Below, piece after piece: positions 1 through 64,000 of a stretch of DNA of 64,000 bases (position 1 is the first letter of the stretch; every line of letters begins with the position of its first letter). Source of the stretch: a virus; IMG/VR virus record IMGVR_UViG_3300025098_000018, positions 1 to 64,000 of that record; one strand, written 5' to 3'. The notes beneath the pieces are model-generated. The model did not search any database, was not told where the DNA came from, and saw only the letters and a program-made list of their open reading frames with translations. The position numbers and the translations under genes are program-made.

Positions 1-30
1 TCAAAACTACAATACTTTTTTCAAACACAA

Positions 31-55
31 AAAAACCAGCTTTTAGCTGGTTTTT
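31..55. terminator. Bidirectional intrinsic terminator
   Basis: Stem CCAGCT (36-41) and AGCTGG (45-50) close a three-base loop. An A run on the left and a T run on the right let the hairpin end transcription on either strand. It lies just past the end of the leftward gene that stops at 88, so it probably ends the 1-12 kb minus-strand unit. No gene is visible between it and the left edge. Confidence 0.85.
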
Positions 56-87
56 ATAATATAACAATATGCTTTATTTCTAGTGTT

Positions 88-276
88 TTATACGTTTATA
101 ATAACAGCTTCTTGAACATATTCAAAGCTATTATTAGTAAAACACTTATAAGTAACTATATTGTTGGTAACTTTTTTTCCTACTATTATTCCTAAGTAGT
201 AAGTTTTCTTTCTAATGTCAAAGCCGTAAGGAAACTTTATTAAGTCACCTATGCTAAATTTCTCTTTTATCTCCAT
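88..276 (-). CDS. Small SH3-like barrel protein
   Basis: A 62-residue protein with an IGDLIKF motif followed by GIIVGKK. This pattern recurs in several small genes of the window and looks like a compact SH3/KOW-type beta barrel. Function is unknown. The ATG at 276 has AAAGG six bases upstream, and the start overlaps the end of the ligase gene by 23 bases, which implies translational coupling. It is the last gene before the terminator at 31-55. Confidence 0.75.
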   Translation of the reverse strand: MEIKEKFSIGDLIKFPYGFDIRKKTYYLGIIVGKKVTNNIVTYKCFTNNSFEYVQEAVIINV

Positions 277-1564
277 GTATAGCCTTTATGACAGGAAATC
301 TTAGTGAGTACTCGCCGTTTTGATTTTGAGATTCTTCAAAATATTGTACAGTTATAACTTTTCCTTTTATCTCTGCAGGATTACTATAAAATCTTTGTCT
401 TTGCTCTATAGTAAATCCGCTTCCTACATTAACAGTATTTTCTTTATGCTTTATTGTTACTGCAGTAAGCATTTCCTCTTCAACTTCTTTTCCTTCTTTA
501 ATGTATCTAAAAGGTCCAAAATTCAATCCTTCAACCTTATACTCGCTATCAAAAAAAGTTTTAACTTTTAAAATGTCATTAGATCTTTTTCCTTTATAGA
601 AGCTGTTTTTTCTTAACATGAGACCTTCCCAGCCAAAATCAGATGCCTTGCTGTTTAATACATTAAATTCGCTCCAATTGTTTATTGGCGTTTGTTGTAA
701 AAGTTTAACGTGCTTTAACTCTACGTCTGTATTATAAATAATATTGTTAAGAGTGTTTATTCTTTGAGAAAAAGTACCAACTTCACCGTGGCCTTTGCTA
801 AATATTCTGTAGGGTATATAGTCAAATACTTGAAACAAACCGTTTTTAATTGTGTGGTTTTTTCTTTTTATTTCTTTCATTACACTTTGAAAATCTTCGT
901 TATCATCATTGTCTACAATGCACATTTCTCCGTCGTATACTACATTTTTAAAGCCTAAACTTTCTATTTCTTTTTCTACCAAGGATAACGTATGAAATTG
1001 TTTTCCTGCTCTGGAGAATGATTTAGCTTTTCCTTTTTCGTCCACCACAACAAGGCAGCGAACACCATCGAGTTTTCTTGATACATACCAAACATCTTTC
1101 TGCAAGTCTACTTTCTTTTTTGTTTTTTCATCGTACTTGTTAGCAAGTGCTACATTAAACGTAGGTATTAAGTTAGGACATGCTTTGTTAATAAGTTTTA
1201 CAGAAACTCGCAATTTTAGATTTCTACCTAATATAAGATAAAATATTTCCTTTAAGTCTGGATTGTTGTAGAGAAATCCGTTCGCTTCTTTTATTGCATT
1301 ATGACCTGTTAACATTCTGTGATTTAAAGAATCAAGTAAACTAAACATTCCTTTGTCTTCTTTAAATTCAGAATTTATATTGCATAGATCTTTTCTTTTT
1401 TCTAGAACCTTTTCTGTAATACCGAATTGTATGAATGTGTTGTAAGTATAATATAGAGTTTTTAAAACAGACTTTTCAGAATGCATCATAACTTCTACTT
1501 TATCGTTTGTAGAAGTTGTCTGTTTCATATTGTTTAGAAATTCATAAATAATTTTTCTATACAT
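254..1564 (-). CDS. ATP-dependent DNA ligase
   Basis: Seals nicks in DNA by adenylating a lysine, passing AMP to the 5' phosphate and joining the strand. The 436-residue protein shows the family motifs in order: motif I KLDG with nucleophile Lys164, motif III YDGEM, motif IV EGLML and motif V LKVK, followed by an OB-fold-like C-terminal part ending near HGDKREI. An N-terminal region of about 150 residues precedes the adenylation domain, as in T4-type ligases. It probably joins Okazaki fragments together with the DnaE polymerase and exonuclease of this window. The start at 1564 has only a weak ribosome site but sits 14 bases after the previous gene. Confidence 0.93.
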   Translation of the reverse strand: MYRKIIYEFLNNMKQTTSTNDKVEVMMHSEKSVLKTLYYTYNTFIQFGITEKVLEKRKDLCNINSEFKEDKGMFSLLDSLNHRMLTGHNAIKEANGFLYNNPDLKEIFYLILGRNLKLRVSVKLINKACPNLIPTFNVALANKYDEKTKKKVDLQKDVWYVSRKLDGVRCLVVVDEKGKAKSFSRAGKQFHTLSLVEKEIESLGFKNVVYDGEMCIVDNDDNEDFQSVMKEIKRKNHTIKNGLFQVFDYIPYRIFSKGHGEVGTFSQRINTLNNIIYNTDVELKHVKLLQQTPINNWSEFNVLNSKASDFGWEGLMLRKNSFYKGKRSNDILKVKTFFDSEYKVEGLNFGPFRYIKEGKEVEEEMLTAVTIKHKENTVNVGSGFTIEQRQRFYSNPAEIKGKVITVQYFEESQNQNGEYSLRFPVIKAIHGDKREI

Positions 1565-1578
1565 TAATCTGCTTTTTT

Positions 1579-1806
1579 TTAAGGGTTAAGTAGGTCAGTT
1601 TCTGCTGAAATTGCTACAGCTTCTAGAAATTGCTTTGCATAATATGAAAGCCTTCCGCCAGAGTCTTCAATTCTTTTATACACTTTGCTTACTCTTCTAA
1701 TAGCGTCTTTAGGTGAAGACGCATCAAAAACATAGTTTACTTTTTCCACATCGTAGTCTCTTAGTCCGTGATATCTAATTGTAATCTTAAATCTTTCTTT
1801 TCTCAT
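1579..1806 (-). CDS. Hypothetical protein, 75 residues
   Basis: Not recognised. A small mixed-charge protein beginning MRKERFKITIRYHG, with an alpha/beta look and no Cys or membrane segment. The ATG has AGAGGA just upstream. It lies between a 54-residue gene and the ligase gene in one tightly packed minus-strand unit, so it is probably co-transcribed with the ligase. Confidence 0.7.
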   Translation of the reverse strand: MRKERFKITIRYHGLRDYDVEKVNYVFDASSPKDAIRRVSKVYKRIEDSGGRLSYYAKQFLEAVAISAETDLLNP

Positions 1807-1814
1807 TTTTCCTC

Positions 1815-1979
1815 TTAGAAAGTATATTTTCTAGCTGCAGCTTGAGCCAGATCATGTGATTTAAAGTTGCCAATGTACGTCCAACCAGACGACCATTTAT
1901 TAACAGCTTTATGATATAATTTATTCTTATTGTTTTCCTGTTTAATTTTAAAAGTTTCGCCGTTATAATGGTATAACAT
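1815..1979 (-). CDS. Hypothetical protein, 54 residues
   Basis: A short open frame filling the gap between the VWA gene and the 75-residue gene. It starts MLYHYNGETFKI and ends AARKYTF. The ATG at 1979 is preceded by AAAGGA at normal distance, and the stop is followed within 9 bases by the next start. Aromatic-rich (two Trp, six Tyr). Function unknown. It is real on the basis of its ribosome site and exact fit into the operon. Confidence 0.65.
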   Translation of the reverse strand: MLYHYNGETFKIKQENNKNKLYHKAVNKWSSGWTYIGNFKSHDLAQAAARKYTF

Positions 1980-1991
1980 ATCTATCCTTTG

Positions 1992-3296
1992 TTAACTTTT
2001 CATTTGAATTAAAATATCTGAATTATTTTTTTTAAAACTTAGTTCACAATTAGGCATCAAGAGCCAACATCTCTTTAAGCCATGGGAAGGTGAAGGTTTA
2101 GGTGCACAACCATCTGTAAAGATTATATAGCCGTCAAAGTTCTTTTTGTTTTTGATTGCATGTTTAGTTACAGATTGAAAGCTTGTGCCTCCGTGCATTG
2201 TCCTTTCTATCTTAAGTCTTTTACCTTTTTTCCAAAGAAAACCTGACTTGTCATCTACTACAGCATCAAACTTATACATATAAAAGTCTGTTCTAGAGCT
2301 TAAACTATTTAGCTCTCCATAGAAATTTTCAAGTATTGATGCTGGCATTGAACCACTTTCATCAACATATACAGCAATTCTAGGTTTGTATATTTTTTTT
2401 GATCCTGGATGTATTGCAGGATATTTTCTGTTAAGCCTCTTAGTCGATGATTGTCTATCGTCTCTTCTCGTAAAACCACAAAATCTTTTTAAAACATCTT
2501 CCCATTTAATTGTCTTTGATATCATTTTGTTTAGAGTAATTGCGACTTGAGAAGATATTGAACCCCATCCTTTTTGATTTGATTCTTCTACGGCAGACTT
2601 TAATATTTCTCCTAACTTTTCTTTCATCATTTCTCGTGCTTCAGCACTCATCTCATCCCAACCTTCATGGTCATCAAAGCCAACATCAGGAAAGCCATCT
2701 GATAAGAAACTACTTGATTTTTCTGCATGTTCTTTGATTGTTTCATTTTGCATGAGTTTTTCAAAGTAATATTCAGAAGTTTTGTTTTGAGGAAAAGATG
2801 CAATAAGACTTGAAAGAACATTAAACATGTCAATGTTTTCTTTTGTCATATTTTCCATATCATCATTTGTTAAAGGCTCTAAATGATATCCAGGAACTAA
2901 ACCACCTTTAGGTAACTCATCATAGGGTATAATTGAATTAATAGCTAAATCAGTTGCATAGTTCCAAATAATATGAGGAGAATTTCTTCTATCAGTTGTA
3001 TGCTTAAAAGCTAGATGAAGACACTCATGTTTAATTAAACCTTTAACTTTGTTTTTTGGAAGTGAAGCAAGAAATCTTCTATTCCACCACATTGTAATTT
3101 CGCCGTCTTTACAAAGAACTCCTGCAGTTGGTATCTCTTCAGTTTCAATTTTATTTAAGCTTCTTAAAATTCTACTATAAAAAGGTTCGTCCCAAAGTAG
3201 GTCTACTAGATGACTTTGTAGTTTAAAGTTATCAATATCTGATTGGGAAACATTTATTGATCTACTAATTCCATTAGAAGTTGTTTCTTTTTTCAT
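1992..3296 (-). CDS. VWA-like protein with HExxH metallopeptidase domain
   Basis: A 434-residue protein of the type described as a putative metallopeptidase domain followed by a VWA-like domain. The N-terminal part has HECLH at residues 90-94, a zinc-binding HExxH motif. The C-terminal part has a MIDAS-type DESGS near residue 310, expected to bind a divalent metal and a partner protein. The gene directly upstream in the transcript is a MoxR-type AAA+ ATPase, the usual partner of VWA proteins in chaperone-like or cofactor-insertion systems. It has its own promoter box (3314-3345) and a strong AAGGAGG site. The substrate in phage infection is unknown. Confidence 0.85.
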   Translation of the reverse strand: MKKETTSNGISRSINVSQSDIDNFKLQSHLVDLLWDEPFYSRILRSLNKIETEEIPTAGVLCKDGEITMWWNRRFLASLPKNKVKGLIKHECLHLAFKHTTDRRNSPHIIWNYATDLAINSIIPYDELPKGGLVPGYHLEPLTNDDMENMTKENIDMFNVLSSLIASFPQNKTSEYYFEKLMQNETIKEHAEKSSSFLSDGFPDVGFDDHEGWDEMSAEAREMMKEKLGEILKSAVEESNQKGWGSISSQVAITLNKMISKTIKWEDVLKRFCGFTRRDDRQSSTKRLNRKYPAIHPGSKKIYKPRIAVYVDESGSMPASILENFYGELNSLSSRTDFYMYKFDAVVDDKSGFLWKKGKRLKIERTMHGGTSFQSVTKHAIKNKKNFDGYIIFTDGCAPKPSPSHGLKRCWLLMPNCELSFKKNNSDILIQMKS

Positions 3297-3313
3297 TTAT
3301 CCTCCTTAATGAT

Positions 3314-3345
3314 ATTATACACTAATTTTATAGTCATTTGCACGC
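3314..3345 (-). promoter_or_regulatory. Phage promoter, GCGTGCAAA box + TATAAT
   Basis: Read on the minus strand: GCGTGCAAA (3345-3337), 17 bases, TATAAT (3319-3314), then the AAGGAGG site of the VWA gene. One of at least eight sites with this layout in the window. Confidence 0.8.
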
Positions 3346-3368
3346 ATACAAAACTATAAACTTTATTA

Positions 3369-4463
3369 TTAATTACTTAGTAAATCTTTGTTTGAGTTAA
3401 CAACTTTCACTAAGTATTGGCCAATAAATTTGTGAAAGTTTTGAATTGTTTTAATGTTTTTAGTTTCAGAAATTTTGCTCCACATATGAATAAGCATTTC
3501 TTCTGATATACTTTTTCCAAACTTTGCTGCATTTTCTGCTTGTGTTACAGTCCAGTTATTTTGTCTTCCATGTTCACCTAGACGTTCAATTAGCAGATTG
3601 AGTCTATCATTACTTAATCTATTAATTTTATTAGTTAGATCATCATATCTGTCTAAAATATCTTGAGGAGTTACATTAGCCTCGTATTTTTCTACGTAGT
3701 CAGAAAACTCAATTGCTACGGGTGTGCCAACGAAACCTGAAGCAATGTTATATATCAGAGGTTTATCTAGCTTTCCTTCTTTTTCTAAGTCAATTGCCAT
3801 AAACTTTATAGCTTCATCTAACCTAGTCCAAGAAGCTGGAGTAGGAAATACGTTTCCTGGCTCAATGGAACTAGCATCAGGAGCAAAATTTATTGATCTA
3901 GTTTTTAGAAACTCAATAATCATATTGTCAATATTGTTTTTTGTTGCCCAAGAAATCCAGCTATCAATATCGGGCTTAAGGTCAACAGTCCAAAATCGTC
4001 TTAATAAAGCAGGATCCATTTCGTTTACATCATATTCTGATCCGTGGTTTACAGCTGCAAAGACGCGAGTCTCTGGGTGTAAATTATATGGATTGCCGTT
4101 TTCATCATTTCCTAACTGTCTATCTAAAACAATCTGAAAGAAGGATTGTTGGACTGCGGGTAAAGATCTATTAAGTTCGTCTAAAAATAAAACAACAGGC
4201 TCGTTGCAAGCCCTAATGAACCAAGCGGGCATGCAAAAAGTCATAACTCCGTTTTTCTTCATACCCTCAATATCTGGGTAACCTCCAGTATCACCTTCAG
4301 ACATTGTAGAACCACGTACATCGATAAGTGGAAGAGGTTTTTTCAAGCTTTTTGAAATCTGTCCTGTAATAGCAGACTTGCCAATTCCTGTTCCACCTCT
4401 TATAAGAACAGCAATATGTGGAGGAAGATCTTTAGCAATATTAATAAAAGTATCAATGTTCAA
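3369..4463 (-). CDS. MoxR-type AAA+ ATPase
   Basis: A 364-residue AAA+ ATPase. The Walker A motif GGTGIGKSA is at residues 23-31, a Walker B-like VVLFLDELNR near residue 92, and an arginine-finger region DPALLRRFW follows. This is the MoxR/dynein-related class that works with VWA-domain partners to remodel or load client proteins. The next gene in the transcript is such a partner. The start is a TTG at 4463, supported by AAGGA seven bases upstream, and there is a separate promoter at 4495-4526. Confidence 0.88.
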   Translation of the reverse strand: MNIDTFINIAKDLPPHIAVLIRGGTGIGKSAITGQISKSLKKPLPLIDVRGSTMSEGDTGGYPDIEGMKKNGVMTFCMPAWFIRACNEPVVLFLDELNRSLPAVQQSFFQIVLDRQLGNDENGNPYNLHPETRVFAAVNHGSEYDVNEMDPALLRRFWTVDLKPDIDSWISWATKNNIDNMIIEFLKTRSINFAPDASSIEPGNVFPTPASWTRLDEAIKFMAIDLEKEGKLDKPLIYNIASGFVGTPVAIEFSDYVEKYEANVTPQDILDRYDDLTNKINRLSNDRLNLLIERLGEHGRQNNWTVTQAENAAKFGKSISEEMLIHMWSKISETKNIKTIQNFHKFIGQYLVKVVNSNKDLLSN

Positions 4464-4494
4464 TTTAAAGTCCTTATTATATGTTGTTTTGATT

Positions 4495-4526
4495 ATTATA
4501 ATTTAATATAGATCTATTTTGCACGC
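4495..4526 (-). promoter_or_regulatory. Phage promoter, GCGTGCAAA box + TATAAT
   Basis: Minus-strand GCGTGCAAA (4526-4518), 17-base spacer, TATAAT (4500-4495), upstream of the MoxR-type gene. The box begins one base beyond the stop of the neighbouring membrane-protein gene. Confidence 0.8.
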
Positions 4527-4859
4527 TTATAGCTTATATTGGATTAATATTATTACTATACTAAGAAGTGTGCAAAGAACAGTTTTTAGTGACCAGGGTG
4601 TTTCGTTTAAAAATATGTAAGCTAACAAAGGGAAAACAAGATAAGAAAAACCAAAAAACAAAAATCTTGCAGACCATACAGATCCTAGCTGTTGTACAAA
4701 ATAAGTCCAAGACTTCAAATATAAGAAGCCTATAGGTATTGAAAATAAAAAAACATTTAATACAGTTTTATCTTTCCACCAATCATCTATGAATTGTAAG
4801 TTATGTTGAAAGAAAACACCTGCTGATCCTAGCAGATAGCATATTAAAGCTACAAACAA
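4527..4859 (-). CDS. Small multi-pass membrane protein
   Basis: A 110-residue, very hydrophobic protein with about four membrane segments, including FLFSIPIGFLYL, FLFFGFSYLVFPLLAYIFL and a C-terminal TVLCTLLSIVIILIQ. The layout resembles half of a drug/metabolite-transporter (EamA-like) protein, as in some phage-encoded inner membrane proteins. No substrate can be inferred. The start is a TTG at 4859 overlapping the stop of the RadA-like gene, with GGAG about ten bases before it. Confidence 0.75.
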   Translation of the reverse strand: MFVALICYLLGSAGVFFQHNLQFIDDWWKDKTVLNVFLFSIPIGFLYLKSWTYFVQQLGSVWSARFLFFGFSYLVFPLLAYIFLNETPWSLKTVLCTLLSIVIILIQYKL

Positions 4860-4860
4860 G

Positions 4861-5610
4861 TTATCTCACTCCAATTCTAGCAACTTCATTAAAGCCGTTA
4901 TTTTTCAAGTCTAAAAAGAAAGTCCATCCTGCTCCACCAAATCTATTCTTTACAGTTTCTAGAACTCGTAAGCCCTTGAAATCTTCGTCTTTTCTTTCAA
5001 TAGAAAGATGAAGCATAGCATCAACCATGTGCTTAAGCTTTTGACTACCTGCCATGTTTCCGCTTTTATTTACCTGCCCAATGCAAATAACATTTATGTA
5101 ATGTTCTTTAGCATAGTCAGTTAGAATCTGTAAAGATCTAACAGCTGATTGTGTGTTAGTGTGCTCTTCTCCGTATTTTCCGTCATTAAGAGTTTGCAAA
5201 GAGTCTACAATAAGAAAGAAAGGTTTTCCTTTGTACTTATGTCTTAAAGAGTCACATTGTTTAATAAGCCTTGGAACGTAGCTTTCTTGCCCTGCAACAA
5301 ATCCGTTCCTTAGATCAAGCCTTTCGCATGTGAGCTTAATTTGGTACAAGCTTTCTTCAGCTGTATTAAAAAGACAAACGTAACCTTGGCTAGTTAAAGA
5401 ATCAGCTAGCGACAACATTAGAGTTGTTTTTCCTGCTCCTGGCTCACCAGTAAACAAAGAAATAGTAGAAGGTGTAAATCCTTCTCCTCCAAAAGCATCA
5501 TCAATATAATCTACGCCACACTTGTTTCTTTCTCGTAATTTGTTTGGTATGTTAATGTCAAGTATGTTTGTTCCAAAAACAATTTTGTCGTTTTTAACGT
5601 TAAGCTTCAT
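4861..5610 (-). CDS. RadA/RecA-like recombination ATPase core
   Basis: A 249-residue RecA-fold ATPase. Walker A GEPGAGKTT is at residues 54-62, a Walker B-like FLIVDSLQTL is in the middle, and the RadA-specific KNRFG motif is at about 221-225. RadA (Sms) is a ring helicase that drives branch migration in recombination. This version lacks both the N-terminal zinc finger and the C-terminal Lon-protease-like domain of bacterial RadA, so it is a reduced core. It could serve recombination or act as a replicative-helicase-like motor. It has its own promoter at 5659-5690 and a 5' leader with three TTAAATGTT-like repeats. Confidence 0.85.
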   Translation of the reverse strand: MKLNVKNDKIVFGTNILDINIPNKLRERNKCGVDYIDDAFGGEGFTPSTISLFTGEPGAGKTTLMLSLADSLTSQGYVCLFNTAEESLYQIKLTCERLDLRNGFVAGQESYVPRLIKQCDSLRHKYKGKPFFLIVDSLQTLNDGKYGEEHTNTQSAVRSLQILTDYAKEHYINVICIGQVNKSGNMAGSQKLKHMVDAMLHLSIERKDEDFKGLRVLETVKNRFGGAGWTFFLDLKNNGFNEVARIGVR

Positions 5611-5628
5611 ATTTTTGTATTTTCCTTA

Positions 5629-5652
5629 AATGTTTAAATGTTTAAATGTTTT
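5629..5652. repeat. Short tandem repeat in 5' leader
   Basis: Three near-identical copies of an 8-9 base unit (AAATGTTT separated by AA or T) lie between the promoter and the start codon of the RadA-like gene, so they are transcribed as part of its mRNA leader. No function is assigned. Confidence 0.6.
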
Positions 5653-5658
5653 TTGTTA

Positions 5659-5690
5659 ATTATAATACAAGTAAAACAATATTTGCACGC
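5659..5690 (-). promoter_or_regulatory. Phage promoter, GCGTGCAAA box + TATAAT
   Basis: Minus-strand GCGTGCAAA (5690-5682), 17 bases, TATAAT (5664-5659), upstream of the RadA-like gene. Confidence 0.8.
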
Positions 5691-5691
5691 A

Positions 5692-6000
5692 CTATAAAGC
5701 CCTTAAATAAGAACCATCATATTTCTGTACTCTACATCCAAACAATACAAAATAATAGTTTTTTTCTAGTTTACGGCCAAAATACGTATTGTCTGATACA
5801 ATCAGACCTATTCTTTGTGAATGTATACATGTAACAACATCATTTACTTTATAATTCCACTTTACTATTTTTTTTCTACTAGGTTGACTTTTTACTATTG
5901 ATTTTTTTTGTTTTTTTATAGAAGAATTATTAAAAAAGCTAGGATTTTCTTTTTTTAATTTGTTTTTTATATCTTTTAAGTCTTTTTTTGAGTAGGACAT
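5692..6000 (-). CDS. Lys-rich protein with C-terminal SH3-like domain
   Basis: A 102-residue protein. The first half is very basic and Ser/Lys rich (MSYSKKDLKDIKNKLKK onward) and may be disordered or bind nucleic acid. The second half has the VNDVVTCIHSQRIGLIV pattern of the small SH3/KOW-like barrels repeated in this window. Function unknown. It has its own promoter (6023-6053) and an AAGGAG site. Confidence 0.75.
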   Translation of the reverse strand: MSYSKKDLKDIKNKLKKENPSFFNNSSIKKQKKSIVKSQPSRKKIVKWNYKVNDVVTCIHSQRIGLIVSDNTYFGRKLEKNYYFVLFGCRVQKYDGSYLRAL

Positions 6001-6022
6001 TATATATTCTCCTTATATTATT

Positions 6023-6053
6023 ATTATAAACAATATTTACAAAGTGTACACGC
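6023..6053 (-). promoter_or_regulatory. Phage promoter, GCGTGTACA variant + TATAAT
   Basis: Minus-strand GCGTGTACA (6053-6045), 16 bases, TATAAT (6028-6023). It is a CGTGT version of the box and, like the other CGTGT versions, has a spacer one base shorter than the CGTGC form. Confidence 0.7.
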
Positions 6054-6069
6054 AAAAAGATCTAACTTT

Positions 6070-6540
6070 CTATGTCCTACTGTCAATACATGATATATCA
6101 ATTGTCGAACCGTATACATTTAACAAACCTTTTTTAACATAAGACATAATGCAATTTGTAGATACTTCATCCATTCTAGCATGATCAAATTTAATATTTA
6201 AATCAATAGCTAGCTTTTTTCCAACATTCCAAGCAGAAATCTCTTCATTTAAAAGTGAAACTAACTGTCTCTTAGATCTAATATGCTCTTCATATGTTGA
6301 TAAATTTGCTTTCATACTTTTAGTCTGGAGGTTGTTAAAATCGATTAATACATGACCTGCTTCGTGTATTAAAGCAATAAGACGATCTCTCCAATGATTA
6401 TTTCTGTCTATGTAAATCTTGTTTAAGTTAGGATAATATGCATCTTCTTCAAACTGTTTTAGAATTACATCTATATCATAGTATAAGTTTAGATGTGAAG
6501 TTAAGTGATAAAAACCGGGTTCATATAATAATTTTGACAT
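6070..6540 (-). CDS. ImmA/IrrE-like zinc metallopeptidase
   Basis: A 156-residue protein with LIHEAGHVLIDF near the middle. This is the HExxH zinc motif in the setting typical of ImmA/IrrE peptidases, which cleave repressors and other regulators. No helix-turn-helix domain is fused to it. It could inactivate a host regulator early in infection, but the target is unknown. It has an upstream promoter (6562-6593) and a GGAGTG ribosome site. Confidence 0.75.
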   Translation of the reverse strand: MSKLLYEPGFYHLTSHLNLYYDIDVILKQFEEDAYYPNLNKIYIDRNNHWRDRLIALIHEAGHVLIDFNNLQTKSMKANLSTYEEHIRSKRQLVSLLNEEISAWNVGKKLAIDLNIKFDHARMDEVSTNCIMSYVKKGLLNVYGSTIDISCIDSRT

Positions 6541-6561
6541 TAAACACTCCTTTTTTAAAGT

Positions 6562-6593
6562 ATTATAGTCTATAAAATAATCTTAATGCACGC
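6562..6593 (-). promoter_or_regulatory. Phage promoter, GCGTGCATT variant + TATAAT
   Basis: Minus-strand GCGTGCATT (6593-6585), 17 bases, TATAAT (6567-6562). It lies inside the 3' end of the preceding lytic transglycosylase gene and drives the ImmA-like gene. Confidence 0.75.
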
Positions 6594-7114
6594 TCTAATT
6601 TCTTTTTGTATAAATTTACTTTTCTCTTTTGCTTCCTAACATTATACTTCAACTTTTTTCTAAATGACTTAACTTTTTTTGCGTATATTAGACCTTCTTT
6701 TCTGTAGTCATAACCGCCTTTTTTGACTTCTTTTTCACCTTTGCATCGATATCCTTGGTTATATCCACATAAACTAATGTCTAAACTTTTACCACCATAT
6801 CTTTTAAAGCCTTTAAATATTCTTGCTCCTTGAATCATAGCTGATTTTATATCTGAATTTAAATCTTTGCATGACTTTTTAGGTCTTGTCCACTTTGGTA
6901 CAACTTGTGATATACCGCAAGCTTTACCTGTGTAACTTACAATTTCTTTGTTAAAATTACTTTCAATCCATAACATTGAGACGTATGTATATGTATCAAT
7001 GTTGTATTCTTTAGAGATATGTGAAAGTGTTTCTATGTTTTCACAAATATTTTTTTCATTAACAACACCATTCATGTCAAACAGCGCCAAGCAAATAAAC
7101 ATTTCTTTAATCAT
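6563..7114 (-). CDS. Lytic transglycosylase (SLT-like)
   Basis: A 183-residue protein with the SLT signature: catalytic Glu in WIESNF, the CGISQVVP segment and a LCGYNQGY substrate-binding motif. Such enzymes cut the peptidoglycan glycan backbone. A short hydrophobic start (MFICLALF) could be a weak export signal, and the C-terminal third is very Lys/Arg rich. It could act in lysis or in wall penetration during infection. It overlaps the 3' end of the next upstream gene by 8 bases. Confidence 0.83.
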   Translation of the reverse strand: MIKEMFICLALFDMNGVVNEKNICENIETLSHISKEYNIDTYTYVSMLWIESNFNKEIVSYTGKACGISQVVPKWTRPKKSCKDLNSDIKSAMIQGARIFKGFKRYGGKSLDISLCGYNQGYRCKGEKEVKKGGYDYRKEGLIYAKKVKSFRKKLKYNVRKQKRKVNLYKKKLERALRLFYRL

Positions 7115-7304
7115 ATATCTTTATTAAGTCTCCTGAATCATATTTTTGAATGTCTTCTTCTGTATATTTTACAACTATATAAACTTTATGTTGTGTTGTA
7201 CCACCTGTTGTCATAAAATTATTTCTAGTATATTCAATGTTAACTATAGTTCCAACCTTATGCGTCGTCATAAAATGCGAAACTTTTTGTCCTATTTTAA
7301 ACAT
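7107..7304 (-). CDS. Small SH3-like barrel protein
   Basis: A 65-residue protein beginning MFKIGQKVSHFM and containing VGTIVNIEY, the IGQ/GxIV pattern shared by the small barrel-like proteins here. The ATG at 7304 is chosen over an upstream in-frame start at 7418 because AAGGAG precedes it and the longer frame would run into the EF-hand gene. Function unknown. Confidence 0.75.
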   Translation of the reverse strand: MFKIGQKVSHFMTTHKVGTIVNIEYTRNNFMTTGGTTQHKVYIVVKYTEEDIQKYDSGDLIKIYD

Positions 7305-7324
7305 GTATTGATTTCTCCTTAAAA

Positions 7325-7765
7325 TTAAATCATACCTGATTTTTTCATTGCAGTTAACACATCGATGAGAGCTTGAATTCCTGATTGCATACACGTTGCA
7401 CCTGTATTTGAAATACAACGCCTTAAGACTTCATCATCATTGTCATAATGTGTTCTACATGTGTTATAAGAAGTATTGCAAGGTACATCGTCTCTGTAAT
7501 GATCAAGTGTCTCAGGATTATCAGCATGGTATTGAATATGGTCGACATACTCATCTGTTGTAACGAAACCATCGTTATCAACATCGAAATGACCAAACAA
7601 ATCCTCATGTGTTATATATCCGTCGTTGTCTGGATCGAGCTCTGAATGTGATTGGCCTTTAACAGTATCGTCGTCAGAAATGAATGCTGTACCTAATGAT
7701 ATTTTAGAATCAGCTATCTCATTTAGAAAATTTCTTGCAATGCTTCTTTCACTAAATCTTTTCAT
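7325..7765 (-). CDS. EF-hand calcium-binding protein with virion leader
   Basis: A 146-residue protein with two adjacent canonical EF-hand loops: residues 44-55 (DPDNDGYITHED) and 61-72 (DVDNDGFVTTDE). Asp sits at positions 1, 3 and 5, Gly at 6, and Asp/Glu at 12, so both loops should bind calcium. Four Cys lie in the C-terminal part. The N-terminus, MKRFSERSIARNFLNE, matches the leader type seen on the putative packaged proteins, so it may be carried in the virion. The role of calcium is unknown. Confidence 0.82.
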   Translation of the reverse strand: MKRFSERSIARNFLNEIADSKISLGTAFISDDDTVKGQSHSELDPDNDGYITHEDLFGHFDVDNDGFVTTDEYVDHIQYHADNPETLDHYRDDVPCNTSYNTCRTHYDNDDEVLRRCISNTGATCMQSGIQALIDVLTAMKKSGMI

Positions 7766-7798
7766 TTTATTACTTTCTATAGTTTTTATATTATATAA

Positions 7799-8950
7799 TT
7801 ATATGTTTGACTGTGTAATATCATGTGCTTCTTTTCTGCTATAACCTTGTTCTATTAAATCGTTCATTGATTTTTGTGAGTTTGTAGCAGATTCCATTTT
7901 TTTGCAATTATTTTTTGCGTTAACTGTATCTATGTTTAAGCCTTTTAATACTTTGTCTAGCCTATCTAATGTAAAGCATGCAATATGTGCTGAGTCTTTG
8001 AAAATAATTCTTTCTGAAGAAGAGTGAGAGATATCTCTCTCTAACAAAGTCGTACAATTTTCAACAGCTGTTGAAAAATAAGCTTTGTATAAACGTGTCA
8101 ATCCGCATATATTTTCTGTTAATATAGGGTTTTTCTTGTGTGGCATTGCGCTTGAACCTTTTTGTCCTTTTCTAAAGGGTTCAGACATTTCATTAATGCC
8201 ATCTAAACTGTAAATCCTGATGTCATATGCAATTTTTTCTACAGCTAAAATAACTTGCAATATTCCATAAAAATAGTCTAGATAATACTGCCTCGATATA
8301 ATCTGAGAAGATACAACTGGTTTAAGTCCTAAAGAATCTAATGCATTATATTCACATTGTTTAGTGTTAAATTTATAATTTCCTGTTGCACCACTTAATT
8401 TTCCAACGCTTATCTTGTTTTTTGCTTCAACTAGTGAATCATGGCCTTTTCTTACAAAGCTAATCCATCTATAAAAAACATCATAGTACGTTTGTATTTC
8501 TGCAGATTTTCCATGAGTTCTTGCTAAGATATTTTTTTTATAAACGTCTGATTTTAAAAGTTTGTTAAGTGTATATAAAACTTTTGCAGTATAATTTATG
8601 ATCACGTTCAGACTTTTCTTTGACATTATTGAAAGAGAAGTATCTAAAATGTCAGAAGACGTTAGTCCGTAATGAATCCATCTTCCTTCGTTTTTAGGTA
8701 TACTTTCTTCAAGCATTTGCACAAAAGCTTGAAGATCGTGTCTAGTTTCTTTTTCTATTTCTTTCCATCTATCAATATCAATCTTTGCGTTTTCTTTAAT
8801 AATTTCAAAGCTTTCATTACTAATAGTCTTATCAGTAATGCTATTAGCTAATGATTCTAAATGAGCAATTTCTACAGCTAGCCATGTTTTTAGCTTATTA
8901 TCTGTTTTCCATATATCATGAATTTCTTGTACTTTATATCTAGGTATCAT
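7799..8950 (-). CDS. purB: Adenylosuccinate lyase
   Basis: Splits adenylosuccinate to AMP and fumarate (it also acts on SAICAR in the host pathway). The 383-residue protein has the fumarase-superfamily features HYGLTSSDILDT near residue 100 and the signature GSSAMPHKKNPI near residue 265, which carries the flexible catalytic loop. The ATG at 8950 is preferred to an in-frame GTG at 8965 because AAGGAAG stands directly before it. It sits downstream of purA and the guaC-like gene, so the three form a GMP-to-AMP route. Length is slightly below the usual 430 or more. Confidence 0.93.
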   Translation of the reverse strand: MIPRYKVQEIHDIWKTDNKLKTWLAVEIAHLESLANSITDKTISNESFEIIKENAKIDIDRWKEIEKETRHDLQAFVQMLEESIPKNEGRWIHYGLTSSDILDTSLSIMSKKSLNVIINYTAKVLYTLNKLLKSDVYKKNILARTHGKSAEIQTYYDVFYRWISFVRKGHDSLVEAKNKISVGKLSGATGNYKFNTKQCEYNALDSLGLKPVVSSQIISRQYYLDYFYGILQVILAVEKIAYDIRIYSLDGINEMSEPFRKGQKGSSAMPHKKNPILTENICGLTRLYKAYFSTAVENCTTLLERDISHSSSERIIFKDSAHIACFTLDRLDKVLKGLNIDTVNAKNNCKKMESATNSQKSMNDLIEQGYSRKEAHDITQSNI

Positions 8951-9167
8951 TTTCTTCCTTTTCACTTTTAATTAAAGCTATATTAAAGTTTGGTGTAAAA
9001 TTAATTTCAGGACCTCTTTCTGTAAACGTTAATATTTTTCTAGACATATTAGAAACTACAGTTGTATTTAAAGCTTCAAATTTTTCTTGATCAAAATCGT
9101 CAATTATAATACAGAGTTCTTTAGAAATTTTAAACTGTATTAAGTCTCCTTTTTTAAAATTAAACAT
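8940..9167 (-). CDS. Small SH3-like barrel protein
   Basis: A 75-residue protein starting MFNFKKGDLIQFKI, with the KGDLIxF motif that marks the small barrel family in this window. It overlaps both purA (8 bases) and purB (11 bases), so it is translated with them. Whether it has anything to do with purine metabolism is unknown. Confidence 0.75.
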   Translation of the reverse strand: MFNFKKGDLIQFKISKELCIIIDDFDQEKFEALNTTVVSNMSRKILTFTERGPEINFTPNFNIALIKSEKEENDT

Positions 9168-10359
9168 TCCAAACTATTTCTCCTCTTTTTGGTCCTGTTG
9201 TAAATGACACTTTGTTGACGCCTGTTTTTGTTTTAATAATATTTAATAAATCTACAAAAGCGCTGTCTTCAAGAGAAACAGAGTTTATTTTAGATATAGA
9301 TTTAAGCTCTTTTTCATGGTAAACGTAAGGTTCTTTTATGTTGCAAAAAACATCTGATTTTATAACACATATATGATCTACACCGTTTATGTTGACTGCA
9401 TCTATAACTTCATCTAGATCTAGCCAGCCGCACTTTCTAGGTCGACCGGTTGTTGCTCCAAATTCTTTACCAATTTTTGACAAAACATCTTCAGAAACAG
9501 GATCACATCTGCTAGGAAAAGATCCACTTCCTACTTTTGTTTTATAAGACTTTATTACGCCGATTACTTCGTCAATTTGTTTATGATTAAGACCAGTAGA
9601 GTTTAAAGCTTCACCGACTGAAGGTGATGAAGATGTAACATCTGGGTAGTTGTTTGAATATATACTTAGACCACTTCCTTGAGCTCCTTCTAAAAGAATA
9701 TTAGAATTTCTACTGTATATTTCTTGTATAATATTTTCGTTGCTACAAAGGTAAGCTTCTAATAATTTATGTGCTTTGTTATATTCATTAAACCATTTAT
9801 TAAATAATCTAAAGTTTTCTTCTATTACATCAGAATTTCCTTCAATACCTAATTCAGCTAAAAATGTTTGATAGTCAAAAAATTTGTCTTGTATTTTAAT
9901 AGCTACTTCTTTTGGACTTTTAATAAAATCTTTAAAAAGTATAGAATCTCTTGCATAAAACTCAGAGTAAGCTGGGCCAATTCCTCTTCCTGTAGTACCT
10001 AACTTGCCTTGATACTTAATCTTATCTTTGATTAAATGAGTAGGTTCTATTAAAGGACAGTTGCCTGAAATTAATAGATTTTCAGGCAATACGTTTAATT
10101 CTTTTATTTCTTTAAATAAATCGATAATGTTGATTACACAACCTTTAGCTATGAAATTAAATTTACTTTTATTTAAAACGCCTACCGGTAAAATATGTGT
10201 TACAAACTTATTTCCTTCTTTATCATAAACTGTATGACCTGCATTTCCTCCTCCTTGAAACCTTACAACTACGTCAGCCCAAGTCTGAACTAAGTCATCT
10301 ACAACTCTTCCTTTACCTTCGTCTCCATGTTGAAGACCTAAAACTATTTTTGTTGGCAT
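9160..10359 (-). CDS. purA: Adenylosuccinate synthetase
   Basis: Joins IMP and aspartate with GTP to give adenylosuccinate. The 399-residue protein has the P-loop GDEGKG (residues 12-17), GGGNAGHT, GTTGRGIGPAY, EGAQG, the aspartate-binding loop FGATTGRPRK and a C-terminal FTTGPKRGE guanine-binding segment. The catalytic Asp of GDEGKG is kept. In phage PurZ, which makes diaminopurine precursors, that Asp is replaced, so this reads as a true PurA. It lies between guaC-like and purB genes with spacings of a few bases. AAGGT precedes the ATG. Confidence 0.93.
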   Translation of the reverse strand: MPTKIVLGLQHGDEGKGRVVDDLVQTWADVVVRFQGGGNAGHTVYDKEGNKFVTHILPVGVLNKSKFNFIAKGCVINIIDLFKEIKELNVLPENLLISGNCPLIEPTHLIKDKIKYQGKLGTTGRGIGPAYSEFYARDSILFKDFIKSPKEVAIKIQDKFFDYQTFLAELGIEGNSDVIEENFRLFNKWFNEYNKAHKLLEAYLCSNENIIQEIYSRNSNILLEGAQGSGLSIYSNNYPDVTSSSPSVGEALNSTGLNHKQIDEVIGVIKSYKTKVGSGSFPSRCDPVSEDVLSKIGKEFGATTGRPRKCGWLDLDEVIDAVNINGVDHICVIKSDVFCNIKEPYVYHEKELKSISKINSVSLEDSAFVDLLNIIKTKTGVNKVSFTTGPKRGEIVWNV

Positions 10360-10362
10360 GTT

Positions 10363-11433
10363 TTACCTTCTATTAAAAATATGTGGGTTACCTTCTGAAT
10401 GTGAAGAATTAGTTTGAATAATAGCAATAGCTTCTTCTCTTAACTCTTTTAGTGATCTAGCTCCTGTATAAGACATGCCACTTCTTACGTTTGACATTAT
10501 TTCGTTTATTACTTTCGAAACAGTTCCTTTGTAATTTACATAAGAGCTTACACCTTCTATAGAAGAGTAAGATCCTTTCCAGTTTTTTTGAGCTAACTTT
10601 GAAGCCATTCCATTGTATCTTTTTATTTTATTTCCTTCACTATTTAAAATAATCTTTCCAGGCGTTTCTTTTGTCCCGCTTAACATTGATCCTAACATTA
10701 CAAAGTCAGCTCCTGCTGCAAGAGACTTTACTATGTCACCGCTATTCTTAATGCCACCATCAGCTATTACAAAAGGCAAGCTTTTTGAAGTATAATTTAG
10801 CTCTGTTATTAACTCTTTTTTTGCTTTGGAAATTTCAATAATTGCACTCAGAGTTGGCATGCCATGTCCCGTTTGAATTCTTGTAGTACATATGCTTCCG
10901 CTGCCTACAGAAGTTCGTATTCCATGAGCTCCTGCATAAGCTAATCTTTTGTATCCTGAACCAGTTGCAACATTTCCAGCAATCACAAATAAATCATTAT
11001 ACTCTGATCTTACAAATTCGATAGCGTTTTCCATTAATTTGTGATCACCATGAGCAATATCAATACATACAATCTTTAATCCTTTTTCCACTAGAGATGA
11101 AAGTCTTTCTTTAAAGTCACCAGAAACTCCAATTGCAGCTGCCTTTGTTTCATTGTCGCTTACAAAACTTAAAAGTCTAGTCTGATATTCAATCGTATTG
11201 TATCTGTGAATAATCCCTAAGCCTCCTTGACTTCTAATTGCGTTACACATGTGTGCTTCTGTAACTGTTGACATTGGACTGCTAATTATAGGTATCTTAA
11301 AAGATGTCTCAGTATTGTTTTCATGAGCTATTTTTACGGTAGTATTAATTTCGCTTCTAGAATTTATGTCAGAATGTTGTGGTATTAAAACAATATCATC
11401 AAAACTTATTGCCTTGTTATTTAATATTTTCAT
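10363..11433 (-). CDS. guaC: GMP reductase / IMP dehydrogenase family enzyme
   Basis: A 356-residue TIM-barrel oxidoreductase with catalytic loop GSGSICTTRIQTG, FVIADGGIKNSGD, the phosphate-binding GADFVMLGSMLSG and RYNGMASK. It lacks the CBS domains of IMP dehydrogenase and has SYVNYKG where IMP dehydrogenases carry the catalytic Arg of RVPYKG. Both points favour GMP reductase (GMP + NADPH to IMP + ammonia). With PurA and PurB just downstream, this gives a GMP to IMP to AMP path. A CBS-less IMP dehydrogenase remains possible. Confidence 0.8.
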   Translation of the reverse strand: MKILNNKAISFDDIVLIPQHSDINSRSEINTTVKIAHENNTETSFKIPIISSPMSTVTEAHMCNAIRSQGGLGIIHRYNTIEYQTRLLSFVSDNETKAAAIGVSGDFKERLSSLVEKGLKIVCIDIAHGDHKLMENAIEFVRSEYNDLFVIAGNVATGSGYKRLAYAGAHGIRTSVGSGSICTTRIQTGHGMPTLSAIIEISKAKKELITELNYTSKSLPFVIADGGIKNSGDIVKSLAAGADFVMLGSMLSGTKETPGKIILNSEGNKIKRYNGMASKLAQKNWKGSYSSIEGVSSYVNYKGTVSKVINEIMSNVRSGMSYTGARSLKELREEAIAIIQTNSSHSEGNPHIFNRR

Positions 11434-11493
11434 TATATCCTCATTAAGTTAGTATTATTATATTATAATTAGATACAATTTATAAATTATATT

Positions 11494-12405
11494 TTAACAA
11501 AAATCTTTTAAGTATTTCTTAAGAGCTCTTTCTTTAGCTTTTGCTTCTAACATGACGTCAACTGATTTGCCACAGCTATTAAATTTTTTATAGTAGTAAT
11601 TAGAGTGTGCAGCTTTTGAACTAATAGTTTTATCTTCATACACTTTTTTGCCGTTTGAATGATGACAAGTTGGGCGTATACCTTTTGGCCATGAGTCATA
11701 TGCCATCTGGAAACTAGAGACATAGTCTACATCTTGCGGGCCAATTTCGAAGTGATGTGAATCAAACACAATAGGCACACCAGATACCTTGTAGATATTG
11801 TCATATAGAAACTTTGTGCTAAACATAGCAGGTTTATCATCATTCTCTACAGTAAGTCTAGACTTTACAGAGTCAGACAAGCGCATAAAGTTTTTATTGA
11901 AGTTGTCTGCTGCTTTTTGAAGATCCCCACCACAAGTCGACCCTAAGTGTATATTAATTTTAGACCAGTGGTTTTGGTCTAGACCCATAAGATCAAACAG
12001 CTTGCCGTGAATTTCTAAATCTTTAATACAGTTATCAACAACATAATCTTTTTCTGAAGCTAGACAGTTAAATTGTCCGGGGTGAAATGAAACACGTTGA
12101 CCAATAACTTTTGTATAATCACCTGCAATTTTCAGGTAATGACAAATTTCTTCGTAGTCGGGTAAATCATGCAATTCATATTCAGAAGCCCATGGAGTAA
12201 TTTCAGAAGACATTCGAAAAACTTTGACATTATTCTTATAATTCCAGTTATATATAGGTAAAAGGTCTTTTACATTTTGCAAGACTAGCTGTGAAGCATA
12301 AGGTAAACCTTTTGTTAGAAATGTTTTTTTGCGCATTGTTCTAGAATTAAAAATACCTTTTTCTCTCAATTTCATATTAATGCATGCATATCCAAATCTA
12401 TTCAT
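11494..12405 (-). CDS. uvsE: UV-damage endonuclease (UvsE/UVDE family)
   Basis: Nicks DNA 5' to UV photoproducts, starting repair. The 303-residue protein begins with the family-typical MNRFGYACINMKL, and RMSSEITPWASE, RVSFHPGQF, NIHLG, LTVENDD, VFDSHHF and the CHHSNG region follow. These supply the His/Glu/Asp metal ligands of the TIM-barrel site. The ATG at 12405 is chosen over one at 12462 because the protein family starts here and AAAGG precedes it. Its promoter is at 12430-12460. Confidence 0.92.
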   Translation of the reverse strand: MNRFGYACINMKLREKGIFNSRTMRKKTFLTKGLPYASQLVLQNVKDLLPIYNWNYKNNVKVFRMSSEITPWASEYELHDLPDYEEICHYLKIAGDYTKVIGQRVSFHPGQFNCLASEKDYVVDNCIKDLEIHGKLFDLMGLDQNHWSKINIHLGSTCGGDLQKAADNFNKNFMRLSDSVKSRLTVENDDKPAMFSTKFLYDNIYKVSGVPIVFDSHHFEIGPQDVDYVSSFQMAYDSWPKGIRPTCHHSNGKKVYEDKTISSKAAHSNYYYKKFNSCGKSVDVMLEAKAKERALKKYLKDFC

Positions 12406-12429
12406 TATAATAAACCTTTTTTTTATATT

Positions 12430-12460
12430 ATTATAATATTTATTATTAAAAAATACACGC
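12430..12460 (-). promoter_or_regulatory. Phage promoter, GCGTGTATT variant + TATAAT
   Basis: Minus-strand GCGTGTATT (12460-12452), 16 bases, TATAAT (12435-12430), driving the UV endonuclease gene. It lies in the divergent region before the plus-strand gene at 12481. Confidence 0.75.
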
Positions 12461-12480
12461 ACAAATTAACAAGGAAAAAC

Positions 12481-13110
12481 ATGACTATAAATTTAAAAGA
12501 TTATGTTGTTGAAATAGTAAAGTCAGAGGAGAATTTACTATCAGAAGGACTTAAGTTTCATATTAAAGAAAATATACCTATTAGCACTAATGTATACAGA
12601 AGAGGCTCAAAAGAATATTTTAACTTATTTAATGAAGCTAGAAAATTATATGAAAGTGGTAAAATAAACTTACTACATGAAATTGATAAAATGTACATAA
12701 AAGAGCTTGAAGTAGGACAATGGGCTAGCTACGAAGGTCAAATGGTTCCACTAGATTACCCATTTTTATTAGAAGACTATTATTTAGAAGATGACATAAT
12801 CGCTGAAGCTGAGTATCAAGGTAAAAAAGTTAAACTAGGAAAAGCCGGTGTTAAAAGAGCAGGAAACGGCAAGGCTGTTGTTTTTGTTAATTCTGGAAAA
12901 AAAGATAAAAAAGGAAGAATTAAAGTTAAAAAAGTTACTTTTGGATCTTCAATGTCTATGGCTATGGGAAAAAGCGAAGCCCATAAAAAAAGGAGGAAGT
13001 CTTTTGGTGATAGACACAAATGCAGCGAGAAAAAAGACAAGACTAAAGCTGGATATTGGTCGTGTAGAGCTACAAAGTTATTTGGAAGAAACATTCCTGG
13101 GTGGTGGTAA
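12481..13110 (+). CDS. Probable virion protein, basic Cys-containing C-terminus
   Basis: A 209-residue protein. The start, MTINLKDYVVEIVKSEENLLSE, resembles the leader peptides of this window, ending in Leu-Ser-Glu. After an acidic middle (about 70-105), the C-terminal half is Lys/Arg rich and ends with RHKCSEKKDKTKAGYWSCR, a pattern I associate with uncharacterised virion-type proteins of T4-like and marine phages. It is the first gene of a plus-strand run to 14793. AAGGA precedes the ATG. No enzymatic motif seen. Confidence 0.75.
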   Translation: MTINLKDYVVEIVKSEENLLSEGLKFHIKENIPISTNVYRRGSKEYFNLFNEARKLYESGKINLLHEIDKMYIKELEVGQWASYEGQMVPLDYPFLLEDYYLEDDIIAEAEYQGKKVKLGKAGVKRAGNGKAVVFVNSGKKDKKGRIKVKKVTFGSSMSMAMGKSEAHKKRRKSFGDRHKCSEKKDKTKAGYWSCRATKLFGRNIPGWW

Positions 13111-13421
13111 TGAGAGAAAAAACTGTTTATGATTACAAACAAGTATTTAAGGAGACTATCATAGAAGAAACTCCTACTTATTTTATTGTACAAAGAAGTT
13201 TTTGTAAAGACTTGTGTGAAGAAGAGCTTATTTGGCATAGGGATAAAGAAGATCGTGACATTTTTTTAGTTGAAGGTGACGGCTGGTACGTACAGAGAGA
13301 CAATGAGCTGCCCCAGTTAATGCAGAAAGGTTCTATTTTTAAAATACCTAAAGAAACATGGCACCGTATAGTTAATAAAAACGGAACAAATCTAATAATA
13401 AATGTGAGAAAATACAAATGA
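13110..13421 (+). CDS. Small cupin-fold protein
   Basis: A 103-residue protein with the two cupin motifs: WHRDKEDRDIFLVEGDGW and, later, GSIFKIPKETWHRI. It should form a beta-barrel with a possible metal site (the His in WHRD and in TWHRI). The substrate is unknown. The ATG at 13110 overlaps the upstream stop in a TAATG junction. In-frame GTGs at 13101 and 13104 are less likely starts. It is one of the few plus-strand genes without a leader peptide. Confidence 0.75.
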   Translation: MREKTVYDYKQVFKETIIEETPTYFIVQRSFCKDLCEEELIWHRDKEDRDIFLVEGDGWYVQRDNELPQLMQKGSIFKIPKETWHRIVNKNGTNLIINVRKYK

Positions 13422-13747
13422 AAACAAAAGAAATTTTAAACGAGTGGCGAATATTTTTAAATGAAAACAAATTTACAGATGTCAAGTATAAAGCTGGGCA
13501 AAAAGTAAAAATAAAAATTTGTTGCGGAGGTTGTGCTAAAGCAGCAAGTACTAAAAAATTTAATGCTAAAAAAAATGAAATCTTTCAAGGCAATGTTGTT
13601 TCAGCTGATTTAAACAATAGAAACGTTAGATTCGATGGTGATAAAAAAGATACTAAAGTTAATTTTGTAATGGTTGACATAGGTAAAAAAGTAGAACAAA
13701 GTTTTCCACAGTGTTGTATTGATTTTGGAATGAAAGAAAGTGAATAG
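13418..13747 (+). CDS. Leader-bearing small barrel-like protein
   Basis: A 109-residue protein beginning MKTKEILNEWRIFLNE, close to the leader of the 552-residue gene at 55544. The mature part has KYKAGQKVKIKI with a CCGGCAK cluster, then an SH3/KOW-like GNVVSADLNNRNVRF pattern and a late QCC. The Cys pairs might bind zinc. The start overlaps the previous stop (ATGA). Likely a packaged protein. Function unknown. Confidence 0.75.
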   Translation: MKTKEILNEWRIFLNENKFTDVKYKAGQKVKIKICCGGCAKAASTKKFNAKKNEIFQGNVVSADLNNRNVRFDGDKKDTKVNFVMVDIGKKVEQSFPQCCIDFGMKESE

Positions 13748-14132
13748 TTTAGAAAATTATATTCTTGAAATTTTAATTCAAGAAGCTAAAAAAAAGAAAA
13801 AAGCAGACCCTAAAGTTGGAACTGGAAAAAAGCCAAAAGGAAGTGACAGAAGATTATACACAGACGAAAATCCTAAAGACACTGTTAGCGTTAAATTTAG
13901 AACTGTGACTGATATTAGAGATACTTTATCTAAAAAGACTTTTAAATCTAAATCTCATGCAAGACAATCGCAAATAATTAACTTAATTCATCAAAGAGTA
14001 AGAGCTGCTTATAAAAATGCAAAAGACACAAAAGTAAAAGCTAGACTTAAAAAAGCATATGATTATGCAAAAAAAAGAAAAGAAGCGTCTAAAAGAAAAA
14101 CGCAAAGAATGAATAAAACTAAAAATAAGTAA
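13740..14132 (+). CDS. Leader-bearing basic protein
   Basis: A 130-residue, highly Lys/Arg-rich protein that starts at a GTG overlapping the previous gene. The first 15 residues, MNSLENYILEILIQE, form a hydrophobic leader ending in Ile-Gln-Glu, after which a KKKKK run begins. The rest, including ARQSQIINLIHQRVRAAY, is predicted helical and basic. It could condense DNA inside the head, like T4 internal proteins. Function inferred only from composition. Confidence 0.75.
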   Translation: MNSLENYILEILIQEAKKKKKADPKVGTGKKPKGSDRRLYTDENPKDTVSVKFRTVTDIRDTLSKKTFKSKSHARQSQIINLIHQRVRAAYKNAKDTKVKARLKKAYDYAKKRKEASKRKTQRMNKTKNK

Positions 14133-14157
14133 TAATTATTATAGACAAGAGGTTATT

Positions 14158-14445
14158 ATGAACGATTTGTTTTTATTAGAAGAATTTATAAAAGAAGCTT
14201 TGATAGACGAAGCTCGTAAGAAAAAGCGCAAAAAGCGAAAGTCTAAAAAGAAAAGTACTAAATATCCAAGCCAGTATAAGGCAAAAGGTAAAAGAAGAAA
14301 GAAACTAGACACAGCAACTAGACTTGCTAAGAGTGACAGCGAAGCTGATCGGCAAAGAGCTTACAAGATGCGTGACAGAATGGAAAAGTCTGAACGTAAG
14401 AAAAAAGGATTTAAAAACGTCCCAAGACATGATTCAAAAAAGTAG
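14158..14445 (+). CDS. Leader-bearing basic protein
   Basis: A 95-residue protein. The leader MNDLFLLEEFIKEALIDE is followed by an extremely basic segment (RKKKRKKRKSKKK) and a helical basic tail. The leader is almost the same in the next gene, while the rest differs. Probably an internal head protein that binds DNA after leader removal. Confidence 0.78.
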   Translation: MNDLFLLEEFIKEALIDEARKKKRKKRKSKKKSTKYPSQYKAKGKRRKKLDTATRLAKSDSEADRQRAYKMRDRMEKSERKKKGFKNVPRHDSKK

Positions 14446-14454
14446 AGTAGTAAC

Positions 14455-14793
14455 ATGAATGATTTATTTTTATTAGAAGAATTTATTAGAGAAGCATTAA
14501 TTGACGAAGCACGTAAAAAAAAGAAAAGAAAATCCAGTAAAAAGAAAAAGAGCTCTTCATCAGGAAAATTATCAGATACTACTAAAGCTACTTTAAAAAA
14601 GAAAGCTGAAAAACGTGGATTAACTCCTGGCTCTGTTTATGCTGAGTATAGAAAAGGTTTGGCTGCTTGGGCAACTAGTGGTAGTAGAAAAGGCATGTCA
14701 CAACATCAATGGGCACACGCAAGAGTTAATTCAGCAAATCCTTCTAAGGCATGGGCTGTAGTTAAAAAATCAAAAGCTAAAAAGAAAAAATAA
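14455..14793 (+). CDS. Leader-bearing basic protein
   Basis: A 112-residue protein with leader MNDLFLLEEFIREALIDE and a basic linker. The folded part has YAEYRKGLAAWATSGSRKGMSQHQWAHARVNS, a segment I recall from uncharacterised phage proteins. It is the last gene of this plus-strand run and converges on the minus-strand gene that ends at 14810. Confidence 0.78.
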   Translation: MNDLFLLEEFIREALIDEARKKKKRKSSKKKKSSSSGKLSDTTKATLKKKAEKRGLTPGSVYAEYRKGLAAWATSGSRKGMSQHQWAHARVNSANPSKAWAVVKKSKAKKKK

Positions 14794-14804
14794 TAAAAAA
14801 AATT

Positions 14805-14823
14805 AAAGACTAATCTTTTTTTT
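14805..14823. terminator. Possible weak convergent terminator
   Basis: AAAGA (14805-14809) and TCTTT (14814-14818) form a five-base stem followed by a T run. It lies between converging genes, and its loop overlaps the stop codon of the minus-strand gene. The stem is short and AT-only, so this is tentative. Confidence 0.3.
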
Positions 14824-15370
14824 CTTGTGTATTTAAACTTCTTCCTCCAAAATTATCTTTTAACCATATTTCAAGTATACTTGAAATATCACCACGTTGT
14901 AAAATAAAATCTTTTAATTTCATGTTTTTTGATTTTTCTAGTTCACCAATATAATAGACGATGAACTTTTTTTCTATTTTGTCGTCTATTATATTTGAGT
15001 AGTATGGGTCGATATTTAAAGGCTCATTTTTTTGTGTTTGCTTTTTAGGCCTTAGACTGTCTATTGTTTTAGCAAGACCCATACTTCCTGCTTTTTGAAC
15101 TAAAGCATCAAGAACAGTATCTTTTATTGCACCAGATGGATCAACTATCTCACCTACATCACTTATAGCATCAAATACATCTAAGGTGCCTAAAGAACAA
15201 AATTTAAATATTCCTAAGCCTATTTTTTTAAATCTTTTTTTTGAAATATCTCCTTTTAAAGTGTCAATAACATCTTGCACTTTAATATCTTCTGTCATAC
15301 TTTTTACAGCTGTCTGTAAATTATTTTCATTTAAGTATACTTTAATATAAGCTTTTATTAGACTAGACAT
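14810..15370 (-). CDS. Leader-bearing hypothetical protein
   Basis: A 186-residue protein starting MSSLIKAYIKVYLNE, a leader ending Leu-Asn-Glu. The middle is mildly hydrophobic (GLGIFKFCSLGTLDVFDAI) and the rest helical and charged. Not recognised. It is a lone minus-strand gene facing the plus-strand cluster, and its start lies 20 bases from the palindrome at 15390-15411. Confidence 0.72.
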   Translation of the reverse strand: MSSLIKAYIKVYLNENNLQTAVKSMTEDIKVQDVIDTLKGDISKKRFKKIGLGIFKFCSLGTLDVFDAISDVGEIVDPSGAIKDTVLDALVQKAGSMGLAKTIDSLRPKKQTQKNEPLNIDPYYSNIIDDKIEKKFIVYYIGELEKSKNMKLKDFILQRGDISSILEIWLKDNFGGRSLNTQEKKD

Positions 15371-15389
15371 TTATATAATACCTTTTATA

Positions 15390-15411
15390 ATTCATATTTA
15401 TAAATATGAAT
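15390..15411. promoter_or_regulatory. 22-bp perfect palindrome between divergent genes
   Basis: ATTCATATTTA followed by its exact reverse complement, in the 54-base gap between two divergent genes. Each strand carries TATAAATA (plus strand 15399-15406), the sequence of T4 late promoters. It could be a two-way late promoter or an operator site. Other plus-strand genes do not show an exact copy. Confidence 0.55.
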
Positions 15412-15424
15412 CTAGAGAGGTAAA

Positions 15425-15790
15425 ATGAAACCATATTATTATATTGCTGAAGTTGTTAAAGTTTACGATGGTGATACATGTACATGCGTTGTAGACTTAG
15501 GTTTTAAGCTATCAGCAAGAATCAAAGTCAGACTCGTAGGTATTGACACACCTGAAATTAGAACTAAAGACTTAGAAGAAAAGAAAAAAGGATATGAAAC
15601 ACGTGATTGGCTAAGAGAAAAAATTCTTGGTAAAAAAGTTATGCTTCATACTGCAAAAAAAGGTAAATTCGGAAGATGGCTAGGTACAATATGGGAAATT
15701 GAAGAAGATAAACTTGAGTTCGAAAATAGCTATAATGGCAAATTAATATCTGAAGGCTTTGCAAAAGTGTATAGTGGTGGTAAAAGATGA
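15425..15790 (+). CDS. Staphylococcal-type thermonuclease homologue
   Basis: A 121-residue SNase-fold nuclease. DGDT, KVRLVGIDTPEIR and GKFGRWLG supply the calcium ligands and catalytic Arg/Glu residues of the family, which hydrolyses DNA and RNA. There is no signal peptide and no leader, so it acts inside the cell, perhaps in host DNA breakdown. The ATG follows AGAGAGG, and the stop overlaps the next gene in ATGA. Confidence 0.88.
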   Translation: MKPYYYIAEVVKVYDGDTCTCVVDLGFKLSARIKVRLVGIDTPEIRTKDLEEKKKGYETRDWLREKILGKKVMLHTAKKGKFGRWLGTIWEIEEDKLEFENSYNGKLISEGFAKVYSGGKR

Positions 15791-17658
15791 ATAAAAAATC
15801 TTATAGTTTAAAAAATTCTTTAAATCTACTAAATGAATTTCAAATGTCAAGTACCCCAATAAGTTTAAGTAATGCTACAGTTAGTTTAAATGATATTGAT
15901 TTGTTTTTTAGAAGTATTGAAAACAATGAAATAATATTTAATATGGAAAACAACAGCAGCTATAATTACTTAAGTTTTAAAGAAATTTTATTAATTTGTT
16001 GTCTATTAGAAGAGTTAAAAAATGACAAATTAAACGAGACAGTTACATTAAAAAATTCAATTAAGAAAGAATTTTCTTTTTTGTTTGAACAGATTACTAG
16101 AACAGAAGAATTTTCTATTAATAAATTTTCTTCTTTTATAAGAAGTTTAGTGCATAAAATTTCTGGTATGGAAATAAAAAAACCAGTCTGGCAATTTCAA
16201 GAAGAACGCAACATAAGTAAATTTGAATGTGACTTCTTTGAAATGACAACACCAGGAAATTATACTGGTAAAAAAGAAGATAGAGATCCACCTGAAGTTA
16301 ATGTAAGTATAAGTCGTGACTTTGAACAATTAGTTAGTCGTTCTGCATTTATTAAACGAAATGCAGGATTTTATTTTGAAGATTTGCTAATGAGTATATA
16401 CTCAGACAATGATGAAATAAATTTAAGATCAAGCTCTTCAAAAGAAAAAATTGCTTCAATTATTACAATATTATTAAAATATGACGGAAGACGTAATTAT
16501 AGTAAAATGAATTTTTCAGAATCTTTTAATAAAATTTCTGGATATAATTTTGATGCTATTAATTATGAAAATATGTTAAAGATGCACAAGGCAAAAGTTA
16601 TAGGCTTACCTAGAAAAGAAAAGATTGGAAAAACATTATTTGATGACGAAAATAACATTGAAATAATTGACGCTAATTCAATACAACACAATTGCGGTTT
16701 TGACTTTTTAATGTTAGGATCTAATAACCGTGGTAGTATAATTGATTTAAAAACACACCATGAAAGCTCTATATCAGGTTTTGATACTAATTCTATTTCA
16801 ACTAACACCATACACTTTTTAAATTCTATATTAAAAGTAATAAATAACAACGATGAATATGAAAATCTACAATTTAATAGCATTGGTTTGTTTAAAGTTA
16901 GTTGGGAAATTTCTAACAAAAATATAAAAATTAATAGATTTGAAATAAGGTATGATAGTGTAGAAGATTTTGTAAGTAGTATAAAAGCAGATACAAATTC
17001 AAGCTTGAAGCTAACAGACAGTAAAAAAACTATTAGCATGAAAGAAATAAACAATAATGAAATAGTAACACAAAGCTATCGCAACATTGATGTACAAAGT
17101 TCTTATAATGATATGTTTAATGCTTGGTCTAAAAATGCAGAAGATTATTTTGATTTTATTGACAATAAAATTGTTATTCCTGCAGAAATTATATTGAATG
17201 GCGAAAATGAAAAAAAGAAATTTGTCAATGCTGTAAAAGCAATCGTCAGCTCTTCAGTAATTAATAATTACCCGCAAACACAAATATTCAGTGACGAAAA
17301 CAAAATTAGAATAATAGACGCTTTTGTAATAGAAGGAAAAAAAATAATCAAGTATAATCCTGATCCTCCCACTCAAAAGAAAGGAGGAACTGTGCCTACT
17401 GAGGCGGAGAAGAATAAAAAAACAACAACAGACAAGCGTTATTTTTATAATTCTACTTTAGTTATAACAATAATGAATAATCTAAGCTTGCAGAATAAAA
17501 AAGACAAACGCTTTCAAGAAATTCTAAGTATAGCTAATGACATAAATGCAAAAGCAAATACACAAAGTAGAAGACTAAATATAAGTGGAGAAGAAAGTGC
17601 TCCTTATTTTCAAAAAAGCATAAAAGACATACTAAGTCAAATAAATTTTGATGTTTAA
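15787..17658 (+). CDS. Leader-bearing protein, possible PD-(D/E)XK nuclease
   Basis: A 623-residue protein. The start, MNKKSYSLKNSLNLLNE, has the leader form. A central region has AGFYFEDLLMSIY and then CGFDFLMLGSN followed by IIDLKTH, which fits the Glu, Asp, (D/E)xK layout of PD-(D/E)XK nucleases. The remainder is Asn/Ser/Lys rich and unrecognised. If packaged, it could be a DNA-processing protein delivered with the genome. The nuclease call is a motif reading only. Confidence 0.65.
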   Translation: MNKKSYSLKNSLNLLNEFQMSSTPISLSNATVSLNDIDLFFRSIENNEIIFNMENNSSYNYLSFKEILLICCLLEELKNDKLNETVTLKNSIKKEFSFLFEQITRTEEFSINKFSSFIRSLVHKISGMEIKKPVWQFQEERNISKFECDFFEMTTPGNYTGKKEDRDPPEVNVSISRDFEQLVSRSAFIKRNAGFYFEDLLMSIYSDNDEINLRSSSSKEKIASIITILLKYDGRRNYSKMNFSESFNKISGYNFDAINYENMLKMHKAKVIGLPRKEKIGKTLFDDENNIEIIDANSIQHNCGFDFLMLGSNNRGSIIDLKTHHESSISGFDTNSISTNTIHFLNSILKVINNNDEYENLQFNSIGLFKVSWEISNKNIKINRFEIRYDSVEDFVSSIKADTNSSLKLTDSKKTISMKEINNNEIVTQSYRNIDVQSSYNDMFNAWSKNAEDYFDFIDNKIVIPAEIILNGENEKKKFVNAVKAIVSSSVINNYPQTQIFSDENKIRIIDAFVIEGKKIIKYNPDPPTQKKGGTVPTEAEKNKKTTTDKRYFYNSTLVITIMNNLSLQNKKDKRFQEILSIANDINAKANTQSRRLNISGEESAPYFQKSIKDILSQINFDV

Positions 17659-17670
17659 TTCAAAGCATGA

Positions 17671-20094
17671 CTAAAAAATATAAGAAATATATTGATTTAT
17701 AATTTGTTTGCTTCCTAAGAAATAAACAAGCAATTCTTTTAATTCTTCACTTTCTTGTGAAGCTGCTAGTAAGTATCTTAGATCAGAAGCGTGATATTGT
17801 GATGAATCTTTTCCATCTATTTGTGAAGGTAAGCTTTCGTATATTCCTAGATCTTGACATTTTTGTACGTACTCAGCAGGTAATGTCACAGGTGGACATG
17901 CATTCTGTCTAGGATCTTGTATGTCCAAGTAATCAGCTATGTTTGCGTACTCTAAAAGTCTATCATATCTATCAGAGTCATCAGATTGTACTTGTTCTGT
18001 TCCTATAATTTTTTCTGATGTTCCTTTAATTTTATCGTAAGTTAATTTTGAAGAAGAGCCTAGATAAACTTTAGTGCCTTGTTTAAGTTTGTCAGAGCCT
18101 TCTACTAACATCGATACAGCAACTTCTATAGGATTAGAAGCAGGACTAACTATAACACTAACTTTACCAGAGTCAACCAAGTCTTTTGCTAATATTTTCC
18201 ATAAAACAGTCGCAACATTACCGTCAATTGACTTATTACCAATTCTTCTAACAGACTGCTCATTTCTTGGGTCTGTGACCAATATAAGAGCTTGATCAAC
18301 ACCTTGGTCCATATAATGTTTAAGCAATTGTAAATGTCCAACATGAGGAGGTTTGAATGAACCTGGTAGTATTAAAACTGTTTTTGTATCTTCTTTTATG
18401 TCCCAGTTTATTCTTTGACTATAAACTCTAGGAAACCTTGACGGAAAAAGTCCGACAGTATTAAAACCCATCAACTGATTAATAGGCGCATAAGTTCCTG
18501 TAAATTTAAATCTTTTGTTTTTAAAATTATATACAATACCTTCTATTGCTTCTATAGAAATGTTAGATGCTTTTTGCACGATATCACTTTTATTTGATCT
18601 GTCAACTTGAATTCCTAGTTTTGTGTTTTGTCTAACAATAAGTGATTCAATTTTACTAACATGTCTGTTTAGCTTTAACTTCATAGGATCATCATCTCTG
18701 AGATCATAAAAGTCTTGTAGAGCTAAAACCAAATCAGCAGTCATTTTTTCAGACTGCGCTTTAGCAGTTTCTTTTGACATCAAGTTAGACTTTCTACCTT
18801 GAAGCATTTCTACTCCTAAAATAAAAAATAGCTCTGTTATTTCTTTAAAAGAATTGTTAAATGTACTCATTATAGATGGCATAGCAGACGATAAATACTT
18901 GTTATCTTTTTGCCTAAATGCACCAGTTGACTCTACTGCTTTTTTCAAATCTTTATCGGTAAAAGCTTTTTTTATTGCTGTGCTCTTAAGATCTTTAAAG
19001 TCCTGATTCGTTGCTGGAAGTCTTCCTACTTTCATTGCTATATTATAGACAATAAACCCTGATAGTAGTTTTGCGTTTTCTTCGGTCATTCCTTTGTCTG
19101 AAAAATCTGCAATCAATAGATTTTTCACAGACTCTGCTTGATCTTGACATACTGCTTGTATGTATGAAACTTTTACGTCTCTTAATGTAGCTTCATCTGT
19201 TAAACCTGATTTTCTTTTAACATTGTCAATAATTCCTAATAATTCTTGAACTTGTAAATCTTCTAATTGATTTAACATAATTTTGTTTTCAGTTGAACCT
19301 ATTAAATTAAAATCAAACTCTTCGTGTTGATTAGGATCGTGTTCTACTCCTTTTACAGCTGAGCTAGAAATTCGAATAATATTATTTAAGTTTTGTGAAT
19401 TAAAAGATCTGATGAATTTGCTATATCTTTCATCATTGTAATTGAATTCTGTAACTGATACTCTTTTTCCAGAAGGTTTTGTATAATAATCTTTTAATTC
19501 GTGAAAAGATATTGTAGGGCTGTCATATTTTATTTGTATTGGTCTTTTAGGAAAAACAATTTCAGTATTTACATATGTACCTGCGAATGTTGCACCATCA
19601 GGTATTTCTGCTGAGTCTTCTGCTGAGGGCTCAGAAAAAACTGCTCTTAAAGTATCAGTAGGAATTCTAGCACAAGCTCTTGCAATAACTTCACATCCTA
19701 GTATAAAAACTTCACTTGCTGGATGTGATTCGTATTCTTTTTTTATTCCGTTTAAATTTAAAGATCTATCTCCTACTTTAGTTTTAGATCTAAGAAAATA
19801 AACATCGTTGTTAAAATCAACGTTACCGTGTTCTGCATCAACAAACAATGCAAAGTGCATGTTAAAGCCATCAATTTTTTCTACTGCTTTAGACTTTCCT
19901 TTGTCATCTATCATTCCACTTGATGCATCAATTATTATTTCCTTTATCTCTTGTAGGGTAAGTTCATTGTCGTCATAAGGATGTTGCATGTGGCCGCCTG
20001 CGCCACCTTCAAGCATGATATCAATAATAGAATGTCTGTTTTTTCTTTTATTATCAAATAATTTTTTAATATAATATGTAATATTATTTTTCAT
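17671..20094 (-). CDS. Ligase-like nucleotidyltransferase fused to cytidylyltransferase-like domain
   Basis: An 807-residue protein. After a leader-like start ending IIDIMLE and a GGAGGHMQHPYDD segment, residues 73-76 are KIDG, the motif I lysine of DNA/RNA ligases and capping enzymes. A FILGCEVIA element follows, then EGIVYNF near 518 (motif IV-like) with KNKRFKF after it. From about 570 a second domain begins with GSFKPPHVGH (HxGH at 584-587) and ends with a YHASDLR element, as in nicotinamide-mononucleotide adenylyltransferases and other cytidylyltransferase-fold enzymes. The ATG at 20094, with GAGGA before it, is chosen. The substrate is unknown. It may be RNA/DNA repair or NAD-related. 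Confidence 0.8.
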   Translation of the reverse strand: MKNNITYYIKKLFDNKRKNRHSIIDIMLEGGAGGHMQHPYDDNELTLQEIKEIIIDASSGMIDDKGKSKAVEKIDGFNMHFALFVDAEHGNVDFNNDVYFLRSKTKVGDRSLNLNGIKKEYESHPASEVFILGCEVIARACARIPTDTLRAVFSEPSAEDSAEIPDGATFAGTYVNTEIVFPKRPIQIKYDSPTISFHELKDYYTKPSGKRVSVTEFNYNDERYSKFIRSFNSQNLNNIIRISSSAVKGVEHDPNQHEEFDFNLIGSTENKIMLNQLEDLQVQELLGIIDNVKRKSGLTDEATLRDVKVSYIQAVCQDQAESVKNLLIADFSDKGMTEENAKLLSGFIVYNIAMKVGRLPATNQDFKDLKSTAIKKAFTDKDLKKAVESTGAFRQKDNKYLSSAMPSIMSTFNNSFKEITELFFILGVEMLQGRKSNLMSKETAKAQSEKMTADLVLALQDFYDLRDDDPMKLKLNRHVSKIESLIVRQNTKLGIQVDRSNKSDIVQKASNISIEAIEGIVYNFKNKRFKFTGTYAPINQLMGFNTVGLFPSRFPRVYSQRINWDIKEDTKTVLILPGSFKPPHVGHLQLLKHYMDQGVDQALILVTDPRNEQSVRRIGNKSIDGNVATVLWKILAKDLVDSGKVSVIVSPASNPIEVAVSMLVEGSDKLKQGTKVYLGSSSKLTYDKIKGTSEKIIGTEQVQSDDSDRYDRLLEYANIADYLDIQDPRQNACPPVTLPAEYVQKCQDLGIYESLPSQIDGKDSSQYHASDLRYLLAASQESEELKELLVYFLGSKQIINQYISYIF

Positions 20095-20123
20095 ATGTTC
20101 CTCGTTTTTAATTTGCAAACTAA

Positions 20124-21865
20124 TTATTCTCCACAAGGCTGAATTATACACTCAGAATCAGGTAGCCTGTTTTCCATTGCTTCTTCGCAACTATTTGCTA
20201 CTGATAGTTCTGGTGCCCACGACCACGTATTCATAGCAACAAATCCGCTGTGAGAAGGATATCCGTTTAAATCATATACAACGATTTCAGATAGCTTGAC
20301 ATACCTGCTAGTCTGTCTAAAAAAAACTCCGTATCTTCCTCTAGGAATATATGCACTATAGCTAAAAGTAGTGCTGCTTGTAGAAGAATCAACAACTGTC
20401 TTAGCAAGACTTTCTGAATTTGCCTCTGATACTGTTTTGCCGCTAGTTACACTTTCTGACATGTTCCATATTCTATTTGAAGATAAAGCAGATGTCTCTG
20501 TTATTGTATTTGACGTAGAACTTGATAAAACATATGTACCACTTAAAGAATGACTTCTGGCGCTATTCTGGGCACTGCCGTAAGACCTGCCTGATTGTGA
20601 GCTTCCTCCCGTAGAATATCCTCTTGAAGTAGTGTCAGTTTCAGAATTTGTGTCAGAATTAGAATTTCCCCATCCTGCATTTACTCCTGCACTTACTTCT
20701 ACTTTTCCGCTAGCTTTTGCTAAAAAAGGTAAAGATCCTTCTCCTGAAAATCCGGTTGTTACCCTTCCATCTACACCTGTGCTCGAGCTGTCTGTAGTAG
20801 TATTAGATGTACCATTAGTTTCAGATTCACCTAACGACCAAGTCCAATTTTCTCCATCATTAGTACTATAAGATATGTTTGATGTTTCACTATCAATGTA
20901 TTCATTAGCCTCTGTTTGACCAAAAGTTTCAGCCTCAGATAAAGAAGATGAAAGTATAGTACTTTCTGTCTCGCCAATAGATATACCTTCTGTTTGGCCT
21001 GATGATGTGCTAAAAATGTTACTGTTTGTCCAACTATTGTCTATAGTTATAGAAACACTATTTTGTCTTGTTTCTGACACAGATTCTGAATATTGAACGT
21101 TGTTGCCTATTGAACCGGGTATACAACCTGTAACAGGAACAGGTTCATAGACTTCAGCTAACTCATGCTTTCCATAATGCTTAATTTCTATAGGTCTTAC
21201 TACTTTAAAAGGCAAAGCAGTTTCAACAATGTTTCCTTCAGTATCTTTTGCTTCTATCATTAATGTTCCTATATAAGAAGAATATTCTTTAGGAACACTT
21301 TTAAACGATATGTTTTCTATCCAATCTTCACTGACTGCATCATTAAATTTATGTTCAATAGAAAAGTTTTCATAAGGTGTAATAAAATTATATGTAATAC
21401 TATTTGCAGCAATCTTATAAGTACTTATACTAATTTTTGAAAAAGTATTTTGAACAACGTTCCCTGTTAAAGATTGACAGTCTTTGGTTACACAAAAACT
21501 TTTTACAATAATTGAAGGCTCTATTTCTACAGGATGATAAACTACATAGGTTTCATCTTTTCTTAAGAATTCTATTTTAAAAAAGTAATTCTCATAAAAC
21601 ATTATCCTTGAATTAACAAATCTATTTATGTAGAATATTTTGTCATAAAACTGTGTACCGTAATTTTCAACTAAATGTTTACTGCTATCAACTAGCTTTA
21701 CACTTACATTATCATATTCTAAGTTGTTAGAATATTTTATTTTTACTTGACTTCCCGAGTAAAGCCTGTCATTTACTTCTATGTCAGGTAATGCTACAGA
21801 ATAGTCTTGTGCACATCCATATGTTATTAATAAAACAAAAAAAAATTTTTAATTAAATTGATCAT
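20124..21865 (-). pseudogene. Ser/Thr-rich exported protein, frameshifted at T9 tract
   Basis: The main frame (20124-21602, 492 residues from its first ATG) is open further upstream to 21848 but has no start there. In the other frame an ATG at 21865, ten bases after the previous gene, encodes MINLIKNFF before running into a stop. One extra T in the nine-T tract (21845-21837) would join them, giving a hydrophobic export signal ending near ITYGC, then AQDYSVALPD. The body is a long Ser/Thr/Asn/Gly-rich beta-type stretch ending with GRYGVFFRQTSRYVKLSE and Cys-containing SECIIQPCGE. The style resembles secreted proteins of predatory or delta-type bacteria and pore-forming beta proteins (impression only). 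It could be a sequencing indel, a slippage site or a broken gene. Confidence 0.7.
21837..21845. repeat. A9/T9 homopolymer at frame break
   Basis: Nine A on the plus strand (nine T on the coding strand) at the exact point where the export signal and body of the Ser/Thr-rich protein fall out of frame. Five T follow directly on the plus strand. Confidence 0.9.
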
Positions 21866-21874
21866 GTTTGCTTT

Positions 21875-22798
21875 TTATCTTTCTTTATTTCTCGTAATAC
21901 TGTAATCTTTTTCAACTTTATTTAAAAAATTAAAAATAGTTTTATAGATCTCGTTTAGTTGTGTTTTTAAAAGTTCTAAAGTTTTTTCATCTTTAAAAGC
22001 TATAATTTGTTTTAAGTCTCTATTAGCATATTGCTCTACATCTAACATATATTCGTAGCATCTTTTAATCAGCTGTTCAATATTTGATTTTTCTTCTTTG
22101 TAAACTGATTCATTGCTATTAAAAAGTCTAGAAAAAAAGCTTTTCTTTTTAGGACTAATCCTAGCAGAAGTTACTTTTGGTTTAAACGACTTATTATTTT
22201 GCATTTCTTCAATACTTCTTTTTAATGTCAGTATTTCTGTGTTTATTACTTGCAGGTTTACTTTTAGTCTTACGTCGCCTTTAAACAATTCGATTATATC
22301 TAAATCTAAATTTGATCTCTCGTAGCTCTTAATTCTTCTAGCAATTTCTCTTGCAGTAGTTATAAAGTGAACTGTTTGATTTTGGTAATCTTTTCTAAAG
22401 TCACTATGTGCTGCAGACTTTGGTAAATATTCTTTTGAAAAAGAATTATCTGGTTTCTTCTTTCCTTTTTTGCCAAAGAAAAATTCGTTAAGATTACTTT
22501 CTGCTAGCAAATCATTTACCATTGACTTTTTTATTTCTAGCCTTAAATCTTCGTAACCCATTTCTTTATCTAGACAATGCTTCATAACTTTTGAAGTTAA
22601 ATAGTCCGTAATATCTGAAAGATCTTTTCTACTTGTTGCTAGCTTATAGTGGCACCACTCAGGTAAATCGTCATGATCATTAAGTGTTATATAAAGATTA
22701 TACAAGTCTTTTGCCATAGTTAACAATGCGCGCTTTGCCATCTGTCCTTCTTTTGAATCAGAAGCTTGATGGCCATAGTCAAAATTTCTACCTTCCAT
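21875..22798 (-). CDS. Phage structural-type hypothetical protein
   Basis: A 307-residue helical protein. The first 70 residues (SDSKEGQMAKRALLTMAKDL, then LPEWCHYKLATSRKDLSDI) match a style I recall from uncharacterised virion-type proteins of T4-like and marine phages. FFGKKGKKK follows near 105, and the rest is coiled-coil-like with many Lys/Glu. No catalytic motif. It is upstream of the frameshifted exported protein and four bases after the next gene. Confidence 0.7.
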   Translation of the reverse strand: MEGRNFDYGHQASDSKEGQMAKRALLTMAKDLYNLYITLNDHDDLPEWCHYKLATSRKDLSDITDYLTSKVMKHCLDKEMGYEDLRLEIKKSMVNDLLAESNLNEFFFGKKGKKKPDNSFSKEYLPKSAAHSDFRKDYQNQTVHFITTAREIARRIKSYERSNLDLDIIELFKGDVRLKVNLQVINTEILTLKRSIEEMQNNKSFKPKVTSARISPKKKSFFSRLFNSNESVYKEEKSNIEQLIKRCYEYMLDVEQYANRDLKQIIAFKDEKTLELLKTQLNEIYKTIFNFLNKVEKDYSITRNKER

Positions 22799-22801
22799 GA
22801 T

Positions 22802-23062
22802 TTATGTCCTATAATGTCTTTTATTTAAATTAATTTGTTCTATAGCATGTTCTTCACTAGGAACAAACGCAGAAGAGCCTGTTCTTTGACATTCTCTTTG
22901 ACACCATAACATTATTTCTCTAGACTGAACTTCGTTTAAACCATACTTTGAAACAAGCTCTAATAAACTTAGAGACCTTAACATTTCGCATTCAGCTTCA
23001 GTAAGATTTGATTTTGCAAAACACTTGCCAAATGCAAGGTTAAGTTTATCTTCCTTTTTCAT
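22802..23062 (-). CDS. Hypothetical protein, 86 residues
   Basis: Starts at the ATG at 23062, which has a perfect AGGAG six bases upstream. Longer in-frame starts up to 23188 would overlap the small gene upstream and have no site. The protein, beginning MKKEDKLNLAFGKCF, is helical with four Cys, including WCQRECQ. Not recognised. Confidence 0.7.
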   Translation of the reverse strand: MKKEDKLNLAFGKCFAKSNLTEAECEMLRSLSLLELVSKYGLNEVQSREIMLWCQRECQRTGSSAFVPSEEHAIEQINLNKRHYRT

Positions 23063-23204
23063 TATTTCTCCTAATTTCGTACGTATCTTTTTCATTATCT
23101 TTGTCAAGAGTAGAAGTCTTATTGATTTCTTCAATTTTCTTCTGTTTTTTATATATATGAAGCAATTGATGAATAGGAAATAAACCAAACCAATTTGTTT
23201 TCAT
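23046..23204 (-). CDS. Hypothetical protein, 52 residues
   Basis: A small open frame in the gap before the repeat-protein gene. It begins MKTNWFGLFPIHQLLHIY and becomes strongly charged toward YEIRRNNEKGR. It overlaps the following gene's start by 17 bases. The ribosome site is weak, so support comes mainly from filling an otherwise empty interval in a dense operon. Confidence 0.45.
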   Translation of the reverse strand: MKTNWFGLFPIHQLLHIYKKQKKIEEINKTSTLDKDNEKDTYEIRRNNEKGR

Positions 23205-23214
23205 AAAAACAACA

Positions 23215-23595
23215 TTATTCTGGAATGTCTTTAAAGCTGTTTTTTTTGCGACGTCGCCTTTTAGGCTTTTCGACAGGCTCTTCTACTTGAACAGGTTCTT
23301 CTACTTGAACAGGTTCTTCTACTTGAACAGGTTCTTCTACTTGAACAGGCTCTTCTACTTGAACAGGTTCTTCTACTTGAACAGGCTCTTCTACTTGAAC
23401 CGGTTCTTTAGTCTCAATACTTTTAAGATAAAACTCTAATGCACTATTCCAGTATTGATTATCTGGCGGGAAAACATTTCTTTTTATTAAAAACTCAGAA
23501 AAACTTTCATATGTTTTGCTTGAAGAATTTTTAATCCAATTAATAATATTAAATTTCTTACGGTTTGCAAAAACTTTATACTTTATACTTTTCAT
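23215..23595 (-). CDS. Repeat protein with (EPVQVE)n tract
   Basis: A 126-residue protein. An N-terminal domain of about 60 residues (MKSIKYKVFANRKKF onward) is followed by seven copies of a six-residue EPVQVE unit and a basic tail KPKRRRRKKNS. The Pro/Glu/Val/Gln tract is probably an extended rod-like linker, as in TonB-like proteins, joining the domain to a nucleic-acid-binding tail. It lies downstream of the sigma genes. Function unknown. Confidence 0.75.
   Translation of the reverse strand: MKSIKYKVFANRKKFNIINWIKNSSSKTYESFSEFLIKRNVFPPDNQYWNSALEFYLKSIETKEPVQVEEPVQVEEPVQVEEPVQVEEPVQVEEPVQVEEPVQVEEPVEKPKRRRRKKNSFKDIPE
23281..23406. repeat. 18-bp tandem repeat, 7 copies
   Basis: Seven adjacent 18-base units, each containing TTCTACTTGAAC followed by AGGTTC, AGGCTC or CGGTTC. 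They lie in frame within a coding region and encode the EPVQVE repeat. Copy number is likely to vary between relatives. Confidence 0.95.
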
Positions 23596-23849
23596 TATCT
23601 GCCTTTCATTATTTCAATTATAGAGCTTTGAAAGTCTGGGGATTGAGCTATCTTTTTTATTTTTTCGTCAGAATAGCTAATAGAGAAATCTTTAGTTATA
23701 CCTTTTACAACTTTACAAAATCCTCGTGTAATATAGTTTCTGACAGATGAGTGATTCATCTTGTGTCCATCTTTTGTCATTATTTCTGCTATAGATCTAT
23801 AGTCTAAGCCGTCATAGTCATTTGTTGTAACGTATTTTTTATTTTTCAT
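23595..23849 (-). CDS. Sigma region 4.2-like helix-turn-helix protein
   Basis: An 84-residue protein. The stretch YRSIAEIMTKDGHKMNHSSV continuing into RNYITRGFCKVV reads like sigma-70 region 4.2, the helix-turn-helix that binds the -35 element, with an insertion in the turn. It starts 11 bases before the stop of the sigma gene, in another frame, with AAAGG eight bases before its ATG, so it is a separately initiated gene. Together the two cover regions 2, 3, 4.1 and 4.2. It could instead be an unrelated small DNA-binding protein. Confidence 0.68.
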   Translation of the reverse strand: MKNKKYVTTNDYDGLDYRSIAEIMTKDGHKMNHSSVRNYITRGFCKVVKGITKDFSISYSDEKIKKIAQSPDFQSSIIEIMKGR

Positions 23850-24585
23850 TAAGATAGCCTTTCATTTCTTCAGTAACTGGAAAATTTTCTAAATCATTAA
23901 TATCTTCTTCGATGCCAAATCTTAGTCGAATAATCTTTTCTTCTTTAGGTGATAAAAGAAGAAGATTGTTTTTAATGATTTGCATTAACTCTTTTCTTTC
24001 TAGCGCATCAGCAGGATCTGAAAAAGCGCTATTGTCTGGAAGCTTATTTTTTATTGAAGTTGCTTTTTCGTTGTCTTCGTTGTCATAAGATACTGAAGGT
24101 TTGTTTGCTTTTATTGTGTAATTAATCTTATTAACAGACTCGCCTAAAGCAATTGCAACTTCTTCGATATGAGGTTTTTTACCTTTAATTTTTTCAAGCT
24201 CAGCAACTTTATTTCTAATTTTTGCATTAAGCATTCTCGAGTGTGTAGGAACTTTAATACTCCCACTTTGCTCGTTAATATATGATAATGCAGCTTGTTT
24301 AATCCACCAGCAAGCGTATGTGGAAAACTTATGACCTAAATCAGGATTAAATCTATCAACTGCTTTTAGAAGACCAGTAGTACTTTCTTGAATAAGATCA
24401 TCAAAGTCAACGTTTTTTCTGTGATATTTTTTTGCAATAGAAATAACTAGTCGATAATTTGATTCAATTAGTTTTCTTCTAGCTTCTAGATCACCGCTCT
24501 TTGCTTTCTTAGAAAGTTCAAACTCTTGCCTTTTAGTAAGTAGTGGGTTTTTCTTTATAATTTCACTAAATGCATTATTTAACAT
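23839..24585 (-). CDS. Sigma-70 family factor lacking region 4.2
   Basis: A 248-residue sigma factor. SNYRLVISIAKKYHRKNVDF, DDLIQESTTGLLKAVDRF and FSTYACWWIKQA are regions 2.1-2.4 with the -10-reading residues. A region 3 segment (IKVPTHSRML onward) follows, then region 4.1 (LLLLSPKEEKIIRLRFGI). The protein stops about 25 residues later without the helix-turn-helix of region 4.2. The next gene carries such a motif. It probably redirects host RNA polymerase to phage promoters. Confidence 0.9.
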   Translation of the reverse strand: MLNNAFSEIIKKNPLLTKRQEFELSKKAKSGDLEARRKLIESNYRLVISIAKKYHRKNVDFDDLIQESTTGLLKAVDRFNPDLGHKFSTYACWWIKQAALSYINEQSGSIKVPTHSRMLNAKIRNKVAELEKIKGKKPHIEEVAIALGESVNKINYTIKANKPSVSYDNEDNEKATSIKNKLPDNSAFSDPADALERKELMQIIKNNLLLLSPKEEKIIRLRFGIEEDINDLENFPVTEEMKGYLNEK

Positions 24586-24616
24586 AAATTTTTATTCCTT
24601 TTTTTGTATATAATAA

Positions 24617-24790
24617 TTAAATGTCAATAATTATTACACGTCTAGGTTCACTTTTTGTTTTTGTATTTTCTTTTATTGGAGGATAATTTTCTATTTCTAG
24701 CTGCAAAAAAGGTCTTTCATTTTCTAACTCTAACTTTTTCTTTTCTAAAAGTTCTTCTATAACCATCAAGTCAATTTCAAAGTTTTCCAT
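24617..24790 (-). CDS. Hypothetical acidic protein, 57 residues
   Basis: Start at the ATG at 24790, where GGAG lies about nine bases upstream. An earlier in-frame ATG at 24802 has no site. An acidic helical protein (VIEELLEKKKLELEN) ending PRRVIIIDI. Not recognised. Its 3' end contains a partial match to the phage promoter box pointing at the sigma gene. Confidence 0.6.
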   Translation of the reverse strand: MENFEIDLMVIEELLEKKKLELENERPFLQLEIENYPPIKENTKTKSEPRRVIIIDI

Positions 24791-24814
24791 GATAAACTCC
24801 ATATGTATTGTATA

Positions 24815-26473
24815 TTAATACATATCATTAGATAACTGAACTAGTTGCACGTCATTACCGTAAGCATTACCTTCATTTAAAACAACACAACCTACACTCA
24901 TTAATGAGTTTGCAACGCTTACTGCGTTTTCTAGTGCTGTTGCTGTTACTTTCTGTGGATCAATAATACCTTTGTCAATCATATCAATGTAAGTCTCAGT
25001 TCTTACATCAAATCCGTGATTAAAGTCAGGAACTTTTTTAATCATCTCTATTATATAGTCAACAGATAAGTCTGCGTTTTTTAATATTTGTCTAAGTGGT
25101 GTAATACATGCGTCAGCAAGAATTTTTATTACAGTGCTTTCTAATAAACTGTTTTCTGCATCTAAAGCTTCTGAGTCTCTTAATAGCTTTAGACCAGCTT
25201 TTGCTAAGGCAATGCCACCTCCCGGAAGAAATCCACTTTCCATTGCAGCTTTAGTAGCATGAAGTGCATCGTCAATTCTGTCAACTAGCTCCAATAATTC
25301 AGACTCAGTGTGTGCTCCAATAGAAAGTACTGCTACAACTCCTTTGTTAATAACAAGTCTTTGTTTTAAATAAGCTTCTTCTTCTTTGGAAATATTCTTA
25401 TCTTTAAGAAGATTTTCTATACTCTCAAGAGTTTCAATGCTTTCTTTAGACTTGTCAGCTGATCCTGCACATTCAACAAACAATGTTTCATTATGACTAG
25501 TTTCAATCTTTTTGCAATTTCCTAAGTCTGAAAGTAGAATATTGTTTACTTCGTTTTCTTCTAAATCAAAATAAACTTTTGTATCTAATGCTGCTGCAAG
25601 ATCATTAAGAACTTGATTTCTTTTTTCTCCATAGAAAGGTGACCTAACAGCACATATTTGAAGCAAGCCCTTAGAAACGTTTGCTATTAAAGCTTGAATT
25701 GCTTCTTGATCATAATCATTTGCAATAATAAACAAAGGCTTTTTTGTTTGATGCGCTTTTTCTAATATTGGTAATATTTGTGTCAAAGAAGTCAATTTTG
25801 CGCTAGTAATCAAAACAAGAGGATCTTCTAAAATACATCTGGACTTTACTGTATCTGTCACAAAATAAGGAGAAATATATCCTCGATCTATCTTTACTCC
25901 TCTAACTAGCTTAAGCTCTGTACTTGTTGTTTTACTTTTTTCAACTGTGACTAAACCACTTGTACCTACTTCTTCCATTGCGTTAGAAATAAGACCACCA
26001 ATATAATCATCGCCATTTGCGCTAATAGTTGCAACTTGCTTTATCTCTTCATTAGAAGAAACAGTTTTAGACTTTTCTTTTAAAAATTCTTTAATTACTT
26101 CAGACTTTTTCGATAAAAGACTAGTAATCTCTGATGGCGATCCTACTCCTGTTTGCAATGCCTGTGAAGATCTAAAGTATATTTCTTTAGCCAAAACTGT
26201 CGCAGTTGTACTTCCGTCACCTGCTACTGTAGCAGTATTTTCTGAAGCTTGTCTTAAAAGCCTTGCGCCTAAAGACTCTACCCTGTCAGAAAGTATAATG
26301 TTTTTTGCAACAGTTGCGCCATCTTTTGTAAGATGAGGAGGCTCATTATTTTTTTCAATAAGGACTAATCTCCCTCGAGGCCCCATTGTTGAGCTAACAG
26401 CTGCACAAAGTTTTCTTACACCCTCTTTTAGCATGTATTGTGCTTCAGCATTAAAATAAATTAAATCAGACAT
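24815..26473 (-). CDS. groEL: GroEL-like chaperonin
   Basis: A 552-residue group I chaperonin subunit, full length for the family. It has MGPRGRLVLIE near the start, LTKDGATVAKNI, the nucleotide loop AGDGSTTATVLA with the catalytic Asp, and DDALHATKAAMESGFLPGGG with the second catalytic Asp. It lacks the GGM-repeat tail and ends QLSNDMY. No GroES-like gene is visible here. Phage chaperonins are known from a few large phages and probably fold capsid or other phage proteins. Confidence 0.95.
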   Translation of the reverse strand: MSDLIYFNAEAQYMLKEGVRKLCAAVSSTMGPRGRLVLIEKNNEPPHLTKDGATVAKNIILSDRVESLGARLLRQASENTATVAGDGSTTATVLAKEIYFRSSQALQTGVGSPSEITSLLSKKSEVIKEFLKEKSKTVSSNEEIKQVATISANGDDYIGGLISNAMEEVGTSGLVTVEKSKTTSTELKLVRGVKIDRGYISPYFVTDTVKSRCILEDPLVLITSAKLTSLTQILPILEKAHQTKKPLFIIANDYDQEAIQALIANVSKGLLQICAVRSPFYGEKRNQVLNDLAAALDTKVYFDLEENEVNNILLSDLGNCKKIETSHNETLFVECAGSADKSKESIETLESIENLLKDKNISKEEEAYLKQRLVINKGVVAVLSIGAHTESELLELVDRIDDALHATKAAMESGFLPGGGIALAKAGLKLLRDSEALDAENSLLESTVIKILADACITPLRQILKNADLSVDYIIEMIKKVPDFNHGFDVRTETYIDMIDKGIIDPQKVTATALENAVSVANSLMSVGCVVLNEGNAYGNDVQLVQLSNDMY

Positions 26474-26474
26474 T

Positions 26475-26684
26475 TTACCCCTTTAGCAACTGTGTTTTTG
26501 TTGTTGATTCTGAAATGTTTGTTGTACTAATAAACCTTGAAACAGTTTCTTTGTTTAGCATTCTTCTCTCTTTTGTTAAAACGTTTTCTGCTAAAATTAA
26601 GTCGCCTGATTGTAGTGCAATCTCAGCTTCAGTAATTAAATTGTTTTCTCTTAACACTTTTTGTGTTGTATCTGAATATATCAT
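26475..26684 (-). CDS. Hypothetical protein, 69 residues
   Basis: A small helical protein starting MIYSDTTQKVLRENNLIT, one base upstream of groEL and three bases from the exonuclease gene. It is not a GroES: no mobile-loop or roof motif is present and it is too short. Its tight placement suggests co-translation with groEL, but a functional link is speculative. Confidence 0.65.
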   Translation of the reverse strand: MIYSDTTQKVLRENNLITEAEIALQSGDLILAENVLTKERRMLNKETVSRFISTTNISESTTKTQLLKG

Positions 26685-26687
26685 TTT

Positions 26688-27503
26688 CTACCTCTCGAAT
26701 AATTTATCAAATGTGTTTGTGTATTTTTGCCAAGTTTTTTCTTTTGAAATCATTGACTTAAAGTCATATTGCTCAAATACACTTTTTAATTCTTCCCACA
26801 TATGTGATTTTGGCATGTCAAAATATTTAATATTTTCTGCATCACTTTCTAATGTATGGAGTTTAATCATAAAAACATTTTCTTCTAACTTGTCTTTATA
26901 ACCTTCAGTTAGAAGAAAATTTTCTAATTCATCTTTGTTTTCACATAGCTTTCTTGCTCTTTTATCACCTATGCCTTTAAAGCCTATAATGTTATCAGAA
27001 GCGTCACCTTTTAAAGATTTCCAAAGAACATAGTCATAATCAGGTTTTTCTATGTACTTTTTTCTAACAGGATTATAAAGAGATACGTTTTTACTTATAC
27101 ATTGCATAAAGTCTGTGTCTGATGATATGATTGTTACTTCATTATTTTTTTTATCGTTAACATCAGCAATGTGTCCAATTATATCATCACATTCATAATC
27201 GTCATGCTTTACTAATTGTATTGGAAAGTAATTTGTAAGCAAAGAAATAATTGTTTTTCTTTGCAAAGAAAAATTATCTTTGTCATTGTAAGTTCTCTGT
27301 CCTTTGTAGTCAGGTTGAACTTCAAGTCTCTTCTTAGGCGCACCTTCTAGAACCAAATAGGCCATGTCAGGATCAAACTTCTCTATTAAAGGTCTTAGAC
27401 CTCTAAAAAAATTAAATATTGTAGAATGATCACCTTTGTTCATACCGCTATATCTAGCTCTGTAGATTAAGTTATAACCATCAAGAAGTAATATTTTCTT
27501 CAT
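26688..27503 (-). CDS. 5'-3' exonuclease / flap endonuclease
   Basis: A 271-residue PIN-like nuclease of the Pol I 5'-nuclease/T5 FEN class. LLLDGYNLIYRA, DDYECDDIIG, IISSDTDFMQ and KGDASDNIIGFKGIGDKRA (helix-hairpin-helix) supply the two-metal Asp/Glu residues and DNA grip. It removes RNA primers and flaps, complementing DnaE and the ligase. Its start overlaps the upstream gene by 23 bases. Confidence 0.92.
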   Translation of the reverse strand: MKKILLLDGYNLIYRARYSGMNKGDHSTIFNFFRGLRPLIEKFDPDMAYLVLEGAPKKRLEVQPDYKGQRTYNDKDNFSLQRKTIISLLTNYFPIQLVKHDDYECDDIIGHIADVNDKKNNEVTIISSDTDFMQCISKNVSLYNPVRKKYIEKPDYDYVLWKSLKGDASDNIIGFKGIGDKRARKLCENKDELENFLLTEGYKDKLEENVFMIKLHTLESDAENIKYFDMPKSHMWEELKSVFEQYDFKSMISKEKTWQKYTNTFDKLFER

Positions 27504-27933
27504 TTTTTTTTTGATCCAATTCTTGGTTGTTGATTGTTAAGTTTCCAATTTGTCCATCGCCTAGATCAACTTTAAGAGTTAAATCATCATCAACGTCACT
27601 ATCAATTATATCATGACTTAAATCTTCTTTACACGCATCAACTAACTCTTGATCCAAAAAATATTTTTTTCTAATGTCGTCAGTTTCAATAAGCATGTTG
27701 TCAATTGCAATACTAGCGTTTTTTAGCATATGCTTTTTAACATCTTCTAAATCTGTCCAAACATTTGTCAGTTTACTTAATATAACTTTTTTTTTATTTC
27801 CTGGCAGTTCTGCTTTGTATACAGTTTTTTCGCCTTCCAACGTTTTTGTTGTAACTTGCTCTGATATTTTGAGAGGCATTACTTTATGTCTCTCTTCTAT
27901 TATTGTATATATTAACTGGCCTACTTCGTACAT
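27481..27933 (-). CDS. Conserved phage-type protein with SH3-like N-terminus
   Basis: A 150-residue protein beginning MYEVGQLIYTIIEERHKVMP, a beta-rich start with VYKAELPG and a later LTNVWTDLEDVKKHML helix. The end is acidic. I recall similar small proteins beside replication genes in large phages but cannot name a function. It is immediately upstream of the exonuclease and translationally coupled. Confidence 0.65.
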   Translation of the reverse strand: MYEVGQLIYTIIEERHKVMPLKISEQVTTKTLEGEKTVYKAELPGNKKKVILSKLTNVWTDLEDVKKHMLKNASIAIDNMLIETDDIRKKYFLDQELVDACKEDLSHDIIDSDVDDDLTLKVDLGDGQIGNLTINNQELDQKKNEENITS

Positions 27934-27983
27934 AAAATCTCTCTTTTAATATTATTATATTAAAATATTTTATTTGTACAATT

Positions 27984-28256
27984 TTATTTTATAGGCTGTA
28001 AACCTATTGCAGTTCTTACTTTGTTGTAAGTTTCTTGGTCTAGCTTTTGTTTTAATACAGACATATTAGCTAAAGAATGAGCGATAACTTCTTTTTCTAT
28101 TTCATTGTCTTCTTCATAAACAGGTCTGACTTCACATATAAACATGCATGAGGGCATTGATCTATCTTTTGGCACGTTAATAAAAGGAAGTCCGCCTGTT
28201 AAACCTTTATTGTCTTCTTCGTAAAATATCTCTGGAATCCACTTGTCCAATTTCAT
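27984..28256 (-). CDS. Hypothetical protein, 90 residues
   Basis: A small protein with IPEIFYEEDNKGLTGGLPF and a C-terminal helix LANMSVLKQKLDQE. Not recognised. It overlaps the end of the 619-residue gene by four bases (ATGA), so it is in the same transcript as the virion block to the right. Confidence 0.65.
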   Translation of the reverse strand: MKLDKWIPEIFYEEDNKGLTGGLPFINVPKDRSMPSCMFICEVRPVYEEDNEIEKEVIAHSLANMSVLKQKLDQETYNKVRTAIGLQPIK

Positions 28257-30112
28257 TTCTCCTTTTCAATGTCTAGTTTTTCCTTGGGTATTTCTATAGT
28301 TTCTGTGTCTGTTTCTTTGCTTTTTTCTTCATCTAAACTATTTATATCTTCATCTAAACTAGATTTTAACTGTTCTATTCTATCTGTATAACTAGTTATT
28401 TTATTTTCAATGTCATTTAAGTCATTAATGTCTTTTGTTGCTTTGTCAATTGTATTTTTTATTTTAGCTATTGAATTCTCGCTTAGACCTACGTCTGATA
28501 GTTTGTTTTTGTTTTTTCCAACTAAAATTAAAATTTCATCTAAGTCCATCATGTCTTCTTCTATTATTTTTTTTGCATTGTTTATTGATACAGATATCTC
28601 AGAAGACAAATTTATCTCTGAAGCAGAAGATTTTATTTTTTCTAAAATTTCAATTATCCCAGTTGATCTAGCAACTTTTTTTTCTTTATCATCTTTTAAT
28701 TTAGAATCTAACTCAGCCTCTGATTTTTCAACTTCTTTTGTTATTTTTGATGCAAAACCTTGAAGATCCTTCAGTATACCTATATCAATTTTTTCAATTG
28801 AGTACTCAAATTGTCTATTAAATAAATCAATTTGCTTGTTAACTTTTTCAATTTTACCACTTAACTCAGCTGAGTTTTCTTTGTTTTCTAATAGAATATT
28901 TTTACTTTCTGAAATGTTTATGTCATTTTTTTCGCTAAGTATACTATTAAAAACAACATCAGTTGCTGTATTAATTGCTATAGACACAGAAACAGTAATG
29001 TCAGATAATATAGAAAGTATTGATGATCTCATTATATAAAAAGTTGCAAAAGAAAGTGCCATTCCTGACTTTAAATCTTTAACTTTTTCACTACTTACGT
29101 CCTCTTCCTCTTCCTCTTCAGCTTCTTTGATTATAGTTTTATTTTTTTTCAATAAAAGACTAAAACCTGAGTTAAGTCTCTCTTCCTCTTCCCCTTCATC
29201 ATCAGCACTATCTGATAGATTTTCGTTTTTTAGTATGTATTTAACACATTTTATTGAGTCATCAAGAGATAGTAAATTAGACAAAGACACAACTGTGCTT
29301 TCTAATTCTCCTTCTGATATGAATTTTAAACACTTGTTTTTATCTTGATTGCTTAACATAAATTTTACAAAACCATTTTGTAAAGTATTTAAAGTTGGGT
29401 AGCTAACATCATTTTTTTTAAAAATTTTTCTTAAATTTCTATTAGGCTTATGTAAAAAAGTTATTGCTTTACAAACATCAACAAACTTTTCTGTTTGTAA
29501 ATTTTTCAGAGCTTCTTTGTCAACTTTATATTTTTTCTTTATACTTTTTTCTCTTTGTTTTCTAGTCAGTCTTTTATTGTTTTCTTCGAAATCTTTCAAT
29601 TTAGTACCATGTGAAATATGTGATACTATCATAACAAAGTTGTAAAAAGCTTTATATTTTTCTCTATCTCTTTCACGTGAACCTTTGCCAGTATTTCCGG
29701 GAAGATTGATTTGTTTAAAATCTTTATCTACAAAAACATCAAAAGCTCTTGCGGCAGGACATGTCATTCCTATAAAAAGCTCAGCATCTTTTGCTCCAGG
29801 TTGAGCTTTTATTAAACTTTTCATTTCGTTTTTTATCTGTTTATCTTTAGAAGTAAATTGTTTATTTGCAACAGCCAAGCCTCTTATAACTCCATGGCTT
29901 CTAACACTTTGATATACTGTAAACATATAACCAAAAGTTGCGCCCCAAGACCTTTTAAGAAAAGCACCCGTCATTTTTAAAGCTTCACCTGCACTTATAG
30001 TTAATTGGCCTGCTCCTTTCATTGCTGTTTGCGCATAGGGACTTCCACCTTGGACTTCTTTAATAATTGTTTTATTATCTGAAATTTGAAGTTTATAATT
30101 TTTTTGAATCAT
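28253..30112 (-). CDS. Probable virion protein with long coiled coils
   Basis: A 619-residue protein. A leader-like start ends IIKEV and is followed by QGGSPYAQTAMKGAGQL. Residues to about 150 look globular (TCPAARAFDVFVDKDF). A Glu-rich linker and a weak hydrophobic stretch (AIDTETV region, about 360-390) follow. The last 200 residues are charged coiled coil. Its place in the run of large genes up to 47.5 kb suggests a structural or injected protein. No fold recognised. Confidence 0.65.
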   Translation of the reverse strand: MIQKNYKLQISDNKTIIKEVQGGSPYAQTAMKGAGQLTISAGEALKMTGAFLKRSWGATFGYMFTVYQSVRSHGVIRGLAVANKQFTSKDKQIKNEMKSLIKAQPGAKDAELFIGMTCPAARAFDVFVDKDFKQINLPGNTGKGSRERDREKYKAFYNFVMIVSHISHGTKLKDFEENNKRLTRKQREKSIKKKYKVDKEALKNLQTEKFVDVCKAITFLHKPNRNLRKIFKKNDVSYPTLNTLQNGFVKFMLSNQDKNKCLKFISEGELESTVVSLSNLLSLDDSIKCVKYILKNENLSDSADDEGEEEERLNSGFSLLLKKNKTIIKEAEEEEEEDVSSEKVKDLKSGMALSFATFYIMRSSILSILSDITVSVSIAINTATDVVFNSILSEKNDINISESKNILLENKENSAELSGKIEKVNKQIDLFNRQFEYSIEKIDIGILKDLQGFASKITKEVEKSEAELDSKLKDDKEKKVARSTGIIEILEKIKSSASEINLSSEISVSINNAKKIIEEDMMDLDEILILVGKNKNKLSDVGLSENSIAKIKNTIDKATKDINDLNDIENKITSYTDRIEQLKSSLDEDINSLDEEKSKETDTETIEIPKEKLDIEKEK

Positions 30113-30344
30113 CTAACACCAACTTTACATTGAATTTTTGGTAATAATAGTCTATAGCTTTTTGATCAAAGCTATTAATTTTATGCTTTTTAGACTTTAA
30201 GTCTCTAGTAGAAAAATATTTTCTTATTGTCGGATTTAAATATCTTAAAATATATTTCTTAACTATTAACCAGTCATTGTCTTTATAATACTCTCCGATT
30301 TCATCGAGAAGCTCTTTTACTTTAAAAAATTCTTCTTTTGTCAT
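30093..30344 (-). CDS. Hypothetical protein, 83 residues
   Basis: A Lys/Tyr-rich helical protein starting MTKEEFFKVKELLDEIG, overlapping the next gene's start by 20 bases and touching the previous stop. No recognised motif. Confidence 0.6.
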   Translation of the reverse strand: MTKEEFFKVKELLDEIGEYYKDNDWLIVKKYILRYLNPTIRKYFSTRDLKSKKHKINSFDQKAIDYYYQKFNVKLVLDDSKKL

Positions 30345-31165
30345 TAAAATCTCACAGGTAGCAAAGGTGGCAAATGTTTTTTTGTATTTTCTTTATAAAC
30401 ATTGTTATAAAAAGAGCAAGGAAACTTAATAATTTTCCCTATACTGTTGTCAAATATACAAAAGTTGCTAACAGGAATATCAAGATTGTCTCTTAAAAAA
30501 TTATTAAATTCAATAGATATTAAAAAAACAGTGTAATAAAATCTGTGCTTTTTTAAAGGAAACAGTTTCATCTTGTATGCTTTATCAAAATCTAGATAAT
30601 CCATTCTCACATCAGAACTTTTTTTTGTCAAGTTAGTATATTTAATTGAGTTGATGTCTTTTAGAATTTTTATATTTTCTATATACTCTATAAATTTGTA
30701 ATATAATTTTTGGTAATTTTCAATATTTATTTGTAAATTCAATTTTCTTATACTATTATTTACATTAACAAAATAAGAAAATAAGTCTGAGTATGCTAAT
30801 ATTATTTTTTTAGTATTACTATTATACAGCGTTATTGGGTATAGTTTGTTGTCTTTGTCTATTTCAAATTCTATAGTTCTATTTGAGTATTTGTTCAACT
30901 TTAAAACGTCTAATTGCTTTTTTAAATTAAAGCTATAGACAATACTTAAATCACAAGAAATATCTGTTTTTATATTGCTATTATTAACTTTATAATAATA
31001 TTTATTTGTGACATTGCAGTAGCTTATATGTATTCTTTTATTGAAAGTATTGTTGTAAAGCTTGTTTTTAGAAGCTAGTCTTAAGCAGTTTTTTAATATA
31101 AACAAGTATTCATTAATAGAGTTTATGCTTTTTAAATCAAAAGAGTAGCTATAGTACGAATTCAT
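30344..31165 (-). CDS. Hypothetical protein, 273 residues
   Basis: An Asn/Lys/Tyr-rich protein (MNSYYSYSFDLKSIN onward) with alternating beta-type segments and no catalytic motif. Codon use is even more AT-rich than its neighbours. It overlaps the gene before it by four bases. It lies inside the probable virion block. Function unknown. Confidence 0.65.
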   Translation of the reverse strand: MNSYYSYSFDLKSINSINEYLFILKNCLRLASKNKLYNNTFNKRIHISYCNVTNKYYYKVNNSNIKTDISCDLSIVYSFNLKKQLDVLKLNKYSNRTIEFEIDKDNKLYPITLYNSNTKKIILAYSDLFSYFVNVNNSIRKLNLQINIENYQKLYYKFIEYIENIKILKDINSIKYTNLTKKSSDVRMDYLDFDKAYKMKLFPLKKHRFYYTVFLISIEFNNFLRDNLDIPVSNFCIFDNSIGKIIKFPCSFYNNVYKENTKKHLPPLLPVRF

Positions 31166-31860
31166 TTGTTGCTATATAAAACTTTTAAAACATCATTTTT
31201 GTTTTGAGCACTTTCACCAATTTTAATTGGGTTTTTAATTGTAATAGGAGTATTATTGTCTACTTTTTTACCTTGCTTTTCTGAAGAAATTTTATTGTCT
31301 AAAGACTTTTTCTTTTCTTTACTAGTTGCACCAGACTTCGTTATGTTAAAACTAAAGTCTGAAGGTGTTTTTGCAGATTTTCCTTTTACATCCATCAATG
31401 TAACATGTATTAACCCTTTAATTAATACATGTAAAACTTGTTTTTCTTCTTTTGTTAGGCTATTAAAGTAATCTTTAAGTTCTATAGCAATTTCCTTGTC
31501 AGAAAAAGAATGAGCTGCTCTAAACATGTTAAGTTCATCTACTAACTTTTCGTAACTAACTGCATCAGAAAGGTTTATTGTTGTAGGCTCTTCTTTTTCA
31601 TTACTTTGATCTTCGTCATTTTCTTCTTCTTCGTCATCAATAATATCGAATTCTTCTTTTTTATTGTTTTGGTTTAAGCTTTTCTTCTTTTTCTTTTTTT
31701 TAGGCTTTGATGCTTCGAAACCATCGATAGAAGCTTTTTTTACAAACTTTTCAGCATTGCTTCTTTCTTTCTCCCAAGAAACTTCAGTATCTTCATATAT
31801 TGTACTTTCTAAAAGTGAAAACAAATCAAAACTACTAGCTTTTTCTTTGTTAGACTTCAT
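31162..31860 (-). CDS. Charged hypothetical protein, 232 residues
   Basis: Mostly low complexity: a KKKKKK stretch near 55-60, an acidic DDEEEENDEDQ tract, then a predicted helical domain of about 65 residues (NMFRAAHSFSDKEIAIELKDYF). The C-terminal part is Lys/Ser rich. Probably a disordered linker around a small domain. It is in the virion block. Not recognised. Confidence 0.65.
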   Translation of the reverse strand: MKSNKEKASSFDLFSLLESTIYEDTEVSWEKERSNAEKFVKKASIDGFEASKPKKKKKKKSLNQNNKKEEFDIIDDEEEENDEDQSNEKEEPTTINLSDAVSYEKLVDELNMFRAAHSFSDKEIAIELKDYFNSLTKEEKQVLHVLIKGLIHVTLMDVKGKSAKTPSDFSFNITKSGATSKEKKKSLDNKISSEKQGKKVDNNTPITIKNPIKIGESAQNKNDVLKVLYSNK

Positions 31861-31861
31861 G

Positions 31862-32029
31862 TTATTTCTCCCACTTTATTCTATTTTGCCATTTTTCATG
31901 ATAAAGCTCAGACCTTTTTCTTCTTAACTCATCTAGATTTGCAATTTCTCTGTTTATTTCTCTAGACTTTTTGTTGTTTAACTCTCTTCTCTCTAGATCA
32001 TCGACAAATTTATCAAACTTAAATTCCAT
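31862..32029 (-). CDS. Small coiled-coil protein, 55 residues
   Basis: A short open frame with a very strong AAGGAG site seven bases before its ATG. The start is MEFKFDKFVDDLERRE, and the rest is a highly charged single helix rich in Arg/Glu/Lys. It overlaps the upstream gene's stop by 11 bases and ends two bases before the next gene's ATG. Probably a small structural or assembly partner. Confidence 0.75.
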   Translation of the reverse strand: MEFKFDKFVDDLERRELNNKKSREINREIANLDELRRKRSELYHEKWQNRIKWEK

Positions 32030-32417
32030 TTTTATCTCCTTTTTTTATTTTATACTTAATAATATAACTATTTTCACTTTTATATTTAACTGACATGTCA
32101 CTAATGTTTTCTGCACTTATTTTTTTTATGACTTTATCCTTAAACATAAGAAATATATTTTTTGTATTTTTATTGTCTAAGATTTTATAAACACCTTCAC
32201 AGCTGCAAAGACCTTTTATTGTTTCTCTGTTTTTGCTTTTTTTATAGCTAATATATTCAAATGAAACTTCAAATTCATTAAAAACAGCGTTAAACCAAAA
32301 TGAAGAATTAAACTGATTTTGTTTGTTTGAAGAAAGTAATTGATCTAACTCTTTTGAAATAAATACATTTTCTTTTTTAAGCTGATTTGACAAAATCTCG
32401 TCTAACTCTTCTTTCAT
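32019..32417 (-). CDS. Hypothetical protein, 132 residues
   Basis: A helical N-terminus (MKEELDEILSNQLKKENVFI) followed by beta-rich segments around FEVSFEYISYKKSKN. No catalytic motif. Two bases separate it from the upstream gene. Virion-block neighbour of unknown role. Confidence 0.65.
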   Translation of the reverse strand: MKEELDEILSNQLKKENVFISKELDQLLSSNKQNQFNSSFWFNAVFNEFEVSFEYISYKKSKNRETIKGLCSCEGVYKILDNKNTKNIFLMFKDKVIKKISAENISDMSVKYKSENSYIIKYKIKKGDKNGI

Positions 32418-32419
32418 TT

Positions 32420-32782
32420 TTAATCTTTCTTTGCAAAGTAGTATACTACGTCTTTTCTTATCTTGTCAATTTCAACTTTTGCTTCAAATTCAATTTCAGA
32501 AACTTGTGGTGAAGTAGCATGTAATATTACACCTACTTTGTTTTTTCTAATTCTAAACTCAACATCAGCTTCAGTTTCTCTACAATACTTGACAAGCTCT
32601 AAAACAAAAGCTTCTTTTTGCTTTCTAGTGTCGAACTTATAAGCTTTCTGGATTTTGTTTTTTCCTATAATCCACTGTGGATTTTTAGGTATGACTGGCA
32701 TACTGGTTTCAATGTCTGAAACTGGCATTACTGATTTAGTACTGCTATTTAAGTAGTTTTCCATTAAGTTTTGCAACATCAT
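32420..32782 (-). CDS. Hypothetical protein, 120 residues
   Basis: An alpha/beta protein starting MMLQNLMENYLNSS. The segment EAFVLELVKYCRETEADVEF followed by a strand-rich end suggests a small ferredoxin-like or baseplate-type fold, but this is not established. It lies two bases after the 1099-residue gene. Confidence 0.65.
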   Translation of the reverse strand: MMLQNLMENYLNSSTKSVMPVSDIETSMPVIPKNPQWIIGKNKIQKAYKFDTRKQKEAFVLELVKYCRETEADVEFRIRKNKVGVILHATSPQVSEIEFEAKVEIDKIRKDVVYYFAKKD

Positions 32783-32784
32783 TT

Positions 32785-35700
32785 TTACTTTCTCATTAAA
32801 TCAGCATGACGCAATTCAGAAAAATCTGCTGTTACTGTTTTAACATCTATAACATTTCCTTTTGAGTCTAGAACATCAATAATAACCTTTGCTTTTTGAT
32901 TTTCAATGTCAATAGTACTTATTTCAGCTAACTTTCCGTCATAAATAACTTGATAGTCTGTAAGCATTAGCTCTTCGTCTTCTAAGAAATCATAATTTCT
33001 AGACTGACTAATTTTTACTTCTCTTTCTTTAGCTTCTTTATCTGCACGAGCTGCTAAATCTTTTAAGCTGCTTTTAATTGCTTCACGCCAATGTTTTCTA
33101 AAATATGGTGCACCTTTTGTGCTTAAAGGCATGCCTGAGTCAGCAGGAGATTCAGAGCCAGAGCCTGTCTCTATTCCTTGAATTTCAGCTGGATTTCCTA
33201 ACGGACTATTTGGATTATTAAGAGCAGCATCATAATATTCTTGTTTCATAAGTGACTCAATAAAAGTTGTCTCGAGGCTAGAAGACTTTTGCTTAGATAT
33301 ATAATTTAAAAACAAAGACCTATCATCAGCATTTAACTCGCTGCAGTTTTTAAATGCTGCTCCTATAATAGGATATGGAGCTGATACTTTAGAAGTATCA
33401 TTTAAACAATCATACATTAAATGTTCTGGATCAAAGTTTTGTATCTTGTTTGCATAAGACATTGAGTTAAATGAAGATACTTTTTCTGCAAGAGACTTAA
33501 ATTTTCCTTGGCCATTTATAAAAGCATTTTTTCTTTGATCAAGCTCCATTTTAGGATTAGAGATCACGTTGCCTGAATCTTTTATTCCTGATCTTCCCAT
33601 TGTCCAGTTAATGATTGTATCAAATAACATCCTACCGTGCTCTTGATCTACTTTGCTTCCACGCCAAGTTTTTGTATTATCATCTAAGCTTTTACCAATA
33701 TTTGAGCCAGGATACTTTGTAGAAAAATATTTTTTTATTGCTAAGGCAATTTTAACTTCACATTTATTCCATATAAAGTTAGAATAAAAGTAATCTAGAT
33801 ATTCATTACAAAATATTCTAAAAGAAGAAATTTTTGTTGTAAGATAATCTAGCGTTTCTTCATCTTCTTCATTTGATAATCCACTAGTAAAATACTCTTC
33901 AAAAACATCTTCTCGAGTAATTAGTTCTTCTAATCTTTTAAAAGATACAATGTCACCTTTAGTTTCTATGCTCGAAGTATCTTCACCTACAGAAGATATA
34001 TCAAATTCAACTAGACCTAATTTTCTAGCAATATCAATATACTTCTTACCAAGTTCAGCGTATATTTCTGATTTAACTTTGATGTTTGAAGTATAAAATA
34101 AAGATTTAGCAAAAGATTTCCCTACACTTTGTCTAACACCACCTGTATCTCTCCACTGACCTTGACTTAATCTAGCAATGTCTGCATTACTAGTTGGATT
34201 TTCTGGATCATAGTCTAAGTACTTGTCAAAAAATTCGTTCCAAGTAGAAGATTCAATCTTTCCTGTTGTAGGATTTAATTTGTTTGCGCCTTGAGGTTTA
34301 TCTATTGCATGTAATATTTCATCATGTACTTCTTTTTTTGATCGATCTGGAATAACAATTAATTTAGTCCCAACAAGAACTGAATATTTTTCAATTGCAT
34401 CATCAAATTCAGCTCTATCTAACTCAGATAAGTACATTCTTGTTTGCCATCCTGGCTTCTGCTTTTCAGCTTCTACTTGGCTACGAGTCATTGAAGCTGA
34501 AAGTTCTGCAATAAACTTCTGCTTTTCTTCGTTAGAAGATCTTACAAGCTTTTTTCTTGCTTTAGCTTTAGTTTCAAGCTCCTGTATTTTCATTAAGCTT
34601 TGTGACTTTTGCGACATAAGTTGTATAGCATCAGCTGCTTCAACTTCTACTTCTTCAAAATCATTTTCTTTCTTATAAGAGCTTGCAATTTTAGCTGCAG
34701 TTTCTACACTTGCATAAAGAGGTTCGCCAGACTCAGCATCAACTAAATCATTTCTAAACTCTTCATCATCTTCTAGTGCTTCTTTTGCGTCTAATTCTCT
34801 GTTTCCTCTTAGATATTCTTCATACTCTTCATCTGACATTACTTCTTGACTGTTTTGTTTATTGCCTGATAGCGGATATGCATTATTTAAATAAGACAAA
34901 AAGCTAACAGCAGCATCTTTCTGTACTCCTACAGACTTTTTAAGTATAGAAATAAGCTCGCTTTCAGATACAGTATCAGAGTCTAAAGTAGACGCATTAT
35001 CTAAGTTTATTTTTGAAATTAATTTATCAAGCTCTGCTTTAACTTCTCTTTTTTCATCATCAGTAAGCCTCGATGGTGAAGAAGAAAATCTTGATTTTCT
35101 ATTTTTTGTTAAGTCTTTCTCTCCTACAGACATTATTTGTGCCATGTCACTATCTAAAAATCTTTTTTGAATATTAAGATAGTAGTATATCTGATTTATA
35201 ATTTCAAATTTTCTTAATGCTTTAACTGTAGCACTTTGTTCAACAATCAACTTGTATTTTGCAACAATTGCAAGCTTGTCAATTGCAGGAATATTTTCTA
35301 AATTTTCTGGAGGAGGAATACTAACACCTTTCTTTTTAATTTGCTTAGGAAGATATATGTTTAGTTTACTTGCAATAAAAGGAATATTTTTTCTTTTAAG
35401 CAGCCAGTCATATCTTAACAAGACTTCTTTTTGTCTTCGATTTAATTCTCTAGCATTAACTTTTTTGTCAAAGTCATCATCATCTTGAACAGCTTCATCA
35501 TCATCTTGAACAGCTTCGTCGCTATAAGCTTCATTGTCATCTAAGACGTCTAAGTCCAAGTCAGCATATCTTCCTGTATTGGGCTTTGAAACTTTTTTAT
35601 CACCATAAAAATTGTCTAATAAATCGTCTGCATCTACTGTTTTAATTGCTTCACTGATTAAAAGAGGCGTATTGTTATTAACAGACTTTAAAAATATATT

Positions 35701-36084
35701 TTTTAATTTGTTGTTTAACTTAAAGTCAGTTAAGTTACTAATACTATTTAATTCTTCAAAAATAAAGCTTTCTTCCGAAGAAAGCTTTTCTATGTTAATT
35801 AAACGACAAAGATCTTTAACACATTCAAATTCTTTTTTGTACTTAGCTCCTTCTTTTATCTTAATAGACTCTTTTAATAAGTTATGTACATGTTTGATAT
35901 CTGGCTTGACTCCGTCTGTATTGACTAGAGTATTAATGTAACAATCTGCCTCAGACATTAATCTTTCATCTGATTTTATATCAGTATTCGCTAAATAAGA
36001 CAAAAGATAAAATTTTTCTTTAAAGTCTTTGTTTTTGTTTTCAATAAGGGTCATAACCCTTTTCGTTAGTTTTTTATTTGACAT
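32785..36084 (-). CDS. Large probable virion protein, 1099 residues
   Basis: Not recognised. A long, mostly helical, charged protein. An N-terminal 150 residues of helices is followed by an acidic linker with a repeated DEAVQDD unit (about 190-205), a helical middle with a Met/Gln/Lys-rich region and a globular C-terminal part (WRGSKVDQEHGRMLFDTIINW onward). No Walker, nuclease or protease motif was found. Position and size suggest a structural, tail or ejected protein. A 25-base palindrome lies inside at 35764-35788. Confidence 0.7.
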   Translation of the reverse strand: MSNKKLTKRVMTLIENKNKDFKEKFYLLSYLANTDIKSDERLMSEADCYINTLVNTDGVKPDIKHVHNLLKESIKIKEGAKYKKEFECVKDLCRLINIEKLSSEESFIFEELNSISNLTDFKLNNKLKNIFLKSVNNNTPLLISEAIKTVDADDLLDNFYGDKKVSKPNTGRYADLDLDVLDDNEAYSDEAVQDDDEAVQDDDDFDKKVNARELNRRQKEVLLRYDWLLKRKNIPFIASKLNIYLPKQIKKKGVSIPPPENLENIPAIDKLAIVAKYKLIVEQSATVKALRKFEIINQIYYYLNIQKRFLDSDMAQIMSVGEKDLTKNRKSRFSSSPSRLTDDEKREVKAELDKLISKINLDNASTLDSDTVSESELISILKKSVGVQKDAAVSFLSYLNNAYPLSGNKQNSQEVMSDEEYEEYLRGNRELDAKEALEDDEEFRNDLVDAESGEPLYASVETAAKIASSYKKENDFEEVEVEAADAIQLMSQKSQSLMKIQELETKAKARKKLVRSSNEEKQKFIAELSASMTRSQVEAEKQKPGWQTRMYLSELDRAEFDDAIEKYSVLVGTKLIVIPDRSKKEVHDEILHAIDKPQGANKLNPTTGKIESSTWNEFFDKYLDYDPENPTSNADIARLSQGQWRDTGGVRQSVGKSFAKSLFYTSNIKVKSEIYAELGKKYIDIARKLGLVEFDISSVGEDTSSIETKGDIVSFKRLEELITREDVFEEYFTSGLSNEEDEETLDYLTTKISSFRIFCNEYLDYFYSNFIWNKCEVKIALAIKKYFSTKYPGSNIGKSLDDNTKTWRGSKVDQEHGRMLFDTIINWTMGRSGIKDSGNVISNPKMELDQRKNAFINGQGKFKSLAEKVSSFNSMSYANKIQNFDPEHLMYDCLNDTSKVSAPYPIIGAAFKNCSELNADDRSLFLNYISKQKSSSLETTFIESLMKQEYYDAALNNPNSPLGNPAEIQGIETGSGSESPADSGMPLSTKGAPYFRKHWREAIKSSLKDLAARADKEAKEREVKISQSRNYDFLEDEELMLTDYQVIYDGKLAEISTIDIENQKAKVIIDVLDSKGNVIDVKTVTADFSELRHADLMRK
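35764..35788. repeat. 25-base near-perfect palindrome in coding sequence
   Basis: AAAGCTTTCTTC, one base, then GAAGAAAGCTTT, inside the 1099-residue gene. It could form a stable hairpin in DNA or mRNA. No gene boundary is nearby. Confidence 0.6.
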
Positions 36085-36089
36085 TTTTG

Positions 36090-36500
36090 CTAGTTCGCTT
36101 TCTTAATAATTTTAACTAAAGTTTTCCATGCTAGCTCTATTTCTTTGCTACTTAATTCTTCTTTATTTCTATCTATAAGCGTATTAGATGCTCGCATGAG
36201 CTCTGAAGTGTTTTGTGGTATATATTCTTCGTCATCTAATGCATTAACTGATAGTTTTTCATCATAGAAGACAGGCATAATATCTGATGGTACTAATGGT
36301 AACTCATCTTCTAAGTCTTCGTATGACTTTTCATAATTACCTTCACCATCTATTTGAGGCCCAGGTTGATCCTTAGCAGAAGTTCTATTATTTTTACCCG
36401 CATCCATGTCATGGTCTAGAGGAAGCCTGAGCTCATTTATATTATTTTCAAACAAAAGGTTTTTTGCTAAATCTTTTATATTTGCTAAATCTATTTTCAT
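36090..36500 (-). CDS. Leader-bearing acidic protein
   Basis: A 136-residue protein. The start, MKIDLANIKDLAKNLLFE, is leader-like (Leu-Phe-Glu). The middle is acidic and Gly/Pro containing (QPGPQIDGEGNYEKSYEDLE), and the end is a basic helix. Probably an assembly or scaffold-like protein of the virion block. Not recognised. Confidence 0.68.
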   Translation of the reverse strand: MKIDLANIKDLAKNLLFENNINELRLPLDHDMDAGKNNRTSAKDQPGPQIDGEGNYEKSYEDLEDELPLVPSDIMPVFYDEKLSVNALDDEEYIPQNTSELMRASNTLIDRNKEELSSKEIELAWKTLVKIIKKAN

Positions 36501-36548
36501 ATAACGTTTCCTAATATCATATAGGTATAATTATATTAATTGTTTCGA

Positions 36549-36995
36549 TTAATGATATACCTTTTTCTTTTTCTTTTTACCACATTCATCTATGTACTCT
36601 TCAAGGTGTAAATCTTCTTCAAAAAAGTCTTCGTCTTCATTTGTAGGCTCCTTTTTTACTAAAAGCTTTCCACCTAACATGTAATTTAAAACATTATAAA
36701 GTTCTGTTATTGCTGATGCCAATGTAGACAAGTCTAAAGAGCAAGTTTCTCTATAGTCTTCTAGATCAGTTACGCTGTCTAGAATTAAATCAATTCCACT
36801 TTTAACTTTTAATAATTCTTTATTATTTGTTTTTTTAAGCTCAATTATTTTACATTCTAGATTTTTTATTTTCTGCTCTTGATTTTCAATTCTATCACTT
36901 AGCAAAGACAACTTTTGATCAAGCAAATTGCCTAAATACATCTGTTCTGCTTTTTTAATCTTTTTCTTTAAGAGGAGAATTTTCTTCGATAGCAT
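36549..36995 (-). CDS. Coiled-coil protein
   Basis: A helical protein (148 residues from 36995, or 131 from an ATG at 36944) with a heptad-like core LLSDRIENQEQKIKNLECKI and an acidic tail ending in a Lys run. The first start overlaps the upstream gene by 41 bases, and neither start has a strong ribosome site, so the true N-terminus is uncertain. Possible scaffold or chaperone of assembly. Confidence 0.65.
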   Translation of the reverse strand: MLSKKILLLKKKIKKAEQMYLGNLLDQKLSLLSDRIENQEQKIKNLECKIIELKKTNNKELLKVKSGIDLILDSVTDLEDYRETCSLDLSTLASAITELYNVLNYMLGGKLLVKKEPTNEDEDFFEEDLHLEEYIDECGKKKKKKVYH

Positions 36996-37251
36996 CGTAC
37001 AAATCTTTCGTATTTATATTTTTTAACTTTGAAATCTTGTTTGTCTTTTCTTCTTTAACTCTTTGTTCTATAAGACTAATTATATAGTCATCTCCGTCAA
37101 CAAACTTTTCTGACATGAGTCTAAAAAATTTTTGCATTGACATTTCTTTTAAGAATAAAAGTGCTCTAAGTTTTCTATGAATGTTTCCTTGCAACTCAAA
37201 GTGAATTGTTTTGTTATTCACTATTTTGTTTGCCAATTGTTTTTCATTCAT
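36955..37251 (-). CDS. Ribbon-helix-helix-like DNA-binding protein
   Basis: A 98-residue protein. IHFELQGNIHRKLRALLFLK followed by EMSMQKFFRLMSEKF fits a ribbon-helix-helix (Arc/MetJ-like) fold: a short strand, then two helices. Such proteins are usually dimeric repressors. Its position among large virion-type genes suggests control of that operon, which is inference only. Confidence 0.65.
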   Translation of the reverse strand: MNEKQLANKIVNNKTIHFELQGNIHRKLRALLFLKEMSMQKFFRLMSEKFVDGDDYIISLIEQRVKEEKTNKISKLKNINTKDLYDAIEENSPLKEKD

Positions 37252-37262
37252 TTTTAAAAGCC

Positions 37263-38093
37263 TTATCCTGACGGTGTTTTGCCGCCTGTGCCTGTATTAT
37301 ATGAAGTCGGCTTTTCCTGTATATCAATCTTATCGCTGTCTGGTAAAAGCTGGTTAAATCTAGATAAAAAATCTTTTATGTTTCTTTCTAAGTCTTGAGG
37401 CGAACTTAAATCAGATATTTTATCAATATACATGTTTGCAACAAGCTCAGCTTTGCTAAATTTAGCATCAAAGTTTTTAAAATTATTTAAAGCTTCTGCT
37501 GATTCTTTTTCATGATTTATATTAAATCCTTTTACTATCTTTGAAGAAATAGAATGTGCATCATCTCCTAATTTTTCTATTCTTTTTTGCTCATCTTCTA
37601 TTGACTTTTCTACTTTATCTAAAGTTTTGTCAAATTTACTTTCTTCTTTCATTAAGAGTAAATTCTTTAAAATTAAAGAAGACTTGTTTTTATGACTTAT
37701 TATAGGATCAAACGAAGAAGAAATTATAGCTTCAGGTTTAAACTTAAATTTATTTTTAACTCTTTCTTTTTCATCATTAGCGTCAGAAACTGTTTTTGTA
37801 AAATCAGACAAGCTATGTAAATCATCATATACACCAGCAGAACTATCAGTGCTTTCTTCAGGCTCAGTTACGTCATCTTCACCTTCTTCATCTTCACCTT
37901 CTTCTGCGCTCTTTTTATCTTCTTTGTCTGTGTCCTTTTCATCTTCGTCATTACTGTCGAACGCATCTGCAAAGGGGTCTTCTTTATCTTCTTTGTCTTC
38001 TTTATCTTCTTTGTCTTCAAGTAAAACTTTTAATGACAAACCTCTAGTATTTTCTAGCATATACTTCATATTGTTTAAAAATCTATCAGACAT
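37263..38093 (-). CDS. Leader-bearing, acidic-linker virion protein
   Basis: A 276-residue protein. The N-terminus (MSDRFLNNMKYMLEN onward to LKVLLE) is leader-like and is followed by repeats of KED and a long Asp/Glu/Lys tract to about residue 85. The rest is helical with a final Thr/Gly-rich tail. Similar to scaffolding or internal head proteins in composition. The KED repeat is a short-unit repeat at DNA level. Confidence 0.7.
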   Translation of the reverse strand: MSDRFLNNMKYMLENTRGLSLKVLLEDKEDKEDKEDKEDPFADAFDSNDEDEKDTDKEDKKSAEEGEDEEGEDDVTEPEESTDSSAGVYDDLHSLSDFTKTVSDANDEKERVKNKFKFKPEAIISSSFDPIISHKNKSSLILKNLLLMKEESKFDKTLDKVEKSIEDEQKRIEKLGDDAHSISSKIVKGFNINHEKESAEALNNFKNFDAKFSKAELVANMYIDKISDLSSPQDLERNIKDFLSRFNQLLPDSDKIDIQEKPTSYNTGTGGKTPSG

Positions 38094-38095
38094 GA

Positions 38096-38833
38096 TTAAC
38101 CTAACACTTTCGCAATTTTTTCAGATAATTTAACTCTATTCTCAACAATAGACCAATCTATCTCTTTCATCATTCCATAGACATATGTTTTTCTGTCTTT
38201 AAGATAATCTCTATAATAACTATGTTCCCAACAATCCATTACAACAACTGGAAGCATGCTAATCATTACGTTTTGGCTATGTAAGTCAATAACAGTATTC
38301 ATATATCTTTTAAGATTTGGATTATAAAAAGTAACAGCCCAACCATTTCTTGCTGAAAGACAACAAGCAACAAAATCTTCTTGCCACTTATCAAACGTGC
38401 CAAAGTCTCTTGCTAACTTCATATAAGTCAATGAATCAACTGTAATCTGACTATTTAAGTCACTTATGTTTTCAAAATACATGCCATGTAAAAATGCAGC
38501 ATTATGATTGTAAGTTTCGTCTACCTTTAAGTTTCGAAAGTCAGAGTGGTTTAAATTAGCTGAAGATTTGTCTACTCCGTCTAACTTTGCAGAAACTTTG
38601 TTAAGATTTTCAACGTATCCTTCTAAAAGTTCTTGATGTGCTTTCTTAGTTTTATCTGATAAAAGTTCTGTTTTTAAATTAAACTTTCCAGCTTCAGCGA
38701 CATAAGCCTCAGACATAACTCCAGATGAAACAAGATTGTTCTCTGTTAATCTTTCTTGACTAGCATTGGTTGATAATCCTTTTTCTTCTAATGTTTCAGC
38801 GATCGCTTTTTTAATTAAATTATTTATATGCAT
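38096..38833 (-). CDS. Iron/manganese superoxide dismutase-like protein
   Basis: A 245-residue protein whose last 195 residues follow the Fe/Mn superoxide dismutase pattern. A first-helix AHQELLEGYVENLN has His66 and Tyr73. NHNAAFLHGMYFENI gives His116, GWAVTFYNPN follows, and DCWEHSYYRDY gives Asp200 and His204. These match the four metal ligands, though the first His may be offset by one position. About 50 extra residues at the start include a leader-like MHINNLIKKAIAETLEE. An enzyme protecting the virion or host, or a repurposed structural fold. Confidence 0.82.
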   Translation of the reverse strand: MHINNLIKKAIAETLEEKGLSTNASQERLTENNLVSSGVMSEAYVAEAGKFNLKTELLSDKTKKAHQELLEGYVENLNKVSAKLDGVDKSSANLNHSDFRNLKVDETYNHNAAFLHGMYFENISDLNSQITVDSLTYMKLARDFGTFDKWQEDFVACCLSARNGWAVTFYNPNLKRYMNTVIDLHSQNVMISMLPVVVMDCWEHSYYRDYLKDRKTYVYGMMKEIDWSIVENRVKLSEKIAKVLG

Positions 38834-38841
38834 AATAAGTT

Positions 38842-39303
38842 TTACTCTTCTTCAGTTTTAAGTTTAAATCTTTGCTCAAATTCACCCATAGGAACTAGTA
38901 TAAATTTTCTATCTGGAAGTTTAGGTGAGGAAGGTCTTTCTTCTGGCATTTCAACGTCATCAACAGCCGAAACGTCTCTCATGTTTCCATTAGATCTACT
39001 GTAAAATCCAATTTCGCCTCTTTCATCTTCATGCAAAGTTGATCCTCCACTTACTCCATAAGCATCTTTACGAGGCTCATCAGGTAAGTAAAGTTTAGCA
39101 AATTCTTCATTTCCTTTTTTAACTACTCCATCAAAAGAGTATTGATTTCCTGCACTATCTAAAACTTTAAGACCATTAGCATATTGCAAAACATTTACAC
39201 CACGTTTATCTTTAACAGTTATCTTTTCTGTAAGAAAATATTTTATTCTCTTGTCATACTCTTCTTTTAAAACTTTTTTCATCATATTCTCGTTAAGCTT
39301 CAT
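38842..39303 (-). CDS. Leader-bearing hypothetical protein
   Basis: A 153-residue protein beginning MKLNENMMKKVLKEEYDK, with IKYFLTE after it. The middle (VLQYANGLKVLDSAGNQYSF) looks beta-rich, and the C-terminus is acidic. No motif known. It sits between the giant protein gene and the superoxide dismutase-like gene. Confidence 0.65.
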   Translation of the reverse strand: MKLNENMMKKVLKEEYDKRIKYFLTEKITVKDKRGVNVLQYANGLKVLDSAGNQYSFDGVVKKGNEEFAKLYLPDEPRKDAYGVSGGSTLHEDERGEIGFYSRSNGNMRDVSAVDDVEMPEERPSSPKLPDRKFILVPMGEFEQRFKLKTEEE

Positions 39304-39313
39304 TTTTAAAACC

Positions 39314-42300
39314 TTATCTTAAATTCCATAATCGTTTAAACTCTTGCTCCAAAAACTTAGCCTCTTCTATCACTTTTAGTTTTTTAGGCTTTCTTGTAAT
39401 TACCTTTGATTTTCTAAATTTATTCTCTGCAGTTAACTCTGGTATATCAAGCGAAGTAAATATAACATTGTTTCCTTGATTTAATTTACTATAAAAAGTA
39501 TTTTTATCATCGTCAGTTCCTGCAATTGCTTTCATTATGTAGGTTTTAATAATACTATCATGATCAAGTCTAAGAAACTTTGCAGCTAAATAAAGGCCTG
39601 CGCAGGTTGTTATATACATAATTTCTTGTTCACTATTATCAATTACTTTGTTGCTATCATGTTTATAATAACCTTCATCATTAGATGCTTTAAGATTTTC
39701 TGTATCATAAAATCCATTAACACCAAGCATAAAATTAAATAATTTAAAGACATCATCATCACTATAACCTACATTTCCATCTGTTATATTAAAATAGCGT
39801 CTTAAGTTTGCAACAAACATGCTTGAATCTTTTATGTTAATTTTTGATCCTGATATTATATTTTGATTGCTTAGCTTGCTCAAAGGATCAGCATTTAGTA
39901 GTTTATAAAGCCTTTTAACATCTTTCTTTGACATATTTGGTTTAGAGTTGTTTTGATACTCCAAAGCTTGTTCTATGTCTCTATCAATCCCTTCAAGCTT
40001 TTCTTTAGCATCTTCAGGTGCTTCTTGCTTTATTAAGTTAAGTCCGTCTAATAAAGAAGCACCACCTTTACCTTGAAGTGCAACAAGTGCTTGAAGAAGT
40101 TGAGGTTGTTGTGAAAGGAGTAGTATAAGCAAAAGTGCATTATTGCCGCCGCTCATATTAATTAAACCAGCTAGCTGATTTAAGTCCATAGGTGCATTCA
40201 TGTTTTGTGCAACCGGTCCATTACCAACAACAGCTTCAAGCTCTTTAGAAGCAGATTCACCAACTTTTGCATCTTGATCAACATCAGCTTCTACAGCAAC
40301 CTTTGTTAAGTTGAGCTTTTGATATTCTTCTACTCCTTTAACTTCAATGTCAAAGTTAGTGTATAAAAAGTCTGCAAGTGTACCAACTAAATAGTTTTCA
40401 CCTTCAACGAAATCTTTGCTATCAGGTTTTAATCCTGAAGAGTATACTGCTACACCAGAAGATCTTAATCCACTTTTAAGTTCTTTAACGTCAATAATTG
40501 TTTTATTTGAAACTTCAGTCAAAAATCCTGTTTCAAACAAAAGGTTTTTTAGTTTGTTTTTGTAAAAGCTTTCACCTAAACCTTTTGAGTCTCTATTTAG
40601 TCCAATAATAAAGTTTGATAATAGCTCTACTTCTTTTGAAACATTTTTTTGCAGCATTTTTTCTCTATTACTGGAAACTTCTTCACCACCAATTCTATTA
40701 ATGACATTGTCATAATTTTTGCTTTTAAACCACTTAGAAGCTTCTTTACTGTAGCTTTCCTTATCTGCAGTCTTAACTGTTTCTTTATATCTTTCTTTAT
40801 CATAAATCTTAAGAAGACCAACACAGATCTGTGTTAAACCTCCGTTTATTGCTTGCGCAATTTGATCATCTGTAATACTATCTGCATTTACGCCACTTGC
40901 CTTTGATTGTCCTCTCCACTTCTTAAACGGACCACTAGTACTAGTTCTAAGTTGCTGCTTAAGAGAAGATACAAGTTTGCTTGAAGCTAACTTTTGGCTA
41001 CCCATTCCAGTAGTTCCTGCTTTTTCTTGACCTAGAGAACCAACAATATTAATACCATTTTCCTTTAATGTTTGTTTGTTTTCTTCTAGTAACTTACATA
41101 TTTTATAAGCTAAAGGCACAGATGCTGAAATGTTAAAGAAACCTATATCAGACTCAGCTTTAATGCTATCTAACATAGCTTTTATTATAACGTCTTTTTT
41201 AGCTGACTGTATGCTCTTAAAAGTTTTATAACCATAAAGTGCTAAAGGAATTATTGGCAACCATGCACCTATTTTCCCCACTAAAGCCTCACCAAGCGTA
41301 GGTTCTACAACTTCAGCACCGCTTGAAACAGTTGCATATTCCTTTCCAAACTCTTTAGCCATTGCAACTTTAAAATCAAAGTTATTTTGTGCTATTATAC
41401 CATATTGCTCTTTTAGATTTTCAATTGTAGGTGAAGCAATTACTTTACCATTACCAAAGTCAATTATTCCACCTCCGCCTTTGAGCTCAAAAACTTTAGC
41501 AGACTCAAAACCGTCAGCATTAAATAAGTTTTGAAATGCTTCAGCATCAGGACCAGTCATAGGTGGGCCTTTAGATATAGCAATATTAGAAAGAGTCTTG
41601 TCTGTCACACTAGAAGATGAATCAAACAAGTCGTTATAGAATTTCTTAGCACCTGCAAAAAAACCTTCAGACTCTGGATCGATTTTTGTTAAAGTTTTAG
41701 TTTCCATATTAATTTCTTTAACTTCTAAAGAAATATTACTTTGACCTTTCAAATCGTTTATTTTTTGACAAAGATCTTTAACACCATCCGGACTGTTTTC
41801 AAAAGTTTCTATTACTTCCGAAGATGCATTGCCATCTGAGTCAATCCTATATAGTTTTATTTCACCAACACTATTAGAAGTATCTACTTTATAACCTAAC
41901 TTTTCAAAATCATCATCTAAATGTTGAGCGTCTAGTCTAATATTACCGCCTGAGTCTGTTCTCATATGATCTTTATATATTTCATCTAAAGCATCTTGAT
42001 CAATTGAATCTACTTTATCATCTTTAAAAATGTCTATATTAGAATCATTAGACTTGACGTCCTTAATTTCTGTATCTACTTGCTCTCCAGCTTGTTCACC
42101 AGCTGCTTGCTCTCCAGCCTCTGAACCAGCCTCTGAACCAGCCTCTGAACCAGCCTCTGAACCAGCCTCAGCACCAGCCTCAGCACCAGCCTCAGCACCA
42201 GCCTCAGCACCAGCCTGTTCACCAACCTCAGTACCAGCACTACCTAGAGTTTCCTTTGCCTTCGCAGACATTTCTAGTTTTGAAGAAACTAAACCATTAT

Positions 42301-45300
42301 CTGAAATTGTATCACCTGTAGTTTTAAACTTTACTGGATTTCCGACAAGTTTGTCTCTAAGCTCTATAACTCGTGATCTAGAAGCTAGCTCTACACCATC
42401 AGGTGAAATTGTAACAATTTCACCGCTAGTTGATCCAGCAGCAATTTTTATTTCAACAAATTCCCCATTAGTTTTAAAAGCTTTTACACCTTCAATAACG
42501 TCTGAATCTCCCCACTGTATTTCTCCTTCTAGCATGTGTTCTTTAGGAATAGCTAAACCTTTTTTTACTACGTAATCACTACGTTCACCACCTAATTTAT
42601 GTAGTAGAAATTGATCATGTTTCGCTTGTAAATTTTCTGAAGCAGATAGATAAATTTCACCCTTAGCTGACGTACTTTCAATCATATCATTAAATCTATC
42701 TTCAGTTAATTTATTAGTTCTACTAATTGGAGGCGTTTTAAATTCTTTAACATTCTTTATTATACCTACATTCTCACCGTCTGATGTTATTGTAATCTTA
42801 CCATTAGGATCAATTTTTCCTTTTAGATTACCAAGTCGATTAGATATTTTACTAATTTGATCAGAGTATCTCATCCTTTCCGCAGCATCCATATTTTTCA
42901 ATTTCAAGAATATTTTTACATCCTTGTCAAAATCACTAGCAATTCCATCTGCTCTAAATCTTAAAACTTTTTTAACACCATTGTGTTCAACACTAAATCT
43001 AACAAAAGGTGTAGGATCAGCCCCATCTTCAGAACTAATGGTAAACTGACTGCCCTTTGACGGTACAATACCAACATCATTAAGATCAAATTTTATTGTA
43101 GGCCTTTTAATACTTTTAGCAAAGTCAGTAACATAGTAATCATATTTCTCCACTCCATCGCTGCCCTTGCTTTGCAAGTTCTCAAAATAGAATCGACCAT
43201 CTCTTGAATATTGACCTGCAGAGCTTACATGTGATACAACTGAACTTTCTTCAAGTAAAAGATTAGCAAGAGAACCACTTAGAATGTTTTCGTTTATTAA
43301 GTTTTCAATGTTCTTTTTATTATTGTAATTTATTAAGTTTGAATTTCTATTTTTGCTTTCAAAAAGCTGCTTTTTAATTTTAGCTTGAGGTATACCAGTG
43401 TAAGCAGATATTTTTTGTACTACAAAACTAACTGGGATTGTTTTGTTCTCTGCTTTTGTTATGCTTATTTTTGAAGAATTTTCATTACCGTACTTTATAA
43501 AGTCTTTTTCTAAGTCTCTGAGGATTTTTTCATTGTAATTTGTTTTAGAAATAGACTGACCAATAAGTCTCTTGAGCTCTCCAAACATTTTATTTACTGG
43601 AATGTTTATTTGCTCTTTTTTGCTTGACACAGAATTTTCTTCTGATTCTTTAAGAATAAGCTGACCCAAGCCTTTTTGATACACAAACCCAGCATTTTCT
43701 TGACCTGCAGTATTGCCATCACTTAAATGATTAATTATCATGTTAATATGCTTGCTTTCTCTAAGCGCACTATTAACACGTGTCACTGTGACATCAGAAA
43801 AGTGTTGTGATCCCGGCATAGAAGGAAGAACATCATGTCCAACATCTTCTATTTTTGTCATAAGCTCTTTACCAAAGTCAGACATGTTTTCAATAGCTTT
43901 AGCAGACTTTTTCTCTTCTTGCTGTCTAGTCTTTACTGCCCTATATTCTTTTTGATTACTATATTTTAGCTTAATATTAAATTTTTCTTCTAAACTACTT
44001 TCAAGAGATATAAAGTATTCTTGCGCAGCTTTTAACAAACTAACTTTTATTAGCTTTTTATATGCTGCTACCATTTCGTCATTATCCATTATAGCTTCAA
44101 CAACGTCTTGCTTTTTAAGCACTTTTTTTGATAATTTTCGTTTAATCCAGTCATCAAAACCAGTAATCTGACCTATTCCATAACCTGCAAGAGCAATAAT
44201 TACAATAGAAGTGCCTAGAGTAACGCCACAAAACAAAGCTGCACTTGCTACTGCACCAGCTGCGACTCCTACAATTTCATTTAAAGGCTCACCTTTTTTG
44301 TTAGCATTTTCTAAAAATCTTCCGCTCTTTCCTTGAATATCTAATGCTTCATAAAAAGATTCTACAAAATATCTTTGTGCTTCAACAGCAGTTAATTGCT
44401 GACGTTTTTTATCATCTATCTCAATAAAGTTTCTAGCCAATATAATTGCCAAGTCATTAATAGATTCGTCTTTAATATTAACTTTTTCTAATTCACCAAT
44501 TACAGCATCTAAGTCTAATACTAAAGGCTTTTCTAAAATGCTTGGGTCAAACTCTTTTTTTGAAGTTTCTACTCTTTCTTGTGCCTGCTCAACAAATGAG
44601 TCGAAATAAGATTCAAACGTCTCGTATGTTATATCAATACCACTTATTTTACTAAAAGGCTTGTATATTTTATCAATATCATATTTTAAACCTTCACGCC
44701 AATTAAAGGCACCTTGTTCAACTTTACTTAAAGCTTCAGCGTTTTCTTTACTAAAATCTTCAATAGCATTATTAAGCTCTTTTTCTATTTGTGCTGAGCC
44801 TTTTTTAAATGCTTTTACTAACTCTTCAATTAAATATTGAATAGAATTTTTAACATCATCGCCAGTCTTTTTTTCCCACTGATCATTTACTCGAGTACTT
44901 ATTTTATAAGTTTTGCTCCATTGACTAAATTGAGAATATGATCTTTTATTATCTTTATATTTAAAGTCTAATATACTTTTTACAATTGGACGAGCACTGT
45001 TATTAAGCATAGCAACAGTATTTTGAGATTCACTTTCTTGAGAAAGAAATTCACTAATTCCCATAGCATTAAAAGTTTCTTCTACTAAATTAGCAACTTT
45101 TTTAACATAATCAAGACCCGCAACAAAAGATTTAGTCCTATACTTAGGCACAAATTTTCGTTCTTCGCCTTCTTCACTTATTTTTGGTTTAAATTTTACA
45201 AGTTTTGATAAATTTTTTGCACAATCTTCTACGTCATCCATTACAGTTGACATAGTTCGACATAAATCGCTCTTTGCATTTAAAAGCGCACCTACATTTT

Positions 45301-47548
45301 TAATATCATTTTGATCGACTCCAGATAATTTGTCAATCTGATCGATTTTAGACTTTATTTTATCTGGAATTTTTTGCTCTGTGTCTTGTACTTTTGAAAT
45401 ATTATTTTGCGCTGTCGACAAATTATTATCATATCGATTAGCACTAAAAATATCTTGAAATCCTTCGTAAGCTTTTTGCTCTTCTTCGCTTGGCGCATTA
45501 GGAACTTTAGAACTAGCTTGTTGAATTTCGTCTGGTTTTTCTTGCCCTTTGTCATCATCTTGACTTTCAAGATGTTCAATATCTATATTAAATTCATCTT
45601 GAAGCGTTTTAGTAATCGTTTGTTTGCCTTCGGTGGCATCTAATTCTTTTATTCTAGATAAAATAGAAAGCACATCGGGTTCTTTGTTTTTTGAAATATC
45701 ATATAGTGCGCAGTCTGCAAGATTATCTATTATTTCTTTGTATGTATCAAATTTATGATCTTTCCTTAAAAATTCGTAGCCACCATTATCTTTAAATAAG
45801 ATTATAAAGACAATATTTTTTTTACGTCTACCTTTAGGGGACATTTGTATACTTTGAAAAAATAGAATACTAGATTTTTCGTCACTTTCTTTTTCATTTC
45901 CAACAACTAAATTGCAAAAAGGTGCATCAGCATTTGTTAATGCTTGTATCGTCATTTCGTTACCAGTGTTTTCTTCAGCTGTATTAAGTACTTGTTGTAA
46001 TTGACTGCCACTTAGATTTGAGCTCACTGCATCTATTTGTTCATCTGGATCCATGTTCGACCAACCATCAACACCATCAACATCTATTATGTCAAACAAT
46101 GAATCAAGATCTTCACTGAAAGGGTCTGTAGCCGATCCTTTACTATCACCACTTACAGAATTATCTATATGAGTTGCAACCTGAACTTCAGGTTGTTTTA
46201 AATCATCAAATAAAGCTACTAATTCATCTTTAGTAATACCATTTTGTTTTAAATCAAGAGATTCAGGATTGCTTTTAAACGCGGTTACCATATTTTCTAT
46301 AGAACCACCAAAATTATTATTTATATAATTTTTCCATACCGTTTGATTAGCTGTAGCATTAAATTCATCCATTTCACCTATAGCTTCAAGGTACAGATAA
46401 AAACATGCTAATTGAAAGCTACTCATACTATCAAAATATGAATCTAGTTTTTGTTCTATATTATCGTCAATAACGCCGGCAACACCAGCTTTTCTTATTT
46501 TTTCATCTCCTGCAAAAATATCAGAACCTACAGAAAACATTTGCTCAATAGTTACTCCAGGAAAATCTTTAAGCATAAATTCAACTCGTTGAGGAACGAT
46601 TTCCGCTTGCGCACCACCTTTGTCCAATTTTGCTGCAGGTTCTGTAACTGGATCTTCATCTTGACTCTCTAAAAGCAATGATGACAAAGAATGTTCATGA
46701 AGTTTTTTTCCTGTAGAAAAGTTAAATGCTTCTGGCATTTTATCTGGTTTTTCTATTGAATCTGTCTTGTTGTCTATATCTTTATCTTCGTTACTACTCG
46801 CATCTTTATTGTCTGCAGATGTTTTTCTCTTATTCTTTGACATAGCAACATCACTTTGACCTGCTTGCTCCGGAACTCCTCCACTTATTCTAGACTTTTG
46901 CAAATTACTAATTCTATTAATAACTGCTTCTTTACCTGTAAGAAAAGCTTTTTGAATCTCTTCAAACTCTTCTTTAGTAACCAGCTCAACAGGAATATCT
47001 AAAGGTACCTTCATATGCATTAAAGTATTACCTTTTTCTGGAGGCTTCAATCCAAATCTTTTAACATGAAATTCTGGATTATCTAAAGGTTTCATTATTG
47101 CAGGAAAATAAGCAATTCCTATCATCTCGTTGCCTTTAACATTTCCACCTATTGCCTCACCAAATTTGTTAACAATCTGTATTGGCATAATATCAAAAGT
47201 ATCTGCAGCTTTAAAAGAAAGAGGATCAATGCCTTGTGATTGATCTCCTTTAATGTTAACAGGATCAATTTTTAGACCTAGTGCAATAGGAACATTTGAT
47301 AGTGCTTTAATGTCATTAAAACCAAAAACACCTAAAGGAGACTTCATTACGTCTTTTAGCTTTACAGTTTCCGTATCCGGTAACTTGTTATTTAAAGAAG
47401 TTGCAATTGCTTTAACCACAGCTTGTAGTTTTTGCTTATTAAGCGCTTGAACATTTCCTTCAAGTTCTCTTTTATCTGCTTTTTCAAAAATCTTATATAG
47501 ATTTTTTTCATTAGTTTCAAATAAAGCGTCTTTAAGTTTTAGACTCAT
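39314..47548 (-). CDS. Giant virion-associated protein, 2744 residues
   Basis: The largest gene in the window. It is a multi-region protein: a globular N-terminus of about 230 residues, long helical and acidic segments, a Gly/Ala-rich hydrophobic stretch AAGAVASAALFCGVTL near 1110 and a second near 2020 (IGAWLPIIPLALYGYK). It also has an Ala/Glu/Gly repeat (42117-42212) and a C-terminal domain with GGNNALLLILLLSQQPQLL. Size and membrane-like parts suggest a tape measure or a protein ejected into the host. No polymerase or lysozyme motif was seen. Promoter not obvious. Confidence 0.75.
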   Translation of the reverse strand: MSLKLKDALFETNEKNLYKIFEKADKRELEGNVQALNKQKLQAVVKAIATSLNNKLPDTETVKLKDVMKSPLGVFGFNDIKALSNVPIALGLKIDPVNIKGDQSQGIDPLSFKAADTFDIMPIQIVNKFGEAIGGNVKGNEMIGIAYFPAIMKPLDNPEFHVKRFGLKPPEKGNTLMHMKVPLDIPVELVTKEEFEEIQKAFLTGKEAVINRISNLQKSRISGGVPEQAGQSDVAMSKNKRKTSADNKDASSNEDKDIDNKTDSIEKPDKMPEAFNFSTGKKLHEHSLSSLLLESQDEDPVTEPAAKLDKGGAQAEIVPQRVEFMLKDFPGVTIEQMFSVGSDIFAGDEKIRKAGVAGVIDDNIEQKLDSYFDSMSSFQLACFYLYLEAIGEMDEFNATANQTVWKNYINNNFGGSIENMVTAFKSNPESLDLKQNGITKDELVALFDDLKQPEVQVATHIDNSVSGDSKGSATDPFSEDLDSLFDIIDVDGVDGWSNMDPDEQIDAVSSNLSGSQLQQVLNTAEENTGNEMTIQALTNADAPFCNLVVGNEKESDEKSSILFFQSIQMSPKGRRKKNIVFIILFKDNGGYEFLRKDHKFDTYKEIIDNLADCALYDISKNKEPDVLSILSRIKELDATEGKQTITKTLQDEFNIDIEHLESQDDDKGQEKPDEIQQASSKVPNAPSEEEQKAYEGFQDIFSANRYDNNLSTAQNNISKVQDTEQKIPDKIKSKIDQIDKLSGVDQNDIKNVGALLNAKSDLCRTMSTVMDDVEDCAKNLSKLVKFKPKISEEGEERKFVPKYRTKSFVAGLDYVKKVANLVEETFNAMGISEFLSQESESQNTVAMLNNSARPIVKSILDFKYKDNKRSYSQFSQWSKTYKISTRVNDQWEKKTGDDVKNSIQYLIEELVKAFKKGSAQIEKELNNAIEDFSKENAEALSKVEQGAFNWREGLKYDIDKIYKPFSKISGIDITYETFESYFDSFVEQAQERVETSKKEFDPSILEKPLVLDLDAVIGELEKVNIKDESINDLAIILARNFIEIDDKKRQQLTAVEAQRYFVESFYEALDIQGKSGRFLENANKKGEPLNEIVGVAAGAVASAALFCGVTLGTSIVIIALAGYGIGQITGFDDWIKRKLSKKVLKKQDVVEAIMDNDEMVAAYKKLIKVSLLKAAQEYFISLESSLEEKFNIKLKYSNQKEYRAVKTRQQEEKKSAKAIENMSDFGKELMTKIEDVGHDVLPSMPGSQHFSDVTVTRVNSALRESKHINMIINHLSDGNTAGQENAGFVYQKGLGQLILKESEENSVSSKKEQINIPVNKMFGELKRLIGQSISKTNYNEKILRDLEKDFIKYGNENSSKISITKAENKTIPVSFVVQKISAYTGIPQAKIKKQLFESKNRNSNLINYNNKKNIENLINENILSGSLANLLLEESSVVSHVSSAGQYSRDGRFYFENLQSKGSDGVEKYDYYVTDFAKSIKRPTIKFDLNDVGIVPSKGSQFTISSEDGADPTPFVRFSVEHNGVKKVLRFRADGIASDFDKDVKIFLKLKNMDAAERMRYSDQISKISNRLGNLKGKIDPNGKITITSDGENVGIIKNVKEFKTPPISRTNKLTEDRFNDMIESTSAKGEIYLSASENLQAKHDQFLLHKLGGERSDYVVKKGLAIPKEHMLEGEIQWGDSDVIEGVKAFKTNGEFVEIKIAAGSTSGEIVTISPDGVELASRSRVIELRDKLVGNPVKFKTTGDTISDNGLVSSKLEMSAKAKETLGSAGTEVGEQAGAEAGAEAGAEAGAEAGSEAGSEAGSEAGSEAGEQAAGEQAGEQVDTEIKDVKSNDSNIDIFKDDKVDSIDQDALDEIYKDHMRTDSGGNIRLDAQHLDDDFEKLGYKVDTSNSVGEIKLYRIDSDGNASSEVIETFENSPDGVKDLCQKINDLKGQSNISLEVKEINMETKTLTKIDPESEGFFAGAKKFYNDLFDSSSSVTDKTLSNIAISKGPPMTGPDAEAFQNLFNADGFESAKVFELKGGGGIIDFGNGKVIASPTIENLKEQYGIIAQNNFDFKVAMAKEFGKEYATVSSGAEVVEPTLGEALVGKIGAWLPIIPLALYGYKTFKSIQSAKKDVIIKAMLDSIKAESDIGFFNISASVPLAYKICKLLEENKQTLKENGINIVGSLGQEKAGTTGMGSQKLASSKLVSSLKQQLRTSTSGPFKKWRGQSKASGVNADSITDDQIAQAINGGLTQICVGLLKIYDKERYKETVKTADKESYSKEASKWFKSKNYDNVINRIGGEEVSSNREKMLQKNVSKEVELLSNFIIGLNRDSKGLGESFYKNKLKNLLFETGFLTEVSNKTIIDVKELKSGLRSSGVAVYSSGLKPDSKDFVEGENYLVGTLADFLYTNFDIEVKGVEEYQKLNLTKVAVEADVDQDAKVGESASKELEAVVGNGPVAQNMNAPMDLNQLAGLINMSGGNNALLLILLLSQQPQLLQALVALQGKGGASLLDGLNLIKQEAPEDAKEKLEGIDRDIEQALEYQNNSKPNMSKKDVKRLYKLLNADPLSKLSNQNIISGSKINIKDSSMFVANLRRYFNITDGNVGYSDDDVFKLFNFMLGVNGFYDTENLKASNDEGYYKHDSNKVIDNSEQEIMYITTCAGLYLAAKFLRLDHDSIIKTYIMKAIAGTDDDKNTFYSKLNQGNNVIFTSLDIPELTAENKFRKSKVITRKPKKLKVIEEAKFLEQEFKRLWNLR
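42117..42212. repeat. 12-bp tandem repeat, 8 copies
   Basis: Four copies of GCCTCTGAACCA followed by four of GCCTCAGCACCA, in frame in the giant gene. They encode a four-residue unit ending in Ala/Ser-Glu-Ala-Gly. A flexible linker. Confidence 0.95.
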
Positions 47549-47620
47549 ATGTGTTACTACCTATTTCTGTTATTTTCAGATTAATTATAGTAATAAATAT
47601 GAAGACGATTATAAATTATT

Positions 47621-48046
47621 TTATTTGTTTAAATTAAATTGCTCTACTAACACACCTGCAGATGTTAACATGTTAATGCCTGTATCGTCTCTATACTTTG
47701 TTTTATAGACTACTTTTTTTATTCCACTATTAATAACAGCGATCGCGCAGTTTGTGCAAGGGCTTAACGTCAAATACATAACTTTATCTTTTGGGTTATT
47801 ATAATCCAGCTTAAGTAAAGCATTAATTTCAGCATGTAATAAACCACTACAGCCAGGTTCTTCAGATTGAGGTACGTTTGATAATCCTGCAGCATTACCA
47901 TTATACCCCAAAGAAAGCACTTGTGTATTATCTGACGTTACTATAATAGCGCCTACCTTGAAAGTAGAATGATGACTTCTTTGTGCAATAGTTTCTGCCA
48001 TTGTCATCCATATTTTGTCCCAAGAGGGACGAGCTATATTTTCCAT
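47621..48046 (-). CDS. Deoxycytidylate deaminase
   Basis: Converts dCMP to dUMP, the substrate of ThyX. The 141-residue protein has the zinc site of the cytidine-deaminase fold: LLHAEINALL (His, Glu) and SPCTNCA (two Cys). A further His/Cys near TIAQRSHHSTFKVGA and PGCSG fits a T4-type enzyme with a second zinc. Together with thymidine kinase and ThyX, it supplies dTMP. Confidence 0.93.
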   Translation of the reverse strand: MENIARPSWDKIWMTMAETIAQRSHHSTFKVGAIIVTSDNTQVLSLGYNGNAAGLSNVPQSEEPGCSGLLHAEINALLKLDYNNPKDKVMYLTLSPCTNCAIAVINSGIKKVVYKTKYRDDTGINMLTSAGVLVEQFNLNK

Positions 48047-48122
48047 TATTTACCTTTTTATTATATTTACTTAATATTTAATTGTGTACATTATTTTAAA
48101 ATTTACAAAGAAAGTAAGAGAT

Positions 48123-48470
48123 ATGAAAATTACAGAAAGCCGTTTAAGAAGAATTATAAGAAAAGTGTTGCTAGAAGATGATCAGAGAGACTCATACATT
48201 GCACACTCAGGTTATAACTCGCCTACTGCATTTCGAGGTGCATTTGAAAGAGGCGAGGTTTCTCAAATGGATTATTATTCAAATGCACCTGATCATCCAT
48301 ACTTTCCTGGAAGACACTTTACTCAGGAGCAGGAAGAAGACGCAAGAGAAATCTGTAATATTGATGGTGATAGATACTACGAGCGCAAAGAAAAAAGAAT
48401 AAAAAACTGGTGTAAGATTTATAAATTGACTCGAAAGGACTTCGACGCCTGCTGTAATAATTTAAAATAA
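48123..48470 (+). CDS. Leader-bearing hypothetical protein
   Basis: A 115-residue plus-strand gene starting MKITESRLRRIIRKVLLE, a leader form I recall from many proteins of large marine phages. The mature part has YNSPTAFRGAFERGEVSQMD and a C-terminal CNIDGDRYYERKEK region with three Cys. No enzyme motif. An isolated plus-strand gene between two minus-strand genes, so probably a late packaged protein. Confidence 0.75.
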   Translation: MKITESRLRRIIRKVLLEDDQRDSYIAHSGYNSPTAFRGAFERGEVSQMDYYSNAPDHPYFPGRHFTQEQEEDAREICNIDGDRYYERKEKRIKNWCKIYKLTRKDFDACCNNLK

Positions 48471-49367
48471 TTAATCAATAATATATCTAACATAGTTTTT
48501 TAAAAGCTTATGTGCCTGCATTAATTCTTTACCTTGTGCTCTAGAATATGTTAATGCATTAATGATCATGTTTCTATTGTTCAAAGAAAGATCATCTGGG
48601 CTTAAAATAAACTGCCTAAAACACTCAGCAAAAAACTCTTTCTCTTCTGTGGCACCATACTCAGAAGGTATAAATTTCATTATTACACTAATCATTTTTT
48701 CAATTTTTGAAACATAAGTTTTAATTCCTTTTTCCTTAAGATACAGTTCATATTCTTCACATATTTGGAAAGAAATATTTGAAGTTTTATGATTTTCATC
48801 GTAGTCTGAAGAATTAATACTGTTATCTAGTAAATCTGCAAAATCATAAAATACATCTTCAGCTTTTTTTATAAGTCTCATGCACAAGTCGTCGTCATGT
48901 ACGTTTTGTTCAACAATACTTTTAAGGTCTTTGAGACTAACTATAACATTAACATATTGTTTTCCTACTACTGAAATGTATTTGCTAGCATCTGGCGTTA
49001 CAAATTTAACATGTATTGCATGACCTATTTCATGAACTAAAGTATTAATTAATGCTTCTTCGTTTTTAAAGTGTTGCAAGTCAAAAGCTATAGTCTCTGT
49101 GTCTGGATTAAAAAAAGCCCTCCAATTAGCAGCTCCAGATTTATGTATCTTGTCAATACTACTTCTTTCTTTACTTCCTTTTATTATAACAAGATGTTTA
49201 AATAAGTCTGCTACCGGTGTATTTATTCTATTTTGTCTAAATTTTATTTCAACGTTTTTTAAGTTGTTAATCAAAGATTTTGTTAAATAAAAATCTTTGT
49301 CTGAATTTTCAGAAATGTATACACGTATTCCATAGTACATTTCTGCTGATTTAAATTTTATTGACAT
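48471..49367 (-). CDS. HExxH zinc metallopeptidase-like protein
   Basis: A 298-residue protein with LVHEIGHAIHVKF (HExxH plus a third His) and, about 120 residues later, EFFAECFRQFI, whose Glu could be the third zinc ligand of a gluzincin. A similar arrangement occurs in lethal-factor-like peptidases. There is no signal peptide, so it is probably cytosolic or virion-delivered. The target is unknown. The stop touches the plus-strand gene ending at 48470. Confidence 0.78.
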   Translation of the reverse strand: MSIKFKSAEMYYGIRVYISENSDKDFYLTKSLINNLKNVEIKFRQNRINTPVADLFKHLVIIKGSKERSSIDKIHKSGAANWRAFFNPDTETIAFDLQHFKNEEALINTLVHEIGHAIHVKFVTPDASKYISVVGKQYVNVIVSLKDLKSIVEQNVHDDDLCMRLIKKAEDVFYDFADLLDNSINSSDYDENHKTSNISFQICEEYELYLKEKGIKTYVSKIEKMISVIMKFIPSEYGATEEKEFFAECFRQFILSPDDLSLNNRNMIINALTYSRAQGKELMQAHKLLKNYVRYIID

Positions 49368-49397
49368 GCTTTTCTACCTTTTTTAAATAAATATTCT

Positions 49398-49967
49398 CTA
49401 TTCATATTTAAAAAATGCCTTGTAATGTTTTGAGCATCTTGGCTCATACATGTCTTTAGAACCAACTCGCTCTTCATCTGTTGCGTTATCTATGTCAAAC
49501 ATTGCTGCTGTATAATAAGCATCGTTATTGCATTTTGTACAAACTGCCGGACAAATTTCAATATGCGTTGCAAAAGGCAACATGTTTTTTATATTTTCAA
49601 AAGGTCTTTCGTTTGCATCTAATTGAATTGTAGAAACTACAATATTAGCGCCTTTAAAAAATAAAGAAATTAAAGCTTCATCAATTCCTTTAATCATAAA
49701 AGCTTCGTCTACAGCAATTAACACATTAGAAAGATTATAATCATCGTTTAAATAGTCAAATATTTCTAGTGCATCATTGATACAAATTGCAGGCCATGTA
49801 ACACCACTATGTGTAGATATAGATTCAGCGTCGTATCTTTTATCTTTCTTTGCTTTAAAAGCAAAAATTTTTCTGTCTTTATAAGAAGAACGATCGATTT
49901 CTGCTACTAGCCTTGTTGTTTTTGATCCAAACATTGGACCCGTATATATTTTAAAAAACGGATTCAT
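49398..49967 (-). CDS. tdk: Thymidine kinase
   Basis: Phosphorylates thymidine to dTMP. The 189-residue type II enzyme has P-loop GPMFGSKTT at residues 10-18, LIAVDEAFMI (Walker B and substrate loop), and a zinc-binding lobe with CTKCNND and a later C-x2-H element (CSKHYK). It lies ten bases after the kinase/ThyA-like gene and next to dCMP deaminase in function. Confidence 0.94.
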   Translation of the reverse strand: MNPFFKIYTGPMFGSKTTRLVAEIDRSSYKDRKIFAFKAKKDKRYDAESISTHSGVTWPAICINDALEIFDYLNDDYNLSNVLIAVDEAFMIKGIDEALISLFFKGANIVVSTIQLDANERPFENIKNMLPFATHIEICPAVCTKCNNDAYYTAAMFDIDNATDEERVGSKDMYEPRCSKHYKAFFKYE

Positions 49968-49976
49968 TTAATTTCC

Positions 49977-50870
49977 TTAAGGTACAATATGTGCAGACCT
50001 TATATTAATAGTCAAATCGACTGGTATGCTTTCGTCAAGTTGCATAAGTTCTGCTAATTTTACACTAATTATCTTTAAAAATTCATAATCTGCCCAGAGT
50101 GTTTTAATTACATTTGAAGATCTAAGTGTCACTGAAACGTTTAGTCTGTTCTTTCGAAACAAAGCATGAATAAGCGATATACAACTTGCATCAGTATAAA
50201 CAAATCTTCTACTGTCATGTTTTTGTGGTGTATTATGTGAATTTAAACCTGCAAATTCTTTAAAGATCTTATTTTCAATATCTGTAGTAATTTTTTCATA
50301 ATACGATTTTTCTTCAGGAAAATTTAATGCTGTGTAGTCTAAAGAGCTAATGTCAACTACTTCCTTGCATTGTACGTCAACTAATTCGTTTCTGCCGCTA
50401 TTAATAACAATAGACTTTATTAAGTCGCCACTAGGAAATTCATTTAAACTTTCAATAAAGCTTAAACACATATCAACTTTCTGCGTTAAATCTTCAATGT
50501 CTTCTAGCACTAAAACATTTGGAAAGTTACCAAATCCGCATTTAACTAAGTTGTAAAATAAACGTTTGACATCCATAATGCTTTCTTCATCTTGAAACTC
50601 ATCACCTCTTTTTCTTAGTCTTTCTAACACAGTATGGTTTGAAGGTAAAAGAACAATATATAATGTATCTAATCGTTTAATGTCTTCAAGAACTTTATCA
50701 AACCAAAAAGAAGCGTTATCTCTTTCATACAATTTTGCATAAACATACATTGACATACAGCTTCTGTCTTGTATGTTGTACTTAAAGCTTGTTTCTTTAT
50801 GAATTCTATTAAAAAGTGTAGTCTTACCACTACAATCAGGACCTTCTATATTAATATTTAAAAATCTCAT
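49977..50870 (-). CDS. P-loop nucleotide kinase fused to thymidylate-synthase-like domain
   Basis: A 297-residue protein. Residues 1-140 are a P-loop kinase (GPDCSGKTT at 10-18, lid-type VLERLRKRGDEF near 81-92), like thymidylate or deoxynucleoside monophosphate kinases. Residues 221-297 resemble the C-terminal half of ThyA or dCMP hydroxymethylase. Cys230 and Arg250-Ser251 have the same 20-residue spacing as ThyA Cys146 and Arg166-Ser167. Asp261 falls where ThyA has Asn177 and dCMP hydroxymethylase has Asp. The N-terminal half of ThyA is missing, so the domain may be partial or regulatory. Confidence 0.7.
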   Translation of the reverse strand: MRFLNINIEGPDCSGKTTLFNRIHKETSFKYNIQDRSCMSMYVYAKLYERDNASFWFDKVLEDIKRLDTLYIVLLPSNHTVLERLRKRGDEFQDEESIMDVKRLFYNLVKCGFGNFPNVLVLEDIEDLTQKVDMCLSFIESLNEFPSGDLIKSIVINSGRNELVDVQCKEVVDISSLDYTALNFPEEKSYYEKITTDIENKIFKEFAGLNSHNTPQKHDSRRFVYTDASCISLIHALFRKNRLNVSVTLRSSNVIKTLWADYEFLKIISVKLAELMQLDESIPVDLTINIRSAHIVP

Positions 50871-50945
50871 TTAAATCCTTTTTAAAATTATTATATAATA
50901 TAATAATTAAATTTACAAAACAATGAAAAAATAGTTGGGAAAATA

Positions 50946-51761
50946 ATGAATAACAAAAACTTTAAAATGCTAATTAAAGAGTGGAAAAACTTTTTAAATG
51001 AAAGTGAAGAAGATAAACCAGTTAGTATTGAAAAAATATATAAACAAATAAATAAACTAGAAGAAATTAATTTTAACAGCAATTTAGAGTATAAAATAAA
51101 AATTCAAAAAGAAAACATTAACAAATATAATATTGGTTATGTAAGCAAAGAAAAATCAATGTTTTCTAATGTTAATTTGTATTTAAATAGCAAAGAAAAA
51201 AAACAACATGAATTAGCGCCGCAATTATACGGCTGCATAGAAATAATGTCATCTAAAGCAAAGCTAGCTTCAGAATATGACAACCCTGATGTTGAAGCTC
51301 CAGGCAAAGCAAAAGATGAAGTTAACTCTACTTGGTACATAAAAAAAACACACGACACAAAAAAAGGAATGGGTCCTCTTTTGTATGAAGTTGTTATAGA
51401 ATTTGTTTCTAACAATTTAAATGCAGGAATAAAGCCAGACTCTGCATCAGTCACAGACGAAGCAATTAAAGTTTGGAAAAATTACGTTAAAAGAAATGAT
51501 GTCGTTGCTAAACAGCTAGATATTAATCCTGATGATATTTCTTATTACAAAAAAGAGTATCCAGATCAGTGGGAAGATCAAGGCGTTAGAAAGCTAATGC
51601 CTTTAACACCACAGACGTCTGATGATACTTCACAGTTTTCTGCTATGGACCATATGGGGTATATGTGGCCAGAAAGCCCTTTAAGCAAAACTTATAGAAA
51701 AGACAACGCTAATATTATTGAACTTCTAAAAGAAAAACATTTATTAGTTTTAGATATATAA
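50946..51761 (+). CDS. Leader-bearing protein with GNAT-like region
   Basis: A 271-residue plus-strand gene. The start, MNNKNFKMLIKEWKNFLNE, is leader-like. Residues 130-185 (KGMGPLLYEVVIEFVSNN, then GIKPDSASVTDEAIKVW) resemble the acetyl-CoA-binding part of GNAT-type acetyltransferases, in a form I recall from uncharacterised phage proteins. Activity is not proven. It is a lone plus-strand gene between minus-strand units, so probably late and packaged. Confidence 0.68.
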   Translation: MNNKNFKMLIKEWKNFLNESEEDKPVSIEKIYKQINKLEEINFNSNLEYKIKIQKENINKYNIGYVSKEKSMFSNVNLYLNSKEKKQHELAPQLYGCIEIMSSKAKLASEYDNPDVEAPGKAKDEVNSTWYIKKTHDTKKGMGPLLYEVVIEFVSNNLNAGIKPDSASVTDEAIKVWKNYVKRNDVVAKQLDINPDDISYYKKEYPDQWEDQGVRKLMPLTPQTSDDTSQFSAMDHMGYMWPESPLSKTYRKDNANIIELLKEKHLLVLDI

Positions 51762-51847
51762 AAAGTGCATTTAAAATATAATTAAAACAGTAGACAGAAG
51801 AATGTATATATGAAAATAATAATTGGAAGACTAAAATAAACTTTTAT

Positions 51848-54800
51848 TTAATCAAAAGCATTAATCTTTTTAAGCTTGCCTAAATTAGTAGACATACCCC
51901 AACCAGCATCATTCTTTACGTCTACAAGCCATGTACTAAATTCAACTCCTTCTTCAATGCTTCCCCACACACGTAGCCAGCCACTACGATTATCTGAGTC
52001 AACGCACTTCCAGCGCATAAAAGCCTTACCATTCTTTGTTGTCTTATGTATTACCTCAGTAACTGTAAACCAGCCAATTCCTCTTTCACCTTGTGGTATA
52101 TCAAATACGCTGTTAATTTGTTTCTGTTTTAATCGATTTATTAATTTAGGTGGAAATAGGAGGTCATCACTTGCATCATTGCTGAGATTGAAATAATTCT
52201 TTATTTTTTCTGATCTGCACCAGTCACTAATAACTTTATATCTAGTAATTAAATGATCTACAATAGGGACAATTGTTTCTTCGTTCTTTTTTGCTCTTTT
52301 TACTGCAGTTTTTGTCATTCCCCAATAACCTTTCTTTAAAATAGCATAATTATCGAGGATCAAATCATGGAGTTGTTTATGATTATCAAGTGTATTATCT
52401 TTAAACTCATCAAGAGACTTAAATGCTTCCATCTTCGCTAGCGATGAAAAAGCTGTTTTGTTTAGCTTTGAATGTTTCCATGCACCTTCTGTATCATAAA
52501 ATAAATTATTTAAATTTTTGTATGGTCTATTTGCAAATACTTCTTCAACAGCTTTGTCTCCTACTCCTTTAAGAGAAGTCAAAGGCGGCACAAAGGCTTT
52601 CAACACATCAGAATATTCCCATTCTAGACCTGAGTGATTTATATCGATTGCAGCAATCTCGTAACCAAAAGATTTAATCTCTGAAATTGCTTTTGACATG
52701 CCTTTAGGATTACCATTTTCAGATTGCAATATCGCAGCAAGCCACTCAGTCTCATAATGAGTATGCAACCAAGCAGCATAATATGACCCGATAGCATATG
52801 CAATAGCATGGGATTTGTTAAAGCCGTAAACAGCAAAATTTTCTATGTCTGCCCATAACTTAGATGATACTGATTCTGGAACATCGTTTAGCTCTTTAGC
52901 ACCTTTAATAAACTTATCTCTAGCAATTGCCTTTTCTGAGCCTTTAGAATGTAGAGTATCTAAAGACTTCTTTACCAAAGTCTTTCTAAGCTTGTCAGCT
53001 TCGCCAGGATCAAATCCGCTTAGCTCTTGTGCTAAAAGCATAAACTGCTCTTGAAACACTACATAGTTAAATGTTGGGCCAAGTATCTTTTCAATAATAG
53101 GATGCTCATATTTTATATCACCTACGTTTCTCTTTGCTTTAACATATTTCTTATGTACATTTGCTTTAAGAGGTCCCGGACGGTAAATTGCAGTTAATGC
53201 TGCTAGTTCCTCAATTGAATCAGGCTCTGCCTCTTTTGCAAAGTTTCTTGCACCTACAGCTGTAAATTGGAAAACACCGCAAAAGTGACCGTCCTTATAT
53301 ACATGTTCCCAAACTTTTTTATCATCCTGTTTTACAAACCTACAATTTAAATACTTATCAAAAAATGCTCGAGCATCTGAGAATGTTGGGTTAGGATTTC
53401 CTTGTTTTTTAAGAATTCTATATATACAGTTTTCTACGTCCTTGAGCAGTGTTAAACCTAAAAAGTCAAACTTTAAAAATCCGTTATCTTCAAGATTTCT
53501 AAAGTTCATACCTTCTGTCCACGGAGTTTGTAGTTCACCACGAACACCAACAATAGGCATAGATTCAGCTAGTGAATCAGCATCTGCTATTATTACGCCT
53601 CCTGCATGTCTACCAATAGCTCTATTCTGCATAAATAAAGTTTCAACATGCTCAGCAACTTCTGGGTATTCTGTCATAAACGAATTATACTCAGGAGAGT
53701 GTTTCATGCAATCTTCATGCTTAAGAACGAACACAGACTTTTCTTGATTCTTGTCCATTGCTTTTTGCATTACTTGATCTTGAAGAGGGCCAGTTACCTT
53801 ATTTACTTCGTCAAATGGAATATCATAAAACTTTGCAATATCTTTTACTAGCGACTTAAGCTTAAGTGTGTTGAAGTTTGATACTGGAATAACAGCATCA
53901 TCACCGTATAGCTCTTTAGCTGCATTGATGAGTTCATCGCGATCACCAGCATCTGTGTCTATGTCTGGCCAAGAAACACGATGCCTACCTAAGAATCTGC
54001 TCCAAAGTAAGTTATAAGGAATAGGGTCAAGCTGAGTAATGCCTAATAGATAGTTAACCAAAGAACCTCCACCACTTCCTCGAGCAGGACCAAATAATGT
54101 CTTCGTTTCAGCCTTTTTAAAGATTTCATACATTGTAATGAAATAAGCTTCATGTCCTAAATACTTAATATCAGACAATTCATATTTAGCTCTATCTACA
54201 TATTCTTTGTTAGTATGTAAACCTTCGCTGATTAAAGCGTTCTTGACTAAGTCTGATAGGTGTTTAAAAGGTGTTTTGTTAGGAATTGATATTGTTGGAA
54301 GCTTTGCACTTACATCTATCCAAGTATCTTCAAAATCATTCCAGACAATGTCATGTGTTCTTTCTATTGACTCTTTAACTAGCTGCTCGTTACCTTTATA
54401 AAAATCGTGTTCTTTGTAACCTTCAAGAAACTCATCCCACATCTGCTGAGCGTTTTTTGGATACAACTCACACTTAAGATCTTCAAATGCTGGAAGCGTT
54501 AGACCATCTTTCTTGCCTAACCATCCAAGCTTTTTATATAACTCTCTTGCTTGCCATTTGTCATTGCTCGGGTAATGAGAGTCTGCTGTTGATATAAGTG
54601 GAATACCCGTTAGCTTATGATGCTCAATAAGATAGTCATTAACAACGTGTTGCTTATTAAGTTTGTTAAATTGTAGCTCTAACTTAAAGTTTTCAATACC
54701 AACAGCATCTGTAAATCTATCTGATAAGTTTTGCAGGTCTTTTTGGATTTCATCACGTGATTTGTCATGAGCTACACCACGAAGTATTCTATTACTGTAT

Positions 54801-55423
54801 ATGCCTCCTAAGCATGCTGTATTGACATGTAAACCTTCGCCGTGCTCTTTAAGCATTTTAAAGTCAATGCGCGGGTATCTATAAAAGCCGTCTTTGTATG
54901 ATTTTTTTACAAGGGTAAATAGATTATTAAGACCCTTTCTATTTCTTGCTGTAACTACTAAGTGATAACGTCGCTTCCACTCATCTTTAAGTATATCAAT
55001 CTTTTTAGATTCATCTTCATCCTCTATGACAAGACCACCACTCTCATCATCAGCATCAATAATGATTTTTTCTTTACTCTTCTTTTCAGCTGCAGCAGCT
55101 GTTTTTGCATCTTTAATTGATTGCTTGTGATCTGCATAGTCGCTAGTCCACTGATCTAGTGAAGGAACAAAATAGAATTCTACTCCGTATATTTGTCTAA
55201 ACTTTCTGCCTGCTTTTTGCATTTTAACAGCATGCGAATGAGCATGTGCAAGACCATTACCATTACCATGATCTGTTAGTGCCCAAGCATCCATTCCTTG
55301 TGATTCAGAAAGAACAAAATCAATGTGATCTGCTGGATATCCTAGACCATCAAAAGTACTAAAAGTTGAGTGTGAATGAAGCGATACAAATCTATTTGGT
55401 GGTGTTATTAAATCAATAGACAA
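51848..55423 (-). CDS. dnaE: DNA polymerase III alpha subunit-like polymerase
   Basis: The main replicative polymerase candidate. The 1191-residue C-family protein has an N-terminal PHP domain (LHSHSTFSTFDG), the palm region GPARGSGGGSLVNYLLGI with catalytic PDIDTD, FLKFDFLGL with the third catalytic Asp, a helix-hairpin-helix region (LTSLKGVGDKAVEE) and a C-terminal OB fold (GWFTVTEVIHKTTKNGKAF). A disordered Lys/Ala/Glu insertion interrupts the PHP domain near residues 105-140. Most phages use family A or B polymerases, so this is unusual. It has its own promoter at 55450-55480. Confidence 0.96.
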   Translation of the reverse strand: MSIDLITPPNRFVSLHSHSTFSTFDGLGYPADHIDFVLSESQGMDAWALTDHGNGNGLAHAHSHAVKMQKAGRKFRQIYGVEFYFVPSLDQWTSDYADHKQSIKDAKTAAAAEKKSKEKIIIDADDESGGLVIEDEDESKKIDILKDEWKRRYHLVVTARNRKGLNNLFTLVKKSYKDGFYRYPRIDFKMLKEHGEGLHVNTACLGGIYSNRILRGVAHDKSRDEIQKDLQNLSDRFTDAVGIENFKLELQFNKLNKQHVVNDYLIEHHKLTGIPLISTADSHYPSNDKWQARELYKKLGWLGKKDGLTLPAFEDLKCELYPKNAQQMWDEFLEGYKEHDFYKGNEQLVKESIERTHDIVWNDFEDTWIDVSAKLPTISIPNKTPFKHLSDLVKNALISEGLHTNKEYVDRAKYELSDIKYLGHEAYFITMYEIFKKAETKTLFGPARGSGGGSLVNYLLGITQLDPIPYNLLWSRFLGRHRVSWPDIDTDAGDRDELINAAKELYGDDAVIPVSNFNTLKLKSLVKDIAKFYDIPFDEVNKVTGPLQDQVMQKAMDKNQEKSVFVLKHEDCMKHSPEYNSFMTEYPEVAEHVETLFMQNRAIGRHAGGVIIADADSLAESMPIVGVRGELQTPWTEGMNFRNLEDNGFLKFDFLGLTLLKDVENCIYRILKKQGNPNPTFSDARAFFDKYLNCRFVKQDDKKVWEHVYKDGHFCGVFQFTAVGARNFAKEAEPDSIEELAALTAIYRPGPLKANVHKKYVKAKRNVGDIKYEHPIIEKILGPTFNYVVFQEQFMLLAQELSGFDPGEADKLRKTLVKKSLDTLHSKGSEKAIARDKFIKGAKELNDVPESVSSKLWADIENFAVYGFNKSHAIAYAIGSYYAAWLHTHYETEWLAAILQSENGNPKGMSKAISEIKSFGYEIAAIDINHSGLEWEYSDVLKAFVPPLTSLKGVGDKAVEEVFANRPYKNLNNLFYDTEGAWKHSKLNKTAFSSLAKMEAFKSLDEFKDNTLDNHKQLHDLILDNYAILKKGYWGMTKTAVKRAKKNEETIVPIVDHLITRYKVISDWCRSEKIKNYFNLSNDASDDLLFPPKLINRLKQKQINSVFDIPQGERGIGWFTVTEVIHKTTKNGKAFMRWKCVDSDNRSGWLRVWGSIEEGVEFSTWLVDVKNDAGWGMSTNLGKLKKINAFD

Positions 55424-55449
55424 ATTATATACCTTTCTTGTTTTTATTT

Positions 55450-55480
55450 ATTATAATTAATTAATATTTAATTTACACGT
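55450..55480 (-). promoter_or_regulatory. Phage promoter, ACGTGTAAA variant + TATAAT
   Basis: Minus-strand ACGTGTAAA (55480-55472), 16 bases, TATAAT (55455-55450), upstream of dnaE. The AAAGG ribosome site follows. Confidence 0.72.
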
Positions 55481-55509
55481 ATTAATATTACTAAGGATCA
55501 TAAATAAGC

Positions 55510-55569
55510 ATGCTAAATAGAAAAGATATAAAAAGGGTTTTAAGTGAAAACTACACAGTTATTAAATGA
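55510..55569 (+). other. Upstream open frame encoding a leader-like peptide
   Basis: ATG at 55510 opens a 19-codon frame, MLNRKDIKRVLSENYTVIK, which ends after the GTG start of the next gene but in another frame. The first 13 residues look like the leaders found on packaged proteins. AAGGAT lies about 11 bases upstream of the ATG. It may be a remnant leader, a regulatory upstream frame or chance. Confidence 0.4.
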
Positions 55570-57202
55570 ATGGAAGACTTTTCTTCTTAACGAGCACAAG
55601 ATAATTTCTCGAGATGAATTAATTCAAACATTACAGAAAAAAGAAAGATCTGAAAGGGAAATTAAGTATTTTATAGAATTTTGGAATAGTAATAGATTTA
55701 TCACAAAATATACACAAGTCATTCAAAATGAAATAAATACAACTCAAGAGCCCGTTAAAGAAATATTAGATGTTTGCAAGCTTCATTATAAAAAAATCTA
55801 TCAATCAGTAGGGCCAAAGATTAAAGATCAAATAGGTAGTGGCAATATTTCTATTGATGAACTTAGAAAACAAATAGATGCTAAGTCCAGTTTTAATAAA
55901 AATGAAGTTAGGCAACAATGCAGATATCAGAGTGGTAAGCCTATAATTGGGAGTTATCAAGACTTTGACGTTGTGTATAGTGGTCGTGACTGGATTGTGA
56001 TTGAACCTAAAACAATACAGGGTTCAATAGCATGGACACATGGAAAACCTGACGGTTCGGAAGAGACTGACCCGAAAAGAAGAAGTGGTTGGTGCACTGG
56101 AGTCTCTACAGGGAATAACATGTTTCCAAATTACGCAGGTAATTTGCACATGTTTTATGTTATAAGAACAGACTATGATAATGACAAGTCTGTGAATAGA
56201 AGACTTTGTTTGTCATATACTGTGTATGAAGGTGAAGCCATATTAGAAGAAAAAGGTGGATCGACAGTTGATGCTAAAAATCAATCTATAGACTCAACAA
56301 CAATAAACGATATAGTTAACAAAGACATATTAGACTTGATTGTAAATAGAGTAAGTACCAGAAAAGAAACGTCATTTGCTGAGATGTATTCAAAAGCTAC
56401 CTTAAGCCAAATCTTAAGAATAGAAAAACAAATGAATGCACAAGGACTTGGAGACGACACAATAAATCAAGAAATGTCAAGCTATTTAAAATACACAAAT
56501 GACAAAAAAGTAGTTGAGCATATAATGAGAAGTTATAAAGAAGAACTAGTTTACAATGATTTAATATATGATGATGCTCCGCTTCCTTTTAGTTTTCTTG
56601 AAAGAAATGACATACTTAATAAATCTGATTTTAATGTCGCGATTGATGAATTAAGTAAAATGTATAAAAATAAAGAGTATATAAACGATTTTTTCTGTAT
56701 ATTAATTGCTTTTTGTGTTGAACACAAAAACTTTAATCTAATAGGGCCTAATTTTAAAGATGAAATGATAGATTACTTTATAGAAAACCCTACAGAAGAT
56801 AGTCAGTATATTGACGAACTAATACTTTCCAACAACGTGTCTAAAGGATTAGAAGATATGATCTGGGGGAGCGAGGCCATTGAAATATACAGACACGAGT
56901 CATTAAATTTAAACGATGTAGTAAAAATACTTACAGTTCTTTCTAAAATGAAAACTTTGTATCTGCAAGGGGAAATTAACGTTATTTCTGCGAATTCTCA
57001 CAGTTCAATACTTCAGTGTATATTACAACAATTTGACTTCTCAAAATATAAAGATCAAAAAGAGTATAGTCAAATAAAAGAAATTCTTAAGACAATATAT
57101 TCAAAACAGGATCACCGCGGTAAGTCTTATTTTAGAGATCATGTTTATCTTTTTGAAAACAAATCAGGCTTAGTAGAGTATATTAAATTGATGCTTTCTT
57201 AA
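55544..57202 (+). CDS. Leader-bearing large hypothetical protein
   Basis: A 552-residue protein from a GTG start with AAGGG six bases upstream. The leader MKTTQLLNEWKTFLLNE parallels that of the 109-residue gene at 13418. After a helical region, residues 140-235 carry a motif SGWCTGVSTGNNMF with LHMFYVIRTD, a pattern seen in some uncharacterised phage proteins. The second half is helical with repeat-like segments. The role is unknown. The leader suggests packaging, and an internal enzyme is possible. Confidence 0.7.
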   Translation: MKTTQLLNEWKTFLLNEHKIISRDELIQTLQKKERSEREIKYFIEFWNSNRFITKYTQVIQNEINTTQEPVKEILDVCKLHYKKIYQSVGPKIKDQIGSGNISIDELRKQIDAKSSFNKNEVRQQCRYQSGKPIIGSYQDFDVVYSGRDWIVIEPKTIQGSIAWTHGKPDGSEETDPKRRSGWCTGVSTGNNMFPNYAGNLHMFYVIRTDYDNDKSVNRRLCLSYTVYEGEAILEEKGGSTVDAKNQSIDSTTINDIVNKDILDLIVNRVSTRKETSFAEMYSKATLSQILRIEKQMNAQGLGDDTINQEMSSYLKYTNDKKVVEHIMRSYKEELVYNDLIYDDAPLPFSFLERNDILNKSDFNVAIDELSKMYKNKEYINDFFCILIAFCVEHKNFNLIGPNFKDEMIDYFIENPTEDSQYIDELILSNNVSKGLEDMIWGSEAIEIYRHESLNLNDVVKILTVLSKMKTLYLQGEINVISANSHSSILQCILQQFDFSKYKDQKEYSQIKEILKTIYSKQDHRGKSYFRDHVYLFENKSGLVEYIKLMLS

Positions 57203-57413
57203 CCCAAAGACCTTCATTGTTTTCCAAGTCTATTGTTTCTTTAGATGTTCCATTTAAATAGACGATTAAACCTTTTGTAAAATAGTGATCTTGTATAATT
57301 TCTACAACTAAACAATTGTTTTTTATTTTTTTTCCGTAATAAAAAATATCGATCATGTCACCTTTGTTTAGTTGAGAAACAAATCTTATTTCTTCTTTAT
57401 GACTATTCAACAT
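57183..57413 (-). CDS. Small SH3-like barrel protein
   Basis: A 76-residue protein with QLNKGDMIDIFYYGKK followed by CLVVEIIQD, the KGDxI pattern of the barrel family. It overlaps the upstream VWA gene by 11 bases and the 3' end of the plus-strand gene by 20 bases. Function unknown. Confidence 0.7.
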   Translation of the reverse strand: MLNSHKEEIRFVSQLNKGDMIDIFYYGKKIKNNCLVVEIIQDHYFTKGLIVYLNGTSKETIDLENNEGLWVKKASI

Positions 57414-58602
57414 ATAACTTTGGCTTTCCCCATCTTAAAGTTATATTTGCATTGTTACCTAACATTTCAGTACAGATATTAAAAGGTTCTACGTCATAAA
57501 ACTTTATAATCTTGTATACACTATCATATAAATAGTCAATATCTTTTTCTAATATTTCTAGATTGTTAAAAACATTTAGTCCTTCTCCTCCAATAACCGG
57601 TCCAATCCTGCACATTATTTCTTTTATAATAGCATTAAATGCTGCAGTTACTTGATTTGCGTTAACAACAAAAGAAAAATCGTTAGAAGCTGAGCTAAGT
57701 GTGTTCCCACTTATAGAGCGAAGTGCTTCAGTATTCGCATTGTCTACACCAAGGGTGTAAATCGTAGTGCAAGGGTTAGAATTAGTTGTATAAATACAAT
57801 TTTCATCACTAATATTCATTATATTGTTTTGGACAAGAGACTGAGATGAATTTATACCTTCGTTTGGAGAGCCATCTGATATTAAGAGTATATAATACGC
57901 TTCATAATTAGTGCTTGATATTTGTTGCAAAGCTTTATTTAAAGGCTTTATGAAATTAGTACCTCCATTTGGATTATTATTGTTGACAATTGACGCTGCT
58001 GTATTATCGTGTTGAATACTTTTACCAATTTCTGTTGATGATATAATATCGCTATTATAAAGAATAACAGAGTAACTTAGATTAAAGTTCGAACTTATAA
58101 ATTGATTAACTGTGTTTTTTAACTGTTGTATTCTATTACCGCTCATTGAGCCGCTGTAGTCTAGCAAAAGTATTACTGCAGCATCAATTAAGTCAACGTT
58201 ATGCTCTTCTTCATTTATATGAACATCGACAGACTTTGTAACGTTTCGTATTCCTGGATTATATGTAGAAGAAACTTTTATTACTCTTTTACATTCGTTT
58301 AAATTATTGCAAACTAATCCTTCATCTATACATTGCATTTGACCGTTAATGTTAACTATTTCAAGGTGACTAACACATTCATCAAAAAATCTTGCATGAC
58401 ATATATTTTCAGTGTCATTAGTCTTTAAAATATTTAATCCTGCATACATTGCACATGCATCAAGCGATTGCTTTTCTTTTGCTACATTAATAGCAATTCT
58501 TGCTATCATTATAATCTTATATGATAAGACTGCTAGTACAGCTGCTAATAACAATGTGACAGCAGAAGCAAAGCCTTTTTCATTACGAAGTTTTTTTTGC
58601 AT
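57403..58602 (-). CDS. TadE/G-like membrane-anchored VWA protein
   Basis: A 399-residue protein. The N-terminus (RNEKGFASAVTLLLAAVLA, then a long hydrophobic helix) resembles TadE/TadG pilus-assembly proteins with a prepilin-like GFA start. A Cys-containing segment and then a VWA domain follow, with MIDAS DYSGSM near 155, a later Thr in NPNGGTNF, and Asp in LLISDGSPN. The rest of the protein would face outside. The ATG at 58602, with AAGGA upstream, is chosen over two earlier in-frame ATGs. A host-derived surface protein in a phage genome is unexpected. Confidence 0.8.
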   Translation of the reverse strand: MQKKLRNEKGFASAVTLLLAAVLAVLSYKIIMIARIAINVAKEKQSLDACAMYAGLNILKTNDTENICHARFFDECVSHLEIVNINGQMQCIDEGLVCNNLNECKRVIKVSSTYNPGIRNVTKSVDVHINEEEHNVDLIDAAVILLLDYSGSMSGNRIQQLKNTVNQFISSNFNLSYSVILYNSDIISSTEIGKSIQHDNTAASIVNNNNPNGGTNFIKPLNKALQQISSTNYEAYYILLISDGSPNEGINSSQSLVQNNIMNISDENCIYTTNSNPCTTIYTLGVDNANTEALRSISGNTLSSASNDFSFVVNANQVTAAFNAIIKEIMCRIGPVIGGEGLNVFNNLEILEKDIDYLYDSVYKIIKFYDVEPFNICTEMLGNNANITLRWGKPKLYVE

Positions 58603-58801
58603 ATAACACAATGTCCTTGTCATATAAATCAAACATGGATATTTTACCTTCAGTTAAAAAAGTAACTTTGCTATTTTTTATTTTTAAAAGCAAACAAGCA
58701 GTTGCTTCAAGCTTAAACTTATAATTACTGTAACTAAACCTTAAATTGTAAAGTTCTCCAATGCAATTTTTATTTAATACTAACTTTGCTTTCTCATACA
58801 T
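58583..58801 (-). CDS. Hypothetical protein, 72 residues
   Basis: A beta-rich small protein (MYEKAKLVLNKNCIGELY onward) with a KNSKVTFLTEGKISMF stretch. Not recognised. It overlaps the nuclease gene upstream and the VWA gene downstream. Confidence 0.6.
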   Translation of the reverse strand: MYEKAKLVLNKNCIGELYNLRFSYSNYKFKLEATACLLLKIKNSKVTFLTEGKISMFDLYDKDIVLYAKKTS

Positions 58802-59573
58802 TCTGTTGTTTCTTTTTTAAATATATCAAGTGTTTTGTTCCTAAGTAGTTTTTGTTTTCTATGTTATCAACTAACCAGTAGTGACCACTTTGTTTTATCT
58901 GAGTATAAAATTCGTGCATTAAAAGAACATCTATGTTTAGACCATTTTCTTTTAATAAATCAGCTGCAAGAAGATTTGAGTTAAATTTTCTATCTCTTCT
59001 AATTGCTTTTAGTTCTACATATCTATCTTCGTCTGGATGGTAGAAGTCTGGTGTATATTGTTTATCTCTTCCTTCATACTTAACAGTAAACGTTTTATGT
59101 TCATATACATAAGGTTTTTTTGTTGCTTCACACCACCTAGCATAATCAGCCTCTAGTGATGATTTAAAAAAATAGTTGTTAGGTAAGTCATATCTAAATC
59201 CCATCCTTCCGTTAGAAGGTATTTCATGAAATCCACTGCTTTGTGCTGTGTATTGACATGTTTTTGAACAATATTTTGTTGCTTCACCAATTGGCTTTTG
59301 ATAATTTTTACCACAAAAGTCACAGCTTAAATCAATTCTAGGCTTTTTGTTAACTTTAATGTAACAGTCTCTAGAACAATATTTCTTTCCTTTTTTTACA
59401 ACAAATTCTTTTTTACAACATAAACAATTAGCTTTTGTGTTATGTATAGTTGAGCTCTCATCTTTGCAAGATCTGCTGCAAAACTTTGACCTTCCTGCTT
59501 TAGAAGGTGGCAAATGGTAATTATTACCACAATTTTTGCATGTCAATTCTATTTTATTTGTTTTTCTAGCCAT
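58794..59573 (-). CDS. Zinc-finger protein with PD-(D/E)XK nuclease-like domain
   Basis: A 259-residue protein. Residues 1-105 hold three Cys-rich modules of the form C-x2-C ... C-x3-C (for example CKNCGNN with FCSRSC). Residues 125-210 have SSLEADYARWCE, YTPDFYHPDE and YVELKA, which fits a PD-(D/E)XK fold like those in homing or restriction-type endonucleases. It could be a phage-encoded homing or host-DNA nuclease. Its start codon is inside a hairpin (59570-59611). Confidence 0.75.
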   Translation of the reverse strand: MARKTNKIELTCKNCGNNYHLPPSKAGRSKFCSRSCKDESSTIHNTKANCLCCKKEFVVKKGKKYCSRDCYIKVNKKPRIDLSCDFCGKNYQKPIGEATKYCSKTCQYTAQSSGFHEIPSNGRMGFRYDLPNNYFFKSSLEADYARWCEATKKPYVYEHKTFTVKYEGRDKQYTPDFYHPDEDRYVELKAIRRDRKFNSNLLAADLLKENGLNIDVLLMHEFYTQIKQSGHYWLVDNIENKNYLGTKHLIYLKKKQQNV

Positions 59574-59611
59574 AAGTAATCTCCTGTTTTTAATTATGAT
59601 GCTACTTATGG
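59570..59611 (-). promoter_or_regulatory. Hairpin sequestering the nuclease start codon
   Basis: On the minus strand CCATAAGTA pairs with TACTTATGG nine bases for nine, across a 24-base loop. The second arm contains the ATG of the zinc-finger nuclease, and the loop holds its AGGAG site. Translation is likely to be reduced or regulated. Confidence 0.6.
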
Positions 59612-59628
59612 TTATTTGTTCAAATAAT

Positions 59629-60618
59629 TTAAAACATAGGAAAAAATTCTTTTAAGTCAACACTTTCTTCTTTTGCTTGCTTTAGATGTTTAAGAGGATT
59701 ATAATTACTTTCTGAATTTTGAATTGATTCCCATGATTGACTAATACCACTTTTTAAAAGTCTAGTCTTTGTAAATCCCATAAATTCTTGAAACTTGTTG
59801 TTACTTAACCTATGATTTCCAAGATAGTCAGTTTCCGGATGCCACTTAATATAATCAGTTAAGCTTTTTCCTGTTACTTCTTCAATCATATTAACAATCT
59901 CTAGCGTTGAGTGTGGGTTTGCTGCTGTAATATTAAAATCCATATTTCTAATTTTTGAATTAATAAGCTGTATTACGCTATAACAAAAGTCTTCTACGTG
60001 CATATAATCTTTAATCTTTTCAGGATTAAGAAACATGTCAACGTTTTTTATGTTGTTTTTAATAGCAAACAAAGATTTTGCTATAAGTGAGTTCATATCA
60101 CCTTCACCACCGTAAGCAAACAAAGGCCTAGTAACTAGCCACTCTTTTGCATTGTTTCGTACAATCATTTCTCCAGCATACTTTTGTATTGCATAATCAG
60201 TCCTAGGAAAAACTTTACTTTCTTCAGACAACTCTTTGTCTTGATACTCAAAAGTATCATAAATTACTGTTGTGCCAGTATATACTATTGTTTGACCTGA
60301 AATGTTTGCTGCCTCTGTAATTATTTTAGTGCCTAACACATTTGTCAGTACAGCATCTTTAGGATTAAGAGCTACAACATCAGTTCCAACTACAGCAGCG
60401 TTGTGAACTATAACATCTAACTCTAACTCATCAAATAATTCAACCCACTTATCAACAGTATTACTATGTACACAAACTTCTTCAGACTTTGTATAGTTCA
60501 TAAACTCATTTGCATAAGACGAGTTGTCTAAAGAAATAAATTCATGATTGTTTTTACTAATTTCAACTGCAAGATTTCTTGCAATAAATCCTTTTTCTCC
60601 AGTAATTGCTATTCTCAT
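59629..60618 (-). CDS. NAD-dependent epimerase/dehydratase
   Basis: A 329-residue extended SDR protein. GEKGFIARN near the start is the dinucleotide motif GxxGxxx. VVIHNAAVVG-like and VYTGTTVIY follow, then YAIQKYAGE with the catalytic Tyr/Lys pair, and a substrate region toward KEFFPMF. The family interconverts nucleotide sugars. The exact sugar is unknown. It could modify surface glycans or DNA sugars. Confidence 0.85.
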   Translation of the reverse strand: MRIAITGEKGFIARNLAVEISKNNHEFISLDNSSYANEFMNYTKSEEVCVHSNTVDKWVELFDELELDVIVHNAAVVGTDVVALNPKDAVLTNVLGTKIITEAANISGQTIVYTGTTVIYDTFEYQDKELSEESKVFPRTDYAIQKYAGEMIVRNNAKEWLVTRPLFAYGGEGDMNSLIAKSLFAIKNNIKNVDMFLNPEKIKDYMHVEDFCYSVIQLINSKIRNMDFNITAANPHSTLEIVNMIEEVTGKSLTDYIKWHPETDYLGNHRLSNNKFQEFMGFTKTRLLKSGISQSWESIQNSESNYNPLKHLKQAKEESVDLKEFFPMF

Positions 60619-60620
60619 TT

Positions 60621-60905
60621 TTACCTTTTATTTGCTGTATTAACACTTTTTATTGACATGTTTTGTGTTTTAATTGTATTTAAATTATGTTTATTATTTT
60701 TAGTAAAATCCATCATTTCGTATTCGTAAAATGATTTAATACCATAACTTGTATCTTGTTTAAACAAAAGTTTTCTATTTAAAACTAAAGAAGTTTTTTT
60801 GTAGCCGTGTGTTCTTTTATTAGTAAATAAAAAAGCATCATAAGTTACTAAGTCGCCAATTCTTAAACCACTTTTATAAACACTGTATTTTTTTATTTTT
60901 TTCAT
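60621..60905 (-). CDS. Small SH3-like barrel protein
   Basis: A 94-residue protein with SGLRIGDLVTYDAF near the N-terminus, the barrel-family motif, and a basic tail (IKSVNTANKR). It starts four bases inside the neighbouring gene of the same type. Function unknown. Confidence 0.7.
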   Translation of the reverse strand: MKKIKKYSVYKSGLRIGDLVTYDAFLFTNKRTHGYKKTSLVLNRKLLFKQDTSYGIKSFYEYEMMDFTKNNKHNLNTIKTQNMSIKSVNTANKR

Positions 60906-61102
60906 AATTTATGAACTTTACTTTCTAAAATACCCCAAGGTATTTTTTCTAAAAGATTGTTACTTAAAATTGTTATCATATAGCAAAAATTTAAATCTTT
61001 TTTAATTTCAAGCACAATACCGATTTTGTTTTTTTCATTAGAAAATAAATAGTTAAATTCAATTAAGTCCCCTATTTTTAACTCAGCTTCATTGTCAGAC
61101 AT
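60902..61102 (-). CDS. Small SH3-like barrel protein
   Basis: A 66-residue protein with LKIGDLIEFNYLF and KIGIVLEIKK, the clearest member of the small barrel family. It overlaps both neighbours by a few bases. Function unknown. Confidence 0.72.
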   Translation of the reverse strand: MSDNEAELKIGDLIEFNYLFSNEKNKIGIVLEIKKDLNFCYMITILSNNLLEKIPWGILESKVHKL

Positions 61103-61332
61103 CAGGCAAGCTTATTATTTTTTTCTAAGTATTCAATGTATAACTCACAAATATTTTTAAGCTGCTTACTGTCAACGATGACTTCTAAGAAAGAATTTTT
61201 ATTTTCCGAAAGAATAGAAAAATTTTCTAAATTGTTATGTTTAAAATAAACATTTTTTTCTTCGAATACATCACCATAGATTGTGATATTTTTGTCTGAA
61301 CATATAATATATCTAGTACTCATATTAAACAT
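61102..61332 (-). CDS. Hypothetical protein, 76 residues
   Basis: A small protein starting MFNMSTRYIICSDKNI, with a C-terminal helix KNICELYIEYLEKNN. Start may be the ATG at 61332 or 61323. Sits in a run of small co-translated genes. Not recognised. Confidence 0.6.
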   Translation of the reverse strand: MFNMSTRYIICSDKNITIYGDVFEEKNVYFKHNNLENFSILSENKNSFLEVIVDSKQLKNICELYIEYLEKNNKLA

Positions 61333-61618
61333 CTATTACTTCTATAATGTCATCATCTGTAAACGTGTATTTTTTGTTTTGATAGACACACTGGTAAAAG
61401 CCATGCGGAAAAAATTGTGACATAAAGCTTGTAGGAGAAACAAAGACTTCTTGATTGTTAAGTCTACGAAGTCTGACTTTAAGTAAATAAGAGTTTTTAA
61501 AATAAAACAACCTTACAACATCAGGTTTAAATAATAACTTGTTAATGTTTGCAGAAAAATAGTTTGTTGTGTCTTTTAGAGACCAAAACTTATCTTGCTT
61601 AAAGTTTTTATTGTTCAT
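61325..61618 (-). CDS. Hypothetical protein, 97 residues
   Basis: Starts MNNKNFKQDKFWSLKDTT. A basic, aromatic-rich protein with a strand-like VRLRRLNNQEVFVSP and final DDIIEVIDV. Start of the same form as the leader on the gene at 50946, but the rest does not fit a leader. Unknown. Confidence 0.6.
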   Translation of the reverse strand: MNNKNFKQDKFWSLKDTTNYFSANINKLLFKPDVVRLFYFKNSYLLKVRLRRLNNQEVFVSPTSFMSQFFPHGFYQCVYQNKKYTFTDDDIIEVIDV

Positions 61619-61620
61619 GC

Positions 61621-62070
61621 TTACTCGATTGAAGCTGAGTATGGCTCATTTATAAATGAACGTATTTTAATTGTTCTATCCAGATAGTCTTCTAATTCAT
61701 CAAAAGACGTGCAAACTTTAATACCACTTCTAGCTAGCATTAAATTAAATTTTGCTCCTTCTGGTAATCCTGCGCAAAAATAAATAATTGGCTTGTCATA
61801 TGCATATGCATATCCAGCTTCCCAAATTGTTCCAATGTCTTTGTCTCTTGTGTTAACAAGCAAAAAGTCTGCTGTTTTTATGTGATGTAAATTACCTTCA
61901 AAAGTTTCGTTTTGAACTTCTTTTGGCGCGTCTGGTGGACAAACAAAGATCCTTCTAGGCGATGCTAGATTAAAATGTTCTTTTCTTTCATCAAAAATAC
62001 GCTCGAGCTCAGTAAGCTCATCAGCTTGTTTAGTATTAAACCAACCGCTAGCAAGATAAATCTTTTTCAT
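61621..62070 (-). CDS. Nucleoside 2-deoxyribosyltransferase-like protein
   Basis: A 149-residue protein of the deoxyribosyltransferase/RCL type. KIYLASGWFN at the start, HHIKTADFLLVNT and DKDIGTIWEAGYAYAYDKPI form the core, in which the Glu of WEAG is the usual nucleophile. These enzymes exchange or hydrolyse bases on deoxyribonucleosides, fitting the nucleotide-recycling set here. Substrate unknown. Confidence 0.85.
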   Translation of the reverse strand: MKKIYLASGWFNTKQADELTELERIFDERKEHFNLASPRRIFVCPPDAPKEVQNETFEGNLHHIKTADFLLVNTRDKDIGTIWEAGYAYAYDKPIIYFCAGLPEGAKFNLMLARSGIKVCTSFDELEDYLDRTIKIRSFINEPYSASIE

Positions 62071-62149
62071 TGAATTGTTCCTTTTATAAATAAATTACCA
62101 AGTTTTTAATTATTTTTCATTAATATGTACTGTCTATAACAGTTTTACA

Positions 62150-63136
62150 CTAAAATTCGCTATTAAGTTTTTGTTTAATTAAACTTACAGCTTTTACATC
62201 GTCATTCCACATTCGTGTAAATACTTTTTCTTCACCTGACTTATTACCATTTAAGTCTTCTCTTTTGCACTGGTATATTGAATCATTTTCATTATAATCA
62301 AATAAATCATTTTTAGGTTCTGGCTGATATAGATTTGTTCCACGAGAAGTGTAAGTTCCATCTGGCAATTTAACTCTAAAAGTTCTTACGTAGTGCATAT
62401 CAGGCTTGTTAAAGTCTAGACAAGTTGATACTTCTGGAATTGCTTCACAAACAGCACGTGCGATGCGCGTTGCTAAAATATTATCAACCTCAGGTTGGAT
62501 TTGAACGTCTTGACGTTGTTTAATAAAACCGATCAAGTCTTTAAGATTAAATCTTGCAATATAAAAAGTCTCCATGCACTTAGGAAGTATTACTCTTGCG
62601 TCCATCATTGAAACTTTTTTGCTATCAACCATTTCAGAGTATAGTAGTTTTGCTTCCTTGACAATATCTAAATACCTAAAATAAAAGTCATCATCATCTT
62701 TTCTGCAGTTTTCAATTGACTCAGGAACTAGTGCATTATCGTGTCTCAAGTCTCTGTCACCTGTACATTGTGCTGCAAAAGATCCTGCTCTATGACGAAT
62801 AAGATGTGTAACAGTTTGTACATCAATACCACTAATCTTAAATGTAAATCCTAAACACTCCATTGGAGTAGGAAGTGCACGAAAATTAAGTACATCTTGA
62901 AGATTTGTAGAAGCCTCTTCGGGTGTTGAGTTCTTAAAATCAGTTTCAGAAGGTGAATCTGCCCATGTTGCTTTTGTCATGTGCCAAGCAATATTTTGTG
63001 CTTGTTCTCTTGTAGGCGCATCAATTACTTCTACTTTTAGTGATTCTAGATTGTTAATGTAATTTGTAACTGGATCTTGTCCAAACTTAAGCTGCATAGG
63101 AAGTGCTACTGGTTCAAGATTGTTGTTAACAGGCAT
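62150..63136 (-). CDS. thyX: Flavin-dependent thymidylate synthase (ThyX-like)
   Basis: Makes dTMP from dUMP using methylenetetrahydrofolate and FAD. The 328-residue protein has LIRHRAGSFAAQCTGDRDLR, a divergent version of the ThyX signature RHRxxSxNExSxRY. The family's NE is replaced and Cys stands near the usual Ser. It also has TFYIARFNLKDLIGFIKQR. The protein is longer than usual at the C-terminus. Its promoter is at 63196-63226 and GGAG precedes the ATG. It works with dCMP deaminase and thymidine kinase. The altered motif could mean altered chemistry. Confidence 0.87.
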   Translation of the reverse strand: MPVNNNLEPVALPMQLKFGQDPVTNYINNLESLKVEVIDAPTREQAQNIAWHMTKATWADSPSETDFKNSTPEEASTNLQDVLNFRALPTPMECLGFTFKISGIDVQTVTHLIRHRAGSFAAQCTGDRDLRHDNALVPESIENCRKDDDDFYFRYLDIVKEAKLLYSEMVDSKKVSMMDARVILPKCMETFYIARFNLKDLIGFIKQRQDVQIQPEVDNILATRIARAVCEAIPEVSTCLDFNKPDMHYVRTFRVKLPDGTYTSRGTNLYQPEPKNDLFDYNENDSIYQCKREDLNGNKSGEEKVFTRMWNDDVKAVSLIKQKLNSEF

Positions 63137-63195
63137 ATATTTCTCCGTGATTTGTTTTTAATATCATATAAAGTATTTTTTCTTATTACTTTAAT

Positions 63196-63226
63196 ATTAT
63201 AATACGTGTTGACAATATTTACACGT
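63196..63226 (-). promoter_or_regulatory. Phage promoter, ACGTGTAAA variant + TATAAT
   Basis: Minus-strand ACGTGTAAA (63226-63218), 16 bases, TATAAT (63201-63196), upstream of thyX. It lies within 11 bases of the preceding gene's stop. Confidence 0.72.
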
Positions 63227-63228
63227 AA

Positions 63229-64000
63229 TTAAAATTTAAATTTTTCTAAGTCTTCAAGAACGTAGTGATGTATGTTTTCATGACTTATTTGATCATTGTA
63301 TGGCATTTTTGGTACAAAGACTTTAATGTCGTGAGTTGCGTACTCCATTGCATGTTTAGGACTGTCATCTATAGCACACATTAAATTCCCGTTTAAATAA
63401 AAGTCACGTTTTGCAACCCAAATATATTTTTCTGCCGCAAAGTCTAAATTGTCAAAAGGTATATTGTTATTTTCTAGCCAAGCATAAGTTTGATATTTAC
63501 ATTTTAAATTGCTGCTTGGTCTAGAAGTAAGGAGCTGAATGTATATATTTTCTTCTTTTGCCAACCTTAGAAATTTTACCATGCTATCTATTGGTGGAAT
63601 GTTAAGAAATTCATTACATGAAATGAAATTTTCAAAAACACCTTCAGGACTCAAACCTTTATTTTTTACTTCTTTTGAAGAATAGTAAGAAGTATTATTT
63701 TGATCTACGTAAACACCGTAAGTCTTATACAACCAATTATTAAAATAGTTACGAAAGTCACAAACAACGTCATCTATGTCAACAACAATAACCTTTTGAG
63801 ATGTTTCTGGGCTTTTAATGTTCTTGCTTACTTTTAAATGAATATCTCTCTCGTCAAATGAAGAAATAAATTCTTCGCTAGATATTTCATAAAGATTCAT
63901 TATTGCCATTAGATATCTAAACACATCTATAGAATTATATAAAATCTTATCTTTATCTACTTCATAGTCAGTTTTATCAAAAACTTTAAAGTTAGAAGAA
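63229..64000 (-). CDS. HAD-fold 5'-nucleotidase-like protein, 5' end cut by window
   Basis: The frame stays open past the apparent GTG start at 63924 to the right edge and reads like coding sequence (SSNFKVFDKTDYEVDKDKIL leading into the core), so the gene begins beyond 64000. The core has VIVVDIDDVVCDFR (HAD motif I, DxDxV), QLLTSRPSS (motif II), and CAIDDSPKHAME (motif IV), with a cap in between. This matches the deoxynucleotidase branch of HAD phosphatases that dephosphorylate dNMPs or similar. Function by family only. Confidence 0.8.
   Translation of the reverse strand, partial: SSNFKVFDKTDYEVDKDKILYNSIDVFRYLMAIMNLYEISSEEFISSFDERDIHLKVSKNIKSPETSQKVIVVDIDDVVCDFRNYFNNWLYKTYGVYVDQNNTSYYSSKEVKNKGLSPEGVFENFISCNEFLNIPPIDSMVKFLRLAKEENIYIQLLTSRPSSNLKCKYQTYAWLENNNIPFDNLDFAAEKYIWVAKRDFYLNGNLMCAIDDSPKHAMEYATHDIKVFVPKMPYNDQISHENIHHYVLEDLEKFKF

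Follow-up and report, generated by a model that had tools for sequence, protein, structure and literature searches.

Sigma domain 4 is one compact fold. Sharing of sigma functions between two co-operating proteins is known from SigO–RsoA of Bacillus subtilis (PMC7218084, PMC10141391), which is a two-subunit sigma, as is proposed for the phage pair described below, but is bacterial and is cut between whole sigma domains, not inside domain 4 (PMC10141391). Phage T4 offers two further comparisons. Its gp55 is a phage sigma without a −35 reader that has a small partner, gp33, at the domain-4 site (PMC2988020); unlike in the present pair, only region 2 is recognisable in gp55, gp33 reads no DNA sequence, and the late promoters have no −35 element. 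At T4 middle genes, the phage protein MotA recognises a box that stands in for the −35 element ahead of TATAAT (PMC2988021), but there host σ70 is remodelled by AsiA and the MotA box lies 12 bases from the −10 element, whereas the present pair contains its own truncated phage sigma and goes with a box at −35 spacing. The adjacent, overlapping genes of SPO1 gp33 and gp34, annotated as sigma factor and sigma accessory, resemble our locus in layout, but their order is reversed and no homology to our sigma and helix-turn-helix (HTH) profiles was found (HMM scores below 3 bits).

A truncated sigma factor and a separate HTH protein

The locus is on the minus strand of a contig of 115.5 kb from an uncultivated phage; the first 64,000 nucleotides of this contig make up the window, i.e. 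the whole stretch of DNA that was read. The first gene (23839–24585, minus strand) encodes a truncated σ70 factor of 248 residues with regions 1.2, 2, 3 and 4.1. Pfam recognises region 1.2 (6.7e-6), region 2 (PF04542, 1.1e-20) and region 3 (3e-5, slightly below its curated cut-off), and finds no region 4 in the 248 residues. The sigma family profile aligns with solved SigA and RpoD only to the end of 4.1, and with RpoS as far as the same point; against SigA, regions 1.2–4.1 align with E-values down to 4e-73. The protein thus resembles the group 1/2 factors SigA, RpoD and RpoS over regions 1.2–4.1 and differs from them in having no region 4.2 in the same chain. Its place among σ70 factors is given by region 2, the part for core binding and −10 recognition (Pfam 1.1e-20; SigA 4e-73). 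A complete region 4 with a −35-reading HTH is absent from this chain, and among its relatives an in-chain HTH occurs only in the fused protein L272 (see below). The chain ends 23 residues past an LRFGI motif, where region 4.2 would start. Pfam and the SigA/RpoD alignment thus bear out the sequence-only reading, which had the sigma factor stop before the HTH after regions 2, 3 and 4.1. A hint from hhalign that the sigma tail is a decayed 4.2 helix found no support in shuffles and was dropped. No other sigma-like gene was found in the contig.

The next gene (23595–23849, minus strand) encodes an 84-residue HTH protein with the recognition segment GHKMNHSSVRN. It is in a different frame and overlaps the sigma gene by 11 bases, its ATG lying 11 bases before the end of the sigma stop codon; it has its own AAAGG just upstream of the ATG (GAAATGAAAGGCTATCTTAATG), and its frame is closed by a stop five codons upstream of that ATG. 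Coordinates and frames confirm the arrangement first read from the letters, and the closed frame, together with the same split in relatives, upholds the early view that a frame error is unlikely.

A third gene (23215–23595, minus strand; 126 residues) overlaps the HTH gene by one base. Its product has a conserved N-terminal domain (FxxRKxF...SYxxF..VxPP), EPVQVE repeats and a basic C-terminal tail; most relatives also carry the gene after the pair, and one resembling it comes after the L272 fusion. The number of EPVQVE copies varies, the near-identical L001 contig having a shorter tract (114 vs 126 residues). A suspected resemblance of this product to T4 gp33 was set aside; a search of the phage database gave no match. 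A GroEL-type chaperonin gene (24815–26473) lies two genes upstream of the operon, with one small ORF between.

Conservation of the split

A sigma search of IMG/VR returned 43 loci, of which 39 were usable; L040 and L043 are ordinary full sigmas, and L041 and L042 are truncated loci. In all 39, with sigma identities from 100 to 36% over the alignment, the sigma factor stops just past the RFG motif of 4.1 and the HTH gene comes next, at offsets of about −50 to +38 bases. With the HTH alignment as query, 251 loci were found, 80 of which were kept; 68 of these were newly listed, and a truncated sigma lies upstream of the HTH gene in every one (68/68). After removal of repeats, about 98 distinct contigs remain, some of them nearly identical; they share kinship and are not independent events. 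The split, which the sequence-only reading had proposed to look for in related phages, is present in all ~98 of these IMG/VR relatives with the HTH gene next, mostly overlapping or ≤40 bases away, and about 80–430 bases away in one freshwater clade. On this sequence evidence, its presence in relatives at 36–77% identity rules out a sequencing indel and chance, and a widespread uncultivated group of large water phages keeps its sigma factor as two proteins. In the sigma alignment of relatives, residues E215, R220, R222, F223 and G224 of region 4.1 are invariant, as would be expected if something still packs on 4.1.

Among 50,697 named phages, three different queries found no HTH protein of this kind; a weak cyanophage match (E 0.8) falls within an unrelated protein and was discarded. 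The related sigmas of named phages all carry region 4.2 in the same chain (Vibrio YC, SD25, D506 and 2.275, Microcystis MaAM05, SBSphiJ5, S-H34 and S-CBS1).

The predicted HTH fold and a natural fusion

AlphaFold gives the 84-residue protein an HTH fold with confidence (helices 17–26, 33–54, 61–68 and 71–81 in the family model; core pLDDT about 95), rather than a structure without a 4.2 fold, the outcome that the sequence-only reading had named as speaking against it. In one relative, L061, sigma and HTH are in one frame, parted by a TAA. The read-through product of L061, modelled from an input alignment whose rows are mostly unpaired, has a mean pLDDT of 88, with 94–97 over the HTH. Foldseek ranks σS and SigA in initiation complexes first for this model, over 309–343 alignment columns; this is more than the sigma part alone and implies that in the model the HTH is aligned with region 4.2 of the targets. 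The HTH model by itself has no significant PDB match in a fold search; it matches one uncharacterized viral model (A0A6J7X3V2, TM 0.64/0.73, E 0.03).

At the sequence level the relation to region 4.2 is weak. Pfam Sigma70_r4_2 matches at E=0.02, below the cut-off, hhalign finds the right register without significance (P 0.12), HMM scores against region 4 are little above those of shuffles, and no significant match to Sigma70_r4 or r4_2 was obtained. The PHROG matches of the HTH family include no gp33-type family. The description of the small protein as a region-4.2-like HTH therefore holds for its predicted fold and not for a sequence relationship, and profile searches with both proteins recovered the sigma regions up to 4.1 and left the HTH sub-threshold for 4.2. 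As the similarity is not significant, the HTH may be a replacement and not the product of simple fission: a single gene may have broken in two, or 4.2 may have been lost and a different HTH taken up in its place. We propose a 4.2-like role, as modelled, and do not claim common descent with 4.2.

A fold of this type directly after 4.1 is found both in the AlphaFold models and in a natural fusion. A search of 84,980 bacterial and archaeal genomes gave matches in only three MAG contigs. Two of them (L270 and L271) carry the split pair, and the third, L272, has both halves in a single 357-residue frame without a stop or frame break, with the sigma profile matching residues 45–267 and the HTH profile residues 259–340 (i-Evalue 8e-16). 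Judging from these profile positions, L272 puts the HTH where region 4.2 belongs. It is one sequence from a distant relative, probably on a phage contig, and no further fused form was found among the IMG/VR relatives fetched.

A non-canonical promoter box

Inspection of the contig's intergenic sequence first brought out a recurring CGTGYAAA before TATAAT. In the window, CGTGYAA-N12..24-TATAAT occurs six times against 0.04 expected (0 of 100 shuffles). The contig as a whole contains 12 exact CGTGYA-TATAAT sites, six with a spacer of 18 and six with 19, all on the coding strand, and none at other spacers between 4 and 27; if one mismatch in the −10 is allowed, there are 16 sites against 1.9 expected. 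No TTGACA stands upstream of genes in this contig.

The boxes precede genes for an HNH endonuclease, two ATPases, an exonuclease, DNA polymerase III alpha, thymidylate synthase, a helicase and SSB. Within the window, and on its minus strand throughout, GTGYAA-type promoters lie before the HNH endonuclease gene (CGTGCA-19-TATAAT at 3314–3344; gene 1992–3296), an ATPase gene (4495–4525; gene 3369–4463), a KaiC/RecA-like ATPase gene (5659–5689; gene 4861–5610), ORF 5692–6000 (CGTGTA-18-TATAAT at 6023–6052), ORF 6070–6540 (CGTGCA-19-TATAAT at 6562–6592), the 5′–3′ exonuclease gene (27605–27635; gene 26688–27503), the DNA polymerase III alpha-like gene (55450–55479; gene 51848–55423) and the thymidylate synthase-like gene (63196–63225; gene 62150–63136), gene starts having been called by simple ORF rules. 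A CGTGTA-18-TATAAT site at 12430–12459, also on the minus strand, sits at the start of an endonuclease gene (11494–12462), upstream of a PurZ-like gene. The sigma operon also has a box, there with TATTAT: this candidate promoter (CGTGTA-19-TATTAT, 24610–24640, minus strand) overlaps the end of the upstream ORF and is kept in L008, L014, L015, L017, L018, L060 and L061.

The window gene at 9160–10359 matches a PurZ-type family (2-aminoadenylosuccinate synthetase, phrog_1211), a hint that the phage DNA contains 2-aminoadenine. The replication set is mixed, combining the DnaE-like DNA polymerase III alpha (51848–55423) with T4-type UvsX, gp32-like SSB and DnaB helicase elsewhere in the contig.

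A GTGYAA-like box 17–19 bases upstream of the −10 was found in eight of nine split-sigma contigs examined and in none of four intact-sigma controls. Exact CGTGYA-TATAAT sites number 15 in G014 (L034) and 13, 5, 5 and 5 in four others, the contig with 13 being G001, a near-identical relative of our own; the reversed pattern, used as a control, gave counts near zero. When all 6-mers and spacings before TATAAT were scanned blindly (about 225,000 tests), the same box was the top dyad of the marine split contigs, with p from 7e-7 to 2e-23; these are uncorrected Poisson values with expectations taken from neighbouring spacings, so that only those below about 1e-8 stand alone, which that of G006 does not. 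The leading dyads were CGTGTA with spacer 18 in our contig, GTGCAA with spacer 17 in G014 (13 vs 0.15 expected), TGTAAA with spacer 18 in G013 (14 vs 0.15 expected; box TTCTGTAAAA, with a variant CTGTAAAA at spacer 19), GTGTAA with spacer 18 in G006, and TGTAAA with spacer 16 and TTGTAA with spacer 17 in G016. In G015 the upstream flank AAAGTG leads (spacer 20), along with GTGTAA (17), both being parts of one box, AAAGTGYAAC. Counting [GTC]TGYAA by its distance to TATAAT gave a sharp peak at 17–19 in all six marine split contigs.

In two freshwater contigs, a scan anchored on TANNNT plus the start codon gave GTGCAA (24 vs 0.33 expected) and, in G020, GTGAAA (19 vs 0.11) as top dyads, both with spacer 18. 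In G021 (L175–L189) and G020 (L200–L209), TANNNT lies 4–9 bases before the ATG, with GGTGCAAA or GGTGAAA about 18 bases above it, and the genes are apparently leaderless as read from their sequence. No clear box was seen in two contigs with the split pair, freshwater G018 and marine G008, the latter searched only for the exact CGTGYA form.

Among the intact-sigma controls, the distance counts show no peak at 17–18 and at most five sites at 19 (W02). The blind scan found no such dyad there: MaAM05 and SPO1 gave nothing, G023 only a weak GTAAAT at spacer 16, and W02 (Vibrio phage 2.275) only an extended −10. In this Vibrio phage (L250–L259) the extended −10 TAAAATGTATAAT is repeated, with AAATGT directly before TATAAT 16 times against 0.15 expected, which suggests a promoter class of its own without a −35 box.

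In relatives, the genes behind the box include an HNH endonuclease, DNA ligase, DNA helicase and a DnaB/UvsX-like ATPase, six of ten tested downstream genes having no match. Where the TGYAA core is kept, the HTH segment G-x-K-M-N-H-x-x-x-R-N hardly varies. By its hexamer register the box occupies the position of a −35 element, and at this spacing it co-occurs with the split pair.

A probable two-subunit sigma and its alternatives

We consider it likely that the two genes form one functional two-subunit sigma whose small subunit supplies the rest of region 4 and recognises the GTGYAA box. The large subunit (regions 1.2 to 4.1) would bind core RNA polymerase, open the −10 box and keep the 4.1 half of domain 4, and the HTH of the small subunit would complete domain 4 beside it and read GTGYAA (extended CGTGYAAA) as a −35 box, 17–18 bases (19 in one lineage) before a TATAAT-type −10. 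Overlapping translation would yield similar amounts of both subunits, and the pair would drive promoters of replication, recombination and nucleotide genes and of its own operon. Good support for the core of the sequence-only reading, in which the sigma is divided between 4.1 and 4.2 and another protein brings the −35-reading HTH, comes from the conserved pair, the L272 fusion and the dedicated −35-type box, and the small protein is probably a separate promoter-reading subunit.

We infer complex formation, docking on the β-flap, reading of the box and timing; the only physical link between the two proteins is the L272 fusion, which as sequence indirectly supports a complex. That this HTH is the reader of the GTGYAA box is likewise what we infer, and here lies the main gap of the account; the reader could instead be some other protein, such as the host sigma. 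A phage-encoded reader explains the box better than host sigmas do, since phages with different GC content, −10 styles and leader lengths have the core of the box in common, and in these same phages the HTH segment is nearly invariant. Against a two-subunit sigma speak the non-significant similarity of the HTH to 4.2, the lack of a significant PDB match to the HTH model alone, and the two contigs without a clear box. The same box also appears to serve the sigma operon, and transcription must therefore be started by something else.

It is rather unlikely that the HTH protein is a separate MotA-like activator that reads GTGYAA and touches the truncated sigma or the polymerase without completing the region-4 fold. 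Such an activator is functionally close to the small subunit of a two-subunit sigma and structurally different from it, and would suit the lack of significant similarity to 4.2, the separation of the genes in the freshwater clade (about 80–430 bases) and the precedent of T4 MotA, which likewise recognises a box in place of the −35 element ahead of TATAAT (PMC2988021). It is at odds with the natural fusion to 4.1 in L272, the strict conservation of 4.1 and the position of the box at −35 spacing (17–19), as against the 12 bases of MotA.

Less probable still, GTGYAA could mark early promoters for the host sigma, with the phage sigma and HTH acting elsewhere, e.g. on late genes. Early or middle expression would fit the location of the boxes ahead of replication-type genes and of the sigma operon, but the box is long and strict, unlike TTGACA, which is absent upstream of genes in our contig; the same core serves low-GC marine contigs with leaders and apparently leaderless freshwater genes, which suggests different hosts; and intact-sigma phages lack it.

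That the small protein is a gp33-type β-flap binder that reads no DNA is very improbable. The model would be T4 gp55 with gp33, which has been called a split sigma and in which gp33 binds the flap at the docking site of sigma domain 4 (PMC2988020). However, a polar recognition segment is conserved in the HTH of our small protein, the large subunit retains regions 3 and 4.1, unlike gp55, and the promoters have an upstream box, which T4 late promoters lack. Finally, the idea of an ordinary one-piece sigma gene with a frameshift from sequencing or assembly, which the overlap in different frames might suggest, is refuted by the same split in about 98 contigs with overlaps varying in length and frame, and by the second frame being closed five codons upstream.

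A possible second promoter class

In G013 (L160–L174), a motif ATATTTAT lies 30–50 bases before the portal and tail-sheath genes, with examples before 132759, 168636, 183880 and 192370 that include other large genes. This region of the G013 genome has no GTGYAA-type sites, and ATATTTAT, a class that rests on few sites, is a possible late promoter motif. If the two-subunit sigma is real, its −35 reader might be exchangeable: with the HTH, the truncated sigma would use GTGYAA replication promoters, and without it, or with another partner, ATATTTAT-class late promoters, so that one small subunit would switch the class. We regard this as a tentative and somewhat doubtful extension. A detachable subunit that switches promoter classes, as the sequence-only reading imagined, is only compatible with the data.

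Significance

A lineage of phages, both marine and freshwater, with domain 4 kept in two genes would demonstrate that a sigma factor can have its −35 reader as a subunit of its own. The defined promoter box makes the idea directly testable in vitro, gives a promoter annotation for a large uncultivated phage group, and, together with its reader, would offer a natural modular part for promoter engineering.
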